IMG/VR virus record: IMGVR_UViG_3300037237_000103
Coordinates: 1-49,949 of that record
Direction: 5' to 3' (one strand)
Length of the DNA: 49,949 nucleotides
Origin: a virus
The position numbers and the translations under genes are program-made. Position 1 is the first letter of the stretch, and each line of letters starts with the position of its first letter. Below, one piece after another: positions 1 through 49,949 of this stretch. The notes beneath the pieces were generated by a model. That model did not search any database. It saw only the letters and a program-made list of their open reading frames with translations, and was not told where the DNA came from.

Positions 1-928
1 CCGCATCGCCTTGCAACATCTGATCGGTAGCCGTAGCGAGCGCTGTAATGCTGAAATTGGAAATCAGGTCACTAACCGATTGCCGAGTGCGCAGCCAGTT
101 ATCGACGTAGGGTTCGGCGAGCTGACTCATGCTCATACCGCCGAAATTAAAAGCAGGCTTGAGCATATCCAGAACGGGCCGGGTGATGATCATCATCAGG
201 CGCGAAGCGTGAATTTCCTTGCCGAGCACGAACCAGGCAGAAGGAACGTAGAAATCGGGCCGCATGGGATTGATCGCGTTGTACGTCTTCGGCGTCGTCC
301 ACATTGCCTCAACGGCTTTAATTTTGATGCGCGTGCCCTTCTTGATTGTCTTATTGCTGACGAGAAGGGGCATAGTCGGATCGTGCCCCTGAACGTCCAG
401 GTAAATCTGCGCGCGGCCGTAAAAAGATTCGTGACTCGCGGCCAGATGAATCGTATCCCTGAGCCCGATGTCCGTCACTGCCTTATTGAGTTCGGCGATG
501 CGGTCGGCCGTCTCGGGGCCGGCGGAGTCCGTTGCGCTGAGCGTGATCCATTCGCGAGTAAGCGAATTCGCGATTGCCGTTGCAAACATCCGGTATTCGG
601 CGCGCGTTGAGAGCTGCGCCAGATAGGGATAACCGGGGAATCCGACATACTGGCCGCCGCCGATACCCTGCTCATAAAACGACCGCGCGTAATCGTAGCT
701 CGCGCCGTCCATGGCGACCGCTGCTTTGCCCCCGTTGTGCCATTTCGGGACGACGTTACTCGGCAATACGGGAGGCTGAATCGGGTAATTGTAAGTTCGC
801 TCAGGCTTTGCATTCGCGCGAACTGCGTCGATAAGAGCCCTCATACGCTCGCGATTGTCGGGGCGACGAGGCGGAGGGGGAGCGGGAGCATCGCCAGGCT
901 TCGAAAATAATTTTTGCCAGAGGTTCAT
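1..928 (-). CDS. Phage portal protein, DUF1073 family (partial, 3' end missing)
   Basis: Portal proteins form the dodecameric DNA-entry vertex of the capsid. The reading frame is open from an ATG at 928 to the window edge (about 309 codons). The N-terminus has a proline-rich stretch, then GFPGYPYLAQLSTRAEYR, followed by an alanine-rich helix ending TREWITLSA. This is the characteristic start of DUF1073 (Phage_portal_3) proteins. The start overlaps the stop of the preceding gene (TGATG), as expected in a packed structural operon downstream of the terminases. Some family members carry a C-terminal Acb1-like anti-CBASS phosphodiesterase; that part lies outside the window and cannot be judged. 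The family call rests on remembered motif similarity. Confidence 0.85.
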   Translation of the reverse strand, partial: MNLWQKLFSKPGDAPAPPPPRRPDNRERMRALIDAVRANAKPERTYNYPIQPPVLPSNVVPKWHNGGKAAVAMDGASYDYARSFYEQGIGGGQYVGFPGYPYLAQLSTRAEYRMFATAIANSLTREWITLSATDSAGPETADRIAELNKAVTDIGLRDTIHLAASHESFYGRAQIYLDVQGHDPTMPLLVSNKTIKKGTRIKIKAVEAMWTTPKTYNAINPMRPDFYVPSAWFVLGKEIHASRLMMIITRPVLDMLKPAFNFGGMSMSQLAEPYVDNWLRTRQSVSDLISNFSITALATATDQMLQGDA

Positions 929-1113
929 CAAATACCGTCCGCTTGGTCCTGCCCTAACTCCTGAGACTCAACGTACAGCTTACCGCATTCCTCGCAGAAG
1001 ATTAAGCGCAAGCGACACTCTATTGTCGTGAGGACGATATCTCCGGGCCAGATATCCTCGCCGCACTCCCGGCAAATCGCTACCGTTTGGGCCGGTTCGA
1101 ATTCGTACTGCAT
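928..1113 (-). CDS. Small zinc-ribbon protein (61 aa)
   Basis: A 61-residue protein with two CxxC knuckles (CREC at about residues 14-17 and CEEC at about 40-43) spaced as in a zinc ribbon. No family recognised. It overlaps the 3' end of the upstream gene by 34 bases and ends in TGATG, sharing one base with the portal start, so translation is probably coupled. AAGGCGG lies just upstream of the ATG as a plausible ribosome binding site. A role in binding nucleic acid or another virion-operon protein is possible but not shown. Confidence 0.7.
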   Translation of the reverse strand: MQYEFEPAQTVAICRECGEDIWPGDIVLTTIECRLRLIFCEECGKLYVESQELGQDQADGI

Positions 1114-1409
1114 TTCGCCGCCTTCTCGGTTTCAATGAGTTTCTGAAGGAAAGCCAGCGCGCGCCAGGCCATCTTGGCGGCGTGATACGTCCCATCGGAA
1201 TCGCGACTCATACGCTGCAAAAAATGACGTATCATAGCGTCCGACTCATCGGTACTGAGAGCCCGATTCCAGTGAAGAGGCTGACCGGGATTATGCTGAT
1301 CGTTGCCGATCTTTGAGACTCGTGCAACTTCAACAAGAGCGTCGGGAAAATAATCAAGGACTCCGGTTCCTATCGGTAACGCTTTGCGTTCCTTCGCGTC
1401 GTTCGTCAT
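1080..1409 (-). CDS. dATP/dGTP diphosphohydrolase-like protein (DUF5664)
   Basis: A 109-residue all-helical protein. It has the signature of the small phage family annotated as dATP/dGTP diphosphohydrolase (DUF5664): YFPDALVEVARVSKIG near residues 20-35, then HWNRAL, then a helix with histidines (MIRHFLQRM), then TYHAAKMAWRALAFL. These enzymes adjust the dNTP pool and are distantly MazG-like. It starts in an ATGA overlap with the deoxyribosyltransferase gene upstream, so the two nucleotide genes form a coupled pair. In 2-aminoadenine phages a related enzyme works with PurZ and a dedicated polymerase. Neither is visible here, so a base-Z genome is not implied. Confidence 0.65.
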   Translation of the reverse strand: MTNDAKERKALPIGTGVLDYFPDALVEVARVSKIGNDQHNPGQPLHWNRALSTDESDAMIRHFLQRMSRDSDGTYHAAKMAWRALAFLQKLIETEKAAKCSTNSNRPKR

Positions 1410-1834
1410 GCCGGTATGGACCTCGCATAATCCAAAAATGCTATGGACCTCGCATAATCCAAAAATGCTTCCAGATCAGGGTAATGGATAACCTGAGGAA
1501 GATAGTGAAAAATGTTTTCGTAATCGCCGATGACAATCATCATTTTACCGGTTGCGAGAGCGTAACCGAACTCGACGTGACGACCGCCGCGGGGAATTCC
1601 GACTTTGGGATTCTCGGAGAAAAACAGGATCCCGTCTGCGGCGTCGATATCATCAAGATCGATTCGAGCCGTCTTTCGGTAAAACTGAATGCTGTGATCC
1701 CCCATGTTGTGATCCAGCCGCTCAGTTTCTGTAAGCCATCGCGAGGTTATTTCAACGCCCGCGAATTCAAGCAAAGGGAGCAATGCTCGAAATTCATCCC
1801 TTCGCGGATACCTGCCTGCGAGATACAGTTTCAT
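1406..1834 (-). CDS. Nucleoside 2-deoxyribosyltransferase-like protein
   Basis: 142 residues from an ATG at 1834, chosen because AAGGAAGG lies 8 bases upstream. The fold signature is clear: KLYLAGRYPRR at the N-terminus, ITSRWL near 29-34, a DLDDIDAAD acidic stretch near 59-67 and GGRHVEFGYAL near 83-93, with E88 the expected catalytic glutamate. Family members exchange bases between deoxynucleosides or act on related nucleotides, so this is probably nucleotide salvage. The C-terminus carries an exact 9-residue duplication (AFLDYARSI twice) from a 27-bp tandem repeat. It sits between a metallophosphoesterase and the DUF5664 gene. Confidence 0.75.
   Translation of the reverse strand: MKLYLAGRYPRRDEFRALLPLLEFAGVEITSRWLTETERLDHNMGDHSIQFYRKTARIDLDDIDAADGILFFSENPKVGIPRGGRHVEFGYALATGKMMIVIGDYENIFHYLPQVIHYPDLEAFLDYARSIAFLDYARSIPA
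1415..1468. repeat. 27-bp perfect tandem duplication inside a coding region
   Basis: Two identical head-to-tail 27-base units, 1415-1441 and 1442-1468. They preserve the reading frame of the deoxyribosyltransferase gene and double nine residues near its C-terminus. Perfect identity implies a recent slippage event, or an assembly artefact. Confidence 0.95.
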
Positions 1835-1853
1835 GAGTAGCCTTCCTTGCGAA

Positions 1854-3035
1854 TCAGGAGTAGTCGGCACTGTAATAAGCCCTATCAAAGAACGGATGCC
1901 AGTCTACACTGAAGCCGCTTACGGCCCCGCGCTCATCCTGTCGAATCTTGACGACCGAAAATCCGACGTGAGCCTGCAAACCTTTCTTGCGCATGAACAA
2001 GCTCTGATCGGTCATACATCCGCCCTGGACGCAGTGAACCTCGCGCGGATAGCCGTAATTGAACTTGTGATAGTGCCCGACCAGTTCAATATGCGGTTTA
2101 TTGCCGCCCTGGTAGCTCTCTACGCGCTTCTGGTCCTTGTAGCTGATCGCGTAAGCCGAGCCGCCCCCTGGATGCACCACGCGCATGATTGAGGAGCCTG
2201 TACCATGCTTCAGCGCAACATCGCACTCCGCGTAACCGAGATACTTCAGGTCGTTGCGACCCTGCTCTTCGGCGCGCATCTGCAGGTATTTCCCGATTTC
2301 GACGCCCTCGCGTTGCTGGTACCAGCCTTCATGGTCATCGCCGGCGACGTAATGGGTCGTGATGCCAGGAGTCAGCGGATACTCTTCGATGAGGTAATCA
2401 AGCTGGCGATCCATGCCGGGAGCAGTTACAAGCTCGCCTTTGTTGAAGCGCGCTTCGCCGTCTATCCAGTTGCCGGCGTTGTAGACGGTCGTAATGCCCA
2501 TCGCGCGGAAATGCTCGTAGGAAGCCCGCAGAACGTCAAGGCGCGCGTGTTTGTTGCAGAGATGCTGATCGGTCACAAAACCGAATACATGCGTCCAGTC
2601 ATCATCGCGAGCAGTGCTCGCAATCTCATGGGTTTGAGGAGCGATGAAAGCGAACTCACCCAAATCGAAACGACCGTCCGCGTATTCGAGGAGCAGGCCG
2701 CCGCGGGCTTTCTGCGTCGCAATGTGCTCGCGAACTCGCTTCGGGGAACAGTCCAGAGCATCCGCCATTTCCTCCGCGCTCTTCGGGCCGCTCTTGAGGA
2801 GACGGCGAATCTCGGCGAATGTCGCGCTTTCTGGTACGACAGGAACGCTGATGTCCGTCTCTTTCTCTTTCTGCTCAGCGAACGACTCGGGATGACCCCG
2901 ATATTTCTGAATGCTGAAGTGCGAAACCTTCAGAAGACCCGCGATTTTCATATTACTGAGACGCGGTACTCGCTGACCCATTTCAAAAATTTGTTGTTTT
3001 ATTTCGGGAGTGAGAGGCGTAAAAGCCAGACGCAT
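1854..3035 (-). CDS. Metallophosphoesterase with N-terminal HTH/winged-helix region
   Basis: 393 residues from an ATG at 3035, chosen because GGAGG lies 5 bases upstream; an in-frame TTG further up has no such site. The first 125 residues hold a helix-turn-helix-like segment (LSNMKIAGLLKVSHFSIQKY) and a second winged-helix-like segment (SAEEMADALDCSPKRVREHI). The C-terminal domain has calcineurin-type metal motifs: TDQH (about 155-158), GNWIDG (188-193), GDDHEGW (232-238) and GHYHK (320-324). It would hydrolyse phosphodiesters or phosphomonoesters; the substrate is unknown. It lies between the large terminase and the nucleotide genes, so a DNA-directed role in packaging or DNA processing is plausible but unproven. 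Confidence 0.8.
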   Translation of the reverse strand: MRLAFTPLTPEIKQQIFEMGQRVPRLSNMKIAGLLKVSHFSIQKYRGHPESFAEQKEKETDISVPVVPESATFAEIRRLLKSGPKSAEEMADALDCSPKRVREHIATQKARGGLLLEYADGRFDLGEFAFIAPQTHEIASTARDDDWTHVFGFVTDQHLCNKHARLDVLRASYEHFRAMGITTVYNAGNWIDGEARFNKGELVTAPGMDRQLDYLIEEYPLTPGITTHYVAGDDHEGWYQQREGVEIGKYLQMRAEEQGRNDLKYLGYAECDVALKHGTGSSIMRVVHPGGGSAYAISYKDQKRVESYQGGNKPHIELVGHYHKFNYGYPREVHCVQGGCMTDQSLFMRKKGLQAHVGFSVVKIRQDERGAVSGFSVDWHPFFDRAYYSADYS

Positions 3036-3093
3036 TAAATCCTCCAACGATGACCTGAAAATAACGCTATCACATCCAGCGTAAATCGAAACG

Positions 3094-3106
3094 CCGAAAC
3101 TTTCGG
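3094..3106. promoter_or_regulatory. 13-bp perfect palindrome upstream of the phosphoesterase gene
   Basis: CCGAAA-C-TTTCGG lies in the 123-base gap between the large terminase stop and the phosphoesterase start. It could be a protein-binding site or a short RNA hairpin. The gap otherwise holds only a 10-codon ORF and weak AT-rich promoter-like patches. Confidence 0.4.
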
Positions 3107-3158
3107 ATCTTCGCGCCGGCCAGTATTGTCTAAAGTTTTTCCATGAAAGCCGGATGCT

Positions 3159-4661
3159 TCATCGGCGCGCCAGGGCGAGTATATCTTTCGAAATGTGCAG
3201 GCGGCCGAACAGCGGATAAAGCGCGCGCAATGCCTGCGACAGAGCATCTACCTGGTCATCATGCGCGCCGACAGGGAAGGCCGTTAACTCGCTGAGCATC
3301 GCGCGAACCCAGGGTTCAATATCCGAATGCGGTAAGTGAACGTTGCCGGCTTCCCATATCGACGTAACAGCGTGAGCACGCGCGAGCTTCGAGCCATCAG
3401 GCTCAACAGGAACGAGCGTCGGAACAACTTTCTTGAGCACGTCAATAACGGCCGGCCCGTTCGCTTTGTCTTCGATGTAAACCGCGGCCGGACGTTGCCA
3501 GTTCCCCATCTCATAGAGCTTGATAACGGATTCGACCGTCGCCGTAAAGCTCATGCGCGCGCGTATCTGAGCGAGCAAATACGCGTCCGCGCCCTTCTTG
3601 CCCCACTTCTGGCCGACGACGAAATCAGTTCCGTCTGTGTCCTTGAACGTGCAATCCCATGAATCGATGACCTTATCGAAGTAGACGAGCCCGCTCAGCG
3701 GATGCGTAGGAAGATCCTTCGGGAGATAGAAGCAAATCCCCTTTTCCTTGAAGACGTTGCCGCCGGCCGCCTTCGCCGACTGCTGATAAAGCGCACTCCA
3801 CCAGTAATCGGAGAGCGTCCCTTTAATTTCTTTGAGCTGCGCGAGTGAGTGAAGCTCGGGGACCAGCGCGCCCAGGGACAGCTCGGGCTGATAATTCACT
3901 TCGTCGGGGCTGTTGATAGCAGGGAAGCGGATATGGGTTAGCCGCGGATCCCCCGCGTAAGCGAGCGCAATGCGCGCCGGCAAATCATCTTCAGCCCATT
4001 GGGTCGCCATGATGATTTGACCCGAGTGCTCGCTGAGCCGGGTCGTAAACACGGACTGATACCAGGCCCAATGACGTTCCTTTGTGACATCGGACAGGGC
4101 TTCCTGTTCGTTTTTAACCGGATCGTCAATAATTCCGATATCAACGGGTCGGCCCGTAAGACCAGCCCCAACACCAACCCCCAGATAGCTACCAGTACCG
4201 CCAGGAGCAGTAAACTCGCCCAATCGACTAACGTCATATTTCCTCTTCTCCGAGACAACGGGAAACAGCAATTTGTGTTCAGCGCTCGCAAGATTTCTTC
4301 GAACATCCTGAGCCATCGCATTCGCCAGCTCATCCGAGTAACTGGCGCATCCGATGCGCAACGAGGGTTGCGAGCCTAAGAGAAACGCAGGCAGTTTACG
4401 CGAGACAATCTCGCTTTTTCCATGTTGCGGGGGAGCTTGCAGAATCAGTATAGGACGTTTTCCGGCTTGCACGTCTGCGAGGAACTTATCGAGCACATCG
4501 CAGACAATCTCTGCAAATCGACTGCGCTTATATCCGGGCGAAGTGTAAACGATGTAACCGAGAATTTTCTTTTCCGCCCATAGCCGCATTTCGACTTCGA
4601 CCGCGAGCTTTTGATCGTCCGGAAGAATCGCGCCGGGAGGAATGGGGGGAACCGTGTTCAT
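3159..4661 (-). CDS. terL: Terminase large subunit (packaging ATPase/nuclease)
   Basis: 500 residues. It drives ATP-dependent genome packaging at the portal and cuts concatemeric DNA. Walker A is APPQHGKS (about 76-83), Walker B is IGIIDD (about 175-180) and the coupling motif is MATQW (about 218-222). The C-terminal RNase H-like nuclease has DSWD (D336), IEDKANG (around 397-402) and HDDQVDA (D468, D469, D472). Length and motif order are normal and the ATPase looks intact. It lies upstream of the portal, with two short membrane-protein genes between it and the small terminase. The ribosome binding site before the ATG at 4661 is weak. Confidence 0.95.
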   Translation of the reverse strand: MNTVPPIPPGAILPDDQKLAVEVEMRLWAEKKILGYIVYTSPGYKRSRFAEIVCDVLDKFLADVQAGKRPILILQAPPQHGKSEIVSRKLPAFLLGSQPSLRIGCASYSDELANAMAQDVRRNLASAEHKLLFPVVSEKRKYDVSRLGEFTAPGGTGSYLGVGVGAGLTGRPVDIGIIDDPVKNEQEALSDVTKERHWAWYQSVFTTRLSEHSGQIIMATQWAEDDLPARIALAYAGDPRLTHIRFPAINSPDEVNYQPELSLGALVPELHSLAQLKEIKGTLSDYWWSALYQQSAKAAGGNVFKEKGICFYLPKDLPTHPLSGLVYFDKVIDSWDCTFKDTDGTDFVVGQKWGKKGADAYLLAQIRARMSFTATVESVIKLYEMGNWQRPAAVYIEDKANGPAVIDVLKKVVPTLVPVEPDGSKLARAHAVTSIWEAGNVHLPHSDIEPWVRAMLSELTAFPVGAHDDQVDALSQALRALYPLFGRLHISKDILALARR

Positions 4662-4676
4662 TCAGACCCGAGCTTA

Positions 4677-4928
4677 TCACTCAGCAACAGCGTTGACCGC
4701 GGTCTGGTCGCCCTCGTCGAAAAGACTCGCCGTCATCTCCGAACCCATCTTCGCGAACCCGTAGGTCGCCCAGAAGAGGAGCACGACGAGGAAATATTCG
4801 AGCCATTCGTTTTGGTCCCGCTGTTGCATAACCCAGAGTTTCATGAGTGCAGACGCCAGAGTGCAGAGCGCGACGAAGAGACAAGAGAGAACGCCAACCC
4901 GTTGTCGCTGAGAAGAGGATATTTTCAT
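4677..4928 (-). CDS. Small membrane protein (83 aa), paralogue of the next gene
   Basis: 83 residues with two hydrophobic stretches, about 10-32 and 43-58. The second leads into the block WATYGFAKMGSEMTASL. Nearly the same block (WATHGFAYMGSEMTAQL) occurs in the neighbouring gene at 4994-5209, and the DNA there is a roughly 48-bp near repeat, so the two genes are paralogues. No named family recognised. Position beside the terminases is unusual for a holin, but a membrane-acting role is possible. The start ATG at 4928 lacks a strong ribosome binding site. Confidence 0.6.
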   Translation of the reverse strand: MKISSSQRQRVGVLSCLFVALCTLASALMKLWVMQQRDQNEWLEYFLVVLLFWATYGFAKMGSEMTASLFDEGDQTAVNAVAE

Positions 4929-4993
4929 GCAAGCAGTGTATCAGGAGACACATTTAACGGGCGTGTCGGCGAGTTACTGTCTAGCTGAGCCAA

Positions 4994-5209
4994 TTATATC
5001 TCGTACTTGCTTTCAATATTCGCCATAGTCGCCCGCGCTTCCTGAAGCCTCGCTTGAGCGTCGATAAGCTGAGCCGTCATCTCCGAACCCATATATGCGA
5101 ACCCGTGGGTCGCCCAGAAGAGCAGAGCTATCTCGTCCTCGTAGTGATTCGTTATAGTTTTGAGCGAGCGCCAAATTCGCCTCTGCTCTTCAGTCGCTTG
5201 TTGTTTCAT
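4994..5209 (-). CDS. Small hydrophobic protein (71 aa), paralogue of the previous gene
   Basis: 71 residues from an ATG at 5209, chosen for AAGGAG nine bases upstream; a longer reading frame would begin inside the terminator hairpin. An N-terminal charged helix is followed by ALLFWATHGFAYMGSEMTAQL, shared with the gene at 4677-4928, and a C-terminal helix rich in Ala, Arg and Glu. It begins directly after a terminator, so its expression must depend on read-through or on the short segment between. Confidence 0.6.
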   Translation of the reverse strand: MKQQATEEQRRIWRSLKTITNHYEDEIALLFWATHGFAYMGSEMTAQLIDAQARLQEARATMANIESKYEI

Positions 5210-5232
5210 AAGCGTTCTCCTTCCGTTCTCAT

Positions 5233-5263
5233 AAAAAAACCCCGCGCATAGCAGAGCGCGGGG
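5233..5263 (-). terminator. Rho-independent terminator (leftward)
   Basis: Reading leftward, CCCCGCGC (5263-5256) pairs perfectly with GCGCGGGG (5247-5240) around an 8-base loop and is followed by seven T residues (complement of 5239-5233). It lies after the small-terminase and 41-codon genes and just before the ribosome binding site of the next leftward gene, inside what otherwise looks like one late operon. Confidence 0.85.
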
Positions 5264-5322
5264 GGAGGCCAAATGACGCAACTTTTACTGTCCAAACTTC
5301 GCCTGGCCGATGGCGTTACCCA

Positions 5323-5473
5323 ATGATGGTCAGCTTACACGGACGCGAGAGCCACGGCAAGCGCGGCAATCGCGATTGCGATTACGACGCAAACGATCAG
5401 GCCCAGGAGCGCGGCCGCGATCACCCGCCGGGCTTCCGGATCGCCTTCCGGGGTTTCCATGATGGTCAGCTTA
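5323..5473. repeat. 15-bp direct repeats bracketing a 41-codon gene
   Basis: ATGATGGTCAGCTTA occurs at 5323-5337 and 5459-5473. On the coding (minus) strand each copy begins with a TAA stop: that of the 41-codon gene at 5335-5337 and that of the small terminase at 5471-5473. The right copy also supplies the ATG of the 41-codon gene. The left copy has ATT in place of the ATG. Confidence 0.9.
5335..5460 (-). CDS. Single-pass membrane peptide (41 aa)
   Basis: 41 residues: a charged N-terminus (METPEGDPEARR) then one long hydrophobic helix of Ala, Val, Ile and Leu running to the C-terminus. It looks like a tail-anchored or N-out single-pass peptide, as in small holin-like or superinfection proteins, but no family is recognised. 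The ATG is 10 bases after the small-terminase stop and there is no clear ribosome binding site, so translation may restart after the terminase stop. It lies exactly between two 15-bp direct repeats. Confidence 0.55.
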   Translation of the reverse strand: METPEGDPEARRVIAAALLGLIVCVVIAIAIAALAVALASV

Positions 5474-6349
5474 TACACTGTTCGCTTCGATTGTCAAGGG
5501 CTCAGGTCGCAGCGGGCCGCCCGGCCGTAAAAGGATCTGAGCAATCTGGTCCGTCGTCAGGTCCTTGACGGTCAGGACGGGGCCGGTCCCCTCGTTCGAG
5601 ACGGGAATCGGGCCGCCTCCAGGTCCGCTCAACTCGCCGCGCGTAACCAGCATCCCGAGCCAGGTCGCGAGGTTCTTGATTGCGTCCGTCTGATCGCGAA
5701 ATTTTATTTCGATTCCCTCTTTCGTCTTCTTTACGCCGGCGATGAGTTTACGCGCGCTCGGGCTCGCCTTACGCATATCCATGACGCGCAGCCGTTCGTC
5801 GCCGTGCCCCTCGCACTTCGGGCATTTGAGATTCGGATCCCGATGATGGTCGTAACCGAGTCCGCCGAGCATCGGAGGGGGTTCGCGCCTCCTGCAAGGT
5901 TGCTCGCACAGATGATGACAGCGATGCGCGAGCGCGGCGCGAGTCGCCTCAGCGTATTCGAAATCGGTCCATTGGTAAAGGTGATCGATGCCCCAACAGT
6001 GCTTGCACGGAACTACTTCAGCTCGAATGATTTCGGTCGGGTCGGCCTTTGCGATCATCAGCCATTCGCGCAGCACAAACTCGGGGGTGATGGAGGCAGC
6101 CGCGGAGAGCTGGTCGTAGCGATCCTGAAGTGCCCACTTCACTTTATCATCCGCTAGAAGCCTCGAAGCGGTCACATCGGAGCCGCTCTCGGAGTAGCCG
6201 GCTCGGACGGCTGCTAACCGATTGGGCTCTCCGGGCCCAAGGCGCGCGTATTCAATCACAAAACGAGCCTGCTTTCGCGTCAGCTCTCGTTCCGTTCGCG
6301 TCAGATCTCGTTCCGGAGGCGCAACCTCGGTCTGCTCTTCGATTTCCAC
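5471..6349 (-). CDS. terS: Terminase small subunit with zinc-binding insert
   Basis: 292 residues from a GTG at 6349, the only start before an upstream in-frame stop. Residues 15-80 match the Terminase_2 DNA-binding region (LTRKQARFVIEY, NRLAAVRAGYS, ASRLLADDKV). A cysteine/histidine-rich insert follows: CKHC at 115-118, CHHLCEQPC at about 144-152 and CPKCEGHG at about 176-183. It resembles a DnaJ-like zinc domain seen in related phage small terminases. The protein recognises the phage packaging site and hands DNA to the large subunit. It is the first gene of the leftward operon, next to the AT-rich divergent region. Confidence 0.8.
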   Translation of the reverse strand: MEIEEQTEVAPPERDLTRTERELTRKQARFVIEYARLGPGEPNRLAAVRAGYSESGSDVTASRLLADDKVKWALQDRYDQLSAAASITPEFVLREWLMIAKADPTEIIRAEVVPCKHCWGIDHLYQWTDFEYAEATRAALAHRCHHLCEQPCRRREPPPMLGGLGYDHHRDPNLKCPKCEGHGDERLRVMDMRKASPSARKLIAGVKKTKEGIEIKFRDQTDAIKNLATWLGMLVTRGELSGPGGGPIPVSNEGTGPVLTVKDLTTDQIAQILLRPGGPLRPEPLTIEANSV

Positions 6350-6727
6350 AAGTTAAAAAGTATCACATTGGACGCAGGGAATTCAACGTCCGAGTAAAAT
6401 ACCTCCACTTTCTCATATATTTCCCGCGGGGGCCTCCGACGGGGTAAATATAAAGTCTTTTTTTTCAATAACTTAATCTAAAAATACCCCGATACCCCGT
6501 TAAACGCTAAAGTCGTGAAGTAAAGCTTACAGTTCAGATTCCAATATTCAAAATAGGGCTAATTAGGGTTATGACATATACATAAAGTAGGTTTCTAAAA
6601 ATGGAAATCGCATTCGCCGGTTTACTGAGCGACGAAAACGCGTGTTTTTTCTGGCAACGGGGTACAAATTAGGTATTGACAAAATTTCAATTATGTTATT
6701 CAATATTGAAACGAAAGGAGATATTAA
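6350..6727. other. AT-rich divergent intergenic region; candidate control region or origin
   Basis: About 378 bases without a convincing gene, between divergent operons. It is clearly more AT-rich than the surroundings. The heptamer TACCCCG or its complement occurs four times: 6440-6446 (inverted), 6485-6491 and 6493-6499 (within a tandem 8-mer), and 6658-6664 (inverted). T-runs and A-runs lie between. A 12-bp palindrome (6699-6710) and a -35-like TTGACA (6676-6681) lie next to the rightward gene. Packaging-site recognition next to the small terminase is another possible role. No clear leftward promoter was found. Confidence 0.6.
6676..6710 (+). promoter_or_regulatory. Rightward promoter with overlapping palindrome
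   Basis: TTGACA at 6676-6681 is a consensus -35. The likely -10 lies in TATTCAAT (6697-6704), at slightly short spacing. The perfect palindrome TTCAAT-ATTGAA (6699-6710) overlaps the -10 and start site, and TTTCAAT (6686-6692) upstream repeats its half. This layout fits a repressible promoter. AAAGGAG at 6714-6720 serves the next gene. Confidence 0.55.
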
Positions 6728-7084
6728 ATGCCAGAAATTATCAGTCAGGCTAAGCTCCGCCGCGCTATCAGAATGCAGGAGCGCAAGATTGCATGGATGC
6801 TAATCAACACAAAACACGCTACGATTGCGGAGCGGAAGGAACAGGCTCTCGCCCTGGAATTTATTCAGGCTAAGCTCCGCCGCGCTATCGAAGTGCAGCA
6901 GGCTCAACTACGCCGCGCTATCGAAGTGCAGGAGATTGCGGCGCGGAAGGAACAGGCTCTCGCCCTGCAACTTGTGCAGGAGCGCGAGATGGAATTTATT
7001 CAGGCTCAACTACGCCGCGCTATCGAAGTGCAGGAGCGCGAGATTGCCGCTGACCGCGCCGCGCGACAGGGAAAGGGGATATAA
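6728..7084 (+). CDS. Coiled-coil repeat protein (118 aa), truncated paralogue of the next gene
   Basis: 118 residues built mainly of four copies of LRRAI(E/R)(V/M)Q embedded in longer Gln/Glu/Arg/Ala-rich units with repeated KEQALALQ segments, so a long helical coiled coil. It starts MPEIIS, as does the adjacent gene, and shares the LRRAIEVQE and ALALQ motifs with that gene's middle region. It therefore looks like a copy lacking the zinc domain and C-terminal domain, later expanded by internal duplication. A strong ribosome binding site (AAAGGAG) precedes the ATG. Function unknown; first gene of the rightward accessory operon. Confidence 0.7.
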   Translation: MPEIISQAKLRRAIRMQERKIAWMLINTKHATIAERKEQALALEFIQAKLRRAIEVQQAQLRRAIEVQEIAARKEQALALQLVQEREMEFIQAQLRRAIEVQEREIAADRAARQGKGI

Positions 7085-7780
7085 ATGCCCGAAATCATCA
7101 GTCGTCGCGAGGCTCAGGTTCAGGGACTGCGTAAATATTTCACTGGAGTCGCCTGTAAAAACGGACATACGGCCGAACGTTACGTGCAGAGCGCTACCTG
7201 CGAGGAATGTATCCGCGAATCCGGCTCCATCGTAATTAGAGCGCCGCAAGGAGAATTACTGCCCCCCTCTCCCGCAGTCTCTTTAGCGGTCCAGCAGCAC
7301 GAGGAAAGCCGGCTCGAACGCAGCGAACTGCTCCGCCGCGCTATCGAAGTCCAGGAGCGCAAGATTGCTCTCAAGGAACAGGCTATCGCCCTGCAACGTG
7401 AGGCGCGCCGCGAGCGGAAGACGAAAGAGTTTCGCCGCGAGGTCGTCAAGGGCGAGATGGTCCGATTCCAGATTGTCGTCTACCCAGAGGACTACCAACA
7501 AGTTGTGGGCCTCATTTGGGCGTCGGCGGCTATGCGGGATCCCCGGCTCCATAAAGAGGATGTTGTGATCGGTGCGGTGAAAGGAGTGGGAGCCCCGTGG
7601 CTGTACGCTTTCAAGTGCTTCCCCGAGGATCGCGAGAATCTATACCGGGTCGGAGCCGAATTCGAGCGCAGACACGAAAGCTGCATGCCGGAGCCCGCGC
7701 CGCTCCCCTGCTGCGAGGTTTGCGGTCACATCCCCTGCGACTGCTGCGAGGACTGGTGGCCCGCAGGGGATCCCCGCTGA
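7085..7780 (+). CDS. Zinc-domain/coiled-coil accessory protein (231 aa)
   Basis: 231 residues, starting directly after the previous stop codon. Residues 15-45 have the block YFTGVACKNGHTAERY followed by CEEC. This is the C/H-rich zinc motif often found in phage HNH-associated or DNA-binding proteins. Residues about 75-120 form a coiled coil with LLRRAIEVQE. A mixed alpha/beta segment follows (FQIVVYPEDYQQVVGLIWA onward), and the C-terminus is cysteine-rich (CCEVCGHIPCDCCED). The combination is not one I can name. It shares start and repeat motif with the upstream gene. Confidence 0.7.
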   Translation: MPEIISRREAQVQGLRKYFTGVACKNGHTAERYVQSATCEECIRESGSIVIRAPQGELLPPSPAVSLAVQQHEESRLERSELLRRAIEVQERKIALKEQAIALQREARRERKTKEFRREVVKGEMVRFQIVVYPEDYQQVVGLIWASAAMRDPRLHKEDVVIGAVKGVGAPWLYAFKCFPEDRENLYRVGAEFERRHESCMPEPAPLPCCEVCGHIPCDCCEDWWPAGDPR

Positions 7781-7787
7781 AGCGGGG
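7772..7787 (+). terminator. Stem-loop at the end of the zinc-domain gene
   Basis: CCCCGC (7772-7777), loop TGAA, GCGGGG (7782-7787), overlapping the stop codon. No T-run follows, so it is more likely an mRNA-stabilising hairpin or weak attenuator than a full terminator. The next promoter begins 46 bases downstream. Confidence 0.4.
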
Positions 7788-7832
7788 TGCCCAGAGTACC
7801 CTCACATCACCCAAAAGTTGTAAAAATAACTC

Positions 7833-7875
7833 TTGACACATTACTAGCAATGTGAGAAGCTATGGGTATTGGAGG
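7833..7875 (+). promoter_or_regulatory. Conserved promoter/operator/leader element, copy 1
   Basis: TTGACA (7833-7838) overlaps an inverted repeat CACATT-N6-AATGTG (7837-7854), followed by GAGAAGCTA and, 38 bases from the -35 start, the ribosome binding site GGAGG (7871-7875). The same block with the same internal distances recurs at 10541-10583. The -10 would be AAGCTA (7857-7862), a weak match, suggesting activation or a phage-specific factor. Confidence 0.55.
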
Positions 7876-7883
7876 CAAACAAC

Positions 7884-8102
7884 ATGCGGCATCCAAAGCC
7901 AGTCGTCGCTCAGGCGCTTCGCGTCTATTACAAAACCGAGATATACGGGCCGACGCTGACAAAGATTCTCTGCGGTCAGCATCGTTCTCAGTTCTACAAT
8001 CAGCATCCCGGAGCCTGTGGAGATGGTGAGTGGTTTGACGATTCCGAATGTGAAGTTTGCAAGCGAATCAACGCTATGACGACAGCGGGAGCCGGCGCAT
8101 GA
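7884..8102 (+). CDS. Small Cys/His protein (72 aa)
   Basis: 72 residues from the ATG at 7884, preceded by GGAGG. A C-terminal half with CGQH, CGD and CEVCKR suggests zinc binding. No family recognised. Driven by the conserved promoter element immediately upstream, and overlaps the next gene by ATGA. Confidence 0.6.
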   Translation: MRHPKPVVAQALRVYYKTEIYGPTLTKILCGQHRSQFYNQHPGACGDGEWFDDSECEVCKRINAMTTAGAGA

Positions 8103-8281
8103 CCATCTTCAAGCGCGAAGTGCGCAAGGTCCATCCGAACGCTCAGGCGGTACCGATCCGCGCCGTCGGCAATCGATGGATCATCAGGGACAACAGGCGG
8201 GAGTTAGGGAGCATGCTCGCCGCCTCCTCCGCGGAAGCCTGGAAGCACGCTTACTGGAGACTCAAGAGAGAAAAGGGATAA
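8099..8281 (+). CDS. Small basic protein (60 aa)
   Basis: 60 residues starting in the ATGA overlap with the preceding stop. It is basic, with a beta-hairpin-like core (AVPIRAVGNRWIIRDNRRELG) and a C-terminal amphipathic helix (SAEAWKHAYWRLKREKG). No family recognised. Tight coupling on both sides (the next ATG follows directly after its stop) supports it being translated. Confidence 0.55.
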   Translation: MTIFKREVRKVHPNAQAVPIRAVGNRWIIRDNRRELGSMLAASSAEAWKHAYWRLKREKG

Positions 8282-8950
8282 ATGCTATACACGACACTAA
8301 AGTTACTCAGGGAACGGGATGCCTGTTCTGGCGGACTTTCAACCCTCATCGCTTCTCTGCCTGCCAAACACTCAGAGAGTGAGGAAATCTCTCTCGCTCA
8401 CATTCTCAAATCGAACGGTTTGGAACATGCCATTTGGGCGCTGCGAGCAACTACGGTCGATGCCCGCAAGATCGCGGGTCGTATGATAATTGATTTTGCT
8501 TATCAAACCCTCGATAACTTCGAGAAGCGATTCCCCGAAGACAAGTGGCCACGAACAGCGCTCGAAAAAGCAATAGCGTTTCTTGATGGAAAAATAACAT
8601 GTACAGAACTGAATGCGGCGGAGTCGGCGGAGTCGGCGGAGTTGGCGGAGTTGGCGTGGTTGGCGCGGTTGGCGGTGCGGTCGGCGTGGTTGCCGGCGGC
8701 GGAGTCGACGTGGTTGGCGTGGTTGGCGGAGTTGGCGGAGTCGGCGGAGTCGGCGGAGTCGGCGGAGTTGGCGGAGTTGGCGTGGTTGGCGTGGTTGGCG
8801 TGGTTGGCGGTGTCGGCGGAGTCGGCGGAGTCGGCGGAGTTGGCGGAGTTGGCGTGGTTGGCGGTGCGGTCGGCGTGGTTGGCGGTGCGGTCGGCGTGGT
8901 TGGCGGAGTCGGAACAGGAACCTATCTTCAGGAAATGGGTTTCAAAATGA
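8282..8950 (+). CDS. Helical protein with A-x-S/L tripeptide array (Imm5-like N-terminus)
   Basis: 222 residues. The first 110 residues contain ISLAHILKSNGLEHAIWAL, a helix with ARKIAGRMIIDFAYQTL and RFPEDKWPRTALEKAI. This pattern resembles the Imm5-like helical family that in phages often carries long alanine-rich repeat tails. From about residue 112 to 210 the protein is an uninterrupted array of three-residue units Ala-(Glu/Trp/Arg/Val)-(Ser/Leu), encoded by 9-base tandem repeats. It starts directly after the upstream TAA and ends in an ATGA overlap. Function unknown; the array length probably varies between relatives. Confidence 0.65.
   Translation: MLYTTLKLLRERDACSGGLSTLIASLPAKHSESEEISLAHILKSNGLEHAIWALRATTVDARKIAGRMIIDFAYQTLDNFEKRFPEDKWPRTALEKAIAFLDGKITCTELNAAESAESAELAELAWLARLAVRSAWLPAAESTWLAWLAELAESAESAESAELAELAWLAWLAWLAVSAESAESAELAELAWLAVRSAWLAVRSAWLAESEQEPIFRKWVSK
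8614..8911. repeat. About 300-bp array of 9-base units
   Basis: Degenerate 9-mers of the form GCG-NNG-TYG, mostly GAG or TGG in the middle codon. Occasional interruptions include GTG-CGG. Because no unit contains a stop in any forward frame, all three forward frames stay open through the array. One would read Gly/Val-rich and another Arg/Ser/Trp-rich. Confidence 0.95.
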
Positions 8951-9228
8951 CCAACTACAAGTCCCTTCGAGCCCAGAAGCTCGATTGTTTCTCGGAATTA
9001 TGGGATCTGAGCACGATCCCCGATGCGGCGTGGAACAGCGAGAATGGCCGCAGAGTACGGCTCAAGGGGCCGCGGGCTCCTAATCTGAAGCTGGAGCCCT
9101 GCTCGAACTGTTCAGCGCCCCTGAGCGCCCGCGAGCGCCGTGGCGCGTGCCCCAAGTGCGGTAAACGGCCAGCATATCGGGACACCAACAGTTATATGAG
9201 AGGGACGCTTGGAGGCGCTGACAGATGA
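8947..9228 (+). CDS. Zinc-ribbon protein (93 aa)
   Basis: 93 residues from the ATG at 8947, chosen because it forms an ATGA overlap with the preceding stop; an in-frame ATG at 8935 is possible but too close to AGGA. The C-terminal half holds a zinc ribbon, CSNC then CPKCGK 15 residues later. The N-terminal half has FSELWDLSTIPDAAW. No family recognised. Followed in ATGA overlap by another small gene. Confidence 0.6.
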   Translation: MTNYKSLRAQKLDCFSELWDLSTIPDAAWNSENGRRVRLKGPRAPNLKLEPCSNCSAPLSARERRGACPKCGKRPAYRDTNSYMRGTLGGADR

Positions 9229-9365
9229 AACAGACAATCAAAAAACCTCTGCTCTGCCGGCTCGGACTTCACTTGTGGCTGGTGACTAAAGTCAAGGTTC
9301 ACTCCCCATTTCAATGGACCGTGCTCTATAAGCGTTGTCAGCGCTGTGGGGAGCGTAAGCCATGA
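9225..9365 (+). CDS. Small basic protein (46 aa)
   Basis: 46 residues (starts MKQTIKKPLLCRLGLH, ends CQRCGERKP) beginning in ATGA overlap with the previous stop. A Cys near residue 11 and a terminal CxxC could bind one metal ion. Small phage proteins with a CRLGLHKW-type start are common; no function known. Confidence 0.5.
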   Translation: MKQTIKKPLLCRLGLHLWLVTKVKVHSPFQWTVLYKRCQRCGERKP

Positions 9366-9438
9366 TCCTCATAGCTGTCCGGCGTGCGGTTCCGGAGCCG
9401 TATTCCTCCTGACGAACTGGCTGAGTCCTCTGACCGAT

Positions 9439-10295
9439 TCTATGTTACAGCCACCCCCTAATGCTTTCCCCACCACGAAAGGAACACCATGCAATTGACA
9501 TTGACAACCCCATCGGGGCGATGCCGTTTCCGTTTGGTCATCGCCCTTCTCGCGCTTTTGGTCCTCCCGGCGTACTCGCAGCATCGGGTAACCCACAGAG
9601 ACGGCGCGGCTGCAACGACGGGAACCCCAAAGTTAACTGTCGTTTCGAGTTACAACTTCGGCAGTTACAAAATCAATGATCTTTACTACCAGAATCTTTC
9701 GTTCTCTTCGACCGGAACGGCTCCGCTTGTAATTTCGAGCATCTCCATCACGTCAAATGACGCCGGTTTGTTCCCCGGACCTTTGTTCAACGCGAATGGG
9801 ACGAGTATCTTTCCGCTTACACTTGCCCCCGGCGCATCTTCGAGTGTTGTTATCGTATTCTTTCCGCTTTTCGCGGAGACTTACTCAGGGACTGCGACGT
9901 TTGTATCAAACGCCGGAACTACCGTTGTTACTTTATCGGCGGTCGGGCTCAATCAAACTCCGTACGAGGTCGATTTGACCTGGGATGCTCCAGGCAATTC
10001 CAGCGATCCCGTCGTTGGCTACAACATTTATCGCGCAACCTGGGGGCCGCACGACGAAGACGAATCGGGCGCTCCTTATGTTCGGCTAAACGAATCGCCG
10101 GTAGTAACCTTCACCTCCTACGTCGATTTGACCGTGAACAATGGAATCAATTACGCCTACAAGGTAACGAGCGTAGATGCGGCGGGCGTCGAATCGCTTC
10201 CGTCGAATGTCTATGTTACAGCCACCCCCTGATGCTTTCCCCACCACGAAAGGAACACCATGCAATTGACATTGACAACCCCATCGGGGCGATGC
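9439..10295. repeat. 86-bp direct repeats bounding a 771-bp unit
   Basis: 9439-9524 and 10210-10295 match at 85 of 86 positions (only 9460/10231 differ, A versus G). Each copy contains the last codons of a gene (reading YVTATP and a stop), a 24-base spacer with a ribosome binding site, and the first 12 codons (MQLTLTTPSGRC) of the following gene. Recombination between copies would delete the secreted-protein gene and leave the downstream gene intact. Confidence 0.95.
9489..10232 (+). CDS. Secreted ASH/choice-of-anchor-D plus fibronectin-III protein
   Basis: 247 residues. After 12 residues shared with the next gene there is a signal peptide (RFRLVIALLALLVLPAYSQ). Next comes an ASH/choice-of-anchor-D type beta-sandwich (about 45-155, with YNFGSYKIND and STGTAPLVISSIS). 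Last is an Fn3-like domain (about 158-247, with VGYNIYRA, TSYVDLTV and YAYKVTSVDAAG). Such two-domain exported proteins are typical of acidobacterial genomes, so a host origin is inferred. The start codon and ribosome binding site come from the repeat, making a chimeric gene. It could act at the host surface, for example in adhesion or superinfection exclusion, but this is speculation. Confidence 0.75.
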   Translation: MQLTLTTPSGRCRFRLVIALLALLVLPAYSQHRVTHRDGAAATTGTPKLTVVSSYNFGSYKINDLYYQNLSFSSTGTAPLVISSISITSNDAGLFPGPLFNANGTSIFPLTLAPGASSSVVIVFFPLFAETYSGTATFVSNAGTTVVTLSAVGLNQTPYEVDLTWDAPGNSSDPVVGYNIYRATWGPHDEDESGAPYVRLNESPVVTFTSYVDLTVNNGINYAYKVTSVDAAGVESLPSNVYVTATP

Positions 10296-10532
10296 GTTGA
10301 CCCGCGCAAGATCACCGTATACTGCTACCCCATCCGTGACGGGTGGGTGGCATCCTGCCCGGAGCTGCACAACTGCAAGATGGTGCGGCGGACGCTGCCC
10401 CAAGCAGCATCAGACATGCGGATGGAGATTGCGCTCCGCTGCGGGTTGGATCTTGATGCGACACTCCTCCGAACAACCGAGCATGATCATCTGCCAATCG
10501 ACGGTCGCACTAGCAACGACAATATCACCTGA
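10260..10532 (+). CDS. Hypothetical protein (90 aa)
   Basis: 90 residues whose first 12 (MQLTLTTPSGRC) are identical to the start of the secreted-protein gene upstream. The rest has a small alpha/beta look (ITVYCYPIRDGWVASCPEL, then helices with QAASDMRMEIALRCG), resembling HicB-like folds in length and pattern, but I cannot confirm that. AAAGGAA precedes the ATG. This gene would be untouched if the 771-bp unit were lost by recombination. Confidence 0.5.
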   Translation: MQLTLTTPSGRCVDPRKITVYCYPIRDGWVASCPELHNCKMVRRTLPQAASDMRMEIALRCGLDLDATLLRTTEHDHLPIDGRTSNDNIT

Positions 10533-10540
10533 AAGTGCTA

Positions 10541-10583
10541 GTGACACATTACTAGCAACGTGAGATTCTAACGTCACTGGAGG
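10541..10583 (+). promoter_or_regulatory. Conserved promoter/operator/leader element, copy 2
   Basis: GTGACACATTACTAGCAACG (10541-10560) and GTGAGATTCTA after it match the element at 7833, including the 38-base distance from the -35-like box to GGAGG (10579-10583). The inverted repeat is CACATT-N6-AACGTG (10545-10562), one mismatch from perfect. ACTAGCAACG also occurs upstream at 10509-10518, a possible second binding site. Confidence 0.55.
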
Positions 10584-10588
10584 TAGTG

Positions 10589-10834
10589 ATGAGACTTATA
10601 GATTTATTCCAATCTGCCGGAACGATTAACCCTTACATCGTTTGTCCTTACTGCAATTATAGAAATTGCGTTCGGACAACCAGGCTAACTCAGAAAGTTG
10701 GCATCAGTGGCGGAAAGGCCGCGGGGGTGTTATTGACTGGCGGGTTATCTCTATTTTTAACAGGGCTTTCGCGTAAGGTTTGCGTTACTCGGGCAACCTG
10801 CGATGTCTGCAAATCAGTTTGGAGTTGGCAATGA
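10589..10834 (+). CDS. Small membrane protein with split zinc ribbon (81 aa)
   Basis: 81 residues from the ATG at 10589 (GGAGG upstream). CPYC near residue 20 and CDVC near 73 flank a glycine-rich hydrophobic segment (AAGVLLTGGLSLFLTGL), so a metal site would bracket a membrane hairpin. No named family recognised. Ends in an ATGA overlap. Confidence 0.55.
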   Translation: MRLIDLFQSAGTINPYIVCPYCNYRNCVRTTRLTQKVGISGGKAAGVLLTGGLSLFLTGLSRKVCVTRATCDVCKSVWSWQ

Positions 10835-10947
10835 ACAAGCACTGGAAGGTCGAATTCCTGCTTCTCGAAGCCCGCGCGGCCGCTACTCAGGGAATGCGCG
10901 ATGCCTGGTATCGGCTCGCCGCAGAATGGATGGTTCAGGGACTATGA
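10831..10947 (+). CDS. Small helical peptide (38 aa)
   Basis: 38 residues, MNKHWKVEFLLLEARAAATQ then a second helix ending AEWMVQGL. Both ends overlap neighbouring genes by ATGA (10831-10834 and 10944-10947), which is the main support for translation. Unknown function. Confidence 0.45.
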   Translation: MNKHWKVEFLLLEARAAATQGMRDAWYRLAAEWMVQGL

Positions 10948-11111
10948 GCATACCAGGCATTCCTGAGCTGACCGAACGCGAACAAAAGTGGGCGCAAATG
11001 TCGCACGCGGCGCGCACCGCGCTCTTCGAGAGCTTTAATCTGGAATACGAAGCCAGCATACACGCCTGGCTCTGGAAGCTTCCCGAACAGGTTAAGAGGG
11101 TAATTCAATGA
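10944..11111 (+). CDS. Small acidic protein (55 aa)
   Basis: 55 residues (MSIPGIPELTEREQKWAQMS onward, then a helix with ARTALFESFNLEYEAS). It starts and ends in ATGA overlaps within the rightward small-gene operon. Unknown function. Confidence 0.45.
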   Translation: MSIPGIPELTEREQKWAQMSHAARTALFESFNLEYEASIHAWLWKLPEQVKRVIQ

Positions 11112-11386
11112 GACGCGACGGACTGCGCGCCGCTCAGGAGTGCCCTAAGCCCCGAGCGCCGCTCGAAGTGAACTGCCTCCGCTGCGGGGAGCCCGTGCCC
11201 TTCAGGGCAGCGATGGAGACGAAAGGTCACTGCTCAGTATGCGCGGACAAGCGCTCCGCGGAGTCCGCTGACGCGCAGCACAGCCGTATCGAACGCAGAG
11301 TAAGCGATAAGTGCGGAGGGAGCGCCGGCGCTCCAGGCTTTACTTCCGTCGGGCCGATAGAATTGAACGCGGCCTTCAAGGAATAA
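11108..11386 (+). CDS. Zinc-motif protein overlapping the convergent methylase gene (92 aa)
   Basis: 92 residues. CLRCG near 24-28 and CSVCADKR near 43-50 form a plausible zinc ribbon. The last 50 residues are antisense to the 3' end of the leftward Dam-like methylase (overlap 11234-11386) and look like antisense-derived sequence, so the functional part is probably the first half. It is the last gene of the operon. Confidence 0.45.
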   Translation: MRRDGLRAAQECPKPRAPLEVNCLRCGEPVPFRAAMETKGHCSVCADKRSAESADAQHSRIERRVSDKCGGSAGAPGFTSVGPIELNAAFKE

Positions 11387-11728
11387 GATGCTATCGGCGA
11401 AGGACCAAACGTAGCGCTGCCAAACAGCCGTTTCCGTTCGTGCGAACAGGAACGCGATTCCACTGCGGTGTTGACTCATCTTCCGCATGAAAGCCGTCAT
11501 GCTCTTCTGGTCATACGGTGGATTCAACCAGACGCGACCAAACCACGGCTCTTTAAGTCCGTCATAATTACTCCCGTCGAAGTGGTGATTCGCAGTTGCC
11601 CAGGGGCGCGGGTTTGGCGCTGCACATGGATCCAAATCGAACACCCCGAGTTTCTGTAAGATGATTGGGGGAGTTAGCCAGATAACACTCTTCCCGCGCG
11701 CGAGCTTGTTGTGACCAAAGCCGTCCAT
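11234..11728 (-). CDS. DNA N6-adenine methyltransferase (phage Dam family)
   Basis: 164 residues matching the phage Dam family: WLTPPIILQKLG, FDLDPCA (30-36), GRVWLNPPY with catalytic NPPY (69-72), FARTETAVWQRYVW, ILFLEGRVQF and a final APSALIAY. It transfers a methyl group from S-adenosylmethionine to adenine N6, probably protecting phage DNA from restriction. It shares one base with the stop of the primase gene (TAATG), so it is coupled to replication genes. It is one of four methylase genes in the window. Confidence 0.85.
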   Translation of the reverse strand: MDGFGHNKLARGKSVIWLTPPIILQKLGVFDLDPCAAPNPRPWATANHHFDGSNYDGLKEPWFGRVWLNPPYDQKSMTAFMRKMSQHRSGIAFLFARTETAVWQRYVWSFADSILFLEGRVQFYRPDGSKAWSAGAPSALIAYSAFDTAVLRVSGLRGALVRAY

Positions 11729-14118
11729 TACTGATGAGCCCTCCCAAAAGACGCCGCAGCGGGCACTGGACGCCCGGTATTGGCCGTCTGATAGCTCTTC
11801 TCAGCCTCGGGGCCGTTCGTAATCTGACGAGCGAGCGATGAGTCATGGACGTACAGGCGAGGCTTGCCGCCATCGGGCAGAACGACGTTGTTACAGCGCC
11901 CCTGCTTCAGCGCCGGATGCCAGCGGTATCCAAGGCTCTCCAATATATCCCGCCGGCGTGAATGACTGACCTTCCGCTTGAGGTTGATTTCTTCTAACAA
12001 CCGGTCGAAGTAAATCGAGGATATCCAGCCGCCGCTGAATCCCTGCAGGCCCTGCTCGACGCATTCCATCACTTCCTGCTCTATCGATCCCGTTGAGGCC
12101 GCAATCGCATCCGCCGTCGTTGAGCTGACTGGCGCTCTCTGGCAATCCTTTGCTGGATTGAATTCGACAGGGATAGGAAGTGTATGGAGGTATTCTGCGA
12201 CGATTGCGTAACCGTCATTGCGAAGCCATCGATATAGCTCTGGAAAATAATCTCCGCACATTCCGTCTCGCTCAAGGTGGCTAACTTCCTGTTGAGCTGC
12301 GAATAGAACACAGAATCGACGGTCGTTCGCCGTTTTTTTGATTGCATCTTTGTGATTGCTGTTAAACATGAAATTGCCGCAAATATCCCCGCTCGTCTGA
12401 TCCACTCCTTTAGCTTCAATCTCAAGGCCGTCGCCTCCTGTAATCATCGGCTTCAGTTCTTCGATGATTTCCCGGCGCGCGTCCGGGACGTAAATATCCT
12501 CCACCGCAAAGAATAGTTTGCCGACCATCCAGGCGTTGAATTGCTGCGCGAGCTTGCTCGCCTTGGGCCAATGCGTGTACCGCCGGCCGATAGCTTCCGC
12601 CACGCAGCGCGTGAACAGCGTCTTTCCGTTCCCTTCGACGCCCTGCAGCAGCGGAGCCCACTGGAACTTGAAGCCTTTATGCTGGACGCAGGCTGCCATG
12701 TACGACAGCAAAATGAGCTGGTCGGTCGGGTTCGGAAGAACCTTCGCGAGATGGGCGAGGAAGGGAGTCGGATCCCCTTCCTTCCGCGGGATATCGACGG
12801 GGAAATAGCTATTGACGAAGGTCTGTCCGTTGCGTTCGACGATGGCGGCCGATTCCAGCTCCGGCCGGAAGCAAGTCCCGTTGACCTTCGGGTAGCGGAT
12901 GACCTGAGATTGCGTGAACGCCTCGAAGGCATCGCGCGAACTGCGCTCGTTCTGGCAATCCATCCTGAAGTTGTAGCTGCCGTAGTGAACGCGGAACTGA
13001 TCGGGCTTGAGGATGTGACCGCCAGGTTTCAGCACGCGATGGGAGTCGGTGATGTAGACGCAGCCCTTAAATAGCTCCATCTGCGCATCAGGCGTCAAAA
13101 ATCGATTCACTTCCTCAAATGCGATCCCCTCAGCCGTAGGGACGACCTGGTTGGCTTCCGGTACTGTAGATCCCACCGCCGAGCCGGCTGCCTGAAATAC
13201 GTCATTCTGACGCGCTACAGCCCCTAAAATCGTGCGGGGCAGATAGTCTTCCCTCTCCCATTTGTCCCGCACGAGCCTTGAGCCCATCATCAGCCGGCGG
13301 ATGCGCTCGCAGTCCTTACCCGTCCAGAAGGCGAGATGTTGCGCGAGAGCCGCGTCGGCCGCGCTGCAGTCGTAAGGACGAACGGGATCAGGATAGGCGG
13401 GGCCGAGCACCGTATCGTTCGCAAACCAGAGGTCAGCAAAGCAGGCGCGGGGGCCGAAGGCGGAGGCAGCGCTGCGCGAGCGCAGAGCAGCTTCGATCAG
13501 CTTTTGATCGTCGGTGATCCCGGACCATTCGGCGACGGGGCTGCTCGTCCACTCCTGAGAAATTGCTGTATTGCTGTCACCTGGGAAATAACATGCGACC
13601 AGCGCGGGCAGGGCGGAGGAGCAATCGGTTGCTGCGTTTCCGACTGCGGATATTCCGGTGAGAGCGACGAAGCGCCCGGTATGGTAGAACTCAAGTCCGA
13701 GAGCATCATTGCGGCAACTGTGAGGCGGTACGACTCCAGTTCCAAAATAGTGCAACCCGACGCCTGAGCGGCTGACTTCGAGGGCGCATCCGTTGAGGAG
13801 CCGCGCGAGTCCCTGAGATTCAGAGGACCATCCGGATTCAGTAAGTGCGTTATCGGCATCGAGAAACCAAAAGGGATCCTGTTCGGTAAAAGTGAAGCCT
13901 ACGCCATAAGGCTCGCCCCACTGCGCGGCGATAGAGATAGCCCGCTCAACGGGCAGCCAATAACTGGGATCGTGAGCACTGACAACCGCGCCCGTCCTCC
14001 AATCGACGGGAAATTTGTCGGTCTTTCCGGGCCGCGACACGCTCGGTACGGCTTTGTAGATAATAAATTGAGAGTAAGCAGCAAACGCGGCGAGTGCTGC
14101 GGGTAGCTCAGTGAGCAC
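11728..14118 (-). CDS. Primase-polymerase/SF3 helicase fusion
   Basis: 796 residues from a GTG at 14118. The N-terminal 180 residues look like an archaeo-eukaryotic primase/PrimPol domain: FLDADN with D87 and D89 as the metal pair, SRSGVGLHYFG with H123, then GLEFYHTGRFVALTG. The C-terminal part is an SF3-like ATPase of the DUF5906 type: Walker A GVEGNGKT (493-500), a Walker B-like LFFAVEDIY (about 535-543) and NFMFNSNHKDAI. The layout resembles the NrS-1 phage primase-polymerase. It would prime and unwind at the phage origin. Genes for two methylases precede it and Dam follows. Confidence 0.85.
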   Translation of the reverse strand: MLTELPAALAAFAAYSQFIIYKAVPSVSRPGKTDKFPVDWRTGAVVSAHDPSYWLPVERAISIAAQWGEPYGVGFTFTEQDPFWFLDADNALTESGWSSESQGLARLLNGCALEVSRSGVGLHYFGTGVVPPHSCRNDALGLEFYHTGRFVALTGISAVGNAATDCSSALPALVACYFPGDSNTAISQEWTSSPVAEWSGITDDQKLIEAALRSRSAASAFGPRACFADLWFANDTVLGPAYPDPVRPYDCSAADAALAQHLAFWTGKDCERIRRLMMGSRLVRDKWEREDYLPRTILGAVARQNDVFQAAGSAVGSTVPEANQVVPTAEGIAFEEVNRFLTPDAQMELFKGCVYITDSHRVLKPGGHILKPDQFRVHYGSYNFRMDCQNERSSRDAFEAFTQSQVIRYPKVNGTCFRPELESAAIVERNGQTFVNSYFPVDIPRKEGDPTPFLAHLAKVLPNPTDQLILLSYMAACVQHKGFKFQWAPLLQGVEGNGKTLFTRCVAEAIGRRYTHWPKASKLAQQFNAWMVGKLFFAVEDIYVPDARREIIEELKPMITGGDGLEIEAKGVDQTSGDICGNFMFNSNHKDAIKKTANDRRFCVLFAAQQEVSHLERDGMCGDYFPELYRWLRNDGYAIVAEYLHTLPIPVEFNPAKDCQRAPVSSTTADAIAASTGSIEQEVMECVEQGLQGFSGGWISSIYFDRLLEEINLKRKVSHSRRRDILESLGYRWHPALKQGRCNNVVLPDGGKPRLYVHDSSLARQITNGPEAEKSYQTANTGRPVPAAASFGRAHQ

Positions 14119-14121
14119 GAT

Positions 14122-14901
14122 TTAAACTGCTCCCATCAGTTGCTCTGCGTCTTTGATAGCTTTCTGAAACTGAGCGTCAGCGATACGTTTCTGCGCAATC
14201 TCAAAGTACTTCGCGTCCTGCTCAATTCCGATGAAGTTGCGATCCGTATTGACGCAGGCGACCCCGGTTGTTCCGCTCCCCATACAGTTGTCAAGCACCG
14301 TGTCACCGGGGTTGGTGTATGTCTTGATGAGGTACTCCATGAGCGCAACGGGCTTCTGTGTGGGGTGCAGCCCCCGCTCAAAGCCCGCCCGGATAATGGT
14401 TGTGGGGTGCTTGGCCGTGTATGTCTTCGTCTGTGGCGCGGCGGAGCCAAAAAGGTTCTGCCCGATGCCTCCGCCGCTATTCAGGGACTTACGCTTCCTG
14501 GTGTATGGCTCACACGGCACCATTTGTGGGTTGTATAAAATCCGCCCGGCCCCGAAGACCGCAACGGACTCATGCCCCCGCATTGGTTGCACGTTGCAAA
14601 TCTGTGGACTAAAGCCCCGTCCTTTGTCCCACACCCAGTCATATTTAAAATCCTTGTAGTTGCTGGACACCAACGCGGACGTGAAAGGCTGAGCACACGT
14701 CAAACAAATGGCCCGGTTGGGCCGGGTCACCCGCTTGTATGCTTCCCAAAGAGGCGCAAGTTGAATTACTGAGTCCCACTTGCAAGACGTCACACCATAC
14801 GGCAAGTCACAGAGCACCATATCGACCGAAGCGTCTTCGATGGCGTGCATCAGCCAAAGACAATCCCCCCGATAGAGCCTGATGTTGGTGAACACGGTCA
14901 A
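14122..14901 (-). CDS. DNA methyltransferase, beta class (N4/N6), first of two
   Basis: About 259 residues. Catalytic motif IV DLPYG (32-36) precedes the cofactor motif DNCMGSGTTG (204-213), the beta-class order, with HPTQKPVALMEYLI between. The longest start is a TTG at 14901 overlapping the previous stop; a GTG at 14895 is equally possible, since GGAG lies about 4 or 10 bases away respectively. The sequence looks like the DpnIIB/ParB-type methylases common in phages, so adenine N6 or cytosine N4 methylation. Specificity cannot be read from the sequence. Confidence 0.85.
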   Translation of the reverse strand: MTVFTNIRLYRGDCLWLMHAIEDASVDMVLCDLPYGVTSCKWDSVIQLAPLWEAYKRVTRPNRAICLTCAQPFTSALVSSNYKDFKYDWVWDKGRGFSPQICNVQPMRGHESVAVFGAGRILYNPQMVPCEPYTRKRKSLNSGGGIGQNLFGSAAPQTKTYTAKHPTTIIRAGFERGLHPTQKPVALMEYLIKTYTNPGDTVLDNCMGSGTTGVACVNTDRNFIGIEQDAKYFEIAQKRIADAQFQKAIKDAEQLMGAV

Positions 14902-15665
14902 ACTGCTCCTATCCGCTCGCGAGCAATCTTCAGGTAATCGGATGAGATTTCAATTCCGATGAATTTTCTTCCGAGTTGGGCGGCCATTTTGCCGGTTGTC
15001 CCGGACCCTAAAAACGGGTCCAACACAGTGTCACCGGGATTACTCCAACTGAGAATGTGATCACGAGCAAGGGGGAGAGGAAAAGGCGCGGGGTGTCCTA
15101 TATTCCGGTTCATCTCAGCCGACATCTCCCATACGTTGAAACGTTGCCCGTACTCCGCAATCGGCTTACCCTCATTAGACATCCGTTTAACAGTGCCTTC
15201 TGGAAGCCGGATAGTTCCTCCTTTTACTCGACCGAAGGACTTGTTGACTCGATCTTTGATGGGGTTGAATACACGCGGAATATCCTTGGAGAATACAAAC
15301 ATATATTCAAAGACAGGAGCGTACCTTGTTTGTAATGCTCCAACCGCGCTAAACGCTCCTTTGTTCCATATCATCGTGTCATGTAAGTTAAAGCCGCATT
15401 CCTTGAAATACAATGCTTGCCGGAAGCTACTTCCCGTCTCCGATCCGTCAATCGTGGCATCAGCAACTACCCAAACAACAACTCCGCCGGGTTTTGTTAC
15501 GCGATAGAGTTCTCGCGCGAGTGCTTCAAAATCCCAGGTAAATCCGTTGTAAGTCCGGAGATTATCGTAAGGGGGCGAAGTAACAGTCAGATCGATACTA
15601 GCGTCCATTAAAGCCAGACGCATGATGGTTACATTGTCACCTTCGAACAGTATCGGCGTGAGCAC
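14898..15665 (-). CDS. DNA methyltransferase, beta class (N4/N6), second of two
   Basis: 255 residues from a GTG at 15665. TSPPYD (29-34) is the catalytic motif and DPFLGSGTTG (216-225) the cofactor loop. Between them are YMFVFSKDIPRVFNPIKD and HPAPFPLPLARD, typical of site-specific DNA methylases. The stop overlaps the start of the next methylase gene. The two are only distantly similar, so probably distinct target sites. No restriction endonuclease accompanies either, which fits orphan, protective methylases. Confidence 0.85.
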   Translation of the reverse strand: MLTPILFEGDNVTIMRLALMDASIDLTVTSPPYDNLRTYNGFTWDFEALARELYRVTKPGGVVVWVVADATIDGSETGSSFRQALYFKECGFNLHDTMIWNKGAFSAVGALQTRYAPVFEYMFVFSKDIPRVFNPIKDRVNKSFGRVKGGTIRLPEGTVKRMSNEGKPIAEYGQRFNVWEMSAEMNRNIGHPAPFPLPLARDHILSWSNPGDTVLDPFLGSGTTGKMAAQLGRKFIGIEISSDYLKIARERIGAV

Positions 15666-15670
15666 GGTAA

Positions 15671-15877
15671 CTAGCCTTTGAGTTGCGGAAGAGCCTGTAA
15701 GAGTGAAGAGCGTAATTCTTCGACTGAGCCGAAATAATAGCTGACCAGGCTCTCAGCGCAGCCCGCGCGCTCGGCGACAGTTTTGCGCGTAATCGTCCAG
15801 AATCCGCCCGGCTCCCGAGCAACGGCGACGGCTGCGCACCAGATTTTGTTACGCATCTTGGGGTTCAGTTTGGGCAT
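15671..15877 (-). CDS. Stand-alone TetR-like helix-turn-helix protein (68 aa)
   Basis: 68 residues equal to just the DNA-binding half of a TetR regulator: a first helix (IWCAAVAVAREPG), then FWTITRKTVAERAGCAESLVS followed by YYFGSVEELRSSLL. The ligand-binding half is absent. A regulatory role is likely. TetR proteins bind palindromes, so it is a candidate for the TTGAC-N6-GTCAA sites near 19148, 19231 and 20037, but that link is inference. It lies between the second methylase and the MazG-like gene. Confidence 0.7.
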   Translation of the reverse strand: MPKLNPKMRNKIWCAAVAVAREPGGFWTITRKTVAERAGCAESLVSYYFGSVEELRSSLLQALPQLKG

Positions 15878-16258
15878 TTACAAACGCTCCGGAAAACCGT
15901 ATTCCTCAGATTTCTTGTTGAACACGTCGCGCAGAATTTTTTCAGGATTCTTAATTCCCACGCGCGCCATTACCAGAACTCCATAGAGGATTGTATCCGC
16001 AACCTCAATTGCAACGTTCGCGCGCGCATCTTCGAGCGTTAATTGGGATTGAGCTTCAGCCTTGATGTTTTTCATGTTAGTTTCGATACGCTTGAGTTTC
16101 TTCGCGAAGTTAGCCGCCTCGCCCGCTTCGCCCGCCATCGCTCCGGCCCATTCGAGAGCTGACCATTCCTCGATACCGCCCGGATGCCATTTCTCAGCGC
16201 GCGAAACGCTCATATCGAAAATCTTATTGATCGTCAGATCGTAAGTTGGATAGCTCAT
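15878..16258 (-). CDS. MazG-like nucleotide pyrophosphohydrolase
   Basis: 126 residues with the all-alpha NTP-pyrophosphatase signature: EAGE (44-47; E44 and E47), KKLKRIET in the following loop, then EVAD (85-88; E85 and D88). It also has the phage-typical ending NPEKILRDVFNKKSEEYGF. It would hydrolyse (d)NTPs to monophosphates, and phage versions may also lower (p)ppGpp. Adjacent to the TetR-like gene without a gap, and overlapping the VRR-NUC gene by ATGA. Confidence 0.8.
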   Translation of the reverse strand: MSYPTYDLTINKIFDMSVSRAEKWHPGGIEEWSALEWAGAMAGEAGEAANFAKKLKRIETNMKNIKAEAQSQLTLEDARANVAIEVADTILYGVLVMARVGIKNPEKILRDVFNKKSEEYGFPERL

Positions 16259-16623
16259 AAAGTCCCCTCTCCGTTACAGAAAGCAGCGTCCCCGCCGTCT
16301 TCGATTATAGTTTCAATCCAGCGTAGCTGCGCTCGTTCGTGATCGTCCCCGCTGAACTTCCAGTCAGGTCGCTTGCATTCGCGGCTGACAAACTGCGCGA
16401 TCTTGATGCCGACGTGCGCCGGCGTAATGATGATCGGCCGCCATCCGATCAGATCCCCGCTTTTGATCGTCCTGTTCAGTTGCTGCGAGTCGTTCGCGAG
16501 TCCGAAGCGTACAGGAATCCCGCGAGCGTCGGGGATCGCGCCTACATTATTCCGCCAGAGCTTGACGCCTTTGCGAGAGGCTTCGAGTCTCACGAGCGAC
16601 TGAACGTAGGCTTCAGTGAGCAA
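16255..16623 (-). CDS. VRR-NUC family endonuclease
   Basis: 122 residues from a TTG at 16623 (GGAAGAAAG upstream). Signature: KLWRNNVGAIPD, VRFGLAND, SGDLIGW with D57, FVSRECKRPDW with the E82-x-K84 pair, and a final helix with HERAQLRWIETII followed by GGDA. VRR-NUC enzymes cut branched or flapped DNA, so a role in Holliday-junction or replication-fork processing fits the replication neighbourhood. Ends in an ATGA overlap with the MazG-like gene. Confidence 0.8.
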   Translation of the reverse strand: MLTEAYVQSLVRLEASRKGVKLWRNNVGAIPDARGIPVRFGLANDSQQLNRTIKSGDLIGWRPIIITPAHVGIKIAQFVSRECKRPDWKFSGDDHERAQLRWIETIIEDGGDAAFCNGEGTL

Positions 16624-16626
16624 GGG

Positions 16627-16725
16627 TTACTTTCTTCCTTCCACGCCCGCGAAAGGGTCAATCTCGTTGTAATAGGCTTTTGGCAATCTCGCAGGCTTTC
16701 CGAAAATGCTGATGGTACTGAAGAG
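16627..16725 (-). pseudogene. Fragment of a Dcm-type cytosine methyltransferase
   Basis: The frame ends with IFGKPARLPKAYYNEIDPFA, then diverges to GVEGRK and a stop at 16627. The motif GKPRLPKAYYNEIDPFAA is a typical beginning of phage C5-cytosine methylases, where several hundred residues would follow. Here they are missing and a nuclease gene follows at once. The upstream end is unclear: the frame is open to 16902 but has no credible start near the conserved block. I read it as a deletion remnant; a functional short protein cannot be excluded. Confidence 0.45.
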
Positions 16726-16784
16726 GTTGGCCCGGGATATAAAGCCGCCAACAGTTGAACTTAAAATCCCGCGTGATGAAAGGT

Positions 16785-17033
16785 TTAACTGACGGAAGTG
16801 GCACGGGTAAGCCTCCTGTACCGCGCTTTGTGATTCACGAACGGGGGCCGCGGGTTCGTCGGGGGCCCGCAGCGCTTCGAGTCCGTCTCCGATGGCTCCC
16901 ATTGATGCAGAAAGGGGCCGCGGCTGCGGACCTTCTCGGTTCCGTCGATGTTACTCCAGAAGGCCGCCCATCGCTGTGCGCGCGTCGGGCCGCTGAGAGC
17001 TTCGAGTAATTGTCTGACCGTCTGCTGCTTCAT
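16785..17033 (-). CDS. Hypothetical small protein (82 aa)
   Basis: 82 residues starting MKQQTVRQLLEALSG and followed by RAQRWAAFWSNIDG; the second half is proline/arginine-rich and low in structure. The start shares one base with the preceding stop (TGATG), which supports translation of at least the N-terminal part. The 3' half may be disturbed by the same rearrangement that left the methylase fragment. No family recognised. Confidence 0.45.
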   Translation of the reverse strand: MKQQTVRQLLEALSGPTRAQRWAAFWSNIDGTEKVRSRGPFLHQWEPSETDSKRCGPPTNPRPPFVNHKARYRRLTRATSVS

Positions 17034-17338
17034 CAGAATTGCGGCCTTTCTTCTGGCTTGCAGAGCTGGAAGTTAAGCGGAGTGAACGGGCCGCCGAAGA
17101 GGATTTCGGTTACAACCAGGTCCGCGCCTTTGATGATTTTCATCCAGTCCTCTTCGCTGAACCGGAAACGAACGCTCGCGCCGAACCCGTCTTTGAATTC
17201 AGGGTTACCGTCCTTGCCGACAACCTGAAGAGTAATGGGCATGATGATAAATCCCGTCTTTTCCTCTTTACCTTCGACAGCAACGATGCGTTCGAAATGC
17301 TGCTCGGCTTCACTGAATACAGGCGACACGCTATCCAT
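17033..17338 (-). CDS. Hypothetical protein (101 aa)
   Basis: 101 residues starting immediately after the helicase stop codon. A beta-rich core (TGFIIMPITLQVVGKDG, GASVRFRFSEEDW) is followed by MKIIKGADLVVTEILFG. No family recognised. Tight placement between the helicase and the next small gene makes it part of the replication operon. Confidence 0.6.
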   Translation of the reverse strand: MDSVSPVFSEAEQHFERIVAVEGKEEKTGFIIMPITLQVVGKDGNPEFKDGFGASVRFRFSEEDWMKIIKGADLVVTEILFGGPFTPLNFQLCKPEERPQF

Positions 17339-19093
17339 TTATTTCTCTCCGTTCGATTCGAAGTATAAGGCGGCGTTGACACTTCCGTCAATTCCAAACT
17401 TATTTAGCTCCGCCATTACTTTACCCGCAAGCTCTTCGGCTTCACGCGCGCCCAATGTTTGCGCGTTCGCAACGTCAATTCCAAATCGAAACCAGAACCG
17501 TCTGTAACTCTCGGACTCATTGTATCCGCGGGCAGTTTCAACGCCTGCCCACCACGCGATAGCATTGCGCAAACTGAACTGTGACTGTTGCCGCGCGAGA
17601 TGATGATTGCGAGCTGCGGCCTGCGCCGGTAAGCTCAGACCGTTCGGTGCGTAAAAGTCTCCGTCGATACGCGCAATTTCTCCGCGGAGCGCAGCCAGCG
17701 TGAGCGGATCCAGTTCGAGCAAGTCGCCATCCACAAACTCAGGAGCATCGCAGCGCTGCGGAACGGGATATTTCTCACAGTACGGGCAGCAGCGTTTGAT
17801 GCGCTCATAGACCTGCAGGCATTCGGTACAGACGCGCACGGGGATCGCGTCGTTATCCTTGCCCCGTCGCCGCTCGCGCCGCTCCAGGCTCCAGACCTGA
17901 TGTTTGTCGGGCGGCCCGTCATGCCGGATGATGTTCCCGACGTGATCCAAAATAATTCCGACCGGCTTCTCGCTCCCCGCGATGTGCCGCTTGCGCTCCT
18001 CATCGCTGAAGGAATCCCAGATTTTACTGAGCTGGTCTGAAATCATCAGGCGCAGCGTGCGGCCGAATTGTTGCGTGTAGAGAGCAAAGGATTGGGTAGG
18101 CCGCGCGAAGCTGACGCATTCAATCGCCGGAAGGTCGAACCCTTCGCCGAACAAATCGACGTTGACGAGCTGGAGGATTTCGCGCCGGCGGAAGCGTCGG
18201 AGAATATCGGCGCGCATGGTGTCGGGAGTTTTGGCGCTAACGACTTCGCCCGGCACCCCCTGAGCCCGGAAGGCTGCGGCCGTATCGCTGGCTGACTCGA
18301 CATCGACTTCGAACGTCACGCCGAGCTTACCGCGCGCGTATTTCAGATAATGCGCGACCACATCGCCGGTCAGAGTCGCCGAGCTGTGCCGCGCCTTGCG
18401 GAGCTGGTCCTGATTGATATCGCCGGTCGTTGCGCTCACTTCAAGCGCGTTGACGTTGAAGTCTCGCGGGATCGGGGGACAGATGAGCCGGTAATCGGTC
18501 AGGTACCCCATGTTGATAATCTCCCTCATGGTGGGAGCAAGGACCATGCAATCAGTGAGGCCGTCAGCGTGACGACCAAGACCGCGACCGTCCGCACGTC
18601 GCGGCGTTGCAGTGGGGAACAGACCGCGAGCGTTAGGAAACATGCCAGCAGCACGACCCCATTTGTTATCTCGTAAGACATGATGCCCCTCATCCTGTAC
18701 GACTAGTCTCACCTGTTGAAACCAGGGTTCCGCGGTCATCTTGACGACCGTATCGACGCCCCCGACTCCCGTCTTCGCAGTGGGATCGACGAAGCTGTAT
18801 CCGAGTTCGGCGACGTGCAGAGCCGTAATGAGCCGGATCAGCGTTTTGTTATGCCCCACAATGCGATGACGAACGCCGTTCCGCGCGAGTGCGATGGATA
18901 TCTGGCTGACGAGTTCCTGACGATGAGCGATAGCAATCGAAGCGCCCGGCTCGTCGAACATCATCTTCGAAATGACAACGGTCTTCCCGCTTCCAGTGGC
19001 CGATACAGGCATGACGTTCAGTGCGCCCGCGTGCCAGGCTGCGTATATATCAGCTTCGAGTTTTCTCTGAAAAGATCGTAAAGGGACGGGCAT
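17339..19093 (-). CDS. SF2 DEAD/DEAH-type helicase
   Basis: 584 residues. Motif I is ATGSGKT (32-38), motif II is DEGHH (134-138; DEAH-like with G in place of A) and motif III is TATPRRADGRG (about 160-170). The C-terminal RecA-like domain has LVNVDLFGEGFDLP and motif VI QQFGRTLR. A zinc cluster with CTEC and CCPYC (about 415-435) and a helical tail follow. It resembles the RecQ/UvsW/RAD25-like helicases of phages and would remodel forks or recombination intermediates. The likely promoter is the leftward half of the 19142-19190 element; the 3' end contains a near-match to the same operator. Confidence 0.85.
   Translation of the reverse strand: MPVPLRSFQRKLEADIYAAWHAGALNVMPVSATGSGKTVVISKMMFDEPGASIAIAHRQELVSQISIALARNGVRHRIVGHNKTLIRLITALHVAELGYSFVDPTAKTGVGGVDTVVKMTAEPWFQQVRLVVQDEGHHVLRDNKWGRAAGMFPNARGLFPTATPRRADGRGLGRHADGLTDCMVLAPTMREIINMGYLTDYRLICPPIPRDFNVNALEVSATTGDINQDQLRKARHSSATLTGDVVAHYLKYARGKLGVTFEVDVESASDTAAAFRAQGVPGEVVSAKTPDTMRADILRRFRRREILQLVNVDLFGEGFDLPAIECVSFARPTQSFALYTQQFGRTLRLMISDQLSKIWDSFSDEERKRHIAGSEKPVGIILDHVGNIIRHDGPPDKHQVWSLERRERRRGKDNDAIPVRVCTECLQVYERIKRCCPYCEKYPVPQRCDAPEFVDGDLLELDPLTLAALRGEIARIDGDFYAPNGLSLPAQAAARNHHLARQQSQFSLRNAIAWWAGVETARGYNESESYRRFWFRFGIDVANAQTLGAREAEELAGKVMAELNKFGIDGSVNAALYFESNGEK
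17376..17391. promoter_or_regulatory. TTGAC-N6-GTCAA site inside the helicase gene
   Basis: TTGACACTTCCGTCAA matches the operator at 19148 in 15 of 16 positions but lies in coding sequence, near the helicase 3' end. It may bind the same regulator, or be coincidence. Confidence 0.3.
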
Positions 19094-19141
19094 AACTCAT
19101 TCATTCTACAGGAGTTAAAAAAAAATTCGCAAAGTTCAGTC

Positions 19142-19190
19142 TTATTATTGACAGTTCCGTCAAGATAAGTTATTGTTGCTCTCGTGTCAA
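19142..19190. promoter_or_regulatory. Bidirectional promoter/operator element, copy 1
   Basis: Rightward: TTGACA (19148-19153), 17-base spacer, TATTGT (19171-19176). Leftward: TTGACA (complement of 19185-19190), 17-base spacer, TATCTT (complement of 19162-19167). An inverted repeat TTGAC-N6-GTCAA (19148-19163) covers the rightward -35 and the leftward start region. The 49 bases recur at 20031-20079 with two differences. It lies between the divergent helicase and RAMA-like genes. A second leftward candidate (TTGCGA, 18-base spacer, TAGAAT at 19132-19103) would give a nearly leaderless helicase mRNA. Confidence 0.75.
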
Positions 19191-19230
19191 ATAACCAAAA
19201 CGAGCCAGGCCCCCATCGAACCTCCCATAA

Positions 19231-19246
19231 TTGACGCGTTCGTCAA
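19231..19246. promoter_or_regulatory. Second TTGAC-N6-GTCAA operator
   Basis: TTGACGCGTTCGTCAA lies downstream of the promoter and 20 bases before the ATG of the RAMA-like gene, so a bound regulator could block elongation or translation start. Arms are identical to the 19148 and 20037 sites. Confidence 0.55.
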
Positions 19247-19265
19247 TAACAGAAAGGAAACTACT

Positions 19266-19607
19266 ATGACTATATTTCAGATCAGCTCCATCGTTAAGAA
19301 GGAACTCAGTCAGAAAAATCTGTCTGCTGACGAACTTCTGCGCAAAGCTCTCGATTTGAAAACCGAGGGCTTTACCTCAGGCGGTAAGCATTTTTCTGAG
19401 GGAACAGTTTTCCTCGCGTGGTACAAAAACAAGGCACTCGCGGCTCTGGTGAAGAACGGGGCCATCGAAGTTGAGGGCAAGTTTTATTCCAGTCTTTCAG
19501 CCGCCGCCGCGCATTACACGGGCCGCCCGACGACTAACGGGTGGGATTTCTGGTACTTCCGAGAGCCCGGTAAGTCCGAATTCATCCAGGCAAAGAAAGC
19601 CGCTTAA
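19266..19607 (+). CDS. RAMA/DUF4357-like domain protein (113 aa)
   Basis: 113 residues from the ATG at 19266 with GAAAGGAAA upstream. The second half has the layout of RAMA/DUF4357 domains: SEGTVFLAWYKNKALAALV, GAIEVEGKFYSSLSAAAAH, TGRPTTNGWDFWYF. These domains occur with restriction-modification systems and are thought to read modified or damaged DNA. It is the first gene behind an operator-controlled promoter and has its own terminator. A role in the modification program is an inference. Confidence 0.6.
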   Translation: MTIFQISSIVKKELSQKNLSADELLRKALDLKTEGFTSGGKHFSEGTVFLAWYKNKALAALVKNGAIEVEGKFYSSLSAAAAHYTGRPTTNGWDFWYFREPGKSEFIQAKKAA

Positions 19608-19924
19608 ACGAACCGGCCAATCGGACCTCTTCCAACCCCCGGACCTTCCGGGGGTTTTCTTATGACCTTGCGATCCATGTAGAGTTTACAGAGGCATTCG
19701 CAGGAACCCCCGTCACAAAGCAGACAATTTCCAGCCCAACATCCCTCGCAGAGATGGGCGGGCGCTTCGGTACCCATATCCGACCGGCGATAGGCCACCA
19801 TCATTCGTACAACTCTCTCGCAGAGATGGGCGGGCGCTTTGGTACCCATATCCCTGCGAGGCCGGGAAGGCCGGGAAGACCGGGACGGACGGGAAGGCTT
19901 ACTGTCCGGGACGTTCTTCATCAT
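19604..19924 (-). CDS. Arg/Ser/Pro-rich and cysteine-rich protein with internal repeat (106 aa)
   Basis: 106 residues from an ATG at 19924 overlapping the stop of the 29-residue membrane peptide. The N-terminus has SRPSRSSRPSRPRR, then DMGT(K/E)APAHLCE occurs twice from a 37-bp DNA repeat. The middle is CWAGNCLLCDGGSCECLC, a dense metal-binding motif. The C-terminus is glycine/proline-rich and antisense to a terminator. No named family recognised; it looks like a metal-binding or nucleic-acid-binding accessory protein. Confidence 0.55.
   Translation of the reverse strand: MMKNVPDSKPSRPSRSSRPSRPRRDMGTKAPAHLCERVVRMMVAYRRSDMGTEAPAHLCEGCWAGNCLLCDGGSCECLCKLYMDRKVIRKPPEGPGVGRGPIGRFV
19634..19661 (+). 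terminator. Rho-independent terminator (rightward)
   Basis: AACCCCCGG (19634-19642), 5-base loop, CCGGGGGTT (19648-19656), then TTCTT. It ends the RAMA-like transcript and lies within the 3' end of the opposing cysteine-rich gene. Confidence 0.85.
19745..19853. repeat. 37-bp direct repeats 72 bp apart
   Basis: 19745-19781 and 19817-19853 match at 36 of 37 positions and double the DMGT-APAHLCE block in the cysteine-rich protein, keeping frame. Confidence 0.9.
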
Positions 19925-20010
19925 CCTAGAATCTCCATCACGATCAGAACGATCAGAATCACTGAGATTTGGATACCGATAGCGTTGATCATCCCTTTGA
20001 TTGCTCCCAT
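19921..20010 (-). CDS. Single-pass membrane peptide (29 aa)
   Basis: 29 residues (MGAIKGMINAIGIQISVILI, then more Val/Leu/Ile) with a strong ribosome binding site (GGAGGGAG) and one hydrophobic helix. The leftward half of the second bidirectional promoter lies about 34 bases upstream. Its stop overlaps the ATG of the cysteine-rich gene. Resembles toxin-like or regulatory membrane micropeptides, without a family match. Confidence 0.55.
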   Translation of the reverse strand: MGAIKGMINAIGIQISVILIVLIVMEILG

Positions 20011-20030
20011 AATAATCTCCCTCCTCAAAA

Positions 20031-20079
20031 TTATTATTGACAGTTCCGTCAAGATAATTTATTGTTGCTCTAGTGTCAA
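20031..20079. promoter_or_regulatory. Bidirectional promoter/operator element, copy 2
   Basis: Rightward TTGACA (20037-20042), 17 bases, TATTGT (20060-20065). Leftward TTGACA (complement of 20074-20079), 17 bases, TATCTT (complement of 20051-20056). The operator TTGAC-N6-GTCAA spans 20037-20052. It sits between the leftward membrane-peptide gene and the rightward replication operon. Confidence 0.75.
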
Positions 20080-20096
20080 TCACAAAAGGAGCTTCC

Positions 20097-20783
20097 GTGA
20101 TTCGAATTACAGTGGATATCGAGAACCCTTCTTCCGCCGAGCTGGAAAACTTTGCAGCCTACCTTCTGCAGCAGGCCAGTAACTTCCCGCTCGATTTGAA
20201 CGCCAAGATCGAGGAAGTTCTACGATCTGAGACTGCCGACCCCATCGCAGTTTTCGGCAAACCGAGTCTCATCGTATCGGAGCAGGGTCCGAGCGTAACC
20301 GTCCCCGCGCCGCCGACCGCCGCTGTCGCTGGTCCTTCCGCTATTCTATCCGGCGGAGCGACTGTCGATAAAACGGGGCTCCCCTGGGACGAACGTATTC
20401 ACGCATCCAGCAAAGCGATGAACGCTGACGGAACTTGGCGTTCCAAGCGTGGCGTCGATCCCATGACAGCGACTCAGGTGGAGATGCAGTTGCGTCAGGT
20501 AATGGCCGCCCCTCCGCCGTCTCCAAGCTCCGTACCGGATCCTCCGCCGCCCCCTCCTCCCTCCATCCCCGTACCCGCAACGGCTGAAGCGCAGAACGCT
20601 TTCGTTTCGCTCGTCGGGCGAGCGAGCGCCGCTATCAGTGCCGGTAAGCTGACGCAGGATCAATTACAGAAGGTTGTCGATTCGGTCGGCATCCCGTCGC
20701 TGCCCATGCTTGCGATCCGAATGGATTTGGTTCCTCAGGTCGCTCAACTGATCGACGGGATTATTGCCGGTCAGAGCGTCTAA
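20097..20783 (+). CDS. Conserved phage protein with GLPWDERIH motif and polyproline linker
   Basis: 228 residues from a GTG at 20097, five bases after AAAAGGAG; an upstream in-frame GTG lies at the promoter itself. The centre has GLPWDERIHASSK followed by DGTWRSKRGVD. This is a motif I recognise from many phage proteins encoded beside DUF2800 and DUF2815 genes, with no known function. A proline-rich linker with seven consecutive prolines follows, then a helical C-terminus (KLTQDQLQKVVDSVGI, LVPQVAQLIDGIIAG). First gene of the rightward replication operon, so a replication or recombination accessory role is likely. Confidence 0.65.
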   Translation: MIRITVDIENPSSAELENFAAYLLQQASNFPLDLNAKIEEVLRSETADPIAVFGKPSLIVSEQGPSVTVPAPPTAAVAGPSAILSGGATVDKTGLPWDERIHASSKAMNADGTWRSKRGVDPMTATQVEMQLRQVMAAPPPSPSSVPDPPPPPPPSIPVPATAEAQNAFVSLVGRASAAISAGKLTQDQLQKVVDSVGIPSLPMLAIRMDLVPQVAQLIDGIIAGQSV

Positions 20784-20787
20784 CCCG

Positions 20788-21933
20788 ATGACTGACCATT
20801 CTTTTATCCCGCCGTCTGGCGCGCACTCGTGGTCGAAGTGCGCTGCCTGGCCCAAAATGAACGAGCGGTTCCCTCAGCCGGAAGGCGCGGAAGCCGTTGA
20901 GGGTACCGCCGCTCATTGGGTTGCATGGGAGATACTTCGAGCAGCCGAGATTACGCTAAAAGGCGTAACGCCGAATGGTCAAACGGTAACGGAAGAGATG
21001 CTGGAAGGCGGCGAGTTACTGTGCGATATCATCAAGGCTCGCATCACCGATCAACTGTTTCATGAGCTGCACATCGAAGAGCAAATCAAAATACCGCTCA
21101 TCGCGCAGAGCTGCTTCGGGACGCCGGATGTTTGGGCCGTCAACTTCGACCATAACCATCTGGAAGTGATCGATTACAAATTCGGTCACCGTTTCGTCGA
21201 TGAGTTCTGGAACCCGCAAGGGCTCTGTTACATCACGGGAATTCTCGAACATCTTTGCGAGCACTGGAAGGTTGCCTGGGGCGAACTCATTAACCGGATG
21301 ACGATCAGTTTTACCGTCGTTCAGCCTCGCTGTTTCTACCGCGGTCAGCCGGTCCGAACGCATACGTTCAAGGCGAGCGATGCGGTCATTCGCATCATGG
21401 AACTGCAGGCGAAAGCGACTCTCGCTCTCGTTCACGATCCGACAGCTGCAACGAACGAGTATTGCGGGGATTGTCCGGGCCGTCATGCTTGCCCCGCGCT
21501 GCAGCTTGCCGCCTATACCGCAGCGGAACGTTCGAACTCGCGCATTCCGGTCGAGCTGGATCCCGCTGCGGCCGGCCTCGAATTGCGAATGCTCGAACGC
21601 GCGCTGCGGCTCCTTGAGGCTCGCGTCGAAGGGTTGCGGGAAGTTACAATCAGCAACATACGCGCGGGGAAGCAGGTTCCTTATTTTCGCGTCGAACAGG
21701 GTTACGGTCGGCTCACCTGGAATCTCCCCGAGAATCAAATCGTCGCCATAGGTCAGATGTTCGGAAAAGATCTGTCCAAACCGGGCGTCATTACTCCCAC
21801 TCAGGCAAAGAAGATCGGAGTATCTGAGGATGTAATCAAAGCTTACAGCTTCACTCCGCAAACCTCTCTGAAACTTATTCCCGAAAACCCCGCCGACGCC
21901 GCGCGCGTTTTCAGTCAGATTTTGCATCAGTAA
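20788..21933 (+). CDS. DUF2800 PD-(D/E)XK nuclease (Cas4/RecB-like)
   Basis: 381 residues from the ATG at 20788. The N-terminus SGAHSWSKCAAWPKM and AEAVEGTAAHWVAWEIL are DUF2800 hallmarks. Active-site motifs are GTPD (111-114) and IDYK (128-131), with NPQGLCYITGI after. A cysteine cluster CGDCPGRHAC (about residue 225) probably ligates an iron-sulphur cluster as in Cas4. Such enzymes process DNA ends for recombination. The next gene encodes its usual partner, a DUF2815 ssDNA-binding protein. Confidence 0.85.
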   Translation: MTDHSFIPPSGAHSWSKCAAWPKMNERFPQPEGAEAVEGTAAHWVAWEILRAAEITLKGVTPNGQTVTEEMLEGGELLCDIIKARITDQLFHELHIEEQIKIPLIAQSCFGTPDVWAVNFDHNHLEVIDYKFGHRFVDEFWNPQGLCYITGILEHLCEHWKVAWGELINRMTISFTVVQPRCFYRGQPVRTHTFKASDAVIRIMELQAKATLALVHDPTAATNEYCGDCPGRHACPALQLAAYTAAERSNSRIPVELDPAAAGLELRMLERALRLLEARVEGLREVTISNIRAGKQVPYFRVEQGYGRLTWNLPENQIVAIGQMFGKDLSKPGVITPTQAKKIGVSEDVIKAYSFTPQTSLKLIPENPADAARVFSQILHQ

Positions 21934-21977
21934 CCCGCCGACGCCGCTAAAGTGTTCGGCATAAAGGAAGGAACATC

Positions 21978-22934
21978 TTGACGCAAAGCAAAGTGAACAT
22001 CACCAGTCCGGTCGGTCGCATGGTTATGGGAAATCTGTACGATCCCAACACCAAAGACTTCGACGGGAAGCCGCTCACGATCAAAACCGGAGCCAACGCC
22101 GGCCAACCCCGAGTCAGCTATTTCGTCGGGCTCGCGATCCCCAAGGGGGCAGAACAGCACTGGTCGCAGACGGAGTGGGGCGCGAAGATTTGGGCAGTCG
22201 GGCATACCGCGTTTCCGCAAGCAGCGCAGCGGCCGGACTTCGCCTGGAAGATTGAAGACGGCGACAGCCAGATTCCGAACAAGCGGAACCGGAAGCCCTG
22301 CGATAACGAGGGATGGGCGCGCCACTGGATCTTGAAACTCTCGGGCGGATTCGCGCCGAAGGTCTATCGTCAGGAAGGCTCGGGGTATGTGCAGGTTCTT
22401 GACAAGGATTACGTCAAGCCCGGCTATTACGTCGAAGTCGCCTTCAACGTGGACAGCAACGGGCAGCAGAACAATCCCGGCGTGTACCTGAATCACAGCA
22501 TGGTCTGCTTCCGCGCGTTCGGTCCTGAAATCGTCTTTGGGCCCAACGTCGAAGAGGCCGGCTTCGGGAAAGCTCCGTTGCCCGCGGGCGCGAGTATGAC
22601 GCCGCCTCCTTCCGGGCTCCCAATGCCCGCGGCGGCTCCAGCTCTCCCTCCGTTTGCCGGGCCGCCCGCGCCTTTGGCTCCCCCGGCTCCGATTCTGGTC
22701 GTACCGCAGCCGGGCTTCGTTCAGATGCCCCCGCCGCCGCCCTTGGTACCTGGAGTTTCTGTCGCTATGCCAACCGCTGGTGTTATTCCGGCTCCTCCTG
22801 CTCCTGCGTCCCCTTCTAGCGGCCCGACCTACCAGATGACGGGCAAAGCGGGCGGAGCGAGCCGTGAGGCGTGCCTGGCGGGCGGCTGGACGGATGCGCA
22901 GCTCATCGCTCAGGGGATGATGACCCTTGGGTAG
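21978..22934 (+). CDS. DUF2815 single-stranded DNA-binding protein with Pro/Ala-rich tail
   Basis: 318 residues starting with TTG at 21978 (AAGGAAGGAA upstream). Residues 1-190 match DUF2815: KVNITSPVGRMVMGNLY, YFVGLAIPKG, DKDYVKPGYYVEVAF and GVYLNHSMVCF. An unusually long Pro/Ala-rich linker (about 205-285, with PPPPP runs) leads to a C-terminal element, REACLAGGWTDAQLIAQGMM. It would coat ssDNA and contact partner proteins by its tail, like other phage SSBs. A GC-rich hairpin follows the gene. Confidence 0.8.
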   Translation: MTQSKVNITSPVGRMVMGNLYDPNTKDFDGKPLTIKTGANAGQPRVSYFVGLAIPKGAEQHWSQTEWGAKIWAVGHTAFPQAAQRPDFAWKIEDGDSQIPNKRNRKPCDNEGWARHWILKLSGGFAPKVYRQEGSGYVQVLDKDYVKPGYYVEVAFNVDSNGQQNNPGVYLNHSMVCFRAFGPEIVFGPNVEEAGFGKAPLPAGASMTPPPSGLPMPAAAPALPPFAGPPAPLAPPAPILVVPQPGFVQMPPPPPLVPGVSVAMPTAGVIPAPPAPASPSSGPTYQMTGKAGGASREACLAGGWTDAQLIAQGMMTLG

Positions 22935-22947
22935 TCCCTAACGGCTC

Positions 22948-22968
22948 AGGGCGCGCCGGAAGCGCCCT
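22948..22968 (+). other. Intergenic stem-loop between SSB-like and ParB-like genes
   Basis: AGGGCGC (22948-22954) pairs with GCGCCCT (22962-22968) around a 7-base loop, without a T-run. Likely an mRNA stability or processing hairpin. Confidence 0.4.
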
Positions 22969-22998
22969 TCGAAATCTGCCTTAGGAAAGGGGCTTAGA

Positions 22999-23817
22999 AT
23001 GGCCGTACAGTTCAAAGCAGAGCATGAGAGGACCAGCGAGTATCGGTTTTTTCCCAAAGATTTGACGATCCGGGCGGAACTCAACGGCCGCCATGACAAA
23101 CCGGACGTTGAAGAACTGATCAAAGATATCTTGGAGCATGGGCAGCATACCCCCGTTCCCATCCGCAACGAAGGCGGCGAGGCCGTTCTGGTTGCGGGAT
23201 TCTCCCGTTGGCGCGCCATCAGCGAGATTAACAAGCGAAAGCTGACAGAAAAACCGCTGCAGCTCCGTTGCACTTATGTTCGCTGCGACGAGCGCGAAGC
23301 GTTCCTGATGAACATCTCGGAGAACCGCTTCCGCAACGATGTGACGGCCATTGATGACGCTCACAACATGCAACGGCTCCTGAACGTTTACCAGATGACG
23401 GAGGAGGAGATTGCGAAGCAGTATTTCCCGACCGCGAAGACGACCCCGGAGATCGCGAAGGCTCTCAAATGGGTTAAGGATCGCATCGCGCTCATCGGCC
23501 TGACGCCGGAAGCAGTGAAAGCTGTTCGCGACGGAAGAGTAAAGGAAACCGCAGCCGTCGCCATCTCCAAACTAACTGCGGCGCAACAAAAAGAAGCAGT
23601 CAAAGGGGACGGGCCGGTTAAAGGTAAGGACGTGGCCGCCGTTAAAGGTCCGAAGCCCGCGAAGGTCACTCCAATGGATCCGGAGTTGCGCCGTCGCATC
23701 ACTGCAGTTTGTGACTCAGCGGAGTGGGATAACTACAACGAAGCCGAGAGCACTCACATCGAAGTTAACGCCGTCTTACTTGCCGCGCTGAGGAATTACA
23801 CAGAAGAGGCAAAGTGA
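22999..23817 (+). CDS. ParB-like nuclease/DNA-binding protein
   Basis: 272 residues with GGAAAGGGG before the ATG. The N-terminal ParB/sulfiredoxin-like domain has IKDILEHGQHTPVPIR, then LVAGFSRWRAISEI (the ERR-RA box variant) and NISENRFRNDVTAID. A helix-turn-helix follows (MTEEEIAKQYF, TTPEIAKALKWVKDRIAL) with a lysine-rich linker and acidic C-terminus. No ParA partner is present, so a replication or transcription role is more likely than partitioning. Its stop overlaps the GTG of the polymerase gene. Confidence 0.75.
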   Translation: MAVQFKAEHERTSEYRFFPKDLTIRAELNGRHDKPDVEELIKDILEHGQHTPVPIRNEGGEAVLVAGFSRWRAISEINKRKLTEKPLQLRCTYVRCDEREAFLMNISENRFRNDVTAIDDAHNMQRLLNVYQMTEEEIAKQYFPTAKTTPEIAKALKWVKDRIALIGLTPEAVKAVRDGRVKETAAVAISKLTAAQQKEAVKGDGPVKGKDVAAVKGPKPAKVTPMDPELRRRITAVCDSAEWDNYNEAESTHIEVNAVLLAALRNYTEEAK

Positions 23818-25817
23818 TCCCTCCGCCGCCTCCGCCGCCCCAAGGGAAGTCGGTAGCTTTCTACGATACTGAGTGTTTCCAGAATTACTGGTTGCTGAAG
23901 ATTGGACCTCCCGGCTCAGTCTTCAGCTTTTCGTTGCGCTCCGGTCAGAGCTTCGACCCTGCGAGCCACGAACGCATCCTCTATCTCTTCAGTTTATTTA
24001 CCGTCGTGAGTTTCAACGGGAACTATTACGACGTGCCGATGATATCCGCGGCTCTGAGCGGCTTTACCTGCGAACAACTCAAATGGTTGAGCGACGAGAT
24101 AATCGTTGTCGGCCGCAAGCCCTGGGAGTTAGGGGACGCCTGTACCTGGCGGCCGCCTGACCATATCGACGTGATGGAAGTGCTCCCCGGAACTGGATCG
24201 CAGAAGCAGTACGCCGGGCGCATCCACTGCAGGTTGATGCGCGACTGTCCTTACGAGCCGGGAACCTGGCTCACAGAAGAGCAGATAACTCAGGTTGATC
24301 TGTATTGCGAAAACGACCTTTCGGTACTCGCCGACCTGTACGGCGGGCTCGAACCGCAACGCGTCATGCGCGACCATCTCAGTAAGCGTTACGGAATCGA
24401 TCTTCGCAGCAAGTCTGACGCGCAGCTCGCAGAGGCCGTCATCAAGCGCCGCTGCGAAGACGCCGTTGGCTCTCGCATCTATAAACCGGAAATCGATTGG
24501 AACATCCGATTCCGCTACGAGCCCCCTCACTGGATGGGATTTTGTGATGAGCGCCTGATAGCTGCGTTCGAAGCTATCAGGCAAGCCGTCTTCCAGCTCG
24601 GGCCGTCCGGAGCCGTCGTCATGCCCGAGCAGTTAGAAGGTCTGGAAATTACTCTGGGTAAGACAACTTACCGTCTCGGCATCGGAGGCTTACATTCGAA
24701 GGATGAACGCTCGGTTCATAAGAGTACTGAGACGCACATCATCCGCGATTGCGACGTAGCGAGCTACTATCCGAATCTGATCCTGAACTCGGGAAAATAT
24801 CCGCCGGCGCTCGGATCGGTTTTTGCCGAAGTATATCGCGCGCTCAAGGATGAGCGGTTGGACGCGAAGGCTCGTCAAAAGAAATTGGATAAATCGGATC
24901 CCGAATACCTTCTGACTCAATGCGAGAATGAGGGCGGCAAGATCATGATTAACGGGACGTTCGGGAAACTCGGCAACCTCTATTCGATCCTCTTCGCTCC
25001 GGAGATGCTGATTCAAACTACAGTGACCGGCCAGCTCGCGCTGCTGATGCTCATCGAGTGGCACGAAATGCAGGGGATCGAAGTTATCTCCGCTAACACG
25101 GACGGAATCATTCTCAACTGTCCCCGCAACAAAGTCGAAGTGAGCGACAGCATCATCAGGTATTGGGAAAAGACGACCGGGCTTGAAATGGAGATAGGGC
25201 TATATCGGGCGATCTACTCGCGCGACGTGAACAACTACTTCGCCGTAAAGACGAATGGGGAAGTGAAGCGCAAGGGGGAATATTCAGTCGCCGGGCTCAT
25301 TGAAAAGAAGAACCCCGACGTGGAGATTTGCGGCGATGCTGTCGCCGAATTTCTCTCTAAAGGAACACCGATTATTTACTCGATTGCCAGTTGCCTGGAT
25401 ATCCGGAAGTTTGTCAAGGTGCGCGCGGTCGCCGGCGGAGGCGTCAAGCTGTGGGGAGAAGGTCCGAAAGCGGAGCTGGTGCGCGATATGACGGCCACTC
25501 TTGAGGCGAACGGATGGACGAAGAGCGGCCGTAAGTGGGCACGCGCGGGCGAACTGACTGATGCAACAACAGCTTACAAGAGTTGTTTCACGCCGCAGCG
25601 CCCTGAGTATCTGGGAAAGGTCATTCGCTGGTACTACGGTACCCGCTCGCCGGGTTCCATTGTTTACAACACGAACGGAAATACCGTATCTCTCTCCTAT
25701 GGTGCGCAGCCTTGCATGACTCTCCCCGAGGAGTTTCCGGCTGACGTTGATTACGGATGGTATCTCGAAAACTGCGAAAAGATGCTTCGCGACGTGGGAT
25801 ACTATGAGTCGTTATGA
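23814..25817 (+). CDS. Family B DNA polymerase
   Basis: 667 residues, compact for the family. The proofreading exonuclease motifs are YDTE (17-20), SFNGNYYD (66-73) and YCEND (164-168). Polymerase motif A is DVASYYP (314-320), motif B is KIMINGTFGKLGN (376-388) and motif C is ANTDG (427-431). In motif C the first aspartate of the usual DTD is asparagine while the catalytic second aspartate is kept, a variant common in phages. It starts with GTG inside the ParB-like stop and begins with seven consecutive prolines. It is the main replicative polymerase. Confidence 0.92.
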   Translation: MIPPPPPPPQGKSVAFYDTECFQNYWLLKIGPPGSVFSFSLRSGQSFDPASHERILYLFSLFTVVSFNGNYYDVPMISAALSGFTCEQLKWLSDEIIVVGRKPWELGDACTWRPPDHIDVMEVLPGTGSQKQYAGRIHCRLMRDCPYEPGTWLTEEQITQVDLYCENDLSVLADLYGGLEPQRVMRDHLSKRYGIDLRSKSDAQLAEAVIKRRCEDAVGSRIYKPEIDWNIRFRYEPPHWMGFCDERLIAAFEAIRQAVFQLGPSGAVVMPEQLEGLEITLGKTTYRLGIGGLHSKDERSVHKSTETHIIRDCDVASYYPNLILNSGKYPPALGSVFAEVYRALKDERLDAKARQKKLDKSDPEYLLTQCENEGGKIMINGTFGKLGNLYSILFAPEMLIQTTVTGQLALLMLIEWHEMQGIEVISANTDGIILNCPRNKVEVSDSIIRYWEKTTGLEMEIGLYRAIYSRDVNNYFAVKTNGEVKRKGEYSVAGLIEKKNPDVEICGDAVAEFLSKGTPIIYSIASCLDIRKFVKVRAVAGGGVKLWGEGPKAELVRDMTATLEANGWTKSGRKWARAGELTDATTAYKSCFTPQRPEYLGKVIRWYYGTRSPGSIVYNTNGNTVSLSYGAQPCMTLPEEFPADVDYGWYLENCEKMLRDVGYYESL

Positions 25818-26406
25818 AAAAAAAGGGAATTATATACTTCACTTCCCCAGTGGAATCAAAGACTTAGGAGACTAAAATGATTGAATTTGAAGTCGTTTAT
25901 GCCGATCCGCCGTGGCGTTATGATTTCAGTAAGTCGGACAGTCGAGAAATCGAGAATCAGTACCCTACGATGACTGTTGACGAAATTTGTGCTCTAAAAA
26001 TCCCATCGGCGAAGAACTCTGTTCTCTACCTTTGGGCCACCGCCCCAAAACTGCGCGAGGCGCTACAGGTTATGGCTGCGTGGGGGTTCGAGTACAAAAG
26101 TCACGGAATATGGGATAAAGAGATAATTGGCATGGGTTACTGGTTCCGTGGACAGCACGAATTACTGCTGGTGGGCACAAAGGGGAAGTTTTCTCCGCCA
26201 CCACAGCCGTCGCGGATTGGTTCGGTGATTCGAGAAAGACGTAGTAAGCACTCTAAAAAACCTAATACGGTGCGTGATTTAATTGCCTCGTGGTTCCCAG
26301 ATAAAAATCGAGTTGAGTTGTTTGCGCGGCAAGAAACGGTTGGATGGTCTGTGTGGGGAAACGAAGTGAAATCTGGGAAGTTAAGTATATAATTCCCAAA
26401 AAAAAA
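25817..26406. mobile_element. Methylase cassette with 23-bp inverted repeats and A-tract duplication
   Basis: Inverted repeats at 25825-25847 and 26375-26397 match at 22 of 23 positions (the left begins GGGAATTATATACTTC). Outside them lie A8 (25817-25824) and A9 (26398-26406), like a target-site duplication. Inside is only the MT-A70 gene, whose stop lies in the right repeat. Deleting the unit leaves the polB stop, A8 and GGAG before the ATG at 26418, a normal operon junction. No transposase is present, so it would be non-autonomous. As an alternative, the left repeat followed leftward by eight T residues could act as a weak terminator. Confidence 0.6.
25877..26392 (+). CDS. MT-A70 family adenine methyltransferase
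   Basis: 171 residues with AGGAG nine bases before the ATG. Motifs are VVYADPPWRYDFS (DPPW at 10-13), YPTMTVDEICAL, VLYLWATAPKLREAL, GFEYKSHGIWDK, GMGYWFRGQHELLLVGTKG, and SKKPNTVRDLIASWFP near the end. This is the MT-A70 set known for N6-adenine methylation of DNA or RNA. The gene is visibly more AT-rich than its neighbours and lies between inverted repeats, so it was probably acquired separately. It is the fourth methylase gene of the window. Confidence 0.85.
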   Translation: MIEFEVVYADPPWRYDFSKSDSREIENQYPTMTVDEICALKIPSAKNSVLYLWATAPKLREALQVMAAWGFEYKSHGIWDKEIIGMGYWFRGQHELLLVGTKGKFSPPPQPSRIGSVIRERRSKHSKKPNTVRDLIASWFPDKNRVELFARQETVGWSVWGNEVKSGKLSI

Positions 26407-26417
26407 GGAGAAACGTT

Positions 26418-26588
26418 ATGAATTTCGATTTTTGGGTTTATTGGCAATGCGAAGAGCAGGATTACTCCACTCCTATGGGGTATGCCGAGCGAACAGGGCC
26501 CCATAGTCGAAAGCGTCGCCGACGTACCGGCCGACCTTACGGTACCAGGGTTTCGGATCCAGGTAATCGGCCGTCGCTTTATCGGTGA
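26418..26588 (+). CDS. Small protein convergent with the membrane coiled-coil gene (56 aa)
   Basis: 56 residues (MNFDFWVYWQCEEQDYS onward, then an Arg-rich tail). A strong AAAAGGAG precedes the ATG. The last two thirds are antisense to the leftward gene at 26473-27171 and have an antisense-like composition, so only the first 18-20 codons look selected. Before the methylase cassette arrived it would have followed the polymerase gene directly. Confidence 0.35.
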   Translation: MNFDFWVYWQCEEQDYSTPMGYAERTGPHSRKRRRRTGRPYGTRVSDPGNRPSLYR

Positions 26589-27171
26589 CTTTCTTCCCGT
26601 CCGCCATAACCCCGGCTCCGGAGCCCATCATACTGGCGGAGTTCGCGAGAATCGCTTTCAGGGAATCCCCTTCTAACAGTCCGTTTAGATCATCACCAGA
26701 GCGCGTAAACGCCGTCAGGAGCGGCTTTGTCGCGCCGATGGAGTCATTCAGCGTCGTCAGGTCCGTTTGAGCCTGCAGAGTGGCCGCCGTCGCTGCGTCG
26801 GCGGTAGCGTTGAGATGTTCCGAGGTTGTCCTAACGGCCGTTGCTGCGCTCTGAATGAGCGGCTGAGTCTGAGCAACCTGCGTCTGGATGGTCTGAACGG
26901 CTGTGCCGGTATTCTGAGCGACTTGCTCGGCGGCCGGAATGAGTCCGCACGTCTCAGGCTTGCCCGGTTTACAGGGCTTCAGGAGCGCGATAGTCACATC
27001 GCGGGACTCAGCAAATACGTCAGCGAGCCCAAGGCGCGTTGAGGCAGCAGCAGTCCTGATATCCGCGCGGTTCTCCCGCACGGTTGCCCCGACCTGATAC
27101 GCTGACCAGCCTGCAACGCAAAGGGCTCCTATACCAGCGAGCCCGAGCGCATTTGCGATGATTCGATTCAT
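26473..27171 (-). CDS. N-terminally anchored coiled-coil protein (232 aa)
   Basis: 232 residues: a membrane helix (ALGLAGIGALCVAGWSAYQVG, about 8-28), then a long Ala/Gln/Thr-rich coiled coil with repeated TAAA and TQ segments (about 75-185). A small cysteine-containing loop (CKPGKPETC, near 67-75) and an ending with DPKPWYRKVGRYVGD complete it. The layout resembles periplasmic coiled-coil proteins such as spanins, but the family is not recognised. It ends the leftward late operon, next to other membrane genes. Confidence 0.6.
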   Translation of the reverse strand: MNRIIANALGLAGIGALCVAGWSAYQVGATVRENRADIRTAAASTRLGLADVFAESRDVTIALLKPCKPGKPETCGLIPAAEQVAQNTGTAVQTIQTQVAQTQPLIQSAATAVRTTSEHLNATADAATAATLQAQTDLTTLNDSIGATKPLLTAFTRSGDDLNGLLEGDSLKAILANSASMMGSGAGVMADGKKVTDKATADYLDPKPWYRKVGRYVGDAFDYGALFARHTP

Positions 27172-27624
27172 TCAGGCAGCGGGAGCAGTTACCGACGCGA
27201 CGGCCTTCAGAACGAGCTGGTAAAGGCTGCCGACCGCGTTGATAATCAACTGCAGTTTCGCCTTTGTCGCAGGGTTCGTGATGTTGGCGGCTGATTCGAG
27301 CGATGCGATCTGAGCCTGAACGCCGGCGAGCACGCTGGCCGCAGTCGGAGACGCGCCGAAATCGTAAATCGTCGCGCTGACGACCTTCAGGTCTGAAACG
27401 ACTTCGTTCAGGATGTTGTCAATTGGACCGTCCAGAGCAGCGCCGCCCGTGACGCCCAGAACGATGGGCAGGCCAATTTCGACGTAGCTCACAGTTGAAT
27501 CGACGATCTGAACAAGCGTCGGTTCGTCCTTGTAGAGTACCGAGTACACCTTTGCGAACCAACCGACTACGGTTTTGACTTCCTTTTCAACATCGGCGAT
27601 TGCTACTGTGAGTGAGAATGGCAT
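27172..27624 (-). CDS. Helical hydrophobic protein (150 aa)
   Basis: 150 residues with a moderately hydrophobic central segment (YVEIGLPIVLGVTGGAALDG) and several amphipathic helices, ending LYQLVLKAVASVTAPAA. No signal peptide and no known family. It lies between two membrane-protein genes with tight spacing (its stop abuts the next start), in the position where lysis-associated genes are often found. Role unknown. Confidence 0.55.
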   Translation of the reverse strand: MPFSLTVAIADVEKEVKTVVGWFAKVYSVLYKDEPTLVQIVDSTVSYVEIGLPIVLGVTGGAALDGPIDNILNEVVSDLKVVSATIYDFGASPTAASVLAGVQAQIASLESAANITNPATKAKLQLIINAVGSLYQLVLKAVASVTAPAA

Positions 27625-27638
27625 TGGAGATACCTTCC

Positions 27639-27863
27639 TTATTTGGCCGGTTCTTCCGGCGTTGTAGGGTTTGTAGGGTTTGCTGAGGCCGACGCGCCGC
27701 TACGCTGCGCCGCAATTTCCTGATTGGCTCCGCGGATCCATGCCCACCACTCGTCGAGAGAACGGGGGAATTTTACCGGAGCGTGCCGCCAGATCGCGGC
27801 GTAAATAATCATAACACCGGAACCGCCCAGAATTTCGCTGATCGCTGATGCTGTGAGGTGCAT
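27639..27863 (-). CDS. Small membrane protein, possibly holin-like (74 aa)
   Basis: 74 residues from the ATG at 27863 (GGAGA upstream), chosen over a longer frame. One hydrophobic segment (ILGGSGVMIIYAAIW, about 8-25) is followed by the charged/tryptophan-rich SLDEWWAWIRGANQEIAAQR and a Thr/Pro-rich tail. Size and topology suit a class III holin or an accessory, but there is no direct proof. Confidence 0.5.
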   Translation of the reverse strand: MHLTASAISEILGGSGVMIIYAAIWRHAPVKFPRSLDEWWAWIRGANQEIAAQRSGASASANPTNPTTPEEPAK

Positions 27864-27865
27864 TT

Positions 27866-28114
27866 TCAGTCTCCCGCGGTATGGCCGCCATGGCCGTAAA
27901 TCTCGCGCGCAGTTCCGTAACCGTCTTTCCAAGCCTGGAGCTTGCCGATATTGACGGCCTGTTCGTTGACGCGAGTTGTCAGATCTTCCTGGCGTTCCTG
28001 ATGCTCTGCCAGATCTTTATCGTGCTGCTGAACTTTCTGCCAGAAAACGCCGCCGAAGAAAATCCAGCCGAGCAGCGTTACGATTACCGGCCCCCATGCT
28101 GTTAGCGCGCCCAT
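27866..28114 (-). CDS. Membrane-anchored coiled-coil protein, holin/XhlA-like (82 aa)
   Basis: 82 residues from the ATG at 28114 (GGGAG upstream), not the longer frame inside the tail-fibre gene. N-terminal membrane helix (WGPVIVTLLGWIFFGGVFW), then a coiled coil (QQHDKDLAEHQERQEDLTTR onward) and a Gly/His-rich end. This layout resembles XhlA-like lysis accessories or an inner-membrane spanin. It follows the tail-fibre gene with a 1-base gap and starts the membrane-gene group. Confidence 0.55.
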   Translation of the reverse strand: MGALTAWGPVIVTLLGWIFFGGVFWQKVQQHDKDLAEHQERQEDLTTRVNEQAVNIGKLQAWKDGYGTAREIYGHGGHTAGD

Positions 28115-28115
28115 A

Positions 28116-28958
28116 TCAGTTCGCTCCCAGATATTGAAGTTGCCCATAGACGAACGCCTGACTGCTTCCTATCAAGGGGCCGGCATTAATGCTCGCCGCG
28201 TTACCATTATTAACGAATGCCTCCAGATGGTCATTCACCGCACACTGGATTATTGCGTCAAAAGAATAACTCAGCGGTTGATCACTTATCGCCGGAAATT
28301 GATTGCAGAATTTTGCAAGCGTTCCGTTCTGGTAAACCATCGCGCCGATGTTTGCGGGAGCTGCGCCGGCTGGAATATAGATCGATCCGCTAATGCAATA
28401 CTTGCCAGCCCACAACGCCTTGAATCGATCATTTCCTGAATCCCACAATCCGAAGGCGTCGAATTCAACTGAATTCCACAGCACCTTACTGTTACCGCTC
28501 GCGAGAACCTGCGTACCTGAAGCATAGACACTGGCGACGGCTCGATCAGGGATCCATCCAGCGCCGCCCGTATCAGGGTTGTTCGAATTGTTGTCGATAA
28601 TCGAAAGCCAGTATCCGTTACCGCTCGCCATAAGCAGGCGCGAGCCTTTGGGGTAACCGCCGACCGCCGTCGCGAACGTTCCGTCAAACGGAAATCCCGC
28701 GCCCGCGCTCATCCACCAATCAACGGCGGTCGCTTCGTTCAGGATTCCGTTCATATCCAGGCCACTCATAACCACTCCGCCGCCAGTGAGGGGCGTCATG
28801 GTGAGTGGCGGGAAGCCGTCGTTGTAAGAGGCCGCGCCCGGCGTAATGCCGGTCTGAGAGGGAACAGGAACGGTACGTTTCCCGCCGTAACCGCCTGAAG
28901 GCGCAGCGTTGACTGCGAAGGCTTCGACGATTTTGGGAGGCGCGCCGGATAGTTGCAT
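28116..28958 (-). CDS. Tail fibre / receptor-binding protein
   Basis: 280 residues. The N-terminal third has GFPPLTMTPLTGGGVVMSGLD and MNGILNEATAVDWWMSAGAG, a pattern I know from tail-fibre proteins encoded directly after DUF2612 baseplate genes. The middle has YPKGSRLLMASGNGYWLSI and PDTGGAGWIP. The C-terminal 110 residues (after TQVLASGNSKVLWNSVEFDA) look like a C1q/TNF-type beta-sandwich. It would sit at the end of the baseplate and bind the host surface. It overlaps the preceding stop. Confidence 0.8.
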   Translation of the reverse strand: MQLSGAPPKIVEAFAVNAAPSGGYGGKRTVPVPSQTGITPGAASYNDGFPPLTMTPLTGGGVVMSGLDMNGILNEATAVDWWMSAGAGFPFDGTFATAVGGYPKGSRLLMASGNGYWLSIIDNNSNNPDTGGAGWIPDRAVASVYASGTQVLASGNSKVLWNSVEFDAFGLWDSGNDRFKALWAGKYCISGSIYIPAGAAPANIGAMVYQNGTLAKFCNQFPAISDQPLSYSFDAIIQCAVNDHLEAFVNNGNAASINAGPLIGSSQAFVYGQLQYLGAN

Positions 28959-29518
28959 TACTCAACCCCTTCAGAAAATACGCCGTTTCCCATCGTCGTA
29001 ACCCAGGGTTGCCCCATCTCAGCGAACCCGATTACGGGAAAAGCTATAGTCTGTATATTAGACTTTACGCCCGCTCCCCGCAAGAAAATCCCCGAATTCT
29101 GGATGATGAGAAGCTGAACCGGCGTCAGGGCGAACTCGAAATTCAGCACCATCGTCATGTTGCCCGTGTCCTGGACATAGGCGCGCGATCCGGCCCCGAG
29201 CCAGTTCAGCAAAAGCTGGTTGATGGATGGCGAGGATGCGTAGGAGATATTGCTGAGAGCTTTGAGCAGAATCAGAGAACGGTAATCGTCGTCGTCCAGG
29301 TAGTAAACAGGGTCGGTCAGAACCTCGCGCGAGATGTTGACGATCCGGCCCCAAATGTCTAAGCCGAAACCCTGAGCAGTCTCGACGTTGAAGACGAAAT
29401 CGTAAAAATTGTCGATATCGGAACAGGGGTCGATATAAGCGTTCATGTTGTTGATGAGCGCGCTTATCGTGGCCGAATTGCCGTACTGGCTGATGATGGT
29501 TTGTTCGACGTTCTGCAT
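28958..29518 (-). CDS. Baseplate/tail protein, DUF2612 family
   Basis: 186 residues. Signature: the N-terminal helix IISQYGNSATISALINNMN, then VFNVETAQGFGLDIWGRIVN, DDYRSLILLKALSNISYAS, and a C-terminal beta segment with GAGVKSNIQT. DUF2612 proteins connect the baseplate wedge to the fibre, like Mu gp48. Gene order (J-like, DUF2612, fibre) is typical. Confidence 0.85.
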   Translation of the reverse strand: MQNVEQTIISQYGNSATISALINNMNAYIDPCSDIDNFYDFVFNVETAQGFGLDIWGRIVNISREVLTDPVYYLDDDDYRSLILLKALSNISYASSPSINQLLLNWLGAGSRAYVQDTGNMTMVLNFEFALTPVQLLIIQNSGIFLRGAGVKSNIQTIAFPVIGFAEMGQPWVTTMGNGVFSEGVE

Positions 29519-29521
29519 CGT

Positions 29522-30772
29522 CTACACCAGCGCCACTGAGATGTTGCTTGCATCAATGGTCGGCGTCTGATCGATTCCCACGGCAACCTCATTCAGATTT
29601 GCGACGGAGGTTCCAACCTGAATGCTCAGGAGAACGACGTTATTTCCGATGGCGGCGACGGCTGCGTAAAACTGAGCTGCAATGACAGTCGAACCAATGC
29701 GAGCACGAGCGTTCCCGTTGACGCCATTGAACTGAGCAATAATGGCGTTCTGAACGAGAGTGGCGATATTAGATGGCAGACTCGGCGTGTTGGCAATCTG
29801 AACAGCGAAGAGAATCGGCAGCGCGCCGGGCCGGAGAAAACTGACCTGATAGGCGGGTTGCGGGTAACTATAACCGCTGGTGTCCTGAACGGTTTCCGTG
29901 ACTACCGTTCCGTCGCCGGGAACCGGGCTCCCTCCAGCCGGATAGGCCGCGTAGTTACATCCTGTATCTTTCTTTCCCCAAATGGCCTGAGCGATATCCT
30001 GACTGTCGCCGCCGACAACTGCCACAAAAACGGAGTGGGGCGCGAGCGGATAATTGGTCGCTCCATAATTGACCGTGAGGCCGCTCGGGTTGTCGATGAC
30101 AAAGCAGTCCAGAACGTTGCCCTGCTGGAAGACCACCGCATAGATCGAAGGGCAGGTTCCGCGGCCATTCAAAGCGACTGAATTTTGAATGCGAAAGTAG
30201 AAGTCCTGTTGGCTCTCAACGTTGGAGCCGAGCACGCCGGCGACCGGATTCGTGATGGTATCCCATCCGTTGATGGCCTGGTAAACCTGCGTCAGCGTAT
30301 TGCTCGGGCAGGGAATTGGGCCGGTTGCGTTGTTCTGCCAGGTCGAACTGACCGATCCACCCGAGCCTATCGTTACCGTGCTAAGCAGAGTGTAGGTGTT
30401 CCCGCTGGTGTCCTGAGCGAAAGTTCCGGCAGGAACAACCGTCCCAGAGAGGCCGCCCAGAGTGCAGGTAACGACCGTTGCGGTCGCAGGCTTGCGTGTA
30501 AGGAAGTACATGCGAGCCAGGCCATCCTGGAAGCGCCCTGAGGCATACTGAGGGTCGAATTGATTGACGATGTACGCAATCTCGCTGTTCTTCTCGGCGA
30601 CAATGGCGGTGGTGCTCGTAGCGATTTGACCCTGAGGCGTATTGAGAGCCGGATTCAGGCCGCCGCCGAAAGCGGAATCCATATCCGTTTGCACGCCCGC
30701 GAGGATCGCTGCCTCTGTTGGAAGGACGACGCCGGCGGATTCGAACTGGATAGGTGGAACGCTGGTCGCCAT
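29522..30772 (-). CDS. Baseplate wedge protein, J-like
   Basis: 416 residues with the J-like layout: a helical N-terminus (PTEAAILAGVQTDMDSAFGG), LARMYFLTRKPATATVV leading to a beta domain, then ESQQDFYFRIQNSVALNGRG and a C-terminal domain with LPILFAVQIANTPSLPSNIA. These proteins form the baseplate wedges with the gp25-like subunit encoded next, whose stop overlaps this start by one base (TAATG). Confidence 0.9.
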   Translation of the reverse strand: MATSVPPIQFESAGVVLPTEAAILAGVQTDMDSAFGGGLNPALNTPQGQIATSTTAIVAEKNSEIAYIVNQFDPQYASGRFQDGLARMYFLTRKPATATVVTCTLGGLSGTVVPAGTFAQDTSGNTYTLLSTVTIGSGGSVSSTWQNNATGPIPCPSNTLTQVYQAINGWDTITNPVAGVLGSNVESQQDFYFRIQNSVALNGRGTCPSIYAVVFQQGNVLDCFVIDNPSGLTVNYGATNYPLAPHSVFVAVVGGDSQDIAQAIWGKKDTGCNYAAYPAGGSPVPGDGTVVTETVQDTSGYSYPQPAYQVSFLRPGALPILFAVQIANTPSLPSNIATLVQNAIIAQFNGVNGNARARIGSTVIAAQFYAAVAAIGNNVVLLSIQVGTSVANLNEVAVGIDQTPTIDASNISVALV

Positions 30773-31140
30773 TAGAAATTCACCACGGTTGTAACGTTGT
30801 TCACATCAACGAAGGAAACTTGCCCGGTTACAGCGCGGTCATTGAACGACAAAATAACCGTCTGTGCACTGATGACGCCGGGCACGGTCAGGGCTTGCAG
30901 GTTCAGCAGTTCGATGAGCAGAGAGGCAGAGGGCAGCTTACCGAAAACCTGAGTCCAGTAAGGAATGCCCTGGGTTTGGTCGTACCAGACTTCGCCCAGA
31001 AAAGTTCGAATCGCGCTCGCAACGTCCTGAGCGAGAGAGTAAGGCTGAGCGGCGAGCGCGATATTTCCGTTCGCATCCAGGACCAAATCCCAGGCCGTCT
31101 GATCCAAAAGAAACGTGTTGTACGTTACCGCTGCGCTCAT
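30772..31140 (-). CDS. gp25-like baseplate wedge subunit
   Basis: 122 residues. TYNTFLLDQTAWDLVLDANG at the start, then SLAQDVASAIRTFLGEVWYD, IPYWTQVFGKLPSASLLIEL and a beta-rich C-terminus. This is the short gp25/GpW-like fold that nucleates sheath assembly on the baseplate. ATGA overlap with the spike gene upstream. Confidence 0.85.
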   Translation of the reverse strand: MSAAVTYNTFLLDQTAWDLVLDANGNIALAAQPYSLAQDVASAIRTFLGEVWYDQTQGIPYWTQVFGKLPSASLLIELLNLQALTVPGVISAQTVILSFNDRAVTGQVSFVDVNNVTTVVNF

Positions 31141-31787
31141 AGTGGCGGGCTCGTCGGAGTCCCGACAGCTTCGGAGGTATGAACGTGAGTATGCAGGCTG
31201 GTGCCTTGCGCCGTCGCGTCCTCTGTAACCGTCAGACTTCCATCGATTGTAACATTCCCCTCCAGCGTAATTGCGGGCGCGATGACCTGAACGGCGGTCG
31301 GAGAATGGACGACGACGCCGGCCGCAGAGAACTGGATGTACTGCGAGGGAACGCCGTTCAGGAGTCCCCCGAGATACAGCGCGTCCGAAAAGTCATACTG
31401 GCGCGCGCTTCCCGGATTGGCTTGGGCCGCCGTCGCTTTGACCTTCGAGATATCTCGGCTCGCGAACACCGCAATACCGATATCACCGACCTGAGGATCG
31501 ATGATGACCGCATTCGCGCCGCCCTGAACTCGAAGGTAAGGGACGTTGTAAACGGTCGTGTGAGGAACGGAGTTCCCCGCCGAATCAACCTGATTCACGA
31601 GCGGGAGAACGTTCACTGTTCCGACCGGCGATACGCCGCCATCGTTCGTACAGCTCTGCACCTGAACGAGAGTCGCCGTCTGCATCTTCGCAAGCGCCTG
31701 CTGGATCGCAAAGCGAATTTGGTTGTACTGTCCCCACGTTGACCAGGGAGTCAGGAACCCCGAATTAAGAGACGACGGCGAGCCCAC
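31137..31787 (-). CDS. Baseplate spike protein (gp138/GpV-like)
   Basis: 216 residues from a GTG at 31787 (GAGGAAA upstream). The N-terminal OB-fold region has ATLVQVQSCTNDGGVSPVGT, PLVNQVDSAGNSVPHTTVYN and VIIDPQVGDIGIAVFASRDI, the Gp138_N pattern. A beta-helical C-terminal part follows (VHSPTAVQVIAPAITLEGNV), ending with THVHT. This is the membrane-piercing tip of the contractile tail. It overlaps the hub gene by 23 bases. Confidence 0.88.
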   Translation of the reverse strand: MGSPSSLNSGFLTPWSTWGQYNQIRFAIQQALAKMQTATLVQVQSCTNDGGVSPVGTVNVLPLVNQVDSAGNSVPHTTVYNVPYLRVQGGANAVIIDPQVGDIGIAVFASRDISKVKATAAQANPGSARQYDFSDALYLGGLLNGVPSQYIQFSAAGVVVHSPTAVQVIAPAITLEGNVTIDGSLTVTEDATAQGTSLHTHVHTSEAVGTPTSPPL

Positions 31788-32652
31788 TTTGATTTCCTCG
31801 AATTCGCATGAACCAGGCTCCGTTTAGTTTCTGACTTTCGAGCTGGAGAGCTACGCTCGTCACGATCCAAACGCCGGTTTTGTTGAATGAGTTGATAGCT
31901 GGATTATCGCTCACTAGCTGGATACTTCCGCCGAAAATTACGGCCGGATTATAAAGACACTTGAAGTTCACTCCCACGCCGTCAAAGGTCGGATACCCGA
32001 CAAGGCCGGTTTGCGCCGACAAGAGCGGTATCGGCTGGTTGCGCCCGGTTCCCGCGGGAGTGATGGCGAGCACTCCGTTATCGATGAACATCCAGATACC
32101 AGCCGCCTGAGCCAGAGCCTTCGCCTGCTCCAGCGCCGTGTTGGGAAGGTACTGATTACTGAGCTTGACGTTGACGCCGTTGTTCTCGAACGTCAGCCCC
32201 ATTTGTTTGGCGAGTTGACTCATCGCAGTCGCAACATCAACCGGACCGTTATAGCTGATCGGAGACGATGGAGTTATCTGCGCGAAGTAAGCGGCCTGAG
32301 CCTGAATCATCAGGAACACATCCGGCATTGCGTCGTAATTCGCCCACGCGTTGATGATGTTCCCGGTAAATACAAGCGTCTGCGCGTTGCCATCGATGGC
32401 GAAAATCTGGACCGTGTTCTGAATGATCGCCTTGGGATGCCACTGCAGGGTCGTGACGGAACTCATATCGCTTTGCGACATTCCGTAAATCTGCGCCTTG
32501 AGCGTACCCATCATCATCCCGCCCGCCTTGTCGATGTTGACGCTGGCGCGGTAGCCCTGAAGGGTAATGGTGTTGTTCGAGCTGGATCCGAACGTACCCG
32601 TACCAAGGGTAATGATGAACTTCAGGTCCTTTTTGTTGGTGAAGGAAGTCAT
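31765..32652 (-). CDS. Baseplate hub protein (gp44/GpD-like)
   Basis: 295 residues. Signature: FIITLGTGTFG, ITLQGYRASVNIDKAGGMMM, TLKAQIYGMSQSDMSSVTTL, FLMIQAQAAYFAQITPSSPI, LTFENNGVNVKLSNQYLP and a C-terminal SGLAVVS. Hub proteins connect the tail tube to the spike, encoded next. Gene order plug-hub-spike is expected except that a beta-helix spike gene stands between plug and hub. Confidence 0.85.
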   Translation of the reverse strand: MTSFTNKKDLKFIITLGTGTFGSSSNNTITLQGYRASVNIDKAGGMMMGTLKAQIYGMSQSDMSSVTTLQWHPKAIIQNTVQIFAIDGNAQTLVFTGNIINAWANYDAMPDVFLMIQAQAAYFAQITPSSPISYNGPVDVATAMSQLAKQMGLTFENNGVNVKLSNQYLPNTALEQAKALAQAAGIWMFIDNGVLAITPAGTGRNQPIPLLSAQTGLVGYPTFDGVGVNFKCLYNPAVIFGGSIQLVSDNPAINSFNKTGVWIVTSVALQLESQKLNGAWFMRIRGNQSGLAVVS

Positions 32653-32722
32653 GGATTCACTGTGGCCGTTGCTACGATTGAAGTGCAGGTAACTCCAGTA
32701 GCCCCAATTTCTTCATAAGTAA

Positions 32723-34870
32723 CTATATCGTGTAAGTGCAGTAGTAGGTGCCACTGAGCGTCCCGCTGGTGGGCACGTTCACGGTGAAACCGATCAGGGA
32801 CGCGCCGGTGACGAACGGAGCGCCGGTTGTCGCTGTACTGCTTGTTGGCGTCACGGTGCACTGGGTTGGCGTGGTGTTCAGATAGACAGGAAAATACACC
32901 GTCGCCGTCGTTGAGGAAGTAATTGTCCACGTGCCAGCCCTTGCATCGCTGGACCCTTTGTCTCCGTTGATTCCGATGAAGGTGTTGCCCTGCCCAAGGC
33001 GGAGCGTTTCGAGCGTCCCGAGCGCGATACCTCGGGCGTTGAGGGTTGATCCGTTCAAGGCGAGATTGGTAATCGTTCCGAGCGAGCTAACTCCATAGGC
33101 GGCGGTGATGTTGGAGTTGTAGATCGTGCCGCCATAGGTCGCCCCGGTGTGGAAGCTGAACAACCCCAAAGGGGCACCGCTCTGATCGTCCAAAGTTACG
33201 TTATTTAAAATCGCTGCGGCAGTTCCACCGAGAAGGAAGCCGCCCGGATCAGAGCTAAAGGCTCCAGTGCAATTCATCCCATTTATACCGTCCCCAAGGT
33301 TAAAAACGGCAACTCCTGTCGCGGAAGACTGATTCTCCGTGTTCAGCCCCTGGCAGAAGATCGTGTTTCCCGCTCCGTAGGTCGCGGTGATCGCAATGAT
33401 GCTTCCGCCAGTCCCGCCGCCCACGAGCACATCGTACCTATCGTGCAGGTAGTACGCTCGCGACCCTGTAAGCTGTACGGCTGGCGCATAATCGCCGTAA
33501 GCAATGTTGTTATCCAGAGTTACATTAGTCGTATTGCCGTAACCGAGCGCCGGAAGATTGTAAAACTTAGAACGCACTGAAGTAGCAAGGCCGGTGGAAC
33601 CGCCCACCAGAATACCTGTGCCCGAACCCCCGCAGCCAAATTCGCCGTCCCTGACAGTGACCAGGTCGGCCGTCCTCACAAACAGGCTCGCCACTCCCGC
33701 GCCGGAGCCGGCACAGGCGGCGACTCGCTCGACTCTGGTATCCCCGCCCGCCTCACTGTCGCTGTACGAACCCTGCCCGATGATGATAGCTGCCGTGGCC
33801 TGGGAGTTCGCGAGGTTGTTGCCGTACGGCTGGATCTGCAGGTCGCTGACCTGCGCTTCGGAGCAGCCGCCGATGTCGAGAACCCCGTAGGGTCCATCCG
33901 TGAGTTCGTGGATGATCGTGGTCTGAAGCATCCCCGCGCCCGTAATGTTGATCCTCTGACCCGCATTGCTGCAGGTGCCATTGATGGACTCTTTCACCAG
34001 GTAGCCCGTACCTGCACTGAGCGCGAGCGCACGGTCGTTGGCAAGCTGCGCCTGAATCGCGGCGCTCAGTGCCGGACTGTCATCATTCGCGCCATTGTCC
34101 AGCGCGCCCCAATACTCCGGGCGGGCCAGACTTGGACTCGACCATGCAATCAGCCCCCCGGCGGAGAGATCGAAAATCTGGCCGACCGGAGCCGTGACGG
34201 TTCCCGTCAGCGTGAGGGTCGCTCCGCTGGCTGGCTGAAGAAGGATTGCAGAGCCGGTCCCAATCCAAAACTGCAAATTCGCCGCACAGGTTCCGGTAGG
34301 AATCGCAATCCATGACTTGCTCACCAGCAATGGCGCATTTGCAGTGACAGCCGCAGCGCAGGCCAGAGCGAAGCTCGAGTAAAAACTGGAGTCGATAAAC
34401 TGCGTGGTGCCGACGTTGAGCTGACCGGCCAGAATGCACCCCGTCAGCGTGCAGTACGCTCCGCCAGCCCCAAATAAGGGATTGACGAACGGAGTCCGAA
34501 CGTCCGTGATCGACGTAACTGCCGATATGCCCGTGACCACTGTCGCGAGGGGAATGTCACTGGCTACGAAAACGCTCGTTTTGACCGCCGGCGCGCAGCT
34601 CCCGCTCGTGTTCAGATAGACGTAGTTTGTCGTGCTCGCCGTGAGCGCCAGAGTCCCGCCCGCATAGGTAATGATGGTTCCTGAGCAATTGGCCGTACCT
34701 GGTCCAAGCGCGACGTTGAGCCCGCTGCCCGGCGTCGGCGCGTAGCCCGGAGCTACACCGTTGACGTACTTCGCGTTCACCGCGAACGTCGGAGCCGTCT
34801 GACTCTGCGGATTTTGGGCCGACGCGACTGCGGCGATCACCAGCGCCCATGCCGTTAATAGCTGTTTCAT
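32723..34870 (-). CDS. Beta-helix tail-spike-like protein with signal peptide
   Basis: 715 residues. The N-terminus MKQLLTAWALVIAAVASAQ is a clear signal peptide, followed by AKYVNGVAPGYAPTPGSG and TYAGGTLALTASTTNYVYL. The latter is a module I associate with acidobacterial phage-like surface proteins. Residues about 250-640 show the repeated short beta-strands of a right-handed parallel beta-helix, with EYWGALDNGANDDSPALSAA as the typical entry motif of pectate-lyase-like spikes. It probably binds or degrades a surface polysaccharide. The signal peptide and the position between baseplate plug and hub are both unusual. Most likely an added gene. Confidence 0.7.
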   Translation of the reverse strand: MKQLLTAWALVIAAVASAQNPQSQTAPTFAVNAKYVNGVAPGYAPTPGSGLNVALGPGTANCSGTIITYAGGTLALTASTTNYVYLNTSGSCAPAVKTSVFVASDIPLATVVTGISAVTSITDVRTPFVNPLFGAGGAYCTLTGCILAGQLNVGTTQFIDSSFYSSFALACAAAVTANAPLLVSKSWIAIPTGTCAANLQFWIGTGSAILLQPASGATLTLTGTVTAPVGQIFDLSAGGLIAWSSPSLARPEYWGALDNGANDDSPALSAAIQAQLANDRALALSAGTGYLVKESINGTCSNAGQRINITGAGMLQTTIIHELTDGPYGVLDIGGCSEAQVSDLQIQPYGNNLANSQATAAIIIGQGSYSDSEAGGDTRVERVAACAGSGAGVASLFVRTADLVTVRDGEFGCGGSGTGILVGGSTGLATSVRSKFYNLPALGYGNTTNVTLDNNIAYGDYAPAVQLTGSRAYYLHDRYDVLVGGGTGGSIIAITATYGAGNTIFCQGLNTENQSSATGVAVFNLGDGINGMNCTGAFSSDPGGFLLGGTAAAILNNVTLDDQSGAPLGLFSFHTGATYGGTIYNSNITAAYGVSSLGTITNLALNGSTLNARGIALGTLETLRLGQGNTFIGINGDKGSSDARAGTWTITSSTTATVYFPVYLNTTPTQCTVTPTSSTATTGAPFVTGASLIGFTVNVPTSGTLSGTYYCTYTI

Positions 34871-34888
34871 TTCATTCCCCCAAAGGTA

Positions 34889-35905
34889 TCAAACGTAAAC
34901 TAAGATCATCGCTAAGGCTCCGATATCGGAACCTACCAGATAGATATTTTGACTATCGAAAGCAGGCTCGTCAGACCAAATCGCGCCCGCCGATAACGGA
35001 ACAATTTCAATCCGCGAAGGAAGACGAGTTAGACCGTAATACGGCAACGGGAAGTTTCCAACGAACGGGGCAATTGCTTTAAGTATCAGAATTGGCCCGA
35101 GGGTCAGGCTTCCTGTAGGACCATAGACGTTGATTGTAGCGCTCACGTCTGCGTCGGAGGCCGTCAGGTACACATTGGTTCCATCAAACGCAGGAGTCTG
35201 CGCCCAAATAACTCCCCCTGACGTGGGAACAATTTCGATAGCTGACGGAACGGCTCCGATATGATGCGCGACCGTAAAGTTACCAGGAGCAACTGACGTT
35301 GCGTTGATAACTCGGCTCGGAGTCTGACCTACGATGCTGTTCGGCGCGATGCTGTAAACCAGAACCGTGGCCGTAACTCCGGTGTCCGAGGCCGCAAGAT
35401 TGATATTGGTAGCGTCGGCAAATCCGCTCTGTCCCCAAATGGCCCCCGGCGAAGTGGGGATGATTTCGATCATGACGGGAGTGTTGGGCAGCCCGTGAGC
35501 GATACTGAAATTCCCCGGAGCTGAGGAGGTAACAAGCAGACTGGTCGCCAACGTCATGTTGATGAGGTTCACTGACGTAATGGGTTCAAAGGCCGTCAGC
35601 GCAAGCTCCGCGGCGGTCAGATAGATCAGAACCCAACGAGTTCCAAAGCCGGTATATTGCGGATCCTCAGAACCCTGTGTATCGATGAAAAACAGGTTAC
35701 CTAAGAACCCATCGTAAGCATTGCAGGAGTCGAGCGGCACTGCGTTCAGCGCGATACACGCAATGCATATATCGACGCCGTTTGAATTCAAATCCACAAA
35801 CACGCCTGGCGTTTTGTAATAGATATTGATTGAGCAGTTCTGACCGCCCAGAACGCAGAAGAGCTGTTGCGAAGGAACCGGCTGGATTGGAATAAGCAGC
35901 GGCAT
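34889..35905 (-). CDS. Baseplate plug protein fused to three tandem repeats
   Basis: 338 residues. The first 110 match the small baseplate plug family: IPIQPVPSQQLFCVLGGQNC, INIYYKTPGVFVDLNSNGV, NLFFIDTQGSEDPQYTGFGT, RWVLIYL. Plug proteins normally end there. Here three copies of a roughly 73-residue beta domain follow (about 115-188, 189-262 and 263-338). Each has the pattern APGNF-(S/T)-(I/V)AH, then IEI(I/V)PTS-GAIW, then (D/N)-(I/V)-YLTASD. The repeats look like small lectin-like modules and may add host contact at the baseplate. Its stop codon is 19 bases before the tail-spike ATG. Confidence 0.75.
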   Translation of the reverse strand: MPLLIPIQPVPSQQLFCVLGGQNCSINIYYKTPGVFVDLNSNGVDICIACIALNAVPLDSCNAYDGFLGNLFFIDTQGSEDPQYTGFGTRWVLIYLTAAELALTAFEPITSVNLINMTLATSLLVTSSAPGNFSIAHGLPNTPVMIEIIPTSPGAIWGQSGFADATNINLAASDTGVTATVLVYSIAPNSIVGQTPSRVINATSVAPGNFTVAHHIGAVPSAIEIVPTSGGVIWAQTPAFDGTNVYLTASDADVSATINVYGPTGSLTLGPILILKAIAPFVGNFPLPYYGLTRLPSRIEIVPLSAGAIWSDEPAFDSQNIYLVGSDIGALAMILVYV

Positions 35906-36594
35906 TAGTTCCCCCCGCCCATCAGATTGGGGAAGTTATTGAAAACGCTTTTGAGAACGGACGTGCTCGGCGGTAGCGGCTGGATGATACCCTGACTAGT
36001 AGGATTGACCGCTGCCGGATTCTGCGGATCGTTGATAGGATTCGCCTGAGTGCTCGAAAAAGTCGCAGACACCTGACGAATCTCCTTAATGGAGATTTCA
36101 ACAATCAGGAGGGTAACTCCGCTTTGTGACCGGCGCGTGAGGTTGTAGCGTTCGAGCGAATAGTTGACGTAAGTCACTTCGGGAGTGACGACATTGTACA
36201 GGTCCGTCGATTTGCAGGCCGCGTCGATTGCGTTGAGGAAGGAAGTTCGTTCCGTTTCGGATCCCGCGAACGCGAGAGTGACGATGGGATTCGCTGGTAC
36301 TTCGACCTTGTTGTAACTGGCAAATCCTCCCTTTTCAATAGGAAAGTCACTGATGCGGGTTTCTTTCGTAAATTCAAAAGTGTTTGTTGAGAGAACAGCA
36401 TCTCCCGCCGCCCCGAGTTGCGCGCCGCTCGCCGCGTCGAAGATTCCCCAATTCGTCTGAGCCTGCAGAGCGTTGACCAGAACCGGCTGCGTCGGCCCGA
36501 GGCTCATCGTAATCTCAGGCTGACCTGGACCTGAGCGGGGAAGAGCCGGCACGCCCGGATACGGCGGCACGTTCGGATATGGGATCGTCGGCAT
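35905..36594 (-). CDS. Dit-like baseplate/tail protein
   Basis: 229 residues. YPNVPPYPGVPALPR at the N-terminus, WGIFDAASG, ISDFPIEKGGFASYNKVEVP, then VTPEVTYVNYSLERYNLTRR and LLIVEISIKEIRQ. This is the Dit-like N-terminal tail family that follows tape measure genes in contractile phages. It ends in a Pro/Asn-rich tail. Both junctions overlap neighbouring genes by one base. Confidence 0.85.
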   Translation of the reverse strand: MPTIPYPNVPPYPGVPALPRSGPGQPEITMSLGPTQPVLVNALQAQTNWGIFDAASGAQLGAAGDAVLSTNTFEFTKETRISDFPIEKGGFASYNKVEVPANPIVTLAFAGSETERTSFLNAIDAACKSTDLYNVVTPEVTYVNYSLERYNLTRRSQSGVTLLIVEISIKEIRQVSATFSSTQANPINDPQNPAAVNPTSQGIIQPLPPSTSVLKSVFNNFPNLMGGGN

Positions 36595-38366
36595 CAGTTC
36601 AATCCGTAGTTAGCCTGAGCGGCAAATTGATAGTCGAGCCCCTGACTGAAGTCGTTCGCGATACCTTGCGCATCCGTGGCCTGACTGTTGATTTCCATTT
36701 TTTGAATCGTAACGTCGATGCTCTTGTCTACGTTGGTCGTTCCCGACGTGCCTCCCGGCGCAGTAGCGGCAAATGACGAAGCTCCGGGAACACCGCTGAG
36801 GGATTTGGCGTATCCGTTGTTCGAGCCCGAGAGGAACTGTCGCACCGAAGCGATATATGCATCCGTGTTATTCTCAGAGGAAGGCGCGTATTTCTGAATT
36901 TTCTGTTCGGTCGTCAGGCCCGCATAACCGGGGGAAGACAGAAGCGCTCGAAGCGCCGCCATTCCTGTTTCATCGTCAGGGAAGATCGCGAATCGGCCGT
37001 CGCTTCCGGTTGCCCCGTGACGAATCGCAAAGTCACCGTATTCGACATCACCTGGATTGTGATTACGTTGCGGCCGATTCGGAATTTTCCCTTTATCAAA
37101 GAACCCTTCCGCGCTGGCGAATCCGCCAGCTTCGTCGCGAGCAGCATTGAACTTTTTCGTTGATGGAGCCAAACTACCAGAGAGTCCCTGAAGCGCGCCA
37201 ATAGCGGGAGAAGTGATCCCCAATACTTTTTTCGCCCAATCAGGCAAACCCTGATACTTGCTGGATATTTTCTCAAAGATTTCCCAGAGCCCCACCAGCG
37301 ATTTCCGAAGAACCTCGATATTTTTAGTTGCGGCGGTAATTGCAGGCTCCCACTTCCCCCAATCGATGAGCGAGTCGCCGCCTTTTTTCCAGGTCTGATA
37401 GTCCTCCCAGAGAAGGGCAATAGCCGCGGCGAGCCCGAGGATAGCGACGGACGTCAGGGTGATCGGAAGAGTCGCGAGCGCAATCGCCCCGAGGCCGACC
37501 GCCAGTACCTTCAGGAAGTCTTCGACGAAATCTTTGTGCCCCTGGATCCAGTCGCCGAAGCGAGCGAACATATCGAGGAGCTTTTCAAGCGCCGGCGCTG
37601 CGTCCATAAACAGCGAGCGCCCGAGCGCCGAGAATTGCTGTTTGACGCCGGCAATTTGCGTCTGGAGCTTCTGAGCTTGCGCCGCCTGCTCCTTCGTGAC
37701 TGCCGAGTGTTCCTTCTGGCGCTGAATCTCCAGCTCCAGCTCCTTGCGTCCCTGCAGCAAGAGGTTCAGCGTTCCCTGGTCAATCCCCATCATGCGACCA
37801 AGGTTGTTCGCCGTCGTCCTATCCATTTTGCTGAAACGGTCGGACAAGTCGAGAAGGATATCCGTGACCGGCCGCGCTTTGCCATTCACATCGGCGAGCG
37901 AAATACCGAGCGCGGACATATAGGGGATCAGATTCGACTCACCCGTTATCATGAGCTGCGTCTGAGACTTTGAGAGCATATCCAGCGTGCCCTGCAAGCC
38001 CTCTGCGCTGCCCCCGAGCTTTTCGGTAGCCTGCGACCAGGCCGAGATGGTCGGAACGCTGATATTGAGATTTTTCGAGAGCCGTTCCAACTGAGCATTC
38101 GAGTCGATAAAGTCAGAGACGAACGCTTTGATAGCGGCCGCGCCGCCGATCACTGCAAGGAAACTCCCGACAACGCGCGTCAGGTTTTGGACGTTGTGAG
38201 CTGTATCTTTGCTGGTGCGGCCGATTTTACCGAAGGACTTTTCAGTCTTATCGCCCTGCTTTTCGAGCTTATCGAGAGATTTGATCGCAGCGGGGCTTTT
38301 CGCCTCCAGGTCGCCAGAGTCGAGCCCGAGCATTACGACAAGGCTATCGATGATGGTTGCGCTCAC
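36594..38366 (-). CDS. Tail tape measure protein
   Basis: 590 residues from a GTG at 38366, overlapping the end of the frameshifted chaperone frame. A coiled-coil N-terminus (IKSLDKLEKQGDKTEKSFG), then a hydrophobic segment (about 300-340), then a C-terminal region with PQRNHNPGDVEYGDFAIRHG and AIFPDDETGMAALRALLSSP. That region resembles the substrate-binding part of phage tail lysozymes/transglycosylases. It sets tail length and may help cross the cell wall. At 590 residues it predicts a rather short tail. Confidence 0.88.
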   Translation of the reverse strand: MSATIIDSLVVMLGLDSGDLEAKSPAAIKSLDKLEKQGDKTEKSFGKIGRTSKDTAHNVQNLTRVVGSFLAVIGGAAAIKAFVSDFIDSNAQLERLSKNLNISVPTISAWSQATEKLGGSAEGLQGTLDMLSKSQTQLMITGESNLIPYMSALGISLADVNGKARPVTDILLDLSDRFSKMDRTTANNLGRMMGIDQGTLNLLLQGRKELELEIQRQKEHSAVTKEQAAQAQKLQTQIAGVKQQFSALGRSLFMDAAPALEKLLDMFARFGDWIQGHKDFVEDFLKVLAVGLGAIALATLPITLTSVAILGLAAAIALLWEDYQTWKKGGDSLIDWGKWEPAITAATKNIEVLRKSLVGLWEIFEKISSKYQGLPDWAKKVLGITSPAIGALQGLSGSLAPSTKKFNAARDEAGGFASAEGFFDKGKIPNRPQRNHNPGDVEYGDFAIRHGATGSDGRFAIFPDDETGMAALRALLSSPGYAGLTTEQKIQKYAPSSENNTDAYIASVRQFLSGSNNGYAKSLSGVPGASSFAATAPGGTSGTTNVDKSIDVTIQKMEINSQATDAQGIANDFSQGLDYQFAAQANYGLN

Positions 38367-38946
38367 GAATCCCTCTGGTTGTAATCATTGACGCAGATGA
38401 TCTCAATCATATTGTATGCGTCTTCGACCCCATAGACCGTCTGGAGTTCGTGGAAGGTAGCGATACGTCTCGAAACTAACGTCCCGATTACTTTCGTGAC
38501 GTTCTGGTACCCGATTCCTGTTCGGCCGCCTCGCGTTTTTCGATGAGGGATTGCGATGCGACCTCCAAAAAACCCATGTGCAACTTCCAGAACTCGCCTC
38601 GCAACTTAAGACGAGTCGTAATTTCCTCGATATCGTCATCGATCAGTTCGCGGTGAATCTGCGGCTTTTTGGGATCCGGGATAATCTGAATCGTCGAAAA
38701 CATCTCCACCAGGAGAGGCTTCAGCGTATCCCAGGAGAGCTTCCCCATGGCCTTGAATCCCATCTGAGCGAGGCCGGCCATCCCAAGCTGATGGAAGTTA
38801 TCCGGAAGGTCGATACCCGCGCCCATAAGGGCAAGGAGCACGCGCAGCGCCCATTCCTCGCCTTGCGCCGATGACATCTCGGTAAGGAGAAAGAGTTTGT
38901 TCTTATCGCGGCCATCCGTGGCCGGAAATTGTGCCGTTTTCCTCAT
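38363..38946 (-). CDS. Tail assembly chaperone, long form by -1 frameshift (194 aa)
   Basis: If ribosomes slip back one base at 38575-38566, the first 127 codons of the chaperone continue into the -1 frame. That frame is open to a stop at 38365-38363 and has no own start codon near the junction. The added 67 residues include NVTKVIGTLVSRRIATFHEL, then TVYGVEDAYNMIEIICV and DYN. This is the characteristic C-terminal helix pair of gpGT-like proteins. The stop overlaps the tape measure start. This mirrors the G/GT arrangement in lambda: a short and a long chaperone that load the tape measure protein. Confidence 0.8.
38488..38946 (-). CDS. Tail assembly chaperone, short form (152 aa)
   Basis: 152 residues from the ATG at 38946, which lies in an ATGA overlap with the lysozyme gene. 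It is helical, with LFLLTEMSSAQGEEWALRVL, KLSWDTLKPLLVEMFSTIQI, then DDIEEITTRLKLRGEFWKLH and an Arg/Glu-rich end. It fits the first tail-chaperone gene between tube and tape measure. See the long-form entry for the frameshift. Confidence 0.8.
   Translation of the reverse strand: MRKTAQFPATDGRDKNKLFLLTEMSSAQGEEWALRVLLALMGAGIDLPDNFHQLGMAGLAQMGFKAMGKLSWDTLKPLLVEMFSTIQIIPDPKKPQIHRELIDDDIEEITTRLKLRGEFWKLHMGFLEVASQSLIEKREAAEQESGTRTSRK
38566..38575 (-). promoter_or_regulatory. -1 ribosomal frameshift slippery site
   Basis: Read leftward in the chaperone frame, the codons ATG-GGT-TTT-TTG give two overlapping perfect heptamers: G-GGT-TTT (38575-38569) and T-TTT-TTG (38572-38566). Both fit X-XXY-YYZ. 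They lie where the -1 frame is already open. Confidence 0.85.
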
Positions 38947-39458
38947 CGCCCCGCCCGCGCCAACCATCCGTTAAGATACTCGGCGTCCTCTGGTTTTGCT
39001 GCCACTATGTTGCGATACGCATCCTCGCGAGTCGCCTTGAAACTCGCTACGAGCGCATCAGGATCGCACGCATTGGCCCGCCGTACCGTTTCCCACCCCA
39101 TTACGCCATCAATCTGCCCCTGAACGCCGTCCGTCTTCTGGAGCGCCTTCTGGAGCAGTTTCACAGCCGCGCCCGGACCTTCGTTTACGGAGCAATCGAA
39201 AACCCGCTTCGCCACTTCATCCGAGTCGAGTCGGTCGAACCAAACGTTCCAAAACATCCCCTCGTAAAACTCCTGCACGGCCGGGCCGCGCTGCGCCTGA
39301 GGGATTAACGCGATGCGATTGAACTGAACGGGAAAGGAATGAGAGTTGATCCCACTGATCGCGAAGGATCCCGCGGGAGCGTCTGGAACTGCCTTGTAGG
39401 AACACTGCGAATCTTCGCTGGACATAAGCCAGGCGAACGCGACTGAAAAGGACGCCAT
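38943..39458 (-). CDS. GH108-family peptidoglycan hydrolase
   Basis: 171 residues from the ATG at 39458 (GGAGGG and AAAAAGGA upstream). AFAWLMSSEDSQCSYKAVPD puts a conserved glutamate near residue 15, as in GH108 lysozymes. FAISGINSHSFP, YEGMFWNVWFDRL, SDEVAKRVFDCSVNEGPGAA and a predicted wall-binding C-terminus with DPDALVASFKATREDAYRNI follow. It would cleave peptidoglycan. Placed between tube and chaperone genes rather than with the membrane genes at 26.5-28.1 kb, so it may act in release, in entry, or in both. Confidence 0.8.
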   Translation of the reverse strand: MASFSVAFAWLMSSEDSQCSYKAVPDAPAGSFAISGINSHSFPVQFNRIALIPQAQRGPAVQEFYEGMFWNVWFDRLDSDEVAKRVFDCSVNEGPGAAVKLLQKALQKTDGVQGQIDGVMGWETVRRANACDPDALVASFKATREDAYRNIVAAKPEDAEYLNGWLARAGR

Positions 39459-39545
39459 TCCTTTTTACCCTCCTGAAGCGCGTCCCGCGCGGGAGTTACC
39501 GGGAAGGCGAGCGATAACTTGAACCCCGCGCGGAAGCCTTGGTAA

Positions 39546-39986
39546 TTAGAGCAGCGTCGGAAGCAGACTGCCCCAATTAATAACGAAATCCATCGGCTGC
39601 AACACGCGGCCGGCGTCGGCAATTGCCTTGATATCTTCGATGGTTCCCACATTGCAGGTGAACGATTCGCCCGTCGAAGGAAGGTCGATATTACCCTGGA
39701 TGTACAGAACCTCGCGCGCTTGCTGCATCGCGGCGACGATGGCTTTGAAAATCTTCTTGCTCGGACTGTCGGCCTGCAGAGATACGGTCATCCGAACCGG
39801 ATTGAAGACGTACCCCGAGGTTTTCCGGCCATCCACGCCGATCTGATTTTCAGTCAGCCCTTGCTGATCGGAGTTCCAGGCGCGCTCTGCCGAGTACCCC
39901 TGGAGCTGCACGGGGCTATCGAACAACCCCGGTACCGTAATGGTGAAGACGCTGTTCGCGCTCGTAATTGTCGTAAGGTCCGGCAT
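39546..39986 (-). CDS. Tail tube protein
   Basis: 146 residues. VFTITVPGLFDSPVQLQGYS, GLTENQIGVDGRKTSGYVFN, VRMTVSLQADSPSKKIFKAI and a final FVINWGSLLPTLL match the short tail-tube family paired with DUF3383 sheaths. It forms the inner tube of the contractile tail. It directly follows the sheath gene. Confidence 0.85.
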   Translation of the reverse strand: MPDLTTITSANSVFTITVPGLFDSPVQLQGYSAERAWNSDQQGLTENQIGVDGRKTSGYVFNPVRMTVSLQADSPSKKIFKAIVAAMQQAREVLYIQGNIDLPSTGESFTCNVGTIEDIKAIADAGRVLQPMDFVINWGSLLPTLL

Positions 39987-40004
39987 TGTTGAAAGTCTCC
40001 CCGA

Positions 40005-41522
40005 TTACAGGATATCGATGGATGCGAGGGTAAGCTGCTGAACCGCGCCGCCGTCCGTGTACCAGAAGTTGATAACCGGCGTCTGCCGATTCTGACGAGC
40101 CGTCGCACCGGGATCCAGAATTTGCAGATACCAACCCTGCGTCTGGAGCGGCGTCGAAATGTCCAGCCCGGCCTGCGTATTCACTTCAGCAATCTGCAGC
40201 GCCGAAAGTTGCACGCCCGAGCGGATCGCGCCGAAGTTGAGGCCGGCGGTGATAGGACCGAGGAGCGCCGCGCGCACGAGCCCGTAGCCGGCGGGATTGT
40301 AAGGAATCGATCCCGCGCTGGTGACGAGCGACATCAGCGCGACCTGAAATTGATCGTTCAGCCAAATGTCATCGATGAACGTATCGATCCAGGAGAAAGT
40401 TCCCGGCATGTTGCCGTTGTAGAAGAATACGAAGCCCTGATTGCGAGTCGCATAAGCTCCGTAGAAGCTGTACCCGTTCGCGAGTAGGTTCACGGACGTT
40501 TCAAGAGCCGAGCAAGTCGGGAGGAGCCCGGTCTGCGCGAGGAAAGCCATTGTCGCGCGGCCGTTCGTCTGCGCGAAGTTCAGCGAGGCGATTGCGCCGG
40601 CGACGAATACGGCTACATTCAGGACCAGCGCGGCAAGCGTATTGCCGACCGGAACCGCGATGGGATCGCCGCCGATGCACGCAACGCCCGCATACTGCGC
40701 GGCCAGGGCGACAACGCCGAAGGGCTCACTGGAGTTCTGAACGCTCGCCTGCACGTCGCTGTCCCACGCCAGATAAACATAAGCGTCGTTCTGCGCGTTG
40801 AACCAAACCGCGAAGGCTTCCTTGTTGCTTAGAGACGGCTCGAACAGCGGAACCATCGAAACCCAATTTTGATTGACGGCAACGGCGTTCGCCATCGCAG
40901 TCGCCGGCGTATCGACCGCCGCTCCCTGCGAGAGAAGCGCGCCGGTTGCGCTGGTCAGGAACAGATCGGCCGCCAGACTTCCGGTTGCAAACGTAATCGT
41001 CTCCGTCGCACCCGTGACCGTCGTAGTGAAAATGAAACTCGTGTTGACTGCATCCCAGGTAACAGCGAACGGAGGAGTGGTGAAGGCCGCCTGAATTGCC
41101 GCGGCCATCGCCGAATAGCTGAGGCCGGTCAGAACGATGTTCGAGGAGGTAATCGGGGTTCCGGCAATCGAGAGAGTCAGAATGCCGCTGTAAGCCTGTA
41201 ACGTTGCGAGGGGAACGCCTGCAAGCGAACCGGACTGGAGCCAGCCGGCGCGCGCTGCGACGTTGTAGGGAGCGAAGAGCATCGCGCTTGGTTTGACCGT
41301 CGAATTGTTGTACCCGAGGAAATAAATTTCAGCCGCCGCTGCCTCCGCCGACGCGGGACCAAAAAAGGAACTCACGGCCGCAGCGCTCGCGAAGCTGAGA
41401 ACTTGGCCGGTCGGCATCAGAAGACTCTCGGTAAGGAACAAACCATTCAGAACCAGCGAAGCGCCGCCGGCAGATACGACGCCCGGATTGACTTTTACAA
41501 TTTGTGACGCTGGAATCGTCAT
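40005..41522 (-). CDS. Tail sheath protein, DUF3383 family
   Basis: 505 residues. IVKVNPGVVSAGGASLVLNG at the N-terminus; FASAAAVSSFFGPASAEAAA in the first third; FYNGNMPGTFSWIDTFIDDI, WLNDQFQVALMSLVTSAGSI and IPYNPAGYGLVRAALLGPIT in the conserved C-terminal part. It contracts to drive the tube through the host envelope and shows the phage has a myovirus tail. Starts in ATGA overlap with the tail terminator-like gene. Confidence 0.92.
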   Translation of the reverse strand: MTIPASQIVKVNPGVVSAGGASLVLNGLFLTESLLMPTGQVLSFASAAAVSSFFGPASAEAAAAEIYFLGYNNSTVKPSAMLFAPYNVAARAGWLQSGSLAGVPLATLQAYSGILTLSIAGTPITSSNIVLTGLSYSAMAAAIQAAFTTPPFAVTWDAVNTSFIFTTTVTGATETITFATGSLAADLFLTSATGALLSQGAAVDTPATAMANAVAVNQNWVSMVPLFEPSLSNKEAFAVWFNAQNDAYVYLAWDSDVQASVQNSSEPFGVVALAAQYAGVACIGGDPIAVPVGNTLAALVLNVAVFVAGAIASLNFAQTNGRATMAFLAQTGLLPTCSALETSVNLLANGYSFYGAYATRNQGFVFFYNGNMPGTFSWIDTFIDDIWLNDQFQVALMSLVTSAGSIPYNPAGYGLVRAALLGPITAGLNFGAIRSGVQLSALQIAEVNTQAGLDISTPLQTQGWYLQILDPGATARQNRQTPVINFWYTDGGAVQQLTLASIDIL

Positions 41523-42034
41523 GGAAGATCCTCAAAAATATTGGTTTTCAGACTTACGGCGGATTGCTGCGGAACACTCACAACAGGATTATACTGCAAG
41601 CTCGCTGTAAGTATCCATCGGTTCTCGTATTGCTCCTCGCCGGTTATCAGTTGCCCGCGAATCCCATCAGAACAATAGAGCGGAACCATACCATCTGGAA
41701 ATTGAGAAACGGCGTATATCGACCGATAGACGGCTTTTACGCTCTTGCACCAATCTCCCGCGCTCGGGCCGTAAAAGTCAATTTGAACGTCGAATTTCGT
41801 CGGCGTCGTGAGAGTGGCCTGCAGCACATCACCGTTGTTTTCGAAAATTGGGGTTTCAAGATCCTGTTCGGATATTTCCTTGAGTTCGACGAACGCATTC
41901 AGAGGCATAGGAGTGCGATTCGTCTGCGCCCTCATAATCTCGGTTCCGTCCCCAACGAAGGGCTGAATAAAATCGGCGAGCGCGTCGATCACCGCATCGA
42001 TCAAAATCGAGGGTACATACGGAGTCGTTGCCAT
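41519..42034 (-). CDS. Tail terminator-like protein
   Basis: 171 residues. ILIDAVIDALADFIQPFVGD, KFDVQIDFYGPSAGDWCKSV, FRS-like YRSIYAVSQFPDGMVPLYCS and ENRWILTASLQYNPVV. This matches the LIC_12616-type neck protein family encoded before sheath genes. It probably caps the tail tube. Overlaps both neighbours. Confidence 0.75.
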   Translation of the reverse strand: MATTPYVPSILIDAVIDALADFIQPFVGDGTEIMRAQTNRTPMPLNAFVELKEISEQDLETPIFENNGDVLQATLTTPTKFDVQIDFYGPSAGDWCKSVKAVYRSIYAVSQFPDGMVPLYCSDGIRGQLITGEEQYENRWILTASLQYNPVVSVPQQSAVSLKTNIFEDLP

Positions 42035-42426
42035 TACTGGCCCCCCTGCAGCACAATTGCGACTTTCGTCCAGAGCGGCCAGGCTTCCAGAACCGTGACG
42101 ACGAGCCAGGTTCCCTGAAAGTTCAGCGGAGCTGGAGCGCTGATCGTAATCAAGTCGCCGCCCTGACTGTTCGGACGGATAACGCCGGCGAGCGCGCCTC
42201 GCAGATACAACGCGCGAACGACGCCTTGAATATTCAGACCCTCGATTTGCTTCAGCTCGCGACTGTCGAGAGCCTGAACCTGAGCCGGGCCGGTAACAGG
42301 AGCATTGTAAGAGGGAATCTGACGCCGACCGTCGCCGTAAGTGTAACCGCTCGAAGTCTGAACGGAAACGATGAGGTTCGGATTAATCGTATTCGATACC
42401 TGATTGGCGATGGTTCGCAGATCCAT
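42034..42426 (-). CDS. Neck/head-tail connector protein (130 aa)
   Basis: 130 residues, beta-rich. MDLRTIANQVSNTINPNLIV, GYTYGDGRRQIPSYNAP, AQVQALDSRELKQIEGLNIQ and WLVVTVLEAWPLWTKVAIVL. Proteins of this pattern sit between the gp10-like and terminator-like genes in related contractile phages. No experimentally known role is recalled; a neck or completion function is inferred. Confidence 0.65.
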   Translation of the reverse strand: MDLRTIANQVSNTINPNLIVSVQTSSGYTYGDGRRQIPSYNAPVTGPAQVQALDSRELKQIEGLNIQGVVRALYLRGALAGVIRPNSQGGDLITISAPAPLNFQGTWLVVTVLEAWPLWTKVAIVLQGGQ

Positions 42427-42992
42427 TACGCGCTCGCTCCCTTGACTTCATAACTTACAGCTCGCAACATTTGACCGGACCAAACGAGCGGTTTCGCCTG
42501 TGCGCCCGTCGCGCCCTGTTCGCCCCGAGCCGCCGCACGAATCGCCTCAGCAACGTCTGCTTGCGTAATTTGATCCCGATTATTCCAGAATTTTTTGCGA
42601 AGAATCAGCGTACTCTCAGCGAGAGGAATATCGTTGTAATTCGCGATGCTCTGCTGAAGCGCGCCGGCAATATCTTCGCCCATCAGTTTGAGAACGGCCG
42701 CCCCGTTGAAGTGAGTCAGCTTCGCGAGCGCTGCCATCTTTGCGGGCCAACCGGGGGATTCCTGCGCGATCATCGTTCGAAAATACGGCCGCGGGGGACT
42801 CGGGAATTTCCCCCCATGCCCGAACTCATCCCAGAACGCGGCGGCTGCTACCGGCGTACCGTCCGGATATGTCGATAGCGGACCATCGGCGAGAAAGCCG
42901 ATTTGGACCTGACCGCCGCCCATATCGCGCGCGATCTTCCGGAGCGTCCGATTGACGTTCTCAGCTACGCTCAGTTTGGAAGATCGTTTCAT
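42426..42992 (-). CDS. Head-tail connector, HK97 gp10-like (188 aa)
   Basis: 188 residues. A basic N-terminus (VNRTLRKIARDMGGGQVQIG) leads to VAAAAFWDEFGHGGKFPSPP and RPYFRTMIAQESPGW, typical of gp10-like tail-completion proteins. A helical middle and AKPLVWSGQMLRAVSYEVKG at the end follow. The 82-base gap upstream holds no gene; beyond it is the signal-peptide fibre gene. Confidence 0.7.
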   Translation of the reverse strand: MKRSSKLSVAENVNRTLRKIARDMGGGQVQIGFLADGPLSTYPDGTPVAAAAFWDEFGHGGKFPSPPRPYFRTMIAQESPGWPAKMAALAKLTHFNGAAVLKLMGEDIAGALQQSIANYNDIPLAESTLILRKKFWNNRDQITQADVAEAIRAAARGEQGATGAQAKPLVWSGQMLRAVSYEVKGASA

Positions 42993-43074
42993 CGTCGCTC
43001 TCTCAGTTACCAGCCATCCTCGCCTCTCGCCGCTCTCTCCGTGGGGCGCTCATCACTGTACTGTTCCTGATTAC

Positions 43075-43983
43075 CTATGGCCCGAGGTATTCCAGAGTAA
43101 AATGAGCAGCGTATTGCATTGGTGTCGCACCGCTGCTGGCATAGATAGCCATTTCGTACTTTACAGCTCCAGCTCCGGCATTGAAATTCACGCCAGCTCC
43201 GCCATTCGAAATAGTCCCTATTGTGTTTGCGGTCTGACTGTTACCATCCTGATATGCGGAAGAAACTCCCGTATCTTCATCCAGATAATGAAAGTAGCAG
43301 TTCGACAACGTCGAACTGCTGGTGGCTGCCTGCGTGACCACTGAATAAAAACTAGCCCTGTAGCGCCCTGGAGTAACTACCGTGAACATCGTCGTTTGTC
43401 CGATAGCCGCAGCCTGCGCTGTCAGGTCTACTTTAGCCACGACGCAGGGATATTGCCATGATCCTGCCGGACATCCGGTCGGCACCGTCTGCGCTGCTGT
43501 AGCTGTAGCCGCGTTGCCGGTAGTCGGAGCCGTCAGCGTCGCAGGAAGCTGAGCGTTAGTAGCTTGCCCGGATAACTGAGAGAATGCCGGTTGTGCGCAA
43601 GTCGGCCCCCCGGTCGCATCGGCCGTTTCATACAGACCACTCGTACATGCGCCTACTCCAGCTCGCGCGGCGGCCGCACCCGTTAGGTCAAAGAAAGCGG
43701 AGTAATCGGCGATGATGGGAACAACAACACCCGAGCGACCGGCAAAGCTCACGACGCCCCCACCAGCGGGGGAGGGGGACGGACTTCCGCCGATTTGAAC
43801 GATTACGCCGCCTTGACACTGAAAGACAGCGAGAACGTTAATTCCAACCTGAACGATGATCTTCTGACCTGGCACGTAACAGGTTGACCCGACAGACGGA
43901 TAAGTGGTCTGCGTCACGGTTGACTGAGCGAACGCGCCGCAAGCAAACATCAAAATCGCGAGAAGCCCAAACCATTTTCTCAT
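43075..43983 (-). CDS. Secreted tail-fibre-like protein within the neck genes
   Basis: 302 residues from the ATG at 43983 (GGAGG upstream), not the longer frame inside the neighbour. The N-terminus MRKWFGLLAILMFACGAFAQ is a signal peptide. The middle has VVSFAGRSGVVVPIIADYSA and GQATNAQLPATLTAPTTGNA, the repeat-like modules common in tail fibres. The C-terminal 130 residues are a beta domain of C1q-like type. It interrupts the neck operon between two connector genes. Like the spike at 32723-34870 it joins a host-type export signal to phage-fibre modules. Confidence 0.65.
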   Translation of the reverse strand: MRKWFGLLAILMFACGAFAQSTVTQTTYPSVGSTCYVPGQKIIVQVGINVLAVFQCQGGVIVQIGGSPSPSPAGGGVVSFAGRSGVVVPIIADYSAFFDLTGAAAARAGVGACTSGLYETADATGGPTCAQPAFSQLSGQATNAQLPATLTAPTTGNAATATAAQTVPTGCPAGSWQYPCVVAKVDLTAQAAAIGQTTMFTVVTPGRYRASFYSVVTQAATSSSTLSNCYFHYLDEDTGVSSAYQDGNSQTANTIGTISNGGAGVNFNAGAGAVKYEMAIYASSGATPMQYAAHFTLEYLGP

Positions 43984-44384
43984 CGGATCCTCCACGGTAG
44001 AATATAACGAAAACCCCGAAGCGAGCTGGTAGCTTGCCAGAAGCTCGCTCCATACTGCGTCTGATTGAACCAGGGGCCACTTCCCGGCGTGAGTTGGTTC
44101 CAATCAAAGGAAGCGCTCACAGAACCCTCTCCCGCCTGACTGACGCGCCCGACGGGACGAGCCTGACCATCCGCGCTCAAATCGCCCGCGATGTAGCTTA
44201 GATGGGCCACCAGCATATTCAAGAGAAGGAGGCGAGTCGGAACGTCCTGAACGGGGCTATTGCACTGATTGCTCAGGTATAGCCCCGCCTCAACGAAGTA
44301 AGACGCCAGTTTTGACGGGCTCACGTTCGCAAACTCGGGATATCGAGCGAGGAATACGCCCAGATTGAATACCGCGATTCCCAC
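43980..44384 (-). CDS. Head-tail connector, DUF4054-like
   Basis: 134 residues from a GTG at 44384 (AAGGGGG upstream). FNLGVFLARYPEFANVS, LASYFVEAGLYLSNQCNSPV, TRLLLLNMLVAHLSYIAGDL and GEGSVSASFDWNQLTPGSGP with WFNQTQYGASFWQATSSLRG. This is the DUF4054 adaptor pattern. It lies between capsid and neck genes as expected. ATGA overlap with the inserted fibre gene. Confidence 0.82.
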   Translation of the reverse strand: MGIAVFNLGVFLARYPEFANVSPSKLASYFVEAGLYLSNQCNSPVQDVPTRLLLLNMLVAHLSYIAGDLSADGQARPVGRVSQAGEGSVSASFDWNQLTPGSGPWFNQTQYGASFWQATSSLRGFRYILPWRIR

Positions 44385-44401
44385 TGATGAACCCCCTTAC
44401 C

Positions 44402-44758
44402 TTACTTTTCGGCCGGTTTGATTCCGGGCGCGGACTGGCTTAGAGGCTCCTGGCCGGTCTTCCTCTTGTCCTTCTCAAGATCCCGAACGATGTTCTTCGC
44501 GTGATCTTCAGTCCTCGCCTCGAAGATTGCGCCAGAATCGAGCGGCGCGAACTTGCCTTTGTGAACGAGATGCCAGGCATCCCAGAAATCCTTATCGACT
44601 TCCGTGATGACGTAAGGAACAAGCAGGCGCGTCTTCCCGTCCGTGCCCACTGGGCCCTCGTTCAGTCCCTTGATAGTGACTTTCTGTTCGCGCTTGAGCG
44701 GATGCGTTAGGATCAAACCATTCAGCAGTCTGGATCCCACCTTCACTGTTTCTGCCAT
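44402..44758 (-). CDS. Virion-associated hypothetical protein (118 aa)
   Basis: 118 residues from the ATG at 44758 (AAGGAAGG upstream); an in-frame TTG nine bases earlier is less likely. KVGSRLLNGLILTHPLKREQ, VTIKGLNEGP, PYVITEVDKDFWDAW and FEARTEDHAKNIVRDLEKDK. A protein of this pattern often follows the major capsid gene in phages of this type. Role unknown, probably structural. Confidence 0.65.
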   Translation of the reverse strand: MAETVKVGSRLLNGLILTHPLKREQKVTIKGLNEGPVGTDGKTRLLVPYVITEVDKDFWDAWHLVHKGKFAPLDSGAIFEARTEDHAKNIVRDLEKDKRKTGQEPLSQSAPGIKPAEK

Positions 44759-44780
44759 TTTGAACAACCTTCCTTCCTGA

Positions 44781-44807
44781 AATTAGGGGAGCCCCGAAAG
44801 GCTCCCC
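44781..44807 (-). terminator. Terminator after the major capsid gene
   Basis: Leftward GGGGAGCC (44807-44800), 6-base loop, GGCTCCCC (44793-44786), followed by TAATTT. A partial terminator here could give extra capsid mRNA relative to downstream genes. Confidence 0.75.
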
Positions 44808-44837
44808 GATTTGGGCTCGAAATTGCTTCCGAGCGGG

Positions 44838-45890
44838 TTAGACTCCGAGCATGGAAGCGATGAAGATCGGCCGATAGATGATCGAACCCCACGTTCCCTG
44901 CGACTTCTTTTGCTTGAAGCTGGACAGCTCGATTTTGATCGGATGCGCGCGCAGCTTTTCGGTAAAGGCCGCGTCAACCGTCCGTTGACCTTCAACCTCT
45001 TCCGCGAAGAGCTGAACGAACTGTCCCGACGCCAGAGCGTACTCCGGAGCCGTCTTCACCGTCATATTCGGAAAGTTCTTCTTGATGATATCGGCCACGT
45101 TCACATTGAACTCGGTCGTCTTCGTGAAGGCGACTTCCGCAATCGGCGACAGCGCAAGAGTCATCTTCGAATCGAGTTCGACGAGCGCGTTCGCCTGCGT
45201 CTGGAGCTGCGAATACAGCGCCTGGATATCGGCGACCACTTCGAGCGCGGTCGCGTTCGTCCAGCTCGTTCCGCCCGCGGCTTTCGTCGCCGGCGTGATG
45301 AACGCGGGGAGGTTCGGATCGTTGAGCAAGCCGTAGTTCTGCAGGCCGGCGACGCCGAAGAAATAGGAGCGATTCTGGTACTTGTTCAGAGTCAGAACGC
45401 TGGCGATGTTGACGCGATTCGCCCAATCGATGCGAGCGAGAGCCGCTTTTTCCAGCTCGCGCTCGCCCCACTGAGTGATGACCTGGTAGTGGTAGGACTG
45501 ACGCTGCGGGAAGTTGGTGTTCGCGCCGGCCTGGCCGTTCTCCGAATAGTCGCCGTAGCTCGAAGTTTCGCCGGTCGATTCCACGACGGGGAACATCGCG
45601 GTTTCGGTCGTCCAGTCGCCCTTTTTGATTTCCGAGCCGATAATCTCGGCCGCCTTCATCGGCGAGACAAGAATCTCGATGAGTTTAGGGTCAATGAAAG
45701 TGGACAGGAACGCAGGAATGCCGCTGTTGCTGAGCGTGACCAGCGTAGGCTGCGCGTCGTAGGCGAGCGAGCCGTCAGAGGCCAGACGGAAACCGCCTTC
45801 CGAAATATCCTTCTGGAGAGCCAGATTCGGCTCGCCCATGAATACGATACCGGCTCGCTCGCGAGCATAAAGCAGTTCAGGCGAAATCAT
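44838..45890 (-). CDS. Major capsid protein, DUF2184 family
   Basis: 350 residues. ISPELLYARERAGIVFMGEP at the start, SGIPAFLSTFIDPKLIEILV, then GSEIKKGDWTTETAMFPVVE, YHYQVITQWGERELEKAALA, and IELSSFKQKKSQGTWGSIIY near the C-terminus. This is the DUF2184 branch of HK97-fold capsid proteins. A strong stem-loop precedes it and a terminator follows, consistent with high expression. Confidence 0.9.
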   Translation of the reverse strand: MISPELLYARERAGIVFMGEPNLALQKDISEGGFRLASDGSLAYDAQPTLVTLSNSGIPAFLSTFIDPKLIEILVSPMKAAEIIGSEIKKGDWTTETAMFPVVESTGETSSYGDYSENGQAGANTNFPQRQSYHYQVITQWGERELEKAALARIDWANRVNIASVLTLNKYQNRSYFFGVAGLQNYGLLNDPNLPAFITPATKAAGGTSWTNATALEVVADIQALYSQLQTQANALVELDSKMTLALSPIAEVAFTKTTEFNVNVADIIKKNFPNMTVKTAPEYALASGQFVQLFAEEVEGQRTVDAAFTEKLRAHPIKIELSSFKQKKSQGTWGSIIYRPIFIASMLGV

Positions 45891-45931
45891 TGGTTGGTAC
45901 TCCCGTCCCCGTTGAAATTTGTGCTACCCTT

Positions 45932-45958
45932 GCGCGACGAATTTTTAGTTCGTCGCGC
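45932..45958 (-). promoter_or_regulatory. 10-bp stem-loop between cement and capsid genes
   Basis: GCGCGACGAA (45932-45941) pairs perfectly with TTCGTCGCGC (45949-45958) around a 7-base loop. It overlaps the stop of the cement gene (45945-45947) and has no T-run. Likely an RNA-processing or stabilising hairpin at the 5' side of the capsid message. Confidence 0.6.
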
Positions 45959-47087
45959 TTGAAATCTTGACCAGCGAGCCGACCGCCCCATCACCGCTGT
46001 TCGTCGGATACGCCTTGAAAGATGTTGCGATGCCGCCGGCGGTCGTGATGCTCTCCGAGGCGACATACTGCGTTGCAGCAAGAGTCAGGGTGTAGACGCC
46101 GACTCCGCCAATCACCCCGCTGACCTGGGAAGCGATGTTGCCTGCGGGAATGTTCGTTCCCGTAACAGACTGACCGGGGGCCAGAGTGCCCGAGGCGACA
46201 GCCGTCACGTTCAGAACCGTACCGTAGGTCGTCACGCCTGTTGCGCTCGCGACGTAGGCCGTTGCGGGAGCACTGAGCTGATACGTTCCAGCGCCGCCCG
46301 TGGTGCCGCTAACCTGAGAGACGACAACCGCAGCCGTCGGGAAGCCCGCGCCGCCCGCGACCGTATCGCCGATGGAGATAAGGCCGGTCGTTGCGGACAC
46401 CACCAGGGTTTTGCCGAAAGCGGTAACAGTGGCCGCGCTGGCCGTGTTGGTTGCGCTGAGCTGATACGTTCCCGCGCCGCCCGTGGTACCGCTGACCTGC
46501 GAGAGAACGGTCGTTCCCGGCGTAATGCCGGTACCTGAGACTGCATCACCGACCGAGATAACGCCGGTCACGACGTTTACGACCAACTGCGTTGGGTTAC
46601 TGCCGGCGCTCGCCGTAAACGTCGCGCCGATGGCCGCCGTGTTGGTGGATCCCAGAGTCGCAGTCGCGCTGACGCCCGCAGGAGCCGAGCTGTAAACCCC
46701 GCCATCAGCGTAACCGGCGTAAACCGTCGCACCTTTGGTCAGAGCGGCCGGGCCGTTGTTGTACGCCCAGAAGTCGCCCGAGCGGAACAGCGTAATCGGG
46801 AAGCCCTGAGGAACGAGCATGGAAGCGGTTCCCAGGTAAGCGGTGATGATCGCTTGCTGATCGCGATGCACAAAACCATCAGGGGCATTCGGGGCCGCGC
46901 CGAAGTTGTTCACGGTACGGTTATCGGACTGGTTAACCCAGGCGAATTTGCCGACTGTGACGCCCGCGAGTCCGGCGACCAGACTGCCAGGCCCGGCGAG
47001 TACGGTAGCGCGCGGATTCGAGCTTGCGAAGTCGCCCGCTACTGCCGGCGCGGGATTCTGATTCACTACGTTCTGGAAACCGCCCAT
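45945..47087 (-). CDS. Capsid decoration/cement protein with three internal repeats
   Basis: 380 residues. The N-terminal 165 residues (GFQNVVNQNPAPAVAGDFAS, AGLAGVTVGKFAWVNQSDN, FVHRDQQAIITAYLGTASML) match gp24-like structural cement proteins. Three copies of a beta module follow (about 167-225, 226-290 and 291-352). Each has SVGD or PGQ-SV-G, then SQVSGTTGGAGTYQLS or a close variant. The extra modules probably project from the capsid surface. The C-terminus (NSGDGAVGSLVKISSAT) returns to the cement pattern. It lies between protease/scaffold and capsid genes. Confidence 0.75.
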   Translation of the reverse strand: MGGFQNVVNQNPAPAVAGDFASSNPRATVLAGPGSLVAGLAGVTVGKFAWVNQSDNRTVNNFGAAPNAPDGFVHRDQQAIITAYLGTASMLVPQGFPITLFRSGDFWAYNNGPAALTKGATVYAGYADGGVYSSAPAGVSATATLGSTNTAAIGATFTASAGSNPTQLVVNVVTGVISVGDAVSGTGITPGTTVLSQVSGTTGGAGTYQLSATNTASAATVTAFGKTLVVSATTGLISIGDTVAGGAGFPTAAVVVSQVSGTTGGAGTYQLSAPATAYVASATGVTTYGTVLNVTAVASGTLAPGQSVTGTNIPAGNIASQVSGVIGGVGVYTLTLAATQYVASESITTAGGIATSFKAYPTNSGDGAVGSLVKISSATN

Positions 47088-47129
47088 GGAAAATCTCCCC
47101 TGTACTGCAAATTTTTCGATACTGCTCGA

Positions 47130-48419
47130 TTACGCCTGACGGAACCGCTTGAGCCCCGGAAACTTCTGAGCCGACGCCGAATCCATTGCAATGGGAGCAG
47201 GCTCATCGGTCTGACGGTCCTTCGCGAGCTTGAACAGCGCCCGCAGTGCCGGCACGCCTTCAACGCCCGTCCGGTCAACCTTCATCTGGTCCAGCGCAAA
47301 CCCGTAGATGTCGGCGGCGCTGTCCTGAGCGATCACATCGCCCACTACTGAGCGAACATCCCTCTTCGCCTCTTCAGCGGCCCGCAAGTCGGCGCGCAGT
47401 GCATCGGTCGCGAGCTTCACGGCCTCGTCCATCGCCTTTTTGTCCTCCGCCTTTTTCTTGTCCTCTTCCTCTTCAGCGGCATCCTTCGCGCGCTTCGAGT
47501 CCTTGCCCATCTTGCAGTCCTTCGCGTGCTTGCCGTCCTTCGCTTTGCACTCGGCGCAGTCGTTCGCGGTTTCCTCTTCGCCTTCGTCGTTCTTCTTGGT
47601 CGGCTTCGGGTCGTCAACGTCGGCGAGAGCATCCATCACCGCGTTGACCTGTTCGGCCGGTACGCTTGCGTCCATCGCGACGACCAGCCGCGTAACGTTC
47701 GCGCGTGCGGCCTTATTGAGCGTCTGAGAAGTCGCGCTCGCAAGAACTTTTTCAAGCTCCGAATCCTGAGCGACTTTAACGCCCTTAAACGCGGTCGTAA
47801 ATGCGATCTTCAGAGCCTTACCGAGCTTCGTCATTTCCATTGTCGATTCCCTCACTAATTTGCTGTCAGCCGCTAAAACATCAGAACCGGCCCGACCTGA
47901 CTCCACAAGGGCAAGATGATTACCCTGAATCTGAGTCATTATACCATCGTAGGTTTCGCCATCAAATATTCCCGGCGACATAATCGGAACGTAACGATAC
48001 GAGCAGGAAAATTCTCGGATCTTATCCGTCTCGATTCCGGCGATAGAAGCCGCATCCCATATTGATGTATCTGCGTCCAGATAGGGCGCGACGAACTCAA
48101 CATTCGATCCAATCGAACCTGCAATAAATTTCTTTTTCTCCGCCTCTTCCATCGTGTCGAACGTTCCAACCGGAATGTGCTTACTCAGGATCGGCAAGCG
48201 TTCGAAAGTAGAAGCAGCCTTACGCAGCTCTTCGGGAGCGCGCAGCAAATAATAAATTTTCTCAGGGAGGAGTCCGAGTTCTTCAGAGCCGGGAATCTCG
48301 CGCCCATAGTAAGGATTAACGCAGGCTTTCGAGATGTGGGATCGCGTGATGTGCAAACGACCGTCCGCATCATAGCTGCGCGAGCTTGAATCCATCGCGA
48401 TATTTAAATCGACCGGCAT
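47130..48419 (-). CDS. Prohead protease/scaffold, DUF2213 type
   Basis: 429 residues. The first 200 form the DUF2213 protease: ARSYDADGRLHITRSHISKA, NPYYGREIPGSEELGL, RLPILSKHIPVG and GNHLALVESGRAG, where the H and S/R block is the usual S78-like active-site region. Residues about 275-335 are extremely Lys/Glu/Asp-rich (KAKDGKHAKDCKMGKDSK), a scaffold-like charged segment that includes a few cysteines. Then comes a helical C-terminus. It guides capsid assembly and is normally degraded on maturation. Confidence 0.82.
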   Translation of the reverse strand: MPVDLNIAMDSSSRSYDADGRLHITRSHISKACVNPYYGREIPGSEELGLLPEKIYYLLRAPEELRKAASTFERLPILSKHIPVGTFDTMEEAEKKKFIAGSIGSNVEFVAPYLDADTSIWDAASIAGIETDKIREFSCSYRYVPIMSPGIFDGETYDGIMTQIQGNHLALVESGRAGSDVLAADSKLVRESTMEMTKLGKALKIAFTTAFKGVKVAQDSELEKVLASATSQTLNKAARANVTRLVVAMDASVPAEQVNAVMDALADVDDPKPTKKNDEGEEETANDCAECKAKDGKHAKDCKMGKDSKRAKDAAEEEEDKKKAEDKKAMDEAVKLATDALRADLRAAEEAKRDVRSVVGDVIAQDSAADIYGFALDQMKVDRTGVEGVPALRALFKLAKDRQTDEPAPIAMDSASAQKFPGLKRFRQA

Positions 48420-48477
48420 TATTTCCAGTACTGCGCGCGCCTGAGCGCGAGGGTTAGAAGCGGAAGCGATTTTCGTT

Positions 48478-48699
48478 TCACTTGAGATTCAGAGCCGTTT
48501 TAAGGATCGATACACGCTTGCGTTCAATCCGAAGTGTTATAAACCGGATGAGCCGATAGGCAATTGCGGCCACTCGCCAGCGCAACGGTAATGCCCGCTC
48601 CAGTGGCGTACAGATGTATGCGCCCCACATCAGGCGATCCGATATCGTCATTCGCCTATAGACCCATGATGAGATGCGGCCTGTGCGACCCTTCTGCAT
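48478..48699 (-). CDS. Small basic hypothetical protein (73 aa)
   Basis: 73 residues, strongly basic (15 arginines or lysines), with amphipathic or hydrophobic segments (WGAYICTPLERALPLRW, AAIAYRLIRFITLRI). GGAGG lies upstream of the ATG. It sits in the gap between head morphogenesis and protease genes. No family recognised; coding status is supported mainly by position and ribosome binding site. Confidence 0.45.
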   Translation of the reverse strand: MQKGRTGRISSWVYRRMTISDRLMWGAYICTPLERALPLRWRVAAIAYRLIRFITLRIERKRVSILKTALNLK

Positions 48700-48712
48700 T
48701 CATCCCTCCGAT

Positions 48713-49660
48713 TTAAGCTGATTGTAAATCAGGAAGGACTGAACGCGAAACGCATCGACAATTTATTTTCTCTCCGGGCTGGATGTATTCGCCGCTTATC
48801 AGGCAGCCATCGGCAATTTTGTATCTGCGCCCATTCGCCGCAAGATGGTCCGGCCGCGGTACTTTACCGCCGTGAGAATGGATCCAGAGAGCTTCAGTAA
48901 TTCCAAGTTCCATCTGGCGCGCGCGGACGACCACTGCGTTCGCCTTGTTGCTCTGATCGCGCGCGATGAGTACCGCCCGCTCGCGCGTCTTCGGGTAAAT
49001 CTTCTGAATGCGCGCAATCATCTGCTTGAGGTTCTGACCGTTCGCATAGGCGCGCAAAATCACGCCTTCAACTTGCTGCAGGTATTTCTGCGGGATCGTT
49101 TTGATGAGGGCGACGTTTTCACTCAGCGAAGCTGCGAGCGCGTCGCGCATCGCCGGCGTGATTTCCATCCGGACGGAGATTCCCGCCTCCCTGAGCGCGG
49201 CGCGCATCGCTGAATCCGTCGCCTTGAACTGACCTTCCAGGTAAGCCTCTGCGATTTTCGGAGCCTGGCGGTCGAAACGGCGTAGCCAGCGTTTCGCGAT
49301 TTCCTGAAAGCGCTTGCGAATCTCAACGGAAGGAAGAGCGTCAGCGGCGACGAGTGGGGGAGTTTCGACGTACTGAGCTGCGGCCCACCCTTCAATATGC
49401 GCGCTCATCTCCTCGATAAGCGCAAGCATCGAACGTTGATAAAGAAAGCGCAAACCCAGGTTCGCTCGAACAGGGCGCGCCAATCTTGCACCAGGTACAG
49501 GGATGATGGGCGGCGGAACGGGTTCGATTTTAGGAGTGGTCGCCGCTGCGGGCTTCGACTTACGAAGCTCTTTTTCCAAAAAAGCGTTTTGCACGCGAAG
49601 CTGAAAGGACTCGCGTTCAGCGGCCCGCAAGTCCTTCAGAGTGGTATCGAACTGATTCAT
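48713..49660 (-). CDS. Head morphogenesis protein (SPP1 gp7/Mu F-like)
   Basis: 315 residues. A coiled-coil N-terminus (LRAAERESFQLRVQNAFLEK) and a Pro-rich linker lead to a helical domain. The Mu F/SPP1 gp7 core follows: RAVLIARDQSNKANAVVVRA, TEALWIHSHGGKVPRPDHLA, ANGRRYKIADG and INCRCVSRSVLP. The minor head protein is present in few copies and binds the portal. It starts directly after the stop of the partial fibre gene and is followed by the small basic gene. Confidence 0.88.
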   Translation of the reverse strand: MNQFDTTLKDLRAAERESFQLRVQNAFLEKELRKSKPAAATTPKIEPVPPPIIPVPGARLARPVRANLGLRFLYQRSMLALIEEMSAHIEGWAAAQYVETPPLVAADALPSVEIRKRFQEIAKRWLRRFDRQAPKIAEAYLEGQFKATDSAMRAALREAGISVRMEITPAMRDALAASLSENVALIKTIPQKYLQQVEGVILRAYANGQNLKQMIARIQKIYPKTRERAVLIARDQSNKANAVVVRARQMELGITEALWIHSHGGKVPRPDHLAANGRRYKIADGCLISGEYIQPGEKINCRCVSRSVLPDLQSA

Positions 49661-49949
49661 TTAATAGCCGGTTGCGATCCATTGACCACTTGCGCCGGCA
49701 CCGCTCGCCCAAAGAGTAATAGTCGATGTGCTCGTACAGGCTGCGGCAACGGTACGGGGGTTGCCTGGACGCCCGGCAACCGAACCTTCATCCTCCGTCG
49801 CAACTGCATTAAAGCAGGCGTTCGGGAACGTAAAAGGCAGCGTGACGACACTCGCAGCATTATCGTTGAGCCCGGCCGCGTTTCCCCATTCAAGGATCAG
49901 ACCGCTCGGTAAGAGCTGGTATCCCGATGCACCTGTGAACGCCGGCGCA
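49661..49949 (-). CDS. Tail fibre C-terminal domain, gp53-like (partial)
   Basis: The last 95 codons of a leftward gene entering from the right edge. GASGYQLLPSGLILEWGNAA, then TLPFTFPNACFNAVATEDE and TSTSTITLWASGAGASGQWI. This is the C-terminal beta domain found at the tips of many tail fibres (gp53-like). Its position between portal and head morphogenesis is unusual, which suggests another inserted fibre gene. The rest is outside the window. Confidence 0.7.
   Translation of the reverse strand, partial: APAFTGASGYQLLPSGLILEWGNAAGLNDNAASVVTLPFTFPNACFNAVATEDEGSVAGRPGNPRTVAAACTSTSTITLWASGAGASGQWIATGY

What the first reader, a model, noticed from the sequence alone, without database searches (positions are those of the whole stretch)
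25817..26406. MT-A70 methylase carried in a transposon-like cassette: 23-bp inverted repeats plus A-tract duplication
Inverted repeats at 25825-25847 and 26375-26397 match 22 of 23 positions and enclose only the methylase gene. The outer edges are A8 and A9, like a target-site duplication. Removing the unit leaves the polB stop, then the A-tract, GGAG and ATG of the next gene, a normal junction. The gene is more AT-rich than its neighbours. There is no transposase or integrase, so this may be a small cargo element moved in trans, or a segment that inverts. I know of no such described element around phage MT-A70 genes.
Basis: partly seen in the sequence, partly recalled or inferred. Interest (0 to 1): 0.85.

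Follow-up and report, generated by a model that had tools for sequence, protein, structure and literature searches.

The report
Transposon cassettes spreading phage DNA-methylase genes
A methylase gene in this phage sits inside a tiny transposon without its own transposase, one of a large virus-associated family whose small members mostly carry DNA-modifying genes that probably shield phage DNA from bacterial restriction enzymes.

Summary
In detail: 23-bp inverted repeats (22/23) at 25825-25847 and 26375-26397 enclose only an MT-A70 gene, flanked by 8-bp direct repeats (AAAAAAAA). The terminal repeat is not private to this gene. It bounds 102 distinct elements with at least 7 of 8 matching target-site bases in the loci fetched, mostly uncultivated viral contigs; a reversed-pattern control scan found none. 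69 carry part or all of an IS1595-family transposase; one complete copy lies in Pelagerythrobacter marinus, at the edge of a predicted prophage. 33 carry none and are one- or two-gene cassettes of 300-1301 bp. Of these 33, 16 carry a recognisable DNA methyltransferase or Mom gene, against none recognised among 147 ORFs from their flanks. None of 39 polymerase relatives or 80 MT-A70 relatives has the repeats. One locus was seen with and without its cassette, and one cassette at two unrelated sites. Best reading: a mobile insertion cassette moved in trans by an IS1595-type transposase, carrying a probable anti-restriction gene. The architecture is known from bacteria (MICs, transporter ISs). A virus-associated IS1595 clade loaded with DNA-modification cargo appears new.

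The parts
25817..25824 (.). left copy of the 8-bp target-site duplication, AAAAAAAA
   Evidence: sequence
25825..25847 (+). left terminal inverted repeat, GGGAATTATATACTTCACTTCCC
   Evidence: the same terminus occurs in many other viral contigs
25877..26392 (+). cargo gene: MT-A70 family adenine methyltransferase, 171 aa, DPPW motif; the C-terminal GKLSI and the stop codon are encoded by the right terminal repeat
   Evidence: searches show the same GKLSI-stop ending in cassettes L005 and L006
26375..26397 (-). right terminal inverted repeat, 22/23 complementary to the left one
26398..26405 (.). right copy of the 8-bp target-site duplication, AAAAAAAA
   Evidence: sequence
23814..25817 (+). phage DNA polymerase gene; the element inserted directly after its stop codon
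   Evidence: phrog_1252, E 1.4e-169; 39 relatives lack the element near this gene

Best explanation
Window 25825-26397 is a non-autonomous transposon, a mobile insertion cassette (MIC). Its two 23-bp ends are the recognition sites of an IS1595-family DDE transposase supplied in trans by a related full-length element on another phage, a prophage or the host. The transposase cuts or copies the unit and inserts it into AT-rich, mostly intergenic phage DNA, duplicating 8 bp. The cargo is a single DNA methyltransferase gene, which probably protects the phage genome from host restriction. Cassettes of the same family carry other DNA-modification genes, so the system acts as a traffic route for anti-restriction genes between phages. 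Shown from sequence: the element, its ends, its target-site duplication, its family, the transposase type, the cargo bias, and presence/absence. Inferred: mobilisation in trans, expression, and the anti-restriction function.
For: (1) The terminus occurs in 7 other IMG/VR contigs, four of them as exact or near-exact pairs with perfect 8-bp duplications and one as a pair with one degenerate end. (2) A relaxed pattern hits at least 120 viral loci; the same pattern reversed hits none. (3) Of 137 TIR pairs chosen on the TIR alone, 100 have identical 8-bp flanks, against a chance rate of 2e-5 per pair; duplication GC is 0.17 against flank GC 0.57. The 137 include some repeat fetches of the same element. 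(4) 69 of 102 distinct elements carry an IS1595-type transposase, 66 of them over at least 250 aa; the example is PF12762 E 3.4e-40 plus PF12760, in an 1822-bp element of P. marinus with TSD TTCAATAG. (5) 33 elements have none; 16 of these carry MT-A70, N6_N4, Dam, C5 or Mom genes against none recognised in 147 flanking ORFs; Fisher p = 4e-14. (6) None of 39 polymerase relatives has MT-A70 or the TIR, and none of 80 MT-A70 relatives has the TIR. (7) The L078 methylase cassette is absent from the syntenic relative L272. (8) Cassettes L019 and L080 are 80% identical end to end, with different duplications and unrelated flanks.
Against: No exact empty site was found for the window itself: the closest relative, L135 (76% polymerase identity), has an HNH-like ORF at that place. 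No IS1595-type transposase was found in this record, which is linear and may be a fragment. A duplication of A8 is low-complexity. Movement was not observed. The 147-ORF control rests on truncated family lists (25 of 44 Pfam and 25 of 116 PHROG families shown), so a weak modification gene there could be missed. About half of the transposase-less cassettes carry genes of unknown function.
Confidence: 0.93

Rival explanations
1. The repeats are terminators or regulatory hairpins of an ordinary phage methylase gene and have nothing to do with transposition.
For: Each arm can pair its GGGAA with its TTCCC, and the left arm followed by the A-tract resembles a minus-strand terminator (sequence).
Against: The same arms flank unrelated genes and transposases in many phages, mostly with exact 8-bp direct repeats outside, and are absent around 80 MT-A70 relatives. 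The right arm is followed by A, not T, on the coding strand.
Confidence: 0.02
2. An invertible segment flipped by a site-specific recombinase acting at the inverted repeats.
For: Inverted repeats around one gene are the geometry of an invertible switch.
Against: The 8-bp direct duplications, insertion at many different sites and full-length relatives with a DDE transposase are not features of invertases. No Pfam or PHROGs match to a recombinase was listed for the cargo.
Confidence: 0.01
3. The cassette is a dead remnant: an IS1595 element that once took up the methylase gene but can no longer move.
For: No transposase in this record; the TIRs differ at one position; MT-A70 relatives elsewhere lack the ends, so this copy may be a single capture.
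Against: The ends match the consensus of the family, the duplication is intact, the ORF is open, and another cassette of the family occurs at two unrelated sites.
Confidence: 0.2
4. The element is a transposon cassette, but the cargo bias reflects selection after random capture, or sampling of viral contigs, and not a dedicated anti-restriction route.
For: Methyltransferases are the commonest flexible genes in phage metagenomes in any case (PMC7468147), so any mover of phage genes would carry many. Half of the cassettes carry unknown genes.
Against: The cassettes were found by their ends, without regard to cargo, and the flanking genes of the same contigs show no such bias.
Confidence: 0.35

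Closest known systems
Mobile insertion cassettes (MICs), e.g. MIC231 of Bacillus cereus; described in PMC3129680
   Same: IS ends around passenger genes with no transposase, movable by the transposase of a related intact IS
   Different: Here the ends are of IS1595 type, the carriers are phages, and the cargo is mainly DNA modification. The known MIC examples that I met were in bacterial genomes and plasmids.
IS1595 family and its transporter ISs (tIS), e.g. tISCpe8 and MTnSag1 (PMC5704250; Siguier et al. 2009, known here only through citation)
   Same: Transposase domain family (PF12762, PF12760); passenger genes inside IS1595 elements; terminal inverted repeats; target duplication
   Different: A separate, strongly supported transposase clade from viral contigs, at most 47% identical to the bacterial genome matches sampled, apart from the P. 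marinus copy; a terminus not found in the literature text searched; modification-gene cargo instead of antibiotic resistance
Orphan phage DNA methyltransferases as flexible genes in metagenomic islands (PMC7468147)
   Same: The same gene class gained and lost between otherwise similar phages
   Different: That study reported the pattern, not a vehicle; in the passages read here no inverted-repeat element is described

Membership tests
IS1595-family transposable element | DDE transposase with the ISXO2-like domain and an N-terminal zinc ribbon in the full-length relatives | tested here: met
   PF12762 E 3.4e-40 and PF12760 E 3.5e-10 for the P. marinus element; homologues in 69 TIR-bounded elements
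IS1595-family transposable element | terminal inverted repeats | tested here: met
   window 22/23; consensus GGGAATTATATACTTGACTCCC over 204 ends
IS1595-family transposable element | 8-bp target-site duplication (length from my own knowledge of the family) | tested here: met
   100 of 137 TIR-selected pairs have an exact 8-bp match; window A8/A9
IS1595-family transposable element | element encodes its own transposase | tested here: not met
   the window element holds only MT-A70, and the record holds no such transposase. It is therefore filed as a non-autonomous derivative, not as an IS
Mobile insertion cassette (MIC) | IS ends around one or more passenger genes, no transposase | tested here: met
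Mobile insertion cassette (MIC) | mobilised in trans by the transposase of a related IS | not testable with these tools
   needs a transposition assay; matching ends are shown
MT-A70 adenine methyltransferase | full-length domain with the DPPW catalytic motif | tested here: met
   PF05063, residues 4-163, profile 1-172 of 172; motif DPPW
Anti-restriction gene | protects phage DNA from a restriction enzyme | not testable with these tools
   inferred from family and context only

The most novel reading that the evidence does not exclude
A clade of IS1595-like transposons has specialised in living in phages. Together with its transposase-less cassettes it forms a dedicated, transposition-based exchange system that spreads DNA-modification (anti-restriction) genes among unrelated phages, and it accounts for much of the rapid turnover of orphan methyltransferases seen in environmental phage populations.
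Probability: 0.5. Interest if true: 0.92.

Novelty: new variant of a known kind. Interest (0 to 1): 0.84.

Why it matters
Orphan methyltransferases are among the most variable genes of environmental phages (PMC7468147), and the vehicle has been unclear. Here is a concrete one with defined ends, a defined enzyme family and a defined target footprint, so it can be searched for in any virome and rebuilt in a simple transposition assay. It also adds small transposon cassettes to the known movers of phage genes (homologous recombination, homing endonucleases, integrons) and names a mobile pool of counter-defence genes, about half of it still of unknown function.

Tried and rejected
Terminator and inversion readings were rejected (see rivals). 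A search for open reading frames interrupted by insertions gave mostly spurious frames in GC-rich DNA and no clear interrupted gene. Joined flanks searched against all fetched loci gave no convincing exact empty site; an empty-site homologue was then found through a neighbour gene of L078, while the same approach for L039 returned only copies that carry the element. The transposase in cultured phages gave only three distant, unannotated matches of about 31-35% identity; plasmids gave only matches under 60%, about 32-47% among those listed. Twelve bacterial transposases (39-47% identical) showed no TIR with an 8-bp duplication by my simple test, so their ends remain unknown. The TIR string was not found in any relevant paper. 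Relatives of a virus record cannot be drawn.

Full report
What is there. The window element runs from 25825 to 26397 (573 bp). Its ends are 23-bp inverted repeats differing at one position, it holds one gene (MT-A70 family, 171 aa, DPPW motif), and it is bordered by AAAAAAAA on the left and AAAAAAAAA on the right. It lies directly behind the stop codon of a DNA polymerase gene (phrog_1252, E 1.4e-169). The methylase stop codon lies inside the right repeat, so the last five residues, GKLSI, are written by the transposon end. Methylase cassettes L005 and L006 end with the same five residues.

The repeat defines a family. The exact 23-mer (one free position) occurs in 7 other IMG/VR contigs and in 1 contig among 84,980 bacterial and archaeal species genomes. 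Four of the viral contigs (L001, L002, L005, L006) have exact or near-exact pairs with perfect 8-bp duplications; a fifth (L007) has one degenerate end; L003 has a single copy next to a truncated transposase; L004 is the same prophage as the bacterial hit. Taking TIR pairs on end similarity alone, 100 of 137 have identical 8-bp flanks, against 2e-5 expected per random pair; the duplications have 17% GC in DNA of 57% GC. That set contains some repeat fetches of the same element. After removal of identical elements there are 102 with at least 7 of 8 duplication bases.

The enzyme. 69 of the 102 elements carry transposase sequence, 66 of them over at least 250 aa. The one examined in detail is in P. 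marinus: L014 2275-4096, 1822 bp, TSD TTCAATAG, with PF12762 (E 3.4e-40) and PF12760; the element begins near the end of a 40-kb stretch that IMG/VR lists as viral (L004). A tree of 73 transposases from viral contigs, the P. marinus copy and 12 bacterial homologues puts the viral ones plus P. marinus on one side of a branch with support 100/99. The bacterial sample was 398 Pseudomonadota genomes, in which nothing but P. marinus exceeded 47% identity. The viral set was chosen as the 80 best matches to the query, so the separation partly reflects sampling. Among 150 genomes of the P. marinus family only P. marinus has the TIR. Cultured phages give only three distant matches and plasmids only matches under 60%.

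The cassettes. 33 elements of 300-1301 bp have no transposase match. All but one were found by their ends, without regard to cargo. Recognised DNA-modification cargo: MT-A70 (window); N6_N4 methylase in L005, L006, L028, L078, L103 (1658-2462), L113, L114 and L122; Dam-type in L002 (broken by a stop codon), L124 (E 3.1e-6, just under Pfam's cut-off) and L039 (read by eye on the minus strand); C5 methylase in L060 and, weakly, L074 (E 0.004, below cut-off); Mom in L034 and L103 (11961-12588). That is 16 of 33, or 14 if L039 and L074 are left out. L029 has a 6-pyruvoyl-tetrahydropterin-synthase-like (QueD-type) gene, which may belong to 7-deazaguanine synthesis; its second gene hits only an unknown PHROG. 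The remaining cargo is unknown. Of 147 ORFs from the flanks of the same loci, no methylase or Mom family appears in the listed Pfam and PHROG families, and the only ORF with a methylase-like motif is an endonuclease VII. Fisher p = 4e-14 for 16/33 against 0/147, and 3e-11 if three had been missed. Elements with a transposase also carry some modification genes: an N6_N4 methylase (L044), a methyltransferase (L110), Mom and C5 matches, and two PAPS-reductase-like genes (L020, L064).

Movement. None of 39 relatives of the window polymerase has an MT-A70 gene or a TIR near it; the closest, L135, has an HNH-like ORF there. None of 80 MT-A70 relatives has a TIR. So gene and ends came together in this lineage. 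For the methylase cassette L078 the relative L272 aligns on both sides (75% over 3.7 kb, 72% over 1.9 kb) and lacks the element, with a short gap at the junction. Cassettes L019 and L080 are 80% identical over their whole length with different duplications and no similarity outside. L030 is 93% identical over 872 bp to the longer transposase-bearing L244 and keeps only a transposase remnant, as expected of an internal-deletion derivative. Records with two elements or TIR pairs include those of L103, L102, L061 and L006. Of 32 cassette records only three show any transposase match: one of 37% identity outside the cassette (record of L075), the L030 remnant and one short fragment. Records may be fragments, so this does not prove movement in trans.

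Mechanism. Shown: ends, duplication, transposase class, cargo bias, presence and absence. Inferred: the transposase acts in trans on the cassettes, and the cargo protects phage DNA from restriction. The TIR also contains a -35-like TTGAC pointing inwards; a -10-like box at the right distance (2 mismatches or fewer) is found at 36 of 204 ends against 6.9% of control positions, which suggests but does not show that the ends help to express the cargo.

Place among known things. MICs and IS1595 transporter ISs are known in bacteria (PMC3129680, PMC5704250). Methyltransferases are known as the most frequent flexible genes of environmental phages, without a named vehicle in the passages read (PMC7468147). 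I found no paper in the library searched that links the two; subscription papers and preprints were not searchable.

Noticed in passing
L103 1658-2462 and 11961-12588: One phage contig carries two independent cassettes, an N6_N4 methylase and a Mom gene, with different duplications.
   Followed up: partly
L029 9791-10945: A cassette with a QueD-type (6-pyruvoyl tetrahydropterin synthase) gene and a second gene of unknown family; possibly 7-deazaguanine DNA modification.
   Followed up: partly
L020 867-2766 and L064 1849-3765: Two transposase-bearing elements also carry PAPS-reductase-like genes; a link to phosphorothioate DNA modification is only a guess.
   Followed up: no
L019 2191-2825 and L080 6312-6937: The same 186-aa gene of unknown family travels in both cassettes at unrelated sites; a candidate new counter-defence gene.
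   Followed up: partly
terminal 23 bp of the elements (window 25825-25847 and 26375-26397): The TIR reads TTGAC inward (consensus) and TATAAT outward and offers stop codons to outgoing reading frames of the cargo; it may help to express the cargo and to end its translation.
   Followed up: partly
window 11728-14118 (-): An NrS-1-polymerase-like gene (PF22763, PF19263) in a phage that also encodes a separate DNA polymerase at 23814-25817.
   Followed up: no
L013 1039-2200: A relative with the same TIR has a transposase cut short after its N-terminal part, followed by a lysine/arginine-rich ORF like the one in the P. marinus element; the second end is not recognisable.
   Followed up: partly
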